Source of the DNA: Azospirillum sp. B506
GTDB lineage: Bacteria > Pseudomonadota > Alphaproteobacteria > Azospirillales > Azospirillaceae
Length of the DNA stretch: 34,395 bases
Assembly (NCBI RefSeq): GCF_000333595.1
Contig: NZ_BADK01000735.1
Coordinates: 1 to 34,395 of the forward strand
Direction of reading: 5' to 3'
The position numbers and the translations under genes were made by a program. Of this stretch, positions 1-34,395 are shown piece after piece (position 1 is the first letter of the stretch; every line of letters begins with the position of its first letter). The notes beneath the pieces are model-generated. The model worked only from the letters and a program-made list of their open reading frames with translations, did not search any database and was not told where the DNA came from.

Positions 1-399
1 GGCGAGGCGCGGTGCTCTGCCCGTACAGGTGGCGTATTCGGCCGGATCGGTCAGGCGGAAGTCGGCGGACAGGTCGACCACCTTCAGCCCGCTCGGCAGG
101 CCGGCGACCACCTCCTGCGTCGTGCCGTGCGGCAGGGCGCAGAAAATGAAGTCGAGGTTGTCCCACTTCAGATCATCGATCTTCACCAGATCGGGCAGGC
201 CATAGCCACCCAGATGCGGGAACACCTCCGCCATCGGCTTGCCGGCCTGTCGTTCGGCGGTCAGCGCGCTGATCTCGACGTTCGGGTGGCGCAGAAGCAT
301 GCGCACCAGTTCGGCGCCGGTGTAACCGGAGGCGCCAAGGATGCCGACGCGGATCTTCGAACCGCTGGAGGTGCTGCCCGGAATGCTGATCGAGGCCAT
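1..399 (-). CDS. argC: N-acetyl-gamma-glutamyl-phosphate reductase, N-terminal part (cut by window edge)
   Basis: ArgC reduces N-acetylglutamyl-5-phosphate to the semialdehyde with NADPH in arginine biosynthesis (cytosol). The ATG at 399 has AAGGA about 10 nt upstream. About 15 variable residues are followed by the Rossmann dinucleotide-binding motif [15 protein letters not shown] and then by the family blocks [12 protein letters not shown] and [10 protein letters not shown]. The catalytic-cysteine half lies outside the window. Near the edge the expected YATWYGHEHRA segment is out of frame: positions about 18-31 read as if two single bases were missing (TG-TACGGGCA-GAGCAC), so the literal frame gives YATCTGRAP. 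This may be an assembly-end error or a real lesion. argC follows rpsI on the same strand but is separated from it by a strong terminator, so it probably has its own promoter. Confidence 0.9.
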
Positions 400-463
400 G
401 GAACCGATGTCCTTCGCTTGACGGGAGGAACGTTGACGTTTGGGTAGCTGTGACGGTGAGGGC

Positions 464-497
464 AAAAAGAAAGGGGCGCCCCTTTCGGGACGCCCCT
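464..497 (-). terminator. Rho-independent terminator of the rplM-rpsI operon
   Basis: Read on the minus strand there is an 11-bp stem (AGGGGCGTCCC with GGGGCGCCCCT, one G-T pair), a GAAA tetraloop, and then TTCTTTTT. The stem occupies 472-497 and the T-tract 464-471. It starts about 36 nt after the rpsI stop codon and precedes argC, so it should separate the ribosomal operon from argC. Confidence 0.93.
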
Positions 498-532
498 CGC
501 TTGTACCGTAAAGCAGCAGGTCCGTGTAGGGA

Positions 533-1021
533 TTAGCGCTTCGAGAACTGGAAGCTGCGGCGGGCCTTGGCGCGGCCGTACTTCTTACGCTCGACCGTAC
601 GGGCATCGCGGGTCAGGAAGCCGGCGGCCTTCAACGGCGGGCGCAGGGCCGGCTCGAAGTAGGTCAGCGCCTTGGAGATGCCGTGACGGACGGCACCGGC
701 CTGGCCCGACAGACCGCCCCCGGCGACGGTGGCGACCACGTCGAACTGCTCCGAACGCTCGGTCACGCCGAACGGCTGGGCGATCATCATGCGCAGAACC
801 GGACGGGCGAAGTAGACCGACTGGTCGCGGCCGTTCACGGTGACCTTGCCGGTGCCCGGCTTGATCCACACGCGGGCGACGGCGTCCTTGCGCTTGCCGG
901 TGGCGTAGGCGCGGCCCTGGGCGTCCAGCTTCGGAGCTGCAAGCTCCTCGGTGACGGTCGCGGTGGCGGCGGCGCCCGTCAGTTCCTTGAGGCTGGAGAG
1001 GGTGGTGGTGACCTGAGCCAT
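533..1021 (-). CDS. rpsI: 30S ribosomal protein S9
   Basis: S9 (uS9) is a 30S head protein whose basic C-terminal tail reaches the P-site tRNA. The 162-residue product has a roughly 35-residue Ala-rich N-terminal extension, as in many alphaproteobacteria. The S9 core follows: [22 protein letters not shown], a [10 protein letters not shown] loop, and [19 protein letters not shown] ending in the conserved S-K-R. The ATG lies 2 nt after the rplM stop codon, which is typical of translational coupling of the two subunits' proteins. A strong terminator follows. Nothing suggests a pseudogene. Confidence 0.97.
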
Positions 1022-1023
1022 GC

Positions 1024-1488
1024 TTACGCGCTCCGCTTATTCTTCGGGTTCAGGGCGCCGACGTCGAGGACGACCGGCTGCTGCGCATCGTGCGGATGCG
1101 TGGCGCCCTTGTAGACCTTGAGGTGGGTCATCTGCTGGCGGCCGAGCGGACCGCGCGGAACCATGCGCTCCACGGCCTTCTCGATCACGCGCTCCGGATA
1201 CTTGCCGTCCAGGATCTGGCCCTTGGAACGGCCCTTGATCCCGCCCGGATAACCGGTGTGCCAGTAGAAGATGTCGGCGTCGCGCTTGTTGCCGGTCAGC
1301 TTCACCTTCTCCGCATTGATGACGACGATGTTGTCGCCGCAATCCATGTGGGGGGTGTAGGTCGGCTTGTTCTTGCCACGCAGGATGTTCGCCAGGATGC
1401 TGGCAAGCCGCCCGAGAACGAGGCCGTCGGCATCGACGACGTACCACTTCTTCTCGATCTCGGTCGGCTTCAGATTGAAGGTCTTCAT
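1024..1488 (-). CDS. rplM: 50S ribosomal protein L13
   Basis: L13 (uL13) is an early-assembly 50S protein. The protein is about 154 residues long and of normal length. It shows the family blocks [36 protein letters not shown] and YWHTGYPGG, plus [18 protein letters not shown] near the C-terminus. I prefer the ATG at 1488 (MKTFNLKP) because L13 normally begins MKTF and a GAG lies 7 nt upstream. An in-frame GTG at 1494 would add two residues. It is the first gene of the rplM-rpsI operon, with a promoter at 1555-1583 and a small leader hairpin at 1515-1531. In E. coli this operon is autoregulated by L13. Confidence 0.97.
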
Positions 1489-1514
1489 CGCCACACTCGT
1501 TTCTTCGAATACGG

Positions 1515-1531
1515 ATCGGCAGGCCGCCGAT
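1515..1531 (-). promoter_or_regulatory. Leader stem-loop in the rplM 5' UTR (candidate)
   Basis: ATCGGC and GCCGAT are perfectly complementary around a 5-nt loop. They lie about 27-43 nt upstream of the rplM ATG, inside the transcript predicted from the promoter at 1555-1583. This could be a structure for autogenous control by L13. Only the symmetry is visible; the function is inferred. Confidence 0.35.
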
Positions 1532-1554
1532 ACCGGGGCGCCGAAGCGGACGGT

Positions 1555-1583
1555 TTTCTACGGGGCGGGGAAGCCTCTGTCAA
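1555..1583 (-). promoter_or_regulatory. Sigma-70 type promoter of rplM-rpsI
   Basis: On the minus strand there is a perfect -35 TTGACA (1578-1583), a 17-nt spacer and TAGAAA (1555-1560) as -10. Upstream (1584-1670) the DNA is AT-rich with A/T runs, like an UP element. The predicted start of transcription is near 1548, giving a leader of about 60 nt. This is the best-matched promoter in the window and fits a highly expressed ribosomal operon. Confidence 0.8.
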
Positions 1584-1620
1584 CGGAAAAATTTTCTTTT
1601 GATATCAATTGGTTACAATC

Positions 1621-1704
1621 ACGGTAATTAGATACCGTTTTGCTAAAGCCGTTGATATTAAATGATTTTTTATCGAGCATCATCGGTACGGTAATGAGAT
1701 ACCG
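1621..1704. repeat. Two copies of a 16-17 bp element, each an inverted repeat, upstream of the rplM promoter
   Basis: ACGGTAATTAGATACCG (1621-1637) and ACGGTAATGAGATACCG (1688-1704) differ at one base. Each has CGGTA/TACCG arms around a 6-nt centre, and they are spaced 67 bp apart. The first lies in the AT-rich stretch just upstream of the rplM -35 hexamer. The second overlaps the 3' end of the thioesterase gene. They could be operator sites or a partial duplication of the thioesterase 3' end. Confidence 0.6.
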
Positions 1705-2173
1705 CAACGGTGACAGGGTCGTGGGGCGGGATGGAGTAGGTTCCGGTCACATGCGCGACCGGCTCCGGATCGCCTTCGGAGAACAGCAGAATCTCGCCAT
1801 AAGCCAGCCGCTTGCCCAGCTTCAGGACGCGCGCCTCGGCGACGATGGCAACGGGGGGAGGACGGCGCAGAAAATTGATGGTCATGCTGGTGGTCACCGC
1901 CAGCTCGACCCGGCCGATCAGACTAAGCACCGCGCCATAGAGCGCCACGTCGGCCAGCCCGAACATCGCCGGGCCGGTGACGGTGCCGCCGGGACGGACG
2001 AAATCGTCCTTGTAGGGCAGCCGCAGGCGAATCGTGCCGGCCCCCAGGCTTTCCACCACGATACCGAAGTTCCCGACCAGGGGAACTCCCTCACGGATCA
2101 GTTCCTCCAGCTCCTGCCTGGTCATGGCCGGCCTGGAGCCCGGAGCGGAGGCGGATGTATCGGCGGCAGACAT
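1670..2173 (-). CDS. PaaI-type hotdog-fold acyl-CoA thioesterase family protein
   Basis: The 167-residue protein matches the PaaI/4HBT hotdog pattern. A short helical N-terminus (RQELEELIREGVPLVGNFGIVVESL) is followed by LPYKDDFVRPGGTVTGPAMFGLADVALYGAVLS, the hotdog helix carrying the region where the catalytic Asp/Glu sits. The strand VTTSMTINFLRRPP and a final -HVTGTYSIP strand complete the fold. Such enzymes hydrolyse acyl-CoA thioesters; the substrate cannot be read from sequence. The ATG at 2173 has AGGAAC upstream in a weak ribosome site. The gene lies between the lipoprotein gene and rplM on the same strand. The last codons contain one copy of the duplicated 17-bp element. Confidence 0.85.
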   Translation of the reverse strand: MSAADTSASAPGSRPAMTRQELEELIREGVPLVGNFGIVVESLGAGTIRLRLPYKDDFVRPGGTVTGPAMFGLADVALYGAVLSLIGRVELAVTTSMTINFLRRPPPVAIVAEARVLKLGKRLAYGEILLFSEGDPEPVAHVTGTYSIPPHDPVTVAVSHYRTDDAR

Positions 2174-2181
2174 GGTTCCTC

Positions 2182-2210
2182 GTCCGGCGATCTTGATTGG
2201 ATCACCGGAC
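2182..2210. terminator. Stem-loop between the lipoprotein and thioesterase genes (candidate)
   Basis: GTCCGG-C-GATC (2182-2192) pairs with GATC-A-CCGGAC (2200-2210), ten pairs with one C/A mismatch and a 7-nt loop. It lies 36 nt after the lipoprotein stop codon and just before the thioesterase ATG. There is no T-tract, so it may be an attenuator, an mRNA-stability hairpin or an operator. Confidence 0.4.
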
Positions 2211-2245
2211 TGTGCGCCACCCCGTCCATTCGGACAAGTATGGAG

Positions 2246-3052
2246 CTACTCGGCCGGCTTCGGCTCTGCGACGGCCGCGGGTGCCGGGGCGGCAGGCTCC
2301 GGTGTCGTCGCGGGAGCGGGAGCGGCCGGGGCAGGCGCGACGGAAGGAGCGATGTCGGTGGGCGCCGTCAGACTGACCGGACCGCCGCTGCTGGCGGGCT
2401 GCGCCGGGACGGTCGCGGACTGCTCGGCCGGAGCGGCGGCGGCCGGCGCAGCTTCGGCGGGTGGAGCGAGTGGCACCGCCTTGATGTCCGATTTCGGAGA
2501 CTCGGATTTCGGGGCTTCCGACTTTGATGCTTCCGACTTGGGAGCATCGGTTTTGGCGCCATCGGTTTTGGCCGGTTCCGGATCCGCGGGCGTGGAATAG
2601 TCGGGCACGATTCGGGCTTGGCTGCCGGTGATGACCAGAACCTTCTGGCCGATGGGCAGCGGCTGCGGCTCCTTCTGGGTCAGCGACAACAGCTCCCCGT
2701 TCGATTTGCGGACGATGTATTCCCAGCCGGTGGTGTCGCCGGCGATATGCTCCATCGCCGTGCCCAGCAGCCCGCCGATCGCCGTACCGCCGACCGTGCC
2801 GAGCGCTGCATTCATGCCGCCGCTGCCCACCTGCGCGCCCAGGATGCCGCCGGCCGCACCGCCGCTGACGGCGCCGACCGTGCCGTTGGCGCTGATCGCG
2901 ACCTGACGGAAGCCGACGACAACGCCCGGCTCGACCTTGTTGGCCTGCTGCACCGCGCTGGAGGCGTAGGTGTTGGGAGAATAGTCGGAGGTGCAGCCCG
3001 CAAGAGCGCCGACAACGACGATGAACAGGCAGAGAGAGACCGATCGGAGCAC
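2246..3052 (-). CDS. Glycine-zipper outer-membrane lipoprotein (SlyB/Pcp-like) with Pro/Ala-rich tail
   Basis: From GTG 3052 the product is 268 residues. It has a lipoprotein signal peptide of the form VLRSVSLCLFIVVVGALAGC with lipobox A-L-A-G-C, so it should be acylated and exported. Residues about 30-100 contain a motif typical of SlyB/glycine-zipper 2TM proteins: VEPGVVVGFRQV, then two Gly/Ala-rich zippers (GAVSGGAAGGILGAQVGSGG and GTVGGTAIGGLLG). The next segment (WEYIVRKSNGELLSLTQ, GQKVLVITGSQARIVPDY) also matches SlyB-like proteins. The C-terminal third is low-complexity, rich in Lys-Ser-Glu-Ala-Pro and then Ala-Pro, and presumably spans periplasm or peptidoglycan. An in-frame ATG further upstream (3148) would put 32 residues before the signal peptide and is unlikely. 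Confidence 0.83.
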   Translation of the reverse strand: MLRSVSLCLFIVVVGALAGCTSDYSPNTYASSAVQQANKVEPGVVVGFRQVAISANGTVGAVSGGAAGGILGAQVGSGGMNAALGTVGGTAIGGLLGTAMEHIAGDTTGWEYIVRKSNGELLSLTQKEPQPLPIGQKVLVITGSQARIVPDYSTPADPEPAKTDGAKTDAPKSEASKSEAPKSESPKSDIKAVPLAPPAEAAPAAAAPAEQSATVPAQPASSGGPVSLTAPTDIAPSVAPAPAAPAPATTPEPAAPAPAAVAEPKPAE

Positions 3053-3183
3053 GGGCGAACCATCCGTTTTTAAACCCGCCCAGTTTCTTACGGCAAAGTC
3101 CCCCGGCTCGTCACCGGGCAAAATCCGGACGGGACGGGAATGCTGCATTGCAGCAAGCAGATGGCGGCCCGGCGCCCGGTAGC

Positions 3184-3236
3184 CGGGCGGAGGCGGCGGA
3201 CAGAAGGCATCCCGCCCGCCGCCTCCGCGCCGCCCG
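3184..3236 (-). terminator. GC-rich imperfect inverted repeat downstream of the PheC-like gene (candidate terminator)
   Basis: CGGGCGG-AGGCGGCGG (3184-3199) is complementary to CCGCCGCCT-CCGCG-CCGCCCG (3216-3236) with a small bulge and a 16-nt loop. It begins 16 nt past the stop of the PheC-like gene (stop at 3252) and precedes the lipoprotein gene. No T-run follows. Confidence 0.4.
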
Positions 3237-3251
3237 CAACCCGTAAGCCCC

Positions 3252-4040
3252 TTACTGCATGGCGGCGTCGAGCTTGGCCTTCCAAAGGCCGCTGGACAGC
3301 GCCTTGGTCATCCACGCATCGACGGCCTGCTTCAGCTCCGGATCCTTGCGCAGCAGATAGGCGTTCTCGAAATGGGTGAAGGGGGTGGCCACCGAAACGG
3401 CGCAGAGAACGCCGGGATTCAGCTTCGCCTGCATGTCGACTTCGATGCCGTCGGTGACCATGATGTCGGCCTTGTCGGCGGCGATCTGCGCGTGAATGGT
3501 CTTGTTGTCGGGCCAGACCTCGATCGGCGCCTTGGTGAAGGTGGCGCGGGCGAATTTCTCGTTGGTCCCGCCGGGGTTGACGATGACGCGGGTGGTCGGC
3601 TGGTCGATCTTCTCGACGGTCGTGAACTTGTCCTTGTCGGCGCAGCGCGCGATCGGACGCTTGCCGTCGCTGACGTTGGAAACGGAGAAGTCGCCAACGG
3701 CGGCGCGGTCGGGATTGACGGTGATGCCGCCCAGCGCGATGTCGAACTTCTCGGCCTTGAAATCCTCCATCAGCGTCTTCCAGCTGGTCTGGACGAACTC
3801 GGCCCGGACGCCCAGCGTCGAAGCCAGATCCTTCGCCATCTCGATGTCGGCCCCCACCAGCCCACCGTCGGCGCCCTTGTAGCTGAAGGGCTTGTAATCA
3901 CCGGTCGTGCCTATCCTGACGACACCGGCCTGTTTGATCGTCTGAAGCACGCCGTCCGCGGCCCAGGCCGCCGGAACCGCGGAGACGGCAACGGTGGCGG
4001 TGGTGGCGAGCATCGCGGCCGCCGTCAAAAATGCCCTCAT
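3252..4040 (-). CDS. Periplasmic solute-binding-fold protein, cyclohexadienyl dehydratase (PheC)-like
   Basis: The 262-residue product has a Sec signal peptide (MRAFLTAAAMLATTATVAVS...AWA) and an SBP_bac_3-type fold. It carries motifs I associate with periplasmic cyclohexadienyl dehydratase of Pseudomonas: GTTGDYKPFSYKG, DIEMAKDLA, SWKTLMEDF, KFDIALGGITVN, VNPGGTNEKFAR and MVTDGIEVD. That enzyme converts prephenate/arogenate to phenylpyruvate/phenylalanine and evolved from amino-acid-binding proteins. The alternative is a true amino-acid-binding protein. No permease or ATPase gene adjoins it, which favours the enzyme or an orphan binding protein. I chose ATG 4040 because AGGGG lies 6 nt upstream and it starts the signal peptide; ATG 4082 is possible. 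Confidence 0.8.
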   Translation of the reverse strand: MRAFLTAAAMLATTATVAVSAVPAAWAADGVLQTIKQAGVVRIGTTGDYKPFSYKGADGGLVGADIEMAKDLASTLGVRAEFVQTSWKTLMEDFKAEKFDIALGGITVNPDRAAVGDFSVSNVSDGKRPIARCADKDKFTTVEKIDQPTTRVIVNPGGTNEKFARATFTKAPIEVWPDNKTIHAQIAADKADIMVTDGIEVDMQAKLNPGVLCAVSVATPFTHFENAYLLRKDPELKQAVDAWMTKALSSGLWKAKLDAAMQ

Positions 4041-4318
4041 CCTGAACCCCTGTCGTTGATCGTTTCTATCGTTCTTCGCCATGGCCTGACGGCCAGCCGA
4101 CACTCCCCATCGGGAGTGCAGCAGTATGCAGCTGAAGGCGCCGAATGCACGGCCAGAAAATGCCGCTCGAACCGGAGTTCGTGCCAAATTCCGTGGTGGA
4201 TGGCTGCGCCGCCGGGCGGTGAGCCGCCACGGTGACGCAAGCGTCACAGGACCGTCGCCAAGCCCCCGAATCTGTGCTTCGATGACGGTTCCATGACACT
4301 TGATGGATGGGTGTGTCG
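4041..4318. other. Divergent intergenic region between the PheC-like gene and the acid phosphatase gene
   Basis: This 278-bp spacer must hold both promoters, but I see no convincing -35/-10 pair for either gene. It contains a perfect palindrome GTGACGC-AA-GCGTCAC at 4232-4247 and two Pho-box-like direct repeats (listed separately). No further coding sequence is supported. Confidence 0.6.
4241..4299. promoter_or_regulatory. Pho-box-like direct repeats upstream of the acid phosphatase (candidate)
   Basis: Two sites resemble the PhoB box (two 7-bp CTGTCAT repeats 4 bp apart). On the plus strand, 4241-4258 reads GCGTCAC-AGGA-CCGTCGC. On the minus strand, 4282-4299 reads GTGTCAT-GGAA-CCGTCAT. The first lies 60-78 bp before the phosphatase start, a plausible activator position. 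The second almost touches the start codon, an awkward position for activation. Phosphate control of a secreted phosphatase is biologically sensible, but the matches are imperfect. Confidence 0.35.
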
Positions 4319-5200
4319 ATGCGCATTTCCGCCTGTTCCGGACACTGGTCGCTGCTGTCCGGTGCGGTTGCCCTCTCCTTGCTGGCCGGGCCTGCCCTGG
4401 CGGCCGATCCTGCTCCCCAGGGGTCGGTGCCGCAGAGCGATCTGCTGAATGCCGAGCTGTGGATGCAGCGGTCGGTGGAATACAAGGCGAACGCGCTGGC
4501 CGTCTATGCGCTGGGCAAGATCCAGCTGGACAAGGCGCTGGCCGACAAGAATTGGACCGCGGCGACCGAGCAGACCGGCAATTACCAGGATCTGCCGCCG
4601 GCCGTGGTGCTGGATCTGGACGAGACGGCGATGGACAACTCCGCCTATCAGGCCGGGCTGGTCACCACGAACGGCGAGTTCTCGTCCAAGACCTGGGACG
4701 CCTGGGTGAAGGCGGAGAAGGCGACGGCGGTTCCGGGTGCGGTGGAGTTCACCCAATATGCCGAATCGAAGGGCGTGAAGGTCTTCTACGTCACCAACCG
4801 CAACGCCGACCAGGAGGAGCCGACCCGCCGCAACGCACAGGCGCTGGGCTTCCCGATGGGCGGCAACGTCGACACCTTCCTGATGTCCAAGGAAAAGCCG
4901 GACTGGGGCTCGGCGAAGGGCACGCGCCGCGCCTACATCGCCAAGGATTACCGGATCGTCCTGCTGTTCGGTGACAATTTCGGCGACTTCAGCGACGCCT
5001 ACAACGGCAGCGAGGCCGAACGGCTCAAGGCGTTCGAGGCGGTGAAGGAGCATTTCGGGCGCGACTGGCTGATGCTGGCCAATCCCGGATACGGCTCGTT
5101 CGAGAGCGCGCCCTACGGTCACAATTTCAAACTGTCGGCGGACGAGAAGCGGGCCAAGAAGATCGGCGCGCTGGAACCCTGGGTGGCGCCGGCCCAGTAA
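4319..5200 (+). CDS. Secreted HAD acid phosphatase, 5'-nucleotidase e(P4)/class B/C family
   Basis: The 293-residue product has a signal peptide ending ALA-AD. The acid-phosphatase fold follows: LNAELWMQRSVEYKANALAVYALGK near the N-terminus, the HAD motif I VVLDLDETAMDN (nucleophile and acid/base Asp), motif II KVFYVTNRNAD, and motif III/IV region IVLLFGDNFGDFSD. It is expected to release phosphate from nucleotides or other organic esters in the periplasm. Unlike Haemophilus e(P4) there is no lipobox Cys at the cleavage site, so it should be soluble. I prefer ATG 4319 (GGATGG 8 nt upstream); ATG 4307 would add four residues. Pho-box-like repeats precede it, and it converges with the small gene at 5241. 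Confidence 0.92.
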   Translation: MRISACSGHWSLLSGAVALSLLAGPALAADPAPQGSVPQSDLLNAELWMQRSVEYKANALAVYALGKIQLDKALADKNWTAATEQTGNYQDLPPAVVLDLDETAMDNSAYQAGLVTTNGEFSSKTWDAWVKAEKATAVPGAVEFTQYAESKGVKVFYVTNRNADQEEPTRRNAQALGFPMGGNVDTFLMSKEKPDWGSAKGTRRAYIAKDYRIVLLFGDNFGDFSDAYNGSEAERLKAFEAVKEHFGRDWLMLANPGYGSFESAPYGHNFKLSADEKRAKKIGALEPWVAPAQ

Positions 5201-5229
5201 TGGTTTGAGGGCCGATGGTGTGAAGAGGG

Positions 5230-5259
5230 GGTGCGCCGGATTAGAAGATCAGGCGCACC
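5230..5259. terminator. Hairpin between convergent genes (candidate bidirectional terminator)
   Basis: GGTGCGCC (5230-5237) and GGCGCACC (5252-5259) form a perfect 8-bp stem around a 14-nt loop that includes the stop codon of the small minus-strand gene. It lies 30 nt past the phosphatase stop. There is no clear T-run on either side. Confidence 0.4.
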
Positions 5260-5393
5260 GCCTCCACGATCACCACCCACGGCGTGCCGATCATCACCGT
5301 CCAAACCAGCAGGCGCGGCAACCCACGCATCTTGCGCACCTTCGGCTCGACGGAGGGGATGGCCTCGAACGAGGCAGCGTTGTAGATCGACAT
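5241..5393 (-). CDS. Small single-pass membrane protein of unknown function, 50 residues
   Basis: A 50-codon frame runs from ATG 5393 to TAA 5241 with high GC at third positions, like its neighbours. GGAG lies 9 nt upstream of the ATG. The first 25 residues are polar with several Lys/Arg (VEPKVRKMRGLPR). The rest is one hydrophobic span (LLVWTVMIGTPWVVIVEAVRLIF) ending at the stop, so the predicted topology is N-in with one membrane helix. It lies 153 bp downstream of urtE on the same strand, behind an inverted repeat at 5412-5435. I do not recognise a family. It could be an accessory of the urea transporter or an unrelated gene. Confidence 0.62.
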   Translation of the reverse strand: MSIYNAASFEAIPSVEPKVRKMRGLPRLLVWTVMIGTPWVVIVEAVRLIF

Positions 5394-5411
5394 GACCTGC
5401 GGCTCCGTGAG

Positions 5412-5435
5412 CAAGATGGCGTTGACGTCATCTTG
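5412..5435. promoter_or_regulatory. Inverted repeat upstream of the small membrane-protein gene
   Basis: CAAGATG (5412-5418) and CATCTTG (5429-5435) are perfect 7-bp arms around a 10-nt centre. They lie 19-42 bp before the start codon of the small gene and after urtE. It is either an operator or a 5' UTR/terminator hairpin. The rest of 5394-5546 shows no supported gene. Confidence 0.4.
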
Positions 5436-5546
5436 CAGTTTGGATCCTTAACGACCTTTAAAGAGCGCCGCCCGCGAAGTCGTCGCTTGTGATGTACCGC
5501 GTCGGATAGGTCATACCTCCAATGGAGTGGCGAGGAGCAGCGGCGG

Positions 5547-6245
5547 TCAGACCGTCAGGTATTTGCGCACCTCCTGCTCGTCCAGGCCGCTGCGCGGGCC
5601 GGACAGCATCACCTCGCCGCGCTCCATCACCACCCAGTCGTCGGCGAGGTCGCGGGCGAAGTCGAAATACTGCTCGACCAGCAGGATCGCCATGGTGCCC
5701 TTGTCGCGCAGGTAGGAGATGGCGCGGCCGATGTCCTTGATGATGGAGGGTTGGATGCCCTCGGTCGGCTCGTCCAGCACCAGCAGGCGCGGACGGGTCA
5801 CCAGAGCGCGGCCGATGGCAAGCTGCTGCTGCTGGCCGCCCGACAGGTCGCCGCCGCGGCGCTCCAGCATGGATTTCAGCACCGGGAACAGCTCGAACAC
5901 CTCGTCGGGGATCGAGCGCTGGGCACGCGGAAGCGGGGCATAGCCGGTCAGCAGGTTTTCCCGCACCGTCAGCAGCGGGAAGATCTCGCGGCCCTGCGGC
6001 ACATAGGCGATGCCGCGCCGCGCGCGGTCGGCCGGCGCCATCTTCGTCACGTCGGCGCCGTCCCAGCCGATGGAGCCGCCGGACACCGGCTTCAGCCCGA
6101 CGATGGCGCGCAGCAAGCTGGACTTGCCGACACCGTTGCGGCCGACCAGACAGGTGACCTTGCCGATTTCGGCCTTCATGGAAACGCCGCGCAGGGCCTG
6201 GGCGGCGCCGTAATGCAGATCGAGGGAACGAACGTCCAACATCAT
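5547..6245 (-). CDS. urtE: Urea ABC transporter ATP-binding protein UrtE
   Basis: The 232-residue protein is a LivF-type ATPase. Walker A is GRNGVGKSS, the signature LSGGQQQQLAIGRAL, and Walker B LLVLDEPTEGIQPS. LHYGAAQALRGVSM near the N-terminus is typical of UrtE. With UrtD it powers high-affinity urea import through UrtB/UrtC, on the cytoplasmic face. It is the last gene of urtABCDE and begins 11 nt after urtD. MM at the start leaves a one-codon ambiguity. Confidence 0.95.
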   Translation of the reverse strand: MMLDVRSLDLHYGAAQALRGVSMKAEIGKVTCLVGRNGVGKSSLLRAIVGLKPVSGGSIGWDGADVTKMAPADRARRGIAYVPQGREIFPLLTVRENLLTGYAPLPRAQRSIPDEVFELFPVLKSMLERRGGDLSGGQQQQLAIGRALVTRPRLLVLDEPTEGIQPSIIKDIGRAISYLRDKGTMAILLVEQYFDFARDLADDWVVMERGEVMLSGPRSGLDEQEVRKYLTV

Positions 6246-6256
6246 GCGGTCTCCCG

Positions 6257-7003
6257 TCAGCGGCCGAGATAGGTGTCGATGACCTGTTGGTTCGCGCTGA
6301 CCGCGTCCAGCGAGCCTTCGGCAAGGACCGAGCCTTCGGCCAGCACGGTGACCTTGACGCCGAGCGCGCGGACGAAGCTCATGTCATGCTCCACCACGAT
6401 CACCGAATGCTTGCCGGCGATGCTGCACAGCAGTTCGGCGGTCTGCTCGGTCTCGGCGTCGGTCATGCCCGCCACCGGCTCGTCGACCAACAGCAGCTTC
6501 GGGTCCTGGGCCAGCAGCATGCCGATCTCCAGCCATTGCTTCTGCCCGTGCGACAGGCTGCCGGCCTGCCGGCTGCGCAGGGCCGACAGGCGGGTGATGT
6601 CGAGGATCTCCTCGATACGGCTGCGATCGTCGCGGCTGATGGCGTAGGTCAGCGTCTTCAACGGCCGGCGCGGCGCCTTCAGCGCCAGTTCCAGATTGTC
6701 CCACACCGTGTGCGGCTCGAAGACGGTCGGGCGCTGGAACTTGCGGCCGATGCCAAGATTGGCGATGGCCGCCTCGCGCAGGCGGGTCAGGTCGGTGCCG
6801 CCCTCGAACAGGATGGTGCCGGTGTCGGGGCGGGTCTTGCCGGTGATGACGTCCATCATCGTCGTCTTGCCGGCGCCGTTGGGGCCGATGATCGCCCGCA
6901 TCTCGCCGGGCATCATCACCAGCGACAGGCTGTTCAGCGCCTTGAAGCCGTCGAAGCTGACCGACACGCCGTCGAGATAGAGAAGGGTCGATTCCGCGCT
7001 CAT
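6257..7003 (-). CDS. urtD: Urea ABC transporter ATP-binding protein UrtD
   Basis: The 248-residue protein is a LivG-type ATPase. Walker A is GPNGAGKTT, the signature reads LSHGQKQWLEIGMLL (the S-H-G-Q variant usual in this family), and Walker B is LLLVDEPVAGMTDAE. The stretch TDLTRLREAAIANLGIGRKFQRP is characteristic of UrtD. It forms the ATPase pair with UrtE. Only 3 nt separate it from the urtC stop, so the two are probably translationally coupled. Confidence 0.95.
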   Translation of the reverse strand: MSAESTLLYLDGVSVSFDGFKALNSLSLVMMPGEMRAIIGPNGAGKTTMMDVITGKTRPDTGTILFEGGTDLTRLREAAIANLGIGRKFQRPTVFEPHTVWDNLELALKAPRRPLKTLTYAISRDDRSRIEEILDITRLSALRSRQAGSLSHGQKQWLEIGMLLAQDPKLLLVDEPVAGMTDAETEQTAELLCSIAGKHSVIVVEHDMSFVRALGVKVTVLAEGSVLAEGSLDAVSANQQVIDTYLGR

Positions 7004-7006
7004 GGG

Positions 7007-8167
7007 TCAGGCTCCCTTCTGGTCGGCAGTGTGGTTTGCGGGTTGGACATTGGGAAGGGCGGCGGTCTTGCGGCCAGGCAGCTTGGCTTTCAGCTGCCCG
7101 CCCAGCCCGAGCAGCCCCTTCGGCAGGAACAGGGTGACCGCCACGAACAGGCCGCCCAACGCGAACAGCCACAGCTCCGGCAGGGCACCCGTGAAATAGC
7201 TCTTGCCCATATTGACCAGAACCGCCCCCAGGATGGCGCCGGCCAGCGTGCCGCGCCCGCCGACGGCCACCCAGATCACCGCCTCGATCGAGCTGGCCGG
7301 GGCGAATTCCGATGGGTTGATGATGCCGACCTGCGGAACGTAGAGGGCGCCGGCCACGCCGGCCATGCAGGCCGACAGGGTCCAGGCGAACAGCTTGTAG
7401 CTCTCGGTGTCGTAGCCCATGAAGCGCACCCGGCTCTCGGCGTCGCGCAGCGCCACCAGCACCTTGCCCAGCTTCGAGGCGATGACGCCGGACGCGATCA
7501 TGTAGGAGAGCGCCAGCGCCGCCACCGTCGCCACGAACAGCGCGACGCGGGTGGTGTCGGCCTGGATGTCGTAGCCGAGAATGTCCTTGAAGTCGGTCAG
7601 GCCGTTGTTGCCGCCGAAGCCCATGTCGTTGCGGAAAAAGGCCAGCAGCAGGGCGAAGGTCAGCGCCTGGGTGATGATCGACAGGTAGACGCCGGTGACG
7701 CGGCTGCGGAAGGCGAACCAGCCGAAGGCGAAGGCCAGCGCGCCCGGCACCACCAGCACCATGATGGCGGCGAACCAGAACTGGTCGAAGCCGAGCCAGT
7801 ACCAGGGCAGCTCCTTCCAGTTCAGGAAAACCATGAAGTCGGGCAGGACCGGGTTGCCGTAGACGCCACGCGGGCCGATCTGCCGCATCAGGTACATGCC
7901 CATGGCATAGCCGCCGATCGCGAAGAAGGCGGCATGGCCGAGTGACAGGATGCCGCAATAGCCCCACACCAGATCGAGCGCCAGCGCCAGCAGCGCGAAG
8001 CACAGATATTTGCCCAGCAGCGAGACGGTGAAGACCGACAGGTGGAAGGGCGAATCCGCCGGCACCCACAGCGTCATCACCGGGACGGCGACCGCCAGGA
8101 TGGCGAGGATCGTCAGCACGATCCCGGCCTTGCGGTCCAGGCCCATCAGGAAAAAGCGCAGCAGCAT
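7007..8167 (-). CDS. urtC: Urea ABC transporter permease UrtC
   Basis: The 386-residue, multi-pass inner-membrane permease is of the LivM type. It has LDLVWGYCGILSLGHAAFFAIGGYAMGMYLM near residue 65, the family's hallmark, followed by a long series of hydrophobic helices. VGGRGTLAGAILGAVLVN lies in the ATPase-contact loop and LFLPKGLLGL near the C-terminus. The short charged tail is cytoplasmic. UrtB and UrtC together form the urea channel. The gene begins 4 nt after the urtB stop. Confidence 0.95.
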   Translation of the reverse strand: MLLRFFLMGLDRKAGIVLTILAILAVAVPVMTLWVPADSPFHLSVFTVSLLGKYLCFALLALALDLVWGYCGILSLGHAAFFAIGGYAMGMYLMRQIGPRGVYGNPVLPDFMVFLNWKELPWYWLGFDQFWFAAIMVLVVPGALAFAFGWFAFRSRVTGVYLSIITQALTFALLLAFFRNDMGFGGNNGLTDFKDILGYDIQADTTRVALFVATVAALALSYMIASGVIASKLGKVLVALRDAESRVRFMGYDTESYKLFAWTLSACMAGVAGALYVPQVGIINPSEFAPASSIEAVIWVAVGGRGTLAGAILGAVLVNMGKSYFTGALPELWLFALGGLFVAVTLFLPKGLLGLGGQLKAKLPGRKTAALPNVQPANHTADQKGA

Positions 8168-8171
8168 CGGA

Positions 8172-9794
8172 TCAGACCTCCACCGCGCGGCCCTTCAGCG
8201 CGAACAGGCCGCGCGGACGCCGTTGGATGAACAGGATGATGAAGATCAGCACCAGGATCTTGCCCAGCACCGCCCCGGCATAGGGTTCGAGGAACTTGTT
8301 CATGGTCCCCAGCGTCAGCGCGCCGACCAGCGTGCCCCACAGGTTGCCCACACCGCCGAACACCACCACCATGAAGCTGTCGAGGATGTAGCCCTGGCCG
8401 AGGTTCGGGCTGACATTGTCGATCTGGCTCAGCGCAACCCCGGCCAGACCGGCAATGCCGGAGCCAAGACCGAAGGTCAGCGCGTCGACCCGGGCGGTGC
8501 GGATGCCCATGGCGTTGGCCATCGGCCGGTTCTGCGTCACCGCCCGGATCGACAGGCCGAACCAGGTGCGTTTCAACGCCACCAGCAGGGCCGCGAAGAC
8601 GGCGAAGGCGAAGATGACGATCCACAGCCGGCCGTAGGTGATGGTCAGACCGCCGAGTTCGAAGGCGCCGGACATCCAGCTCGGCGCGCCGACCTCGCGG
8701 TTGGTCGGGCCGAAGATCGAGCGCACCGCCTGCTGGAGCGCCAGCGACAGGCCCCAGGTGGCGAGCAGCGTTTCCAGCGGACGGCCATAGAGCCAGCGGA
8801 TCACGCTGCGCTCGATGACAATGCCGACGCCACCGGACACGAGGAAGGCGGCGGGCAGCGCCACCAGGATCGACAGGTCGAACAGGCCGGGGGCATGGGC
8901 GCGGAAGAACTCCTGCACCAGGAAGGTGGTGTAGGCGCCGATCATCACCATTTCGCCATGGGCCATGTTGATGACGCCCATCACGCCGAAGGTGACGGCC
9001 AGCCCGATGGCGGCCAGCAGCAGCACCGACCCCAGCGACAGCCCGTACCAGAGATTCTGCAGCGCGGCCCAGAAGGCCAGCTTCTGCTCCAGGGTGGAGA
9101 CGGCGGCGGCAGCCGACCTTTTGGTGGTGTCGGACGCACCGGAGCCGGCGACCATGTTCAGCAGCACCAGCGCGTCGCGGTCACCGCGGGCGGTCAGCGT
9201 ATCGGTCGCCGCCTGGATTTCGGCGTCGGTCATCTTCGACGCCGCCTCGCCGGTCAGCAGGATGGCGGCCCGCGCCTGCTCCATGGCGGCGCGCACGCCC
9301 TTGTCCTGCTCCTTGGCGATGGCGGCGGTCAGCGTCTCCAGCGCGGAGGCATCGCGGCTCTTGAACACCGCGTCGGCGGCGGAGCGGCGGACGCCGGCAT
9401 CGCTGCTCATCAGAGTGAGGGCACCCAGCGAGGCGCTGATGGCGCGGCGCAGCGAATTGTTGATGCGGATCTTCTCGACCGCGGCGGCCGGCGCATCGCC
9501 CAACGCGGCGCGGGTCAACGGGTCGGTCAGGGTGAAGGCGTCGCCGGCCTTGCGGGCGATCACGACGGTGCCGTCGGCCTTGCGGACATAGAGGTCGCCG
9601 GCCTGGAGCGCCTCGATCACCGGCACGGCGGCCGGGTCGCCGGCCTCCGACAGTTGCACCAGGGCCTTTTCGGTTCCGGAATAGCCGCCGCTGCCCAGGG
9701 CCTGGACAAGCGGGCGGAGATCGGCGGCATAGACGGCGGTCGATGTGGCGACCACCACACAGACGGCCATCAGCCAGCGGAGAGCGCGTCGCAT
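8172..9794 (-). CDS. urtB: Urea ABC transporter permease UrtB
   Basis: The 540-residue protein has a signal-like N-terminus (LRWLMAVCVVVATSTAVYA) and an Ala-rich helical periplasmic domain (about residues 25-235, HEAT-like). That domain is typical of the long UrtB form. A LivH-type permease follows, with VTFGVMGVINMAHGEMVMIGAYTTF and FGGVGNLWGTLVGA. The C-terminus is RRPRGLFALKGR. It forms the membrane channel with UrtC. The start at 9794 is followed by a plausible export signal, and the length is normal. Confidence 0.95.
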   Translation of the reverse strand: MRRALRWLMAVCVVVATSTAVYAADLRPLVQALGSGGYSGTEKALVQLSEAGDPAAVPVIEALQAGDLYVRKADGTVVIARKAGDAFTLTDPLTRAALGDAPAAAVEKIRINNSLRRAISASLGALTLMSSDAGVRRSAADAVFKSRDASALETLTAAIAKEQDKGVRAAMEQARAAILLTGEAASKMTDAEIQAATDTLTARGDRDALVLLNMVAGSGASDTTKRSAAAAVSTLEQKLAFWAALQNLWYGLSLGSVLLLAAIGLAVTFGVMGVINMAHGEMVMIGAYTTFLVQEFFRAHAPGLFDLSILVALPAAFLVSGGVGIVIERSVIRWLYGRPLETLLATWGLSLALQQAVRSIFGPTNREVGAPSWMSGAFELGGLTITYGRLWIVIFAFAVFAALLVALKRTWFGLSIRAVTQNRPMANAMGIRTARVDALTFGLGSGIAGLAGVALSQIDNVSPNLGQGYILDSFMVVVFGGVGNLWGTLVGALTLGTMNKFLEPYAGAVLGKILVLIFIILFIQRRPRGLFALKGRAVEV

Positions 9795-9831
9795 CGGGAG
9801 TCCTTCGGTGCAGGGGGCTGGAAACGCGAAA

Positions 9832-9882
9832 CGCTTGCCCTCGACCCTCCCCCGCCCGGCGGGAAAGGGGAAAGGGCAAGCG
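9832..9882. other. Large stem-loop in the urtA-urtB intercistronic gap
   Basis: CGCTTGCCCT (9832-9841) and AGGGCAAGCG (9873-9882) are perfect 10-bp arms. Inside them CCCTCCCCCGCC can pair with GGCGGGAAAGGGG-type sequence, making one long hairpin in the 137-bp gap. Such hairpins between a binding-protein gene and its permease genes usually protect the upstream message or partly terminate, so that more binding protein than permease is made. No T-tract is present, so stabilisation is the likelier role. Confidence 0.65.
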
Positions 9883-9931
9883 TCGCAACCATTCAGGTCA
9901 GAAAGGACGGGTCAGAGAGAGAACCCTGCCC

Positions 9932-11242
9932 TCACGACCCCTTGCCGCCGCACTTGCCGGTCTTCACGTTGAAGTTGCCGCAGGACATCGGCTTGCGCCA
10001 ATCGGCGATCAGGTCCTTGCTGTCCGGCAGATAGTCCGACCACTCGTCGCCCGGGACGAGGCCCGAGGTCTTGGAGACGACGTCGAACTGGCCGTTCTCC
10101 TGCACTTCGCCGATCAGCACCGGCTTGGTGATGTGGTGGTTCGGCAGCATCGCCGAATAGCCGCCGGTCAGGTTGGGCACGGCCACGCCGACCATGGCGT
10201 CGATCACCTTGTCCGGATCGGTGGTGCCGGCCGCCTCGACCGCCTTAACCCACATGTTGAAGCCGATATAGTGGGCTTCCATCGGGTCGTTGGTGACGCG
10301 CTTGTCGTTCTTGGTGAAGGCCTTCCATTCCTTGATGAACTCGGCGTTCGCCGGGGTCTCGACGGACTGGAAGTAGTTCCAGGCGGCCAGATGGCCGAGC
10401 AGCGGCTTGGTGTCGATGCCGGCCAGCTCTTCCTCGCCGACCGAGAAGGCGACCACCGGGATGTCCTGGGCCTTCACGCCCTGGTTGCCCAGTTCCTTGT
10501 AGAAGGGAACGTTGGCGTCGCCGTTGATGGTGGAGACCACCGCGGTCTTCTTGCCGGCCGACCCGAACTTCTTGATGTCCGCCACGATCGACTGCCAGTC
10601 GGAATGACCGAACGGCGTGTAGTTGATCATGATGTCTTCGGGCTTGACGCCCTTGCTCTTCAGATAGGCTTCGAGGATCTTGTTGGTCGTGCGCGGATAG
10701 ACGTAGTCGGTGCCGGCCAGCACCCAGCGCTGGACCTTTTCCTTCTGCATCAGATAGTCGACGGCCGGGATCGCCTGCTGGTTCGGGGCGGCGCCGGTGT
10801 AGAAGACGTTGCGCGAGGACTCCTCGCCCTCATACTGGACCGGGTAGAAGAGGATGTTGTTCAGCTCCTCGAACACCGGCAGCACCGACTTGCGGCTGAC
10901 CGAGGTCCAGCAGCCGAACACGGCCGAGACCTTGTCCTTGCTGATCAGTTCGCGCGCCTTTTCAGCGAACAGCGGCCAGTTGGAGGCGGGATCAACCACC
11001 ACCGGCTCCAGCTTCTTGCCCAGCAGGCCGCCCTTCTTGTTCTGGTCGTCGATCAGCATCAGCATGACGTCCTTGAGCGTCGTCTCGCTGATCGCCATCG
11101 TCCCGGACAGGGAGTGCAGGATGCCCACCTTGATGGTGTCGTCCGCCGCCTGGGCGGGCATCGCGAAGGACGCCATCGCGCCCATGGCCAGACCGGCCAG
11201 CGCGCTGATCCCGAAGCTCGACGTCAGATGCTTGGTCCGCAT
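9932..11242 (-). CDS. urtA: Urea ABC transporter substrate-binding protein UrtA
   Basis: The 436-residue protein has a Sec signal (MRTKHLTSSFGISALAGLAM...AMPAQA-ADD) followed by the Peripla_BP_5/UrtA fold. Motifs are IKVGILHSLSGTMAISE, VDPASNWPLFAEKARELI, VFGCWTSVSRKSVLPVFEE, LFYPVQYEGEESSRNVFYTGAAPNQQ and EAHYIGFNMWVKAVE, all typical of UrtA. It captures urea in the periplasm. GGAAGGGGG lies about 7 nt before the ATG, a very strong ribosome site suited to an abundant protein. It is the first gene of the urt operon. Nitrogen control (NtrC) would be expected, but I found no clear -24/-12 promoter upstream. Confidence 0.96.
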   Translation of the reverse strand: MRTKHLTSSFGISALAGLAMGAMASFAMPAQAADDTIKVGILHSLSGTMAISETTLKDVMLMLIDDQNKKGGLLGKKLEPVVVDPASNWPLFAEKARELISKDKVSAVFGCWTSVSRKSVLPVFEELNNILFYPVQYEGEESSRNVFYTGAAPNQQAIPAVDYLMQKEKVQRWVLAGTDYVYPRTTNKILEAYLKSKGVKPEDIMINYTPFGHSDWQSIVADIKKFGSAGKKTAVVSTINGDANVPFYKELGNQGVKAQDIPVVAFSVGEEELAGIDTKPLLGHLAAWNYFQSVETPANAEFIKEWKAFTKNDKRVTNDPMEAHYIGFNMWVKAVEAAGTTDPDKVIDAMVGVAVPNLTGGYSAMLPNHHITKPVLIGEVQENGQFDVVSKTSGLVPGDEWSDYLPDSKDLIADWRKPMSCGNFNVKTGKCGGKGS

Positions 11243-11610
11243 GAAGTTGCCCCCTTCCTGTTGGCGCCCCGTTCGATCCGGGGCTTGGCCACATCGTCGG
11301 AAGAAAGGCTACCGCGCATGCGAAAGGCGGTATCTACGTCAAATGACACATACGGCTATGGCCCAGGCTTCACGGCCGCCTTTGCAGCATTACCTCTTGC
11401 GGCGTTTCGGAATAAATCGGTCGCCACAGCGTCCAACCAGTGGACGAGCGCGTGTAACGGACACATCTCTGGACGGGTGAGACGGCGATGCAAGGGAGCA
11501 ACAGTGTGAACAGCAGGGCTGTCGTCACCAAATGTCGCTTGCGATTCGCGGGAGGCTTGTCGAAGGTTGCAGCGTTCGATCCTTTCCGTTCACGTTCCGG
11601 TCCCGCCGCC
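11243..11610. other. Divergent intergenic region urtA / L,D-transpeptidase
   Basis: These 368 bp separate two divergent genes. I see no convincing sigma-54 element for urtA and no strong -35/-10 pair. A TTGACG lies on the minus strand at 11337-11342, without a matching -10. A small inverted repeat GTCCA-N5-TGGAC occurs near 11431-11445. An open frame continuous with the transpeptidase gene runs back to 11488, but its codon use is unlike the gene. Confidence 0.5.
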
Positions 11611-13137
11611 ATGCATGACATCCGTCGCCCGATCTCCCGCCGCTCCGCCACCCTCTGCATGGTCGGCGGGCTGATCGGCATCGTCCTGAGCGGCCCGGCG
11701 CTTGCCGCGGCGGCGAAGGAGGCCGTGCATGCCGCCCAGCCGCCGCTGATCGCCGGCTGGGCCGCGACGCTGGAGCAGCGCGCGCTGGAACTGCAGAACG
11801 CGCCCAAGGTTCAGGCCACCCGCATCGGCTATGGCGCCGTCGTCAAGAAGGGTGACGGCGGCATGGTCGAAAGCGTGGCTCCGGCAATGGACGTGCCCCC
11901 TGCAGACATCCAGCAGGCGCAGGCGCAGGCCCCCACCCTGCCCGGCCTCGCGCCCATCGAGCCGGCCCCGCCGGTGGTCATCAGCGTGCGCTCGCCGCTG
12001 GCAGACCGCGTCGGCAAGCTGTCGCGCCGCCTGATCGAGCTGGGCTTCCTGCCCGCCGACAAGTGGACCGACAGCTTCAACGACGATGTCGAGACCGCCG
12101 TCCGCGCCTTCCAGCTCTCCGAGGGGCTGCAGCCCGACGGCAAGGTCGGCGAGGTGACGCGCCAGGCGATGGACCGCACCCCGGCGCAGACCGTGGCGCT
12201 TCTGCGCCGCGCCGCCGCAGCGATGCGGGCACAGCAGGCCTCCATTCCCGAAACCACCATCCTGGTCAATCTGCCCGGCCAGTCCGTCACCCTGATCGAG
12301 CATGGCCGCCCGAGCTTCACCATGCGGGCGGTGGTCGGCCGGCCGTCGCGCAAGACGCCGCTGCTGCAGGACAAGGTGACCAGCGTCACCATCAACCCGA
12401 CCTGGACCGTGCCGCCGACGGTGCTGAGCGAGGACAAGCTGCCGGCCCTGCGCAAGAAGGGCACCACCGGCATCAAGAACGCCGCCGTCTATCTGGACGG
12501 GTCTGAGGTGGTCAACACCCAGTCGGTCAACTGGTGGTCGGTCGACCCCGGCCGCGTCCGCATCGTCCAGAGGCCGGGCGACGACAATGCGCTGGGTCGC
12601 TTCCGCTTCAACCTGACCAACGGCGACGGCATCTTCCTGCACGGGACCAACGACCCGCGCCTGTTCAGCCGCGACCTGCGCGCCGCCAGCTCTGGCTGCG
12701 TGCGGCTGGAGGATGCCCGGATGATGGCGGAGACGCTGCTGGGTGCGGCGAAGATGACGCCGGCCAGCATCGGCCAGCAGCTCGATACCGGGGAGACCAA
12801 GACGATCCGTCTGCCGAACGCCATTCCCGTGCGCTTCGTCTACTGGAACGCCTCGGTCGATACCGCCGGCGTGGTGCGCGTCCATCCTGACATCTACGAG
12901 GATCCGCCCACCCTGGCAACGCCGTCGGGCCAGTCGGGCTCGGCGGCCCCGGCCATGTCGGCGAACCCGGTTGGCACTCCGCCATCGGCCAACCCGGTGA
13001 CGCCGGTATCGACGCCGCGCCCGCTGTCGAAGCCGGCGCCGCTGCCGGTGCCGCCCACCGCCCATGCGCCGACGCCCCTGTCCTCCGCCTCCATCCCGGC
13101 GCCGGCCAAGCCGCTACCGACATCGACCGGGATGTAA
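11611..13137 (+). CDS. L,D-transpeptidase (YkuD/YcbB type) with peptidoglycan-binding domain
   Basis: The 508-residue exported protein has a signal peptide with twin Arg pairs (IRRPISRRSATLCMVGG...GPALAAAA). A PG_binding_1 domain (about residues 128-185, LSRRLIELGFLP, TAVRAFQLSEGLQPDGKVG) precedes a YkuD catalytic domain (about 215-380). The catalytic motif is HGTNDPRLFSRDLRAASSGCVRLED, with the nucleophile Cys363. GRPSRKTPLL and INPTWTVPPTVL place it near the YcbB/LdtD branch. It should make 3-3 cross-links in peptidoglycan or attach proteins to it. The C-terminal 75 residues are Pro/Ala/Ser-rich. I chose ATG 11611; an in-frame GTG at 11506 has a better ribosome site (AGGGAG, 7 nt) but the added 35 codons lack the local codon bias. 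Confidence 0.92.
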   Translation: MHDIRRPISRRSATLCMVGGLIGIVLSGPALAAAAKEAVHAAQPPLIAGWAATLEQRALELQNAPKVQATRIGYGAVVKKGDGGMVESVAPAMDVPPADIQQAQAQAPTLPGLAPIEPAPPVVISVRSPLADRVGKLSRRLIELGFLPADKWTDSFNDDVETAVRAFQLSEGLQPDGKVGEVTRQAMDRTPAQTVALLRRAAAAMRAQQASIPETTILVNLPGQSVTLIEHGRPSFTMRAVVGRPSRKTPLLQDKVTSVTINPTWTVPPTVLSEDKLPALRKKGTTGIKNAAVYLDGSEVVNTQSVNWWSVDPGRVRIVQRPGDDNALGRFRFNLTNGDGIFLHGTNDPRLFSRDLRAASSGCVRLEDARMMAETLLGAAKMTPASIGQQLDTGETKTIRLPNAIPVRFVYWNASVDTAGVVRVHPDIYEDPPTLATPSGQSGSAAPAMSANPVGTPPSANPVTPVSTPRPLSKPAPLPVPPTAHAPTPLSSASIPAPAKPLPTSTGM

Positions 13138-13176
13138 GGATCGGTTTCTAAGCCACCAGGAAGGTTGGAGGTCGAT

Positions 13177-13938
13177 ATGCCGGTTCACCACTCTTCCAGC
13201 GGCTATGAAACGGGTGCCAGGGCCTATGTCCAAGGCCGTCCAGGCTACCCGGACGAAGCCACAACATGGCTTCGCGACGTGCTCGGCGTCGGTCCTGGCC
13301 GTAAGGTCCTGGAGGTCGGCGCCGGAACCGGCAAATTCACCGCGGTGCTGAAGGGCTGCGGCGGCGAGATCGCCGCCGTCGAACCGGTCGCGGGCATGCG
13401 CGAGCAGCTCGTTCCGGCCTTTCCCGACATCACCGTCCTGGCCGGGAATGCAGAGTCCATCCCTCTGCCCGACACTTCCGTCGATGCGGTGGTCTGTGCG
13501 CAGGCCTTCCACTGGTTCGCCACCGCCGCCGCCTTGCAGGAAATGCGAAGGGTTTTGAAACCGGGCGGCACATTGGGGCTGATCTGGAATGTCCGCGACG
13601 AACGCACGCCCTGGGTCGCGGCACTGACCGCCATCACCGACCCCCGGGAGGGTGACACGCCGCGCTATCGGACCGGCGACTGGCGCCGGGTCTTCCCCGC
13701 GCCAGGTTTCGACGCCATCGATGAGCGTCGCGTCCGCCATGCCCATGTCGGCAGCCCGGACGACGTCATCGTCAAGCGGACGATGTCGGTCAGCTTCATC
13801 GCGGCGCTGCCACCCGAGCAGCAGGCGGAAGTCGAGCGGGACACCCGCGCATTGATCGCCGGGACGCCCGAACTGGCGGACCGCGCCGAGATCGCCTTTC
13901 CCTACGAAACGGTCATGTTCGCCTTCCGCAAGGTCTGA
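13177..13938 (+). CDS. Class I SAM-dependent methyltransferase (Methyltransf_11)
   Basis: The 253-residue soluble protein starts at ATG 13177, with GGAGGT 4-5 nt upstream. Motif I is VLEVGAGTGKFTAVL, acidic motif II AVEPVAGMREQL, then AGNAESIPLPDTSVDAVVCAQAFHWF and LKPGGTLGLIWNVRDE (post-motif loop). This layout matches small-molecule methyltransferases; the acceptor is unknown. It follows the L,D-transpeptidase gene by 39 bp and may be co-transcribed. It converges with fdsD. Confidence 0.9.
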   Translation: MPVHHSSSGYETGARAYVQGRPGYPDEATTWLRDVLGVGPGRKVLEVGAGTGKFTAVLKGCGGEIAAVEPVAGMREQLVPAFPDITVLAGNAESIPLPDTSVDAVVCAQAFHWFATAAALQEMRRVLKPGGTLGLIWNVRDERTPWVAALTAITDPREGDTPRYRTGDWRRVFPAPGFDAIDERRVRHAHVGSPDDVIVKRTMSVSFIAALPPEQQAEVERDTRALIAGTPELADRAEIAFPYETVMFAFRKV

Positions 13939-13964
13939 CGGCTCCCGGCCACGGCCGTTTCACG

Positions 13965-14192
13965 TCACCGTGCCTGGAGCACCCCGACCGCACCGCGCGC
14001 GACCTCGTGCAGGTCGGCGGCACCGCCGGACTGGACATGGGCGAACAGGCCGGCGCGCATGCGCGGATCCCAGAATTTGCGGATGTGGGTTGCGGTTTCC
14101 GTCACCGCCTCGTCATGCGGGTAGGTGGCGAAATGGACGGCGATCTGGTTCGCCATCCGGACCAGATCCTTGGCGTGGTTCGTGTGGCTCAT
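13965..14192 (-). CDS. fdsD: NAD-dependent formate dehydrogenase, delta subunit
   Basis: The 75-residue protein matches the small FdsD family: DLVRMANQIAVHFATYPHDEAV, THIRKFWDPRMRAGLFAHV and a final LHEVARGAVGVL. FdsD is needed for, or associated with, the soluble molybdenum formate dehydrogenase and may help its maturation. The ATG at 14192 has GGAG 6 nt upstream and lies 24 nt after fdhD. It closes the fds operon. Confidence 0.9.
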   Translation of the reverse strand: MSHTNHAKDLVRMANQIAVHFATYPHDEAVTETATHIRKFWDPRMRAGLFAHVQSGGAADLHEVARGAVGVLQAR

Positions 14193-14216
14193 CGGTGTCT
14201 CCGGATTGGGTTGGTA

Positions 14217-15059
14217 TCAACGGAACAGGATGACGGTGTCGCGACGCGACAGGGCACCCAAGGTCAGGTTGGCGTTGCGCGCCAGTTCGAGCGCCAGCGC
14301 CGTCGGCGCCGAGATGGTCGCCAGCAGCGGGATGCCCACAGCGGCGGTCTTCTGCACCAGCTCGAAGCTGCAGCGGCTGGTCATCACCACGAAGCCGGTG
14401 GCAGGGTCGGCGCCCGAGCGGACGACGGCGCCGATCAGCTTGTCCAGCGCGTTGTGGCGGCCGACATCCTCGAGCGCCAGACGGATGGTGCCGTCGGGCG
14501 CACACCACGCGGCGGCATGGACCGAGCGGTTGGCCCGGTTCATCGGCTGGTGGTCGGGCAGAGCACGGAAGGCGGCGGCTACGGCGGCCGGCTCGACCGC
14601 CAGCGAAGTTTCGATCTTGCGGGGCTCCCGAACGGCGTGGACAAGACTGTCCACGCCGCACAGGCCACAGCCGCTCCGCCCCTCCATGGAGCGGCTGCGC
14701 AGACTTCCGCGCAGGAGACGCAGGGGATCGACCGTCAGGTTGACGACGAAGCCCAGCGGCGTTTCCCGCACGGCGATGGTCTCGATGTCGGCGGCGGTCC
14801 CGACGATCTCCTCGGCCAGGCTGAAGCCCAGCGCGAAATCCTCCAGATCGGCGGGGGTCGCCATCATCACGGCGTGGGACCGGCCGTTGTATTCGAAAGC
14901 GACCGCGGTTTCCTCCGGCACCTGCCATTCGACGTCCGCGCCCTCCTCCACCCCGACACCGGCAGAGAAGCCGGTGCCGGTGACGGCGATGGAGCACATC
15001 GCCGTGGAGAGCGGGGAGTTGTCGTCCGGACGGATGGACCCAGAAGGCATCGCGGTCAT
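14217..15059 (-). CDS. fdhD: Formate dehydrogenase accessory sulfurtransferase FdhD (FdsC)
   Basis: FdhD moves sulfur from a cysteine desulfurase to the bis-MGD molybdenum cofactor before its insertion into formate dehydrogenase. The 280-residue protein has the CxxC motif GCGLCGVDSL (Cys131, Cys134). The conserved blocks LALEDVGRHNALDKLIG and VVMTSRCSFELVQK, and a C-terminal RRDTVILF-like end, also match. ATG 15059 has AGGAG 8 nt upstream; GTG 15068 is possible but has no ribosome site. It lies 20 nt after fdsA. Confidence 0.95.
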   Translation of the reverse strand: MTAMPSGSIRPDDNSPLSTAMCSIAVTGTGFSAGVGVEEGADVEWQVPEETAVAFEYNGRSHAVMMATPADLEDFALGFSLAEEIVGTAADIETIAVRETPLGFVVNLTVDPLRLLRGSLRSRSMEGRSGCGLCGVDSLVHAVREPRKIETSLAVEPAAVAAAFRALPDHQPMNRANRSVHAAAWCAPDGTIRLALEDVGRHNALDKLIGAVVRSGADPATGFVVMTSRCSFELVQKTAAVGIPLLATISAPTALALELARNANLTLGALSRRDTVILFR

Positions 15060-15079
15060 GCTTCCCACTCCTCAGGCCG

Positions 15080-17935
15080 TCACTCGGCGGCGATCACGTT
15101 GGCGGCGGCGATGCGCTTGCGCTCGACGTCGTTCTTCGCATAGTCAACCTGCCAATCCGACGGTTGGTTGCTGCGGGCGACCTGCACCGCCGTCACCTTG
15201 TATTCGGGGCAGTTGGTCGCCCAGTCCGAATTCTCGGTGGTGATGACGTTGGCACCGGTCACCGGGTGGTGGAAGGTGGTGTAGACGACGCCGGCCGGCA
15301 TGCGGTCGGAGATGACGGCACGCAGCGTGGTCGCCCCCATGCGGCTGGCGAGCGACACCATGTCGCCGTCCTTGACGCCGCGGATCTCGGCGTCCACCGG
15401 GTTGATCTCCAGCACATCCTCGGGATGCCAGGCGACGTTGGCGGTGCGGCGGGTCTGAGCACCGACATTGTAATGGGCGAGGATGCGGCCGGTGGTCAGC
15501 ACCAGCGGATACATCCGCGTCGTCCGCTCGTCGGTCGGCACATATTCGGTGATCACGAAGCGGCCGAGACCGCGGGCAAAGCTCTCGCCATGCATGATCG
15601 CCATGCCGGTGTCGTCGTCCTCGAAGCCGGTGCAGGGCCACTGGACGCTGCCGACGCGGTCGAGCTTCTCGAAGCTGACGCCGCGGAAGGTCGGGGTCAG
15701 CCGGGCAATCTCGTCCATGATCTCGGCCGTGGTCTCGTAGTGCATCGGGTAGCCCATCGCCGTCGCCAGCGCACAGGCGACCCAATGCTCGTCCTTGCCG
15801 ACCTTCGACGGCATCGCCTTGCGGACGCGGTTGATGCGGCGCTCGGCGTTGGTGAAGGTGCCGTCCTTCTCCAGGAAGGAGGTGCCGGGGAAGAAGACGT
15901 GGGCGAAGGCCGCCGTCTCGTTCAGGAACAGGTCCTGGACGATGACGATGTCCAGCGATTCCAGGGCCGAGGTGACATGGTTGGTGTTCGGATCGGACTG
16001 GACGATGTCCTCGCCCTGCACGAACAGGCCGCGGAAGCTGCCGTCATGCGCGCTGTCGAACATGTTGGGGATGCGCAGGCCGGGCTCCGGATCCAACGTG
16101 ACACCCCAGGCGGCCTCGAACTCCTGGCGGACGGCGTCGTCCGAGACATGGCGGTAGCCCGGCAGCTCGTGCGGGAAGGACCCCATGTCGCAGGACCCCT
16201 GCACGTTGTTCTGACCGCGCAACGGGTTCACGCCGACGCCCTCGCGGCCGATGTTGCCGGTCGCCATCGCCAGGTTGGCGATCGCCATCACCGTGCTGGA
16301 ACCCTGGCTGTGCTCGGTCACGCCCAGGCCGTAATAGATCGCGGCGTTGCCGCCGGTGGCATAGAGGCGGGCGGCGGCGCGGACCTGATCGGCCGGGACG
16401 CCGGTGCGCGATTCCAGGTACTCCGGCGAGTTGCGGTGCTCGGCGATGAACGCCTCCCACTTCGCGAACTCCTTGGGATCGCAACGGCCCTCGACGAAGG
16501 CGCGGTTGACCAGCCCCTCGGTGACGATGACGTGGGCGATGGCGTTCACCACGGCGACGTTGGTGCCGGGCTGGAGCTGGAGATGGTATTCGGCCTGGAC
16601 GTGCGGGCTGCGCACCAGATCGATGCGGCGCGGATCGACGACGATCAGCTTGGCCCCGGCGCGCAGGCGCTTCTTCATGCGCGAACCGAACACCGGATGC
16701 CCGTCGGTCGGGTTGGCGCCGATGACCAGGATGACGTCGGACTTGTCGACGCTCTTGAAATCCTGGGTGCCGGCCGAGGTGCCGAAGGTCTGCGACAGGC
16801 CGTAGCCGGTCGGCGAATGGCAGACGCGGGCGCAGGTGTCGATGTTGTTGGTGCCGAAGGCGGCCCGGATCATCTTCTGGACGACATAGACCTCTTCGTT
16901 CGTGCAGCGCGACGAGGTGATGCCGCCGATGGAGCCGCGGCCATACTTGGCCTGCACCGCCTTCAGCCGCTCGGCGGCGTAGGCGATCGCCTCCTCCCAC
17001 GACACCTCGCGCCACGGGTCGGTGATCCGCTCGCGCACCATCGGCTTCATGATGCGGTCCTTGTGGGTGGCGTAGCCCCAGGCGAAGCGGCCCTTGACGC
17101 AGCTATGCCCCTCGTTGGCACCGCCGTCCTTCCACGGGGTCATGCGCACCACCGTGGTGCCCTGCAGTTCCGCCTTGAAGGAGCACCCCACCCCGCAATA
17201 GGCGCAGGTGGTGATGACGCTGTGCTCGGGCTGGCCGTGCTCGATGATCGACTTCTCGGTCAGGGTCGCGGTCGGGCAGGCCTGGACGCAGGCGCCGCAG
17301 GACACGCACTCGCTGTCCATGAAGCTTTCCTTGGCGCCCGGCGACACCGACGAGGCGAAGCCGCGTCCGTCGATGGTCAGCGCGAAGGTGCCCTGGGTTT
17401 CCTGGCAGGCGCGGACGCAGCGCGAGCAGACGATGCACTTGGAGGCGTCGAAGGTGAAGTAGGGGTTGCTCTCGTCCTTCGCGGCGGCGCGGTGGTTTTC
17501 GCCGTCGAAACCGTACCGCACGTTGCGCAGACCGACGGCGCCAGCCATGTCCTGCAACTCGCAGTCACCGTTGGCGGCGCAGGTCAGGCAGTCCAGCGGG
17601 TGGTCGGAGATGTACAGCTCCATGACGCCGCGGCGCAGCTTGGCCAGCTTGTCGGTCTGGGTGTGGACCTTCATGCCGGGGGCGACGGGGGTGGTGCAGG
17701 ACGCCGGGGTGCCGCGGCGCCCCTCGATCTCCACCGCACAGAGGCGGCAGGAGCCGAAAGGCTCCAGGCTGTCGGTCGCGCACAGCTTCGGCACGGTGAT
17801 GCCGGCGTCCATCGCGGCGCGCATCACGGAGGTGCCTTCGGGGACCGTGATGCTGCGGCCGTCGATCTCCAGCGTCACCAGGGTCTCGGAGACGCGGGCC
17901 GGGGTGCCGTAGTCGGTCTCGTGGATGAGGGTCAT
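15080..17935 (-). CDS. fdsA: NAD-dependent formate dehydrogenase, catalytic alpha subunit
   Basis: The 951-residue molybdoenzyme oxidises formate to CO2. The N-terminal [2Fe-2S] ferredoxin domain has Cys52/63/66/80. The NuoG-type H-C-C-C site is DHPLDCLTCAANGDC (H112, C116, C119, C125). Two [4Fe-4S] sets follow (C166/169/172/176 and C209/212/215/219). The molybdopterin domain has its own cluster (C243/246/250, C278). The probable Mo ligand is Cys371 in ARVCHSPTG, a cysteine rather than selenocysteine. Length and order are those of FdsA. ATG 17935 has AGGAG 8 nt upstream. A long antisense open frame here is a GC-codon shadow. Confidence 0.97.
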   Translation of the reverse strand: MTLIHETDYGTPARVSETLVTLEIDGRSITVPEGTSVMRAAMDAGITVPKLCATDSLEPFGSCRLCAVEIEGRRGTPASCTTPVAPGMKVHTQTDKLAKLRRGVMELYISDHPLDCLTCAANGDCELQDMAGAVGLRNVRYGFDGENHRAAAKDESNPYFTFDASKCIVCSRCVRACQETQGTFALTIDGRGFASSVSPGAKESFMDSECVSCGACVQACPTATLTEKSIIEHGQPEHSVITTCAYCGVGCSFKAELQGTTVVRMTPWKDGGANEGHSCVKGRFAWGYATHKDRIMKPMVRERITDPWREVSWEEAIAYAAERLKAVQAKYGRGSIGGITSSRCTNEEVYVVQKMIRAAFGTNNIDTCARVCHSPTGYGLSQTFGTSAGTQDFKSVDKSDVILVIGANPTDGHPVFGSRMKKRLRAGAKLIVVDPRRIDLVRSPHVQAEYHLQLQPGTNVAVVNAIAHVIVTEGLVNRAFVEGRCDPKEFAKWEAFIAEHRNSPEYLESRTGVPADQVRAAARLYATGGNAAIYYGLGVTEHSQGSSTVMAIANLAMATGNIGREGVGVNPLRGQNNVQGSCDMGSFPHELPGYRHVSDDAVRQEFEAAWGVTLDPEPGLRIPNMFDSAHDGSFRGLFVQGEDIVQSDPNTNHVTSALESLDIVIVQDLFLNETAAFAHVFFPGTSFLEKDGTFTNAERRINRVRKAMPSKVGKDEHWVACALATAMGYPMHYETTAEIMDEIARLTPTFRGVSFEKLDRVGSVQWPCTGFEDDDTGMAIMHGESFARGLGRFVITEYVPTDERTTRMYPLVLTTGRILAHYNVGAQTRRTANVAWHPEDVLEINPVDAEIRGVKDGDMVSLASRMGATTLRAVISDRMPAGVVYTTFHHPVTGANVITTENSDWATNCPEYKVTAVQVARSNQPSDWQVDYAKNDVERKRIAAANVIAAE

Positions 17936-17959
17936 CTCGGGTGCTCCTGGGGTCGCTCG

Positions 17960-19536
<1,577 letters not shown>

Positions 19537-19540
<4 letters not shown>

Positions 19541-20073
19541 TGGGCGTGCCCCTTGTGGGAGTGGCTGAGAGCGCGGGGGATCTGGTTGTGGGCGTGCGGG
19601 TTGGCCCGCGTCTCGGCCGCCAGCTCGTCGAAGCGGTCGGGCGAGACCCGGCCATGCAGGTTCTCGTCGATCATGACGGCGGGCGACAGAGCGCAGTTGC
19701 CCAGGCAGAAGACCGGCTCCAGCGTGAAGGCGCCGTCGGCGGTGGTGCCGTGGAAATCGACCTGCAGGCGCTTCTTGATGTGGTCGACCAGAGCGTTGGC
19801 GCCCATCGACTGGCAGGCCTCGGCCCGGCAGACCTTGATGGTGTGGCGGCCGGGCTTCTCGCGGCGGAATTCGTGATAGAAGGAGACCACGCCATGCACG
19901 TCGGCGCGCGAGAGGTTCAGCGCCGTCGCCAGCAGGGGGATGGCTTCCTCGTCGATATAGCCGAACTCTTCCTGCAGGGCGTGGAGGATCGGCAGCAGGG
20001 CGCCGCGCAGATGCCGATTGTCTTCGACAATCGTCATGGCGCGCTCAGCGCTCCACGGATGGCAAGCGTTCAC
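19537..20073 (-). CDS. fdsG: NAD-dependent formate dehydrogenase, gamma subunit (NuoE-like)
   Basis: The 178-residue [2Fe-2S] protein has the NuoE pattern: [20 protein letters not shown] and [17 protein letters not shown], then the cluster cysteines in [12 protein letters not shown] and [17 protein letters not shown]. It sits with FdsB in the electron-transfer arm. GTG 20073 is the start: AAGGAGG lies 7 nt upstream, a nearly perfect ribosome site. It is the first gene of the fds operon. Confidence 0.95.
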
Positions 20074-20262
20074 GGGTATCCCTCCTTGCGATCGTCCGCG
20101 CCGCTCTTGAGGTCGGCGTCGTTCTGGCTTGGCTCTGTTGGTTTTTTTCCGGACGTCTCTCGGCGCCCGGCATCATCAGAGTGGCTGAGGATACGGTATG
20201 CCAGCAAATTGTATTTTCCGATGGGCTGATAGCTTTTGGCTATCAAGCGCAAGTCCGCCGGT
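20074..20262. other. Promoter region of fdsGBA-fdhD-fdsD
   Basis: This 189-bp gap runs between the regulator's stop and fdsG. It holds the LysR-type palindrome at 20227-20245, an AT-richer zone (about 20195-20225) with a further ATAC-G-GTAT symmetry at 20191-20199, and the strong fdsG ribosome site. I could not assign a convincing -35/-10 pair, as is common for activator-dependent promoters. Confidence 0.6.
20227..20245. promoter_or_regulatory. LysR-type operator (ATAG-N7-CTAT palindrome) upstream of fdsG
   Basis: TGATAGC-TTTTG-GCTATCA is a perfect 7-bp inverted repeat with a 5-bp centre. It contains the LysR-family T-N11-A core and the ATAG-N7-CTAT form typical of the OxyR branch. It lies 154-172 bp upstream of the fdsG GTG and 18 bp past the stop codon of the LysR gene. 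Direct control of the fds operon by the adjacent regulator is the natural inference. Confidence 0.65.
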
Positions 20263-21213
20263 TCAGCGGAGCGCCAGCCGCCAGGGGATCATGGCGTCGG
20301 CGACGCCGATGGCGACGCGCTGGGCGATGTCGGCATCGGCTGCCGCCACCGCCAGCGCCTTGGCCAGCGGCGAGGGCGGGTCGCGGTCGGCATAGGCCAG
20401 CCCGACGACATGGCTCAGGTCGGGATCGACCAGCGGCAGGGCGACGATGTCCGGGTGCGGCGGCACGAAGGTCAGCAGCTGGCCCGGAACGATGCTGGCG
20501 CAGGTGCCGGCGCGGACGATGGTGTAGAGGGTGACGATGGAGTTGGTCTCCATCGCCGGCTCCACCTTGCGGCCGGTCATGCGGAAGGCGGTGTCGGCAA
20601 TGCGGCGGTTCTGCATGTCCGGCGTCAGCAGGCAGAGCCGCAGGCCGGCCGCCGTCTCCCACGGCACCGCCCCCTGGGCGATCAGCTCCTCCGCCAGATC
20701 GGCGCGGCGGGCCAGCAGGTGATAGCGCTCGGTGTAGAGCGGCAGGGTGCGGACGTTGTTCAGCGGCTCGTTGTCGAGATAGGTGATGGCGGCGTCGAGT
20801 TCGAACTCGTCGAGGCCGCGCTGGATCTCGCGCGAACTGAGCGAGACGACGCTGGAGCGGATGTGCGGAAAGCGGGTGGTGAAGGGCGTCAGCACATGCG
20901 GCACCGCCGGCAATGCTGTGGGGATGGCGCCGAGCCGCAGATGGCCGGTGACGCCCTGGGCCAGCGCCAGAAGCTCGTGGCGCAGGTTGTCGCGCTCGCC
21001 GACGATGCGGCGGGCGTATTCGAGAACCTTCAGCCCCTCCGCCGTGAAGCCCTCGAACTTCTGGCCGCGCTCGACGATGGGGACCTGAAGCTCCTCCTCC
21101 AGCTGGCGGATGGCGTTGGAGAGGGTCGGTTGCGAGACGTGGCAGCTTTCCGCCGCGCGGCCGAAATGCTTCTCGCGCGCCAGGGCCAGCAGATAGATGA
21201 ACTTGCGGAACAT
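20263..21213 (-). CDS. LysR-family transcriptional regulator, probable formate-dehydrogenase regulator
   Basis: The 316-residue protein has an N-terminal winged helix-turn-helix (residues 1-60: FIYLLALAREKHFGRAAESCHVSQPTLSNAIRQLEEEL). A linker helix and a LysR effector domain (about 90-300) follow. GGGGAGGGGG immediately precedes the ATG. It lies directly upstream of, and in the same direction as, fdsG, with a LysR palindrome between them. This matches fdsR in fds clusters of other bacteria, although there the gene is often divergent. It starts 15 nt after the SMP-30 gene, so it may be made from that transcript as well. Confidence 0.9.
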   Translation of the reverse strand: MFRKFIYLLALAREKHFGRAAESCHVSQPTLSNAIRQLEEELQVPIVERGQKFEGFTAEGLKVLEYARRIVGERDNLRHELLALAQGVTGHLRLGAIPTALPAVPHVLTPFTTRFPHIRSSVVSLSSREIQRGLDEFELDAAITYLDNEPLNNVRTLPLYTERYHLLARRADLAEELIAQGAVPWETAAGLRLCLLTPDMQNRRIADTAFRMTGRKVEPAMETNSIVTLYTIVRAGTCASIVPGQLLTFVPPHPDIVALPLVDPDLSHVVGLAYADRDPPSPLAKALAVAAADADIAQRVAIGVADAMIPWRLALR

Positions 21214-21228
21214 GCCCCCTCCCCTGGC

Positions 21229-22134
21229 TCAGGCGTCCGGATCGAAGGGCGGAACCGGCAGGCCCGGCACATCGACAGTCATGGCGAACAGGCCGCCGGA
21301 CTGCGGCAGCCGCTCCAGCTCCTCGGCCGGGCGGCCGGCGCTGGCGGTGGTGACGTAGAGCGTGCGCAGGTCGGGACCGCCGAAGGCCACCATGGTCGGG
21401 CAGCGCGCCGGCAGCGGGTGTTCCGACAGCAGCGCTCCCTCCGGCGAGAAGCGCGCGACCCGCCCGCCCTCATACAGCGCCGACCAGTAGCAGCCCTCGG
21501 CATCCACCGCCGCCCCGTCCGGCCGGCCGCGGTCGCCGTCCTTCGGCTCCAGCCGGAAAAAGACCTCGCCGTCCGAGACGGCGCCGGTCGCCGGGTCGTA
21601 GCGGTAGCGGCGCACGGTGAAGGTCGGGGTGTCGGCGTGATAGAGCGTCCGCCCGTCCGGGCTGAAGGCCAGCCCGTTGGAGGTCAGCAGCCCGCCGGCC
21701 AGCACCGCCAGCCCGCGGCGGTCATAGCGGTAGAGATGCGCCTTGCCGCCGGCCTTCGGCTCGTCCAGCGTGCCGGCGAGATAGCGGCCGGCGGGATCGG
21801 TCTTGCCGTCGTTGAAGCGGCTGGCGCCCTGGTCCTCCGGATTGGCGGCGAGGCAGGTCACCGGCCGCCCCTCCCCGTCCAGCTGCCACAGGCCGGAGCG
21901 CAGGCCGGCGATGAAGCCGCCGCCCTTGCGCGGGGCGACGCAGCCGATCTCCTCCGGCAAGGCCATCGCACGGGCTGCGCCGGTGGCGGGATCGAAGCGG
22001 TTCAGCGCCTTGCCCTTGATGTCGACCCAATAGAGCGCCTGCTCGTCCACCGACCAGACCGGCCCCTCCCCCAGCTTGGCACGGGCATCGAGCACGCAGG
22101 TGAAGGCTGGGGGAAAGGCGGGGCCGGCGGTCAT
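21229..22134 (-). CDS. SMP-30/gluconolactonase/LRE family protein
   Basis: The 301-residue six-bladed beta-propeller lactonase contains the SGL-domain blocks LGEGPVWSVDEQALYWVDIKGKALNRFDP, SRFNDGKTDPAGRYLAGTLDE, LLTSNGLAFSPDGRTLYHADT and PDGAAVDAEGCYWSALYEGGRV. The metal-ligand residues expected for the family (Glu in LGEGP, Asn in SNGLA, Asp in PDGAA) are present. It probably hydrolyses a sugar-acid lactone in the cytosol; the substrate is unknown. It heads a possible two-gene unit with the LysR gene, 15 nt apart. Confidence 0.92.
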   Translation of the reverse strand: MTAGPAFPPAFTCVLDARAKLGEGPVWSVDEQALYWVDIKGKALNRFDPATGAARAMALPEEIGCVAPRKGGGFIAGLRSGLWQLDGEGRPVTCLAANPEDQGASRFNDGKTDPAGRYLAGTLDEPKAGGKAHLYRYDRRGLAVLAGGLLTSNGLAFSPDGRTLYHADTPTFTVRRYRYDPATGAVSDGEVFFRLEPKDGDRGRPDGAAVDAEGCYWSALYEGGRVARFSPEGALLSEHPLPARCPTMVAFGGPDLRTLYVTTASAGRPAEELERLPQSGGLFAMTVDVPGLPVPPFDPDA

Positions 22135-22385
22135 CGCGTGATCCTCAAGGGTTCGAACGGACCCGCAGGGTCGGACAGTTCGGCCGCCCGATCAAGCGCG
22201 CTGGTGGAGCCGTGCCGGTGGGACCGGCCGCAGCGGCCGCATCCGGCGGCGGGATGGAACGGCGTGGAACGTTTTCCGGCGGCTGTTCCATCGTCCGGGC
22301 GGCATCCGGCCGGCCCTCAACCGGCGCCAGGAGAACGCGCCGGCATCACGCCCTCGGCCAGCCAGGTGAGCAGATACACCGATGC
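22135..22385. other. Gene-free spacer upstream of the SMP-30 gene
   Basis: No coding frame is supported. It contains a nested inverted repeat at 22254-22291 (ATGGAAC with GTTCCAT, and inside it GGAA with TTCC), which could be an operator for the SMP-30/LysR unit. GC content drops sharply at about 22377, marking the edge of the AT-rich accessory segment. Confidence 0.45.
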
Positions 22386-22874
22386 TTACAGTGTACTGAG
22401 GTCTGTTATGAACCGAGTGCAGAACTTCTCGTGTTTTCGTCTCTCCTTATCCATGAATTTTTTATAGGCGATTATAAAGCCCTCATAGAATTTCCGCTTA
22501 GTTTGCGTGGGGTCGATTTTCAAATTTCCAACCTTCTGAACCACTCCAAATCCCTGAGCTTCTATGGAAAGGCATTCCCAACTGATATATTCAACCGGAA
22601 TAAGTTGAGACTCCGAGACAATTTCTATGCGCCCGTTGTTAATCCTATAATCGACGAATATGAAGCTAAGCTGATTCCTATCCTCAAACACCCACTTATG
22701 CAATTTATTAATCGATATCATGTTTGGAGAATAGTTTTGCTTATCCAGGTTATTGCTCTTGACGTTAACGGCGTGATTATCCGTTAACATGAAGTCACCA
22801 ATTGCTTTTCGCGTTGTCGTGGTCCTATCATATCTTTTTGCGACAGACTCTTGTATTTGCTCATATATATCCAA
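22386..22874 (-). CDS. AT-rich accessory gene, probable PD-(D/E)XK-type restriction endonuclease
   Basis: The 162-residue product starts at TTG 22874 (AGGAG 9 nt upstream; an in-frame TAG five codons before excludes longer forms). The nuclease-like core is IGDF (Asp27) followed after nine residues by N-V-K (Asn37, Lys39), then NNLDKQNYSPNMISINKLHKW, FIFVDYRI, and YISWECLSIEAQGFGVVQ. The G-D-F...V-N-V-K and N-x-PN-x-IS patterns recall type II restriction enzymes, with Asn in place of the usual acidic residue before xK. The DNA is far richer in A+T than its surroundings, showing transfer. No methyltransferase is present. Identification rests on recalled motifs, so function is tentative. Confidence 0.6.
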   Translation of the reverse strand: MDIYEQIQESVAKRYDRTTTTRKAIGDFMLTDNHAVNVKSNNLDKQNYSPNMISINKLHKWVFEDRNQLSFIFVDYRINNGRIEIVSESQLIPVEYISWECLSIEAQGFGVVQKVGNLKIDPTQTKRKFYEGFIIAYKKFMDKERRKHEKFCTRFITDLSTL

Positions 22875-22904
22875 CTTGAGGCACTCCTAAATTTCGTATC
22901 CTGA

Positions 22905-23776
22905 GAGCTTGTTCGTGACTGGCTGGTCCTGACCGGTAGGACTGTGAGCGTCGTCATCAGCCATCGGGGCAGCAGTCTATGGGCAGTGCCGTTCGCCCCA
23001 CAAGCACCACGCCAGCCTCCTGGGACGCATTCTCGAATGTCGATGCCTTCGTGGATGAGGTGTTGGCGGGGTTGACAACCATGGCGGCGGAGGGGACGCG
23101 GACGATGGGAACCGGCTCCAAGCCAGGGCTCGCCGGCGCCACCTTGCGCAAGGCGGTCATGGCGGTGTGGTACGTGTGCTTCTGCGGCATGCAGTGGCGT
23201 GCCATTGGCCAGCTCTCCGGCATTCCCTTCGGCACGCTGTACACTCTGTTCGCCCGCAGGACCCGACTGAGGTTGTGGCGCCGTTTGCTCGATCGGTTGC
23301 GCCGCACATGGCGGTTGGCCTGCGGCAACACGCCTGAACCGAGCACCGTGGTGATCGACGGCCGGACCTGCCCCTCGCTCCCGAGTTGCTTCGTGCGTGG
23401 CGTGGACGGCGGCAAGAAGATCCGCGGCGTGAAGGTCCATCTCGCCGTCGAGAAGTACGGCATTCCGCTGGCGATCGATGCTGCGCCAGCAAACGTGCAT
23501 GGCCCCAAGGGCATCGTCCCGGTCCTGCGAGAGATCGCCGGGCGCGGTTTCCAGGGACCGGCCATCGGTGACCTCGGCTATCGCGATCAGCGCCTGGCCA
23601 AAGCCGGCGAGGCGCTCGGCATCTCGGTCAGGCCGATTGCCCACGGCCGCGACGGGGTGTTCATTCCAACCGAGATCGCCTTCATCTCGATCCTCTCGCG
23701 TCGCCTGAAGCGGCTCGTCACCCAGGCAGCCCCCGCATGACGTCCACCGACAGGCACTCAACCCCAAAACCTGCTC
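22905..23776 (+). mobile_element. IS5-family insertion sequence, internally deleted
   Basis: Candidate ends are GAGCTTGTTCGTGACTGG at 22905 and, on the opposite strand, GAGCAGGTTTTGGGGTTG ending at 23776. These share GAGC..GTT and about 8 of 14 end positions, so they are weak inverted repeats. No matching target duplication flanks them (TGA at left, CGT at right). The exact ends are uncertain. The transposase has an internal loss, so the element is probably immobile. It inserts between the AT-rich nuclease gene and the hybrid kinase gene. Confidence 0.55.
22979..23740 (+). pseudogene. IS5-family transposase with probable in-frame internal deletion
   Basis: The frame encodes 253 residues. The N-terminal part has KAVMAVWYVCFCGMQWRAIG (the DUF4096-like segment of IS5 transposases). 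The first catalytic Asp is in VVIDGRTC and the second in AIGDLGYRD. The usual block of about 35 residues around W-x-VERTFAW, which carries the catalytic Glu, is absent. The sequence jumps from GRDGVFIP straight to EIAFISILSRRLKRLV, the normal C-terminal helix of this group. The reading frame stays open, so the loss is a multiple of three. Without the Glu the enzyme should be inactive. Confidence 0.75.
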
Positions 23777-23820
23777 CGTCCGTTTCCGGCGCAAGGCAGA
23801 CGCCGTCGCAACCTCTCCGT

Positions 23821-26646
23821 CTACCCCCACCCCCCATCCATAGCCTCCACCGCCCGCCGCGAAGCGACGCACCGCGCAATCTCCCCAAGCAGTTGGGCGC
23901 GGTCGATGGGCTTCGGCACGTGGCAGTCCATGCCGGCCTCGTAGCATTGGGCGATGTCGTCGGGGAAGGTGTTGGCGGTCAGGGCGACGATGGCGACGCG
24001 CGACACCGGACCCGGCATGGCGCGGATCCGGCGCGTCGCCTCCAGACCGTCCATCACCGGCATGTTGATGTCCATCAGGATGGCGTCGAACGGCTCGCCC
24101 TCCGCTGCCTGGGCCACCGCCTCCACCGCCTGGGCGCCGTCCGCCACCGCCACCACGCTGTGGCCGGCCTGCTTCAGCAGCGTGACCGCCAGCATGCGGT
24201 TCATCTCCACATCCTCCACCACCAGCACATGCAGGGAGCCGGTCGCCGGCCCGGCCGGGGCGGCGGCGGGCGGAGGGACAGGCGGCTCGGACCTGGCCGG
24301 CAGCGGCGGCGGGAGCGCTTCGGCATTGGGGGCGGCGTTGGGGGGGACAGGGGAGTCGGGGCTGGGGCCGGCGACAGCGGCCGGGGTGGCCTCCGGCGTC
24401 GGCGGGGCCGGCGGACGCAGACGGTCCAGCCGCTCGCGCAGCTCCGACGGGTCATAGGGCTTGGCGATCAGGTCGTAGCCGCCCATCGCCACATCGTCGG
24501 CCACCACCGCATGGGCGGCGAAGCCAGACGCCAGCAGAACCGGCAGGCCGGGGCGCAGGCGCCGCGCCTCGCGCGCCAGCTCGGCCCCGTTCATGCCTGG
24601 CGGCATCACGATGTCGCTGAACAGCAGGTCCAGCGGCTCGGTGCCGCGCAGCACCACCAGAGCCTCGCCGGCACCCGAGGCGCCGATCACCCGGTGGCCC
24701 CAGCTGCGCAGCAGGGCGCAGCCGGTCTCGCGGATGTTGTGGTCGTCCTCCACCATCAGGATCGACAGGCTGGGACGGACGCTCACCGGTCGGAGTGCCG
24801 TCGGCCGGACGCCGCGGCCGGCGCCATGCCCCATCTCGTCGGCGACCCGCTCGGGTGGGAAATGGACGGTGACGGTGGTGCCCTGCCCCACCCGGCTCGC
24901 CAGGGTCAGCGTGCCGCCATGCAGCTCCACCAGCCGGCGGGTCAGCGGCAGGCCCAGGCCGGCGCCCTCGGTCTGGCGATTCTCCGGGGTGGCGACGCGG
25001 GCATAGGCCAGCAGGACGCGGTCCAGATCCTGCTCGGGGATGCCAACCCCGTTGTCGCGCACCTCCAGGAGCAGGCCGCCATCGGGCGCCGGGCCGGCGG
25101 TCAGCGACACCGATCCACCGGACGGCGTGTATTTCACCGCGTTGGACAGCAGGTTCAGCAGGATCTGGCGGATGCGGCGCTCGTCGCCGCGCAGGGTCCG
25201 GGCGGCGGGATCCACCGTCGCGTCGAGCGCGATGCCGGCGCGGGCGGCGCGCGGGGTCAGCAGGCGGATGGCGAAGGTGGCGGCGGCGTCGAGATCGACC
25301 GGATCGTCGTCGAGAACCAGCTGGCCGGATTCGGCGCGGACATGGTCGAGGATCTCGTTGATCAGTTCCAGCAGATGCTGGCCGCTGTCGCGGATGTTCA
25401 CGGCGAAGTCGCGGTAATGGGGGGTGCCGACCGGCCCCTCCGACTCCCGCGCGATCAGGTCGGCGAAGCCGATCACCGCGTTCATCGGCGTGCGCAGCTC
25501 GTGGCTCAGGCTCGCCAGGAATTCGGACTTGCTGCGGCTGGCCGCCTCCGCCGCGTGGCGGGCGTCCTGAAGCTCCGCCTCCATGATCTTGCGGGCGGTG
25601 ACGTCGCGCTCGACGCTGACGTAATCCTGCGGCGCCCCCCAATCGTCGGTGACCAGCCGCACCGCCGCCTCGACCCACACCCAGCGGCCGTCGGCATGGC
25701 GCAGCCGGTAGGTCGTCTTCAGCGTCGGCCGCTCCGGCGTCAGGCGGGCGAGGCCGGCCGCCAGGGCGTCGCGGTCGTCAGGATGCACCCGCTCCACCAG
25801 CGGGCGGCCGGCCAGCTCGGCCGGCGGGCAGCCCAGGCTGTCACGCGTCGCCTCCGAACAGAAGCGGCGCACCCCGTCCAGCCCGATGCGGCCGATGATG
25901 TCGGTGACGCTGCGCGCCAGCATACGGTAACGCGCCTCGCTGGCGCGGATCGCCCGCTCCGCCTCGTGGCGGCGGGTGATGTCACGGGCGCCCACCGACA
26001 GCAGGGCGATGGCGCCGCTCTCGTCGCGGATCGGCACCTGCGACACCTCCCACCAGCGGGTGACGCCGTCGTGGGTGTGCTGCTCCTCGAAGCGGGTGGG
26101 GGCGTCGGCGTCGATGCAGGATTGCAGGTCCGCCATCACCTTGGCGGCGAGGTCGGGCGGCAGCAGCGCGTCGAGCGGCTTGCCTGCCGCCTGCGCCAGC
26201 CGGCCGCCCATCGCCCGCATCGCGGCCTCGTTGGCGCAATGCAGGGTGAAGACGCCGTCCGGGCCGACGCGGAGGACGACGAGGATGTCGGCGGAGCTGT
26301 CGAACAGCGCGCGGAACAGCGCGGCGTTCTCCGCCATCCGGGCCTCGGCGGCGAAGCGGCGGTGCTCGCGCGCCAACAGAAGGCCGAGCAGGCCGAGGCC
26401 AAGAGCGGCGAGGGCGGCCAGCGGCAGGGCCTGCTCCTCCATCGCCCGCAAGGCGAGGTCGCGGTCGGGCAGAAACAGGGCGGACAGCAGGGAGAGGACG
26501 GCCGCCGCCCCGACCAGCAGGGCGGAGAGCAGCGCGAAGACCGGGCGCCGGCTGCCGAACCGCCGGAGAAGCCACCGGTGGGCAAGCAGAACCAGCGCCA
26601 GCAGGCCGACGCCATGCGCAAGGGCAATGATGAGGCCCGTTCCCAT
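23821..26646 (-). CDS. Membrane hybrid histidine kinase with two PAS and two receiver domains
   Basis: The 941-residue protein has three N-terminal membrane helices (about 3-23, 35-57, 73-92) and two PAS/PAC units (about 105-230 and 235-360). HisKA contains SHELRTPMNAVIGF (His382). HATPase_c has NLLSNAVKYTP, DNGVGIP and GAGLGLPL. A first receiver has phospho-Asp678 in LFSDIVMPPGMNG. A Pro/Ala-rich linker leads to a second receiver with Asp859 in ILMDINMPVMDG. It senses an unknown, probably cytosolic or membrane signal and relays phosphate within itself; there is no Hpt domain. I chose ATG 26646; GTG 26673 is possible. It is divergent from the next kinase. Confidence 0.93.
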   Translation of the reverse strand: MGTGLIIALAHGVGLLALVLLAHRWLLRRFGSRRPVFALLSALLVGAAAVLSLLSALFLPDRDLALRAMEEQALPLAALAALGLGLLGLLLAREHRRFAAEARMAENAALFRALFDSSADILVVLRVGPDGVFTLHCANEAAMRAMGGRLAQAAGKPLDALLPPDLAAKVMADLQSCIDADAPTRFEEQHTHDGVTRWWEVSQVPIRDESGAIALLSVGARDITRRHEAERAIRASEARYRMLARSVTDIIGRIGLDGVRRFCSEATRDSLGCPPAELAGRPLVERVHPDDRDALAAGLARLTPERPTLKTTYRLRHADGRWVWVEAAVRLVTDDWGAPQDYVSVERDVTARKIMEAELQDARHAAEAASRSKSEFLASLSHELRTPMNAVIGFADLIARESEGPVGTPHYRDFAVNIRDSGQHLLELINEILDHVRAESGQLVLDDDPVDLDAAATFAIRLLTPRAARAGIALDATVDPAARTLRGDERRIRQILLNLLSNAVKYTPSGGSVSLTAGPAPDGGLLLEVRDNGVGIPEQDLDRVLLAYARVATPENRQTEGAGLGLPLTRRLVELHGGTLTLASRVGQGTTVTVHFPPERVADEMGHGAGRGVRPTALRPVSVRPSLSILMVEDDHNIRETGCALLRSWGHRVIGASGAGEALVVLRGTEPLDLLFSDIVMPPGMNGAELAREARRLRPGLPVLLASGFAAHAVVADDVAMGGYDLIAKPYDPSELRERLDRLRPPAPPTPEATPAAVAGPSPDSPVPPNAAPNAEALPPPLPARSEPPVPPPAAAPAGPATGSLHVLVVEDVEMNRMLAVTLLKQAGHSVVAVADGAQAVEAVAQAAEGEPFDAILMDINMPVMDGLEATRRIRAMPGPVSRVAIVALTANTFPDDIAQCYEAGMDCHVPKPIDRAQLLGEIARCVASRRAVEAMDGGWG

Positions 26647-26854
26647 TGCTCCGCCCCCCAGCGGCTCCGTCACCGGCCGGCCGCGGCCGAACCGGAAGCG
26701 AATCTTTACACAGGCAATTAAACAGGAAGAAGAAACGATTCGAAACAGTCATACCGCCTTTCTTCCTACCACTATTACCGATGGCAGTGACATGGCCGCC
26801 GGCTTTTACGTCGCCGTCGTGTTTGGCCGGCGATTCGGCTAGGATGCCCGGCAT
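26647..26854. other. Divergent promoter region between two hybrid kinases
   Basis: About 208 bp, locally AT-rich at 26700-26785. It contains three GANTC sites (near 26699, 26739 and 26832), the CcrM methylation sequence of alphaproteobacteria, a density above chance. No unambiguous promoter hexamers were found. Confidence 0.45.
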
Positions 26855-28825
26855 ATGATTCGTGGTCGTTGTGTTCTGGTGGGCTTCGGCATGTTCTTGA
26901 AGATCTTCTCACGGAGCCTGGTTGCCCGGACCACGGCATCGGCGGTGGTGCTGGTGTCGGTGCTGGTCGCCGTGCCGATGGCCGTGCTGATCCAGGCCGA
27001 CGTGCGCAGCACACGGGCCGAGCTGGCCATCCGCGCGGAGATGGCGACCCGCATCGTGCTGGACGACGTGACCAACGCCCTGTGGGATCTGGATCCGGAA
27101 GAGGCACTGACGGCGCTGAACCCGCTGCGGTCGATCGACAGCTTCGCCGAGGCGGTGATCCTGGGCACCCATGGCGAGCGCTTCGTCACCTTCCGCAAGC
27201 CGGGCGCCGCCAGGGTGGCGGAGGAGGCCGCCACCGCCGCCACCGTGCCGCTGACCCGCCAGGACCGCAGCGGCGCTTCGCGCACCATCGGCACCCTGCT
27301 GGTCCGGCTCGACACCGGGCCGACCGACGCGGCGATCCGCCACCATGTGCTGGTGCTGGGCGGGGTCGGCGCCGTCACGCTTCTGCTGGTGGTGCTGGGG
27401 GTGATCTGGGCGACGCGCGGCATGACCCTGCCGATCGCCGGCATGACCCGCGCCATGGCCGATCTGGCCGCCGGCGACGTGACGGTGACCGTCCCGGTGC
27501 GCCACCGCGACGACGAGATCGGCCGCATGGCCAAGGCGCTCGACACCTTCCGCCAGAACGCCATCGACCTGAGCACCGCCAAGGAACGGGCGGAGCAGGC
27601 GGTGGCCTCGAAGGCCAAGTTCATGGCCGCCGCCAGCCACGACCTGCGCCAGCCGGCCCAGTCGCTGCTGATGCTGACCGCCATGCTGCGCGCCACCGCC
27701 CCCAACCCCAAGGTAGCGGACTCCGCCCGCAAGATCGAACAGGTGGTGATGACGCTGAAGCAGCTGCTCGACGATCTGCTGGAGGTGTCGCGGCTGGATG
27801 CCGGCGGCATCAGCGCCAACAAGGCGGTGCATGAGGTCGCCGACCTGTTCGACGCGCTGGATTCGCAGTACGGCCCGGTCGCCCGCAACAAGGGGCTGGC
27901 CTTCGCCGTGCCGCAATACCGCGCGCCGGTGCTGACCGACCGGGTGCTGCTGCTGCGGCTGCTCGGCAACCTGATCGACAACGCGATCCGCTACACGCCC
28001 GGCGGACAGGTGCAGGTCGCCTGCCTGGAATCCGGCGGCAACCTGATCGTCGAGGTGCGCGACAGCGGCATCGGCATCCCCGAGGACCGTCTCGACGCGA
28101 TCTGGGAGGAGTTCCACCAGATCGGCAACCCGGAGCGCAACCGCGACAACGGCATCGGTCTCGGCCTGTCGATCGTGCGGCGGCTGTCCGCCGTGCTGGA
28201 CCATCCGGTGAAGGTGCGCTCCACGCCGGGCAAGGGGTCGGTCTTCTCGGTCACCGTGCCGCTGGCGCCGGTCGGAGCGGCCGCGGCAGCCGTGGCGGAC
28301 ACTGGGGCAACCCCTGGGGCAACCCCTGGGGCAACCCCTGGGGCAGATGCTGTGGCAGATCCTGGGGTGGCAACGCTGGCGGACGCGACGGCGAAGACCG
28401 GTGAGATCGCCATCCTGGTGATCGACGACGACCAGTTCGTGCTGTCGGCCATCTCGATGTTCCTCAACTCCGCCGGACATCGCGCGGTCGGCGTCTCCAC
28501 CGTGGCCCAGGGCCTGCGCGCGGTGGAGAGCGGCGACATCCGGCCGGACGCGCTGATCGCCGACTATCACCTCTCCGCCACCGAGAACGGCCTGGATTTC
28601 ATCGACACGGTGTGGCGGCGGATCGGGCTGCGCATTCCTGCGGTGCTGATATCAGGGCGGCTCGACGGGTCAGTCACCGCCCGCGCCGCCGAGATGGGCG
28701 TCACCGTCGCCGCCAAGCCGATCATGCCGGAGCGGCTGTCGGTGCTGGTGGAGCAGATGACGGCGACCCGGCCAAAGCCGCTGCCGTCGGACACCGCCGC
28801 TCCGCATAAGACCACGACCATTTGA
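26855..28825 (+). CDS. Membrane hybrid histidine kinase (TM-HAMP-HisKA-HATPase-REC)
   Basis: The 656-residue protein has one membrane helix at about 27-47 and a periplasmic sensor of about 115 residues with LDDVTNALWDLDPEEA and SFAEAVILG. A second helix (about 165-187) and HAMP (188-240) follow. HisKA has ASHDLRQPAQSLLM (His262; the DLRQP form is common in two-component hybrids). HATPase_c has NLIDNAIRYTPGG, DSGIGIP and GIGLGLSIV. A Gly/Ala/Thr/Pro linker built of 12-bp repeats leads to a receiver with Asp570 in ALIADYHLS. ATG 26855 has AGGA about 10 nt upstream; ATG 26891 is an alternative. No partner regulator is adjacent. Confidence 0.93.
   Translation: MIRGRCVLVGFGMFLKIFSRSLVARTTASAVVLVSVLVAVPMAVLIQADVRSTRAELAIRAEMATRIVLDDVTNALWDLDPEEALTALNPLRSIDSFAEAVILGTHGERFVTFRKPGAARVAEEAATAATVPLTRQDRSGASRTIGTLLVRLDTGPTDAAIRHHVLVLGGVGAVTLLLVVLGVIWATRGMTLPIAGMTRAMADLAAGDVTVTVPVRHRDDEIGRMAKALDTFRQNAIDLSTAKERAEQAVASKAKFMAAASHDLRQPAQSLLMLTAMLRATAPNPKVADSARKIEQVVMTLKQLLDDLLEVSRLDAGGISANKAVHEVADLFDALDSQYGPVARNKGLAFAVPQYRAPVLTDRVLLLRLLGNLIDNAIRYTPGGQVQVACLESGGNLIVEVRDSGIGIPEDRLDAIWEEFHQIGNPERNRDNGIGLGLSIVRRLSAVLDHPVKVRSTPGKGSVFSVTVPLAPVGAAAAAVADTGATPGATPGATPGADAVADPGVATLADATAKTGEIAILVIDDDQFVLSAISMFLNSAGHRAVGVSTVAQGLRAVESGDIRPDALIADYHLSATENGLDFIDTVWRRIGLRIPAVLISGRLDGSVTARAAEMGVTVAAKPIMPERLSVLVEQMTATRPKPLPSDTAAPHKTTTI
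28301..28372 (+). repeat. 12-bp tandem repeat encoding the kinase-receiver linker
   Basis: Six 12-bp units occur in frame. Units 2 and 3 are identical (CCTGGGGCAACC), unit 1 differs by one base or two, unit 4 ends in GCAGAT, and units 5-6 are degenerate. They encode GATP-type repeats between the HATPase and receiver domains. Copy number can change by slippage without a frameshift, which would alter linker length. Confidence 0.85.
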
Positions 28826-28965
28826 GGCCGGCGGTCCGGCCAGAAAGCTTAGGACCCAAAATAATCTCACATACCGGGTTATGTTATGTCACAACATCCG
28901 GGCAGTGCTCCCGGACAGCCTGCACCCCGTCCGAGGGCGAATGACAAGCAACTTCGGAGGATCCT
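28826..28965. other. Intergenic region with three inverted repeats before the GRDP-like gene
   Basis: GGCCGG-CGGT-CCGGCC (28826-28841) directly follows the kinase stop and could terminate, though without a T-run. Further on are ATGTT-N7-AACAT near 28881-28897 and TCCGGG-N7-CCCGGA (28897-28915). A strong ribosome site GGAGG lies 5 nt before the next ATG. The promoter for that gene is not clear. Confidence 0.45.
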
Positions 28966-29436
28966 ATGCGCGCAGCCACCACGACCGACATCACCCGTGC
29001 CCGTGACATCATCGCCGGTTTCGACTTCGGCTATGTCGTCGAGCGCGCGGTCGCCGCGGGGATGACCCGCAGCACGTCCGAAACCGCCCTGACCCAGTTG
29101 AAAGCCTTCCTGCTGGCCTGCGCCGAGCATCCGGAGCGCGACATCGTTCCGCAGTCGGCCGCCTGCGACGACCTGTGGCACGAATTCATCGTTGCCGACA
29201 CCCGCGCCTATGTCCGCTTCTGCGAGGCGGTCTATGGCGAGTATCTGCACCACAACGGCGTGACCGTCCCGGCCGGGCGCATGGCCGCCGCCCGCACCGA
29301 CAGCGCCCGCCTGTTCGCCGGTGCCGATTGCCTGCGAGAAGCCGCGACGGCGGATTGCCTGCGGGAGACGGCGAAGGCCGACTGCCTGCGCGAAGCCAAG
29401 GGCGCCGATTGCCTGCGAGAAGCCGCGGGACGGTGA
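28966..29436 (+). CDS. GRDP-like (glycine-rich domain-containing family) protein with four Cys-containing C-terminal repeats
   Basis: The 156-residue protein has no signal peptide or membrane helix. The core (about residues 15-100) contains CDDLWHEFIVADTRAYVRFC and GEYLHH, the D-x-x-W-H-x-x-I...D-T-x-x-Y-x-x-F-C...HH pattern of the 'glycine-rich domain-containing protein' family, whose function is unknown. From residue 120 to near the end are four 9-residue repeats of the form A-D-C-L-R-E-A/T-x-x, encoded by 27-bp units at 29323-29430. Each repeat has one Cys, two acidic residues and one Arg. GGAGG 5 nt before the ATG supports the start. It follows the hybrid kinase by 140 bp. A multi-core modified peptide is conceivable but there is no maturase nearby. 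Confidence 0.85.
   Translation: MRAATTTDITRARDIIAGFDFGYVVERAVAAGMTRSTSETALTQLKAFLLACAEHPERDIVPQSAACDDLWHEFIVADTRAYVRFCEAVYGEYLHHNGVTVPAGRMAAARTDSARLFAGADCLREAATADCLRETAKADCLREAKGADCLREAAGR
29323..29430 (+). repeat. Four tandem 27-bp coding repeats
   Basis: Each 27-bp unit encodes A-D-C-L-R-E plus three variable residues. Units 1 and 4 are nearly identical in DNA (two differences or so), while units 2 and 3 are diverged mostly at synonymous positions. The protein motif is therefore kept by selection or gene conversion. The repeat ends two codons before the stop. Confidence 0.9.
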
Positions 29437-29509
29437 GCAGCCGCCGGATTGAACCGACTGACCGGGCGGCGGCATCGGACAGCAACACCGCCGCCGGGGC
29501 CGTCCCCGA

Positions 29510-29529
29510 CCCTTCCACCGCCGGAAGGG
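29510..29529. terminator. Hairpin between convergent genes (candidate)
   Basis: CCCTTCC (29510-29516) pairs with GGAAGGG (29523-29529) around a 6-nt loop, between the GRDP-like gene (plus) and the membrane protein gene (minus). No T-tract follows on either strand. Confidence 0.35.
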
Positions 29530-29541
29530 ATAATTCCGGCC

Positions 29542-30081
29542 TCAGTCGCGTCCACCGCCGTCCGGCCTGCTCCTGTCCAGCCCGCCCCTGTCGGGACCGC
29601 CTTCATCTGAACCGCCATCGAGCAGAGCCTGTGCCCTGGTCGACAGGGGACAGCCGCGCCGGGCCAGGCGGAGAATGACGTCGCGGGCCAACTCCCGGCT
29701 GGCGGTGTTGCCGATGAAGCTCGACCGCGAATCTGAGAATTCCAAAACGACGTTGTTCGTTCCGATGCCTTCCCGATAATCAATCCTCGACACTGCCCGG
29801 TAGCGCTTCCTGCGGGTGCGGATGACCCGGCATTCGATGTGATCGGGACGCAGGATCAGGGTCGGCTTCAGGTTGCTCGACGAGTGGGTCAGCCAGGGAA
29901 TCCCTTTCCATCCGGAAAATGCGGCGACCAGGGGAACACGCTCGCCGTCGCCATCGGCTTCGATCCGGCCTTGCCGGACAGCGGAAAGCCTCATGCGGAT
30001 GTAGAGGACCAAAGCCAGTCCACCGGAGGCAAGGAGCAGCATCACTACGACGATGAGGCTGAGGGCGGCCGGATCGCTCAT
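29542..30081 (-). CDS. Membrane-anchored hypothetical protein
   Basis: The 179-residue protein has one N-terminal membrane helix (ALSLIVVVMLLLASGGLALVLYI, residues 6-28) and a cytoplasmic or periplasmic domain. The domain has a predicted beta pattern (WLTHSSSNLKPTLILRPDHIECRVIRTRRKRYRAVSRID) resembling PH-like membrane-protein domains. It ends in a Gly/Asp/Arg-rich tail. I do not recognise a named family. AGGAG 6 nt before the ATG supports the start. It lies 52 bp downstream of the substrate-binding protein gene on the same strand and may be co-transcribed. Confidence 0.75.
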   Translation of the reverse strand: MSDPAALSLIVVVMLLLASGGLALVLYIRMRLSAVRQGRIEADGDGERVPLVAAFSGWKGIPWLTHSSSNLKPTLILRPDHIECRVIRTRRKRYRAVSRIDYREGIGTNNVVLEFSDSRSSFIGNTASRELARDVILRLARRGCPLSTRAQALLDGGSDEGGPDRGGLDRSRPDGGGRD

Positions 30082-30133
30082 CTTCCTCTCCTATCGATCG
30101 CCGGCAGCTCCCCCCGCCCTGCCCTTGGACGGC

Positions 30134-31705
30134 TCAGCCGAAATTCAGGCCGCCGAACGGCGTGATGAAGGTGTCGCTCAGCACATTGCCACGCAACGCC
30201 ACATAGTCCGGCACGACCAGCGGGATCACCGGCAGCTCCCGCATCACCAGACATTCGGCGTCCTTGTAGACCTCGGCCCGGCGGAGGGGATCGGGGATCG
30301 CCATCGCCCGCTCGATCAGGCCGTCGAATTGGGCATTCGACCAGCCGACCGGGTTGAAGCGGCTGCCGCTGCTGAACAGCTCATCGAGGAAATTCATCGG
30401 ATCGGGATAGGTGGCGGTCCAGCCGAACAGGAAGGCGTCGTAATCGCGCCGGCGGGAACGGGCGATGAACTCCTGCCGCGGCGCCATCACCAGCGTCGCC
30501 GGGATGCCGGCATTGTTCCATTGCGAGACGTAATAGACGAACTCCCGCCGGTATTCCGGGACGACGGTGACCTGGAAGGGTTCGATGCCGCGCCCGTCGG
30601 GATAGCCGGCCTCCTCCAGCAGGCGTTTCGCCAGCATCGGATCGTAAGCCAGCGGCTCCAGCCGTTCGTTGGCCAGCAGGGCCGGCGGCACGACGCCGTT
30701 GTGGACGGCCGCCACCCCGCGGAAGAAGCGCTCCGCCATCGCCGCGCGGTCGATCAGCAGCGACATCGCGCGGCGCACCCGCAGATCGCCGAACGCCCTG
30801 ACCCGCCGCGGGTCGAGCGCCACCACCCGCATCTGCATGCGCGGCACGCTGGACAGCGACCGTTTGAAGCCAGGGTCGTCCATCACCCCGCGCAGCGCAT
30901 CGGTGTCGACGAAGGCAAAGTCGATCTGGCTGTCGTTGAACAGCGTGATGCCGTCGTTGCCGATGCCGGTGGCAAGGAAGGACACGCGCTCGAACGGCAC
31001 CGAACCGCCGCGCCAGGCGGGATTGGCCTCCACATCCATGCGGATGCCATCGCTCGACCGCACCAGCCGATAGGGGCCGGTTCCCGCCGACAGCGTGCGG
31101 TACCAGTCGGGACCCGCCTGCTCGGCGGCCTCGACATCGACGATGTTCAGTCGGGCGAAGGGAAAGACGGCGCAGGGCTCGTCGCAGGCGACCTCCAAAG
31201 TCCGCTCGTCGATCACGGCGATGCCCGACAGGCCGGCGGCGGTCCGCGCCCGCAGGTCGCGGAAGCCCCGCACCTTCGACAGGGCAAGCACCGCGAAGTT
31301 GGTGCCGTCGCCCGACAGTGCAGCCTCGAAGCTGCGCTTGACGTCCATGGCGGTCAGGGGACGGCCGGTGTGGAAGGTGACGCCGTCGCGGATGGTCAGC
31401 CGCCAACGCCGGGCATCCTCCGACGCTTCCCAGGCTGTGGCGAGGCCGGGCAGGATACGGCCCTTGGGATCGACCGTGGTCAGGCTTTCATACATCGAGC
31501 CGAGAACCTGACGCGCGACCAGATCGTTGACGGTCAGCGGATTGAGCGCGCCGGGCAGGGACTTCAGCCCGATCCGCAGGGTGCCGGACGCCGCCATCGC
31601 CGGACGCGGCAACGCCCCGGCTAGGCCGGCCGCTCCGAGCAGACCGCCGCCAAGCAGGCCCCCACCAAGCAGACCAAGGAACTGTCGTCTCCGCACCGAC
31701 GGCAT
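30134..31705 (-). CDS. ABC transporter substrate-binding protein, peptide/nickel family 5, Tat-exported
   Basis: The 523-residue protein has a Tat signal (SVRRRQFLGLLGGG followed by a Gly/Leu/Ala helix, cleavage near AMAASG). The SBP_bac_5 fold has LGSMYESLTTVDPKGRILPGLATAWEASED, WRLTIRDGVTFHTGRPLTAMDVKRSFE and DLRVRRAMSLLIDR, with FGWTATYPDPMNFLDELFSSGS near the C-terminus. It should bind a peptide or similar ligand in the periplasm. No permease or ATPase gene lies beside it, so it is an orphan binding protein here. The ribosome site before ATG 31705 is weak (GGGTCAGCG). Confidence 0.92.
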   Translation of the reverse strand: MPSVRRRQFLGLLGGGLLGGGLLGAAGLAGALPRPAMAASGTLRIGLKSLPGALNPLTVNDLVARQVLGSMYESLTTVDPKGRILPGLATAWEASEDARRWRLTIRDGVTFHTGRPLTAMDVKRSFEAALSGDGTNFAVLALSKVRGFRDLRARTAAGLSGIAVIDERTLEVACDEPCAVFPFARLNIVDVEAAEQAGPDWYRTLSAGTGPYRLVRSSDGIRMDVEANPAWRGGSVPFERVSFLATGIGNDGITLFNDSQIDFAFVDTDALRGVMDDPGFKRSLSSVPRMQMRVVALDPRRVRAFGDLRVRRAMSLLIDRAAMAERFFRGVAAVHNGVVPPALLANERLEPLAYDPMLAKRLLEEAGYPDGRGIEPFQVTVVPEYRREFVYYVSQWNNAGIPATLVMAPRQEFIARSRRRDYDAFLFGWTATYPDPMNFLDELFSSGSRFNPVGWSNAQFDGLIERAMAIPDPLRRAEVYKDAECLVMRELPVIPLVVPDYVALRGNVLSDTFITPFGGLNFG

Positions 31706-31787
31706 CGCTGACCCGTAACCCCGATGATTTCCCAGGCAATCCTTAACACGGGGCAGGGCAGGCGGTCACCCTGGCCAAGCGCCAGAG

Positions 31788-31805
31788 GCTTTCGCAATCG
31801 AAAGC
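31788..31805. promoter_or_regulatory. Candidate parS site 1
   Basis: GCTTTCGCAATCGAAAGC has perfect 7-bp arms (GCTTTCG/CGAAAGC) around a 4-bp centre. It lies 173 bp past the parB stop. The same arms recur at 31846-31863 and I saw them nowhere else in the window. Plasmid parS sites commonly lie next to parAB, so this is the likely ParB target. Confidence 0.65.
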
Positions 31806-31845
31806 AACCCTGGGGCGTGGACGCTTGGCAGGACAACCAAGGAGA

Positions 31846-31863
31846 GCTTTCGTATTCGAAAGC
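31846..31863. promoter_or_regulatory. Candidate parS site 2
   Basis: GCTTTCGTATTCGAAAGC has the same 7-bp arms as site 1 and a different 4-bp centre. Its start is 58 bp from that of site 1. Conservation of the arms but not the centre is what a dimeric binding protein would require. Confidence 0.65.
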
Positions 31864-31924
31864 CCTGGCCCTCATCACCGCAATGATGCTGCGAGCCACA
31901 CAGATCAGAATTCATGAGGAGATC

Positions 31925-31967
31925 CCCTCTCCCCGGGGGGAGAGGGAGAGCCGCTCCTCTCAGCGGC
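31925..31967 (-). terminator. Tandem hairpins after parB (candidate terminator)
   Basis: CCCTCTCCCC (31925-31934) pairs with GGGGAGAGGG (31937-31946), and GCCGCT (31950-31955) pairs with AGCGGC (31962-31967). Both follow the parB stop (31978) within 53 nt on the minus strand. No T-tract is present. Similar GC-rich sequence recurs between repA and parA. Confidence 0.45.
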
Positions 31968-31977
31968 AGCCCATCCC

Positions 31978-32832
31978 TCAAGCCCCCAGCAGGGCGTCGA
32001 TGCGGTCGCGCAGGGCCTGCAGCCGCTCGCGGTGCTCGCGCTGCAAGGCCTGGGCGACGGTGTCGATGGCGGCCAGATCCTTGTCCATCCGGTTGATCGC
32101 CTTGCCCAGCACCCGCAACGGCTCGGCCGAACTGGAGGCCGCCGGCCGGGCGGCGCGCACCGCGCCGACGGTCAGCCCGCCGGTCCGCGCCGTCTGCCAC
32201 AGCCGGCGCAGCTCCGCCTCATCCTCGACGAAGGCCAGCTCGACCAGGGCGGAGCGCGACACCGCGTCGGGGTTGGCGCGGTAATCGGCAAGGATGTCGT
32301 CGGGCAGGCGCAGCACCTTCAGGCGCTTGGAGACCTCGGCCTCCGAACAGCCGACGGCCGCCGCAACCTCCGCCTGGGTGTAGCCGTGCGCCTCGATCAG
32401 CTGGGACAGGCCGCGGGCAAGGTCGATGGCGTCGAGGTCCACGCGCTGGACATTCTCGATCAGCGCGATCTCTTCCGGCCGGCCCTTGGTGATGATGGCG
32501 GCGATGGTGCCGCGGCCGAGCAGCCGGTGGGCGCGCAGCCGCCGTTCGCCGGCCACCAGCCGGTAGCGGCCCTTCTGCTCCCCTTCCTGGACGAGGACAG
32601 GTTGCTGCAACCCGTGGCGGGCGATGGAGTCGGCCAGCGAGCGCAGGGACTCGTCGTCGAACACCGTGCGCGGCTGGCGGGGGTTGGTCTCCACCGCGTC
32701 CAGATCGACCTCGACCAGCCGGGGCAGCACGCCGCTCAGCCCGAACATGCGGTCGGTCTCGGCGGCGAAGCCGGCCTCCTTGGCCTGAAGCACGGTGGCG
32801 GCGGTCTGCCGGGTCAGCTTCTTAGGCGGCAT
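31978..32832 (-). CDS. parB: Partition protein ParB
   Basis: The 284-residue protein is a CTP-dependent DNA-clamp ParB/Spo0J homologue. The ParB/Srx domain has the boxes NPRQPRTVFDDESLRSLADSIARHGLQQPVLVQ, GRYRLVAGERRLRAHRLLG and ALIENVQRVDLDAIDLARG. The helix-turn-helix is YTQAEVAAAVGCSEAEVSKRLKVLRLP. A linker and a C-terminal dimerisation helix (about 235-284) follow. It should load at parS and act with ParA to segregate the replicon. Its ATG overlaps the parA 3' end by 11 bp, so the two are co-translated. The candidate parS palindromes lie just downstream. Confidence 0.95.
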   Translation of the reverse strand: MPPKKLTRQTAATVLQAKEAGFAAETDRMFGLSGVLPRLVEVDLDAVETNPRQPRTVFDDESLRSLADSIARHGLQQPVLVQEGEQKGRYRLVAGERRLRAHRLLGRGTIAAIITKGRPEEIALIENVQRVDLDAIDLARGLSQLIEAHGYTQAEVAAAVGCSEAEVSKRLKVLRLPDDILADYRANPDAVSRSALVELAFVEDEAELRRLWQTARTGGLTVGAVRAARPAASSSAEPLRVLGKAINRMDKDLAAIDTVAQALQREHRERLQALRDRIDALLGA

Positions 32833-33844
32833 CGACGGTCTCCTGCAGGCGTCCCATGGCGGTCAGCAGCGCAGCGGCGATGGCGGCGTAGCTCTCCACC
32901 CCCGGCGCGCCGATGTCGGCATCCAGCGTGATGACATTCGCGCCCGCCGCCTGGGCGTAGATGGTGGCGCGCGGCACCGGCGGGAACACGCGGCGGCTGT
33001 CGCCCCACAGCCGCTGGATGTCGTCGAGCGACGAGCGGTCCTGGGTCTGGCGCGGGTTGACCATGGTCGGCAGGATGCCCAGCACCTCCAGCCGCGGGTT
33101 GAGGCGGCGCTGGATCTTGGCGACGGTGTCGAGGAAGGCGCTGACGCCGAGGATGGCGTGCGGCTCCGCCTGGCAGGGCACCAGAACGTAATCGGCGGCG
33201 GTCAGCGCGTTGATCGTCACCGCGCCCAGGTTGGGAGCGCAGTCGATGACGATCACGTCATAACGCTCCCGCACGCCGTCGAGCATTTCGGCCAGCGCGG
33301 TCTGCGCATTGGTCAGGTTGCCCGGCAGTTCGGTGTCGGCGCTCGCCAGCGCAATGCTGGAAGGAACGATATCCAGCCCGTCGACACTGGTCGGGCGGAT
33401 CACCGCGTCGAGGGGCGTCTTGCCCATCAGCGCGTGATAGAGAACCTTGCCGGCCTCGGTCAGCGCAACGATGTCGGTCTGCGGCACGCCGACATGGACG
33501 GACGCGTTGCCCTGCGGATCGGCATCGACCAGCAGGACGCGGTTGCCGGCCCGCGCCAGGATGAAGGCGAGGTTGATGGAGGTCGCGGTCTTGGCGGTGC
33601 CACCCTTCTGCAGGCCGACGGCGACAGTGGTGCCGCGACGGGGCAGGGGGCTTTCCGGCCGTTCGAGGTCGAGCAGAAGCAGCCGGCCCAGCACGTCACG
33701 GGGCAGGGCTTCCTTGCCGGTTTCCCATTTGCTGAGCCGCTGCTTGTCGTATTTGCGGCCGATCAACTCGTTGACGAACGCCGCCATCTGCGTCTGGGTC
33801 AGGCCGCGCCGTTCCCGCAACGCCTTCAACTGTTCCCCTGTCAC
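32822..33844 (-). CDS. parA: Partition ATPase ParA with N-terminal XRE-type helix-turn-helix (type Ia-like)
   Basis: The 340-residue protein begins at GTG 33844 (AGGAG 8-9 nt upstream); a longer frame to 33907 adds 21 Ala/Gly/Arg-rich residues and is unlikely. Residues 1-60 form a Cro/C1-type HTH (LKALRERRGLTQTQMAAFV...LSKWETGKEALP). Residues from about 72 are the deviant Walker ATPase: KGGTAKTATSINLA (Lys80, Lys85), LLVDADPQGNAS, IVIDCAPNLGAVTINAL and VLVPCQAEPHAILG. An HTH fused to ParA is the type Ia arrangement (as in P1), where ParA also represses its own promoter. Inverted repeats at 33911-33986 are candidate targets. Confidence 0.94.
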   Translation of the reverse strand: MTGEQLKALRERRGLTQTQMAAFVNELIGRKYDKQRLSKWETGKEALPRDVLGRLLLLDLERPESPLPRRGTTVAVGLQKGGTAKTATSINLAFILARAGNRVLLVDADPQGNASVHVGVPQTDIVALTEAGKVLYHALMGKTPLDAVIRPTSVDGLDIVPSSIALASADTELPGNLTNAQTALAEMLDGVRERYDVIVIDCAPNLGAVTINALTAADYVLVPCQAEPHAILGVSAFLDTVAKIQRRLNPRLEVLGILPTMVNPRQTQDRSSLDDIQRLWGDSRRVFPPVPRATIYAQAAGANVITLDADIGAPGVESYAAIAAALLTAMGRLQETVDAA

Positions 33845-34024
33845 GCTCCGTTCTCCTGCCCCGGCACCGGTTGCGGCAACCCTAGCAAGTCGTCGCGACT
33901 GCGGCAACGGGTGTCTACCGGATGGGGAGGAGACACTCCCTCTCCCGGGGCTCTCAGCGGATCTTCGATCCGCCTGACGCCGTCAGCACAAACAAAGTTC
34001 GTGCGAGAGGCGGGAGAGGTCGAT
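33845..34024. promoter_or_regulatory. repA-parA intergenic region with several inverted repeats (candidate par operator)
   Basis: GTGTCT-N14-AGACAC (33911-33936), GCGGATC-TTC-GATCCGC (33957-33973) and CTGACG-C-CGTCAG (33974-33986) lie within 76 bp upstream of parA and downstream of repA. They may include a repA terminator and the operator bound by the ParA HTH domain. None has a T-tract. A block at 33938-33960 resembles that after parB (31925-31967). Confidence 0.5.
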
Positions 34025-34395
34025 TTACACCGTCTCGTCGTATTCGACCTTGGGAACGTCGATCCAATTTTCCGGCTGGCCCTGGTCCTTCTTCCAGAAC
34101 AGCACCGGCAGGTCGGCGTTCAACACGCGGCCGAGAACGGCGCCGCGCGCCTTCATCGTCTCCTTGTATTCCGCCGTCTCGACGATGCGGACGCCGTAAC
34201 CGGGGATGCGGTCGGCGGCCAGGACCGGCCCCAGCGCGTTCTTGAACTTGCGCAGGTCGTTGTCGGAGCCGACCCGCTTGCGCAGGGGCTCAAGCGCCAT
34301 CCAGAAGGCATGGCCGCGGGCGAGATGGGCGCGGGCGATCTCGTAAAGCCGCTTCTCCACCGGCTTCAGCGCGAAATACTGGTCGTCGTAGCTCA
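34025..34395 (-). CDS. repA: Plasmid replication initiator RepA (RPA family), C-terminal part, cut by window edge
   Basis: The visible 123 residues start inside the protein with SYDDQYFALKPVEKRLYEIARAHL, a block of the RPA replication-initiator family (Pfam RPA-type) common on alphaproteobacterial plasmids. GHAFWMALEPLRKRVGSD and LRKFKNALGPVL follow. The N-terminus lies beyond 34395; a GTG at 34360 is inside the gene, not its start. RepA would open the replicon's origin, which is probably outside the window. It is transcribed towards parA, which starts about 180 bp further on, giving the order repA-parA-parB. Confidence 0.85.
   Translation of the reverse strand, partial: SYDDQYFALKPVEKRLYEIARAHLARGHAFWMALEPLRKRVGSDNDLRKFKNALGPVLAADRIPGYGVRIVETAEYKETMKARGAVLGRVLNADLPVLFWKKDQGQPENWIDVPKVEYDETV

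Follow-up and report, generated by a model that had tools for sequence, protein, structure and literature searches.

Why does a small bacterial protein end in four near-equal nonapeptides, each with a single cysteine? The question is raised by DCL, which is encoded in a 34,395-nucleotide stretch of Azospirillum sp. B506 DNA (contig NZ_BADK01000735.1), the whole of which was analyzed and is called the window here. A sequence-only reading of the window had described DCL as a GRDP-like protein with a D-x-x-W-H...HH core and a cysteine-repeat tail, and had suggested that its neighbors could share its function. The features concerned are collected in Table 1.

Table 1. Features of the window at and around DCL
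Feature	Position	Strand	Basis
HK2, hybrid histidine kinase (HAMP-HisKA-HATPase-receiver; CHASE8 below cut-off)	26855..28825	+	Pfam/NCBIfam
Candidate operator, near-palindrome TGTTATGTCACAACA	28882..28896	+	between HK2 and DCL
DCL, beaded-tail GRDP-like protein gene, 156 aa	28966..29436	+	ORF + GGAGG + orthologues
GRDP-like helical domain, residues 13-115, conserved D-x-x-W-H, Y, G, H	29002..29310	+	alignments A1-A3, AlphaFold2, pN/pS 0.27
Bead 1, ADCLREAAT	29323..29349	+	Tandem Repeats Finder, pairwise codon comparison
Bead 2, ADCLRETAK	29350..29376	+	Tandem Repeats Finder, pairwise codon comparison
Bead 3, ADCLREAKG	29377..29403	+	Tandem Repeats Finder, pairwise codon comparison
Bead 4, ADCLREAAG	29404..29430	+	Tandem Repeats Finder, pairwise codon comparison
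Membrane protein	29542-30081		adjoins DCL in 3/20 genomes
Orphan family-5 substrate-binding protein (PF00496)	30134..31705	-	Pfam

DCL and its distant homology to the GRDP-like family

The DCL reading frame is real: GGAGG lies 5 bases 5' of its ATG (28956-28960), the gene is syntenic, and orthologues are present in 20 of 45 Azospirillum genomes (the genome of the window counted). A DCL profile matched 25 Azospirillum genomes, five of which lack the array and were reached via a distant paralogue only, and it gave no match at E ≤ 1e-3 among 55 non-Azospirillum genomes. PLSDB annotates the gene of A. ramasamyi as 'hypothetical protein'; its gene table, incomplete or empty for three other Azospirillum records, shows none at that place in them.

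The core described from the sequence was located at D68, W71, H72, H95, and H96. Residues D68, W71, H72, Y82, G91, and H96 were invariant in an 18-sequence alignment. AlphaFold2 modeled the domain as helices, with pLDDT block means of 69-89 over residues 11-90. Values were 56 and below from residue 91 and below 50 for residues 108-156, as expected of a flexible tail. The model, which came from a shallow 14-row alignment, gave no convincing structural match in Foldseek against the PDB (best E 1.4) or in VIA-align (best Z 4.8, rmsd 4.5, 77 aligned). No signal peptide was seen by eye, and this small protein is probably cytosolic.

Neither DCL nor a second DCL protein (L016) matched any Pfam or NCBIfam family at E ≤ 1. 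A paralogue from the same genome (C649) matches DCL at E 1.1e-7 (profile E 2.0e-9) and, with its neighbors in frame, scored 22.8 bits against the GRDP-like family PF07173, barely above the curated cut-off of 22.7 bits. Two further relatives passed this cut-off (L050, 26.5; L059, 28.0) and two did not reach it (L076, 19.0; L052, 19.5). Because DCL falls below the cut-off and some relatives lie above it, we file DCL as a distant homologue and not as a member; the GRDP-like label was right in the first sense only. The wider family is scattered through bacteria. Within the class, 26 of 385 genomes have a match (E ≤ 1e-3), and within the phylum 41 of 397 (E ≤ 1e-4); 47 plasmid and 9 phage records match as well.

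The plant members of PF07173 (GRDP, or DUF1399) provide a point of comparison. AtGRDP2 is a protein of 787 aa that has its DUF1399 at the N-terminus and cysteines scattered through a glycine-rich tail (PMC4299439). DCL resembles it in joining a distantly homologous D-x-x-W-H...H domain to a C-terminal low-complexity tail, and differs from it in having a regular 9-residue single-Cys array and no Pfam match. The domain family is thus already known by name. Among titles and abstract starts we found no characterized bacterial GRDP-like member (a mention in body text is possible), no match to the string ADCLREA, and nothing on this array.

The nine-residue unit is kept at the protein level

The C-terminus of DCL consists of four in-register units of A-D-C-L-R-E-[A/T]-x-x, just as the earlier reading had it. 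Tandem Repeats Finder gave the stretch (29323-29430) a score of 119, with period 27 and 3.9 copies. The synonymous variation noticed in units 2 and 3 was also borne out: both differ from units 1 and 4 at synonymous sites, and the first 24 bases of units 1 and 4 are identical. Pairwise comparison of the D-C-L-R codons counted 0 nonsynonymous and 8 synonymous differences. Four identical x-C-x-x units at 9-residue spacing appeared in 0 of 200,000 random proteins of DCL composition. The array supports the view that the single-Cys repeat is a protein-level unit.

Repeat number and motif were compared among homologues, a check that the sequence-only reading had itself proposed. All 20 orthologous proteins carry the array, in 3-17 copies; the 11 beads of L013 are a minimum, this protein running off its contig. 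The 20 distinct proteins hold 176 bead units, which were counted by searching for DCLR, so that the presence of DCLR in each counted unit is by construction. Spacing within an array is always exactly 9 residues. An 18-residue gap, the mark of a broken internal unit, occurs in none of the 20 arrays, although a broken unit at an array end could escape the DCLR-based count. Position 6 is E in 163 of the 176 units. Residues vary at both linker positions, with P and G accepted at the final one.

Codon comparisons separate the bead from its linker. Within arrays of 14 proteins, pN/pS was 0.006 for DCLR (pN 0.0035, pS 0.573), 0.014 for ADCLREA (pN 0.0088, pS 0.614), and 1.05 for the two-residue linker (pN 0.488, pS 0.465), values which are descriptive and not tests, the within-array pairs being non-independent. 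The folded domain, compared between the same 14 loci, gave 0.27 (pN 0.099, pS 0.368), about 20-fold apart from the bead core. Because Leu TTG and Arg AGG synonyms occur in the beads, it is the peptide, and not the DNA, that is kept. These patterns indicate that the beads sit on a free string with sequence-specific selection acting on each. No part of DCL is more constrained than the beads, which behave as separate units and are specific to the lineage.

Cysteine tails and bead arrays in relatives

We retained as relatives 61 distinct non-DCL proteins whose frame fits the W-H...H pattern and dropped other profile matches. A tail Cys is present in 53 of the 61, falling within the last 40 residues in 52, and is absent from 8. 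Cys accounts for 4.8% of residues in the 50 short tails of these proteins, and C-x-H-like arrangements recur in some. In 17 of 34 cases, the residue at -2 from the first tail Cys is Ala (background 12.3%, p 1e-7). This sample comprised non-Gly-rich tails with near-identical sequences removed, of which 37 of 46 had a Cys, three lying too near the tail start. Tails were delimited by pattern, which placed a few of the scored Cys in the folded part (L059, L103, L104); none of these has Ala at -2.

Tandem single-Cys arrays of unrelated sequence were found in three other families (L108, L109/L050, and L067/L143). At L108, two neighboring genes of one genome encode 8 × AYCAGPH plus one AYCASPH, and 8 × AFCAGPH. 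In the L109/L050 tail, five MCGGM units are accompanied by a divergent CSG unit, and the L067/L143 tail contains 5 × ALCVPS[K/R]. Paired units are found in Azospirillum paralogues (L038, DFAMCI; L040, EQCW). The beads of the second L108 gene (L108b) showed 0 nonsynonymous and 122 synonymous pairwise differences; pN and pS were 0.014 and 0.524 for those of the first (L108a), 0.062 and 0.922 for L109, and 0.104 and 0.79 for L067. The three larger arrays (L108, L109, L067) thus also keep their cores, with synonymous sites varying. In the second L108 gene the beads are invariant and the linkers highly divergent.

Since distant relatives evolved a similar beaded Cys tail with different sequences, the beads very probably do something specific. 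Single-Cys bead arrays have emerged repeatedly, each time with a conserved core and unconstrained linkers, which indicates that the short thiol-bearing peptide is the working part. Function can therefore be probed directly with bead mutants, and a novel type of thiol sensor, adaptor, or regulator-linked peptide system may come to light.

Genes around DCL

The locus is ordered HK1(-) HK2(+) DCL(+) binding protein(-) parB(-) parA(-). Of the neighbors that had been suggested as possibly sharing a function with DCL, the kinase stood as a conserved one and the membrane protein did not. HK2 lies directly upstream of DCL in 20 of 20 DCL genomes. The membrane protein is beside DCL in the window, L031, and L035 only, and was rejected as part of the system. 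The outcome that the sequence-only reading had taken as the sign of an expansion without function, homologues devoid of a Cys repeat together with the lack of a conserved neighborhood, did not arise: both the array and HK2 are present in 20 of 20.

The orphan binding protein adjoins DCL in 19 of 20 genomes, one of which (G024) was scored across a contig break; in the remaining genome, G035, it is on another contig. HK2 orthologues (66% identity or more) are present in 22 of 45 Azospirillum genomes, the 20 with DCL and two without, and orthologues of the binding protein occur in the same 22. In the two genomes without DCL (G030 and G032) HK2 and the binding protein are neighbors, and HK2 therefore does not need DCL. 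The presence of the pair may follow clade, and so is not independent evidence of a shared function. On these three genomes, an obligate partnership of the binding protein with DCL was rejected as a firm claim.

When nine window genes were compared with 13 loci (L013 ends at DCL), only the kinases, the binding protein, parAB, and a 111-aa ORF recurred. No maturase or peptidase, either of which had been suggested as a possible conserved neighbor, and no exporter was recognized among the annotated genes beside DCL. The window at 31978-34360 holds parB, parA, and the conserved 111-aa ORF, the par genes being so named in A. ramasamyi. Because these genes, which serve replicon partition, lie next to DCL, part of the synteny seen at the locus belongs to the origin region. 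Two smaller features of the window may be mentioned. A 12-base tandem repeat in HK2 (28302-28345, CTGGGGCAACCC × 3.7) encodes an A-T-P-G linker at the kinase-receiver junction. A possible trace of an insertion is a small ORF of unusual composition (22386-22874) that has an IS4/5-type transposase (22979-23740) beside it.

A candidate operator precedes DCL. Its sequence TGYTRTGNCACAACA is exact in 9 of 13 aligned DCL upstream regions and is present with one mismatch in L010; the upstream regions of L013-L015 do not fit it. The element occurs once per genome in five of six genomes, each time just upstream of DCL. It had 0 matches in the sixth (G037), whose DCL has three beads, and 0 control matches.

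Neighbors of other GRDP-like genes

One regulator family adjoins 13 of the 14 other Azospirillum GRDP genes (the exception is L132). Its profile was seeded by five of the 13, and the other eight matched at E 1.6e-32 or better. Across 40 GRDP regions there was one further match, weak and about 3 kb away (L140, E 1.6e-9). In Pfam the family matches below cut-off only (GerE, E 0.0025-0.0081; PAS_7, E 0.00038), which makes the name PAS/LuxR provisional. An XRE-methyltransferase gene lies beside GRDP in five regions from four genomes of the class; the methyltransferase part was clear in the three scanned, and the HTH was above cut-off in L111 only. The two L108 genes, with 9 and 8 A[YF]CA[GS]PH beads, lie behind a CHASE-histidine kinase (L108:8344-10635). 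SBP_5 proteins within 3 kb of GRDP in 3 of 40 other regions (L109, L116, L124) are at most suggestive, since these three proteins, along with two from DCL loci, were the seeds of the profile. In 21 of the 40 regions there was no match to the regulator, methyltransferase, or SBP profiles, which do not cover regulators of further types, the L108 kinase among them.

Clustering of 240 neighbor proteins (under 1000 aa) from the 40 regions, with genes called by a simple caller that is crude in high-GC DNA, placed the PAS/LuxR-type regulator in 9 regions (BLAST), EamA-type transporters in 7, the XRE-methyltransferase in 5, and the remainder in smaller groups. The EamA-type transporters are all in Azospirillum paralogue regions (one checked by Pfam). 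A shared maturase was rejected: no gene was common to all 40 regions. At L109:7946-9100, a SET-domain gene directly downstream of the MCGGMLK-bead GRDP gene encodes a possible tail lysine methyltransferase.

What the beads might do

The Cys chemistry and the partner put forward here are proposals. Our first choice, a tentative one, is that DCL works as an adaptor linked to a regulator, with a tail that offers multivalent docking through beads that each bear a thiol. The GRDP-like helical domain would carry a flexible string of 3-17 near-equal A-D-C-L-R-E docking beads, and one partner protein would recognize each bead separately via the thiol and the flanking D, L, and R. This partner would most likely belong to the regulatory module encoded alongside, HK2 in the case of DCL and the adjoining PAS/LuxR- or XRE-type regulators for other GRDP-like proteins. 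The tail would serve as a multivalent adaptor or titrator, with binding set by the state of the Cys (free, oxidized, metal-bound, or modified) and capacity tuned by bead number.

A multivalent docking tail would explain the per-unit conservation, free linkers, lineage-specific motifs, and regulator linkage. The distant homology of the domain and the private candidate operator, found once per genome in five of six genomes, are likewise observed; that DCL binds the regulator, that the thiol state governs this binding, and that DCL is cytosolic are what the adaptor would presume. In its favor are the D-C-L-R of all 176 units (by construction of the count) at exact 9-residue spacing, the low tail pLDDT, and a bead sequence which is lineage-specific and yet recurrently has Ala at -2 of the first tail Cys. 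Regulator linkage comprises HK2 beside DCL (20/20), the PAS/LuxR-type family beside the Azospirillum paralogues (13/14), the XRE-methyltransferase of five regions, and the CHASE kinase at L108. These neighboring families nevertheless differ (kinase, PAS/LuxR, XRE), so there is no single partner domain common to them, and 21 of 40 GRDP regions match none of the three profiles. HK2 and the binding protein exist without DCL (G030, G032), and the operator is absent from G037 and L013-L015. Redundant beads, moreover, should each face weak selection, whereas the observed selection is extreme.

A possible but less probable reading makes DCL a multi-core peptide precursor, with the GRDP-like domain as a long leader and the beads as cores modified at Cys and/or excised. 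It would yield a single short peptide in many copies, either a RiPP or a signal of the alpha-factor type, to which the neighboring peptide-type binding protein might bind. Kex2-processed and multi-core precursors have free linkers and variable copy number, as does DCL with its short tandem units and conserved core, and lineage-specific cores on a conserved N-terminal domain would fit. Fungal Kex2-processed repeat proteins and multi-core RiPP precursors (PMC7329392) also share with DCL the repetition of short units in one precursor. DCL departs from them in several ways: inspection by eye showed neither a secretion signal nor dibasic sites separating the beads, the annotated genes beside it include no recognized maturation gene, and its N-terminal part is a conserved folded domain. 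Bufferins, Cys-containing peptide precursors linked to MNIO enzymes, are small bacterial proteins with short Cys motifs, as is DCL; the DCL bead differs from their motifs, and no MNIO gene is among the annotated neighbors. A family-5 binding protein near GRDP at L109, L116, L124, and DCL speaks for a precursor, as do possible modifiers or exporters beside some GRDP genes: SET (L109), XRE-methyltransferase, radical SAM (a Streptomyces plasmid), and EamA-type (7 regions). No such enzyme was recognized among the annotated genes beside DCL, however, where the neighbors recurring in Azospirillum loci are kinases, the binding protein, and parAB. The precursor also has to reckon with the lack of a gene common to all 40 regions and with a binding protein that G030 and G032 have although they lack DCL, and that in G035 is not linked to DCL.

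It is rather unlikely that the tail is a thiol or metal store. Such a store would use the tail Cys, the bead Asp/Glu, and the domain His to capture a soft metal ion, a persulfide, or some other ligand that reacts with thiols, and its capacity would grow with bead number. Metallothioneins repeat cysteines in a flexible small tail, as DCL does, and carry C-x-C or C-x-x-C metal-thiolate motifs. All 20 DCL arrays instead have one Cys per unit, exactly 9 apart with flanking residues kept, and contain neither motif. A store would have no need for D, L, and R in every unit, and no metal transporter was recognized among the conserved neighbors (kinase, binding protein, parAB). What favors it is the persistence of Cys among relatives with otherwise unrelated tails (53/61), the C-x-H-like arrangements of some, and the interspersed Cys of the AtGRDP2 glycine-rich tail (PMC4299439).

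More speculative, and in our judgment improbable, is that beaded-tail GRDP-like proteins are an undescribed bacterial class of multi-unit peptide carriers. The conserved domain would present, or be converted into, many copies of an A-x-C peptide, a lineage-specific signal to the adjoining sensor or regulator (hybrid kinase, PAS/LuxR, XRE) whose sequence would evolve by lineage like a private code, with tandem amplification repeated. Neutral or selfish expansion by slippage, leaving beads without function, would account for copy numbers of 3 to 17 within Azospirillum and for the nearly identical DNA of window units 1 and 4, but is very improbable and already disfavored: core amino acids are kept at diverged synonymous sites (pS ~0.6), the TTG and AGG synonyms mean that DNA homogenization cannot explain bead conservation, and unrelated arrays bear the same signature.

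GRDP-like genes on plasmids and phages

Eleven plasmid and phage regions were chosen from the 56 records. Seven of these are from Streptomyces plasmids, two from Streptomyces phages, and one each from Rhodococcus and Rhizobium. An HTH gene lies near GRDP in 8 of the 11, which is weak support for an adaptor because HTH genes are common on plasmids and phages. An arbitrium-like arrangement (XRE-TPR receptor plus peptide) at the phage and Streptomyces loci was set aside, the seven regulators scanned yielding one sub-threshold TPR (L189, E 0.024). DUF5753 was present in two of the seven.

Three of these settings are recorded as observations. In two Streptomyces phages (L187 and L191), GRDP-like genes lie near an integrase and a repressor or regulator gene. 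On a Streptomyces plasmid (L179:2764-5399), the surroundings of a GRDP-like gene include a radical SAM gene as well as a 42-aa ORF that ends in GCGEDNPF and resembles a peptide precursor. In Rhizobium gallicum (L188:3357-3947), a Cys-tailed GRDP-like gene is found among nif and electron-transfer (fix) genes.
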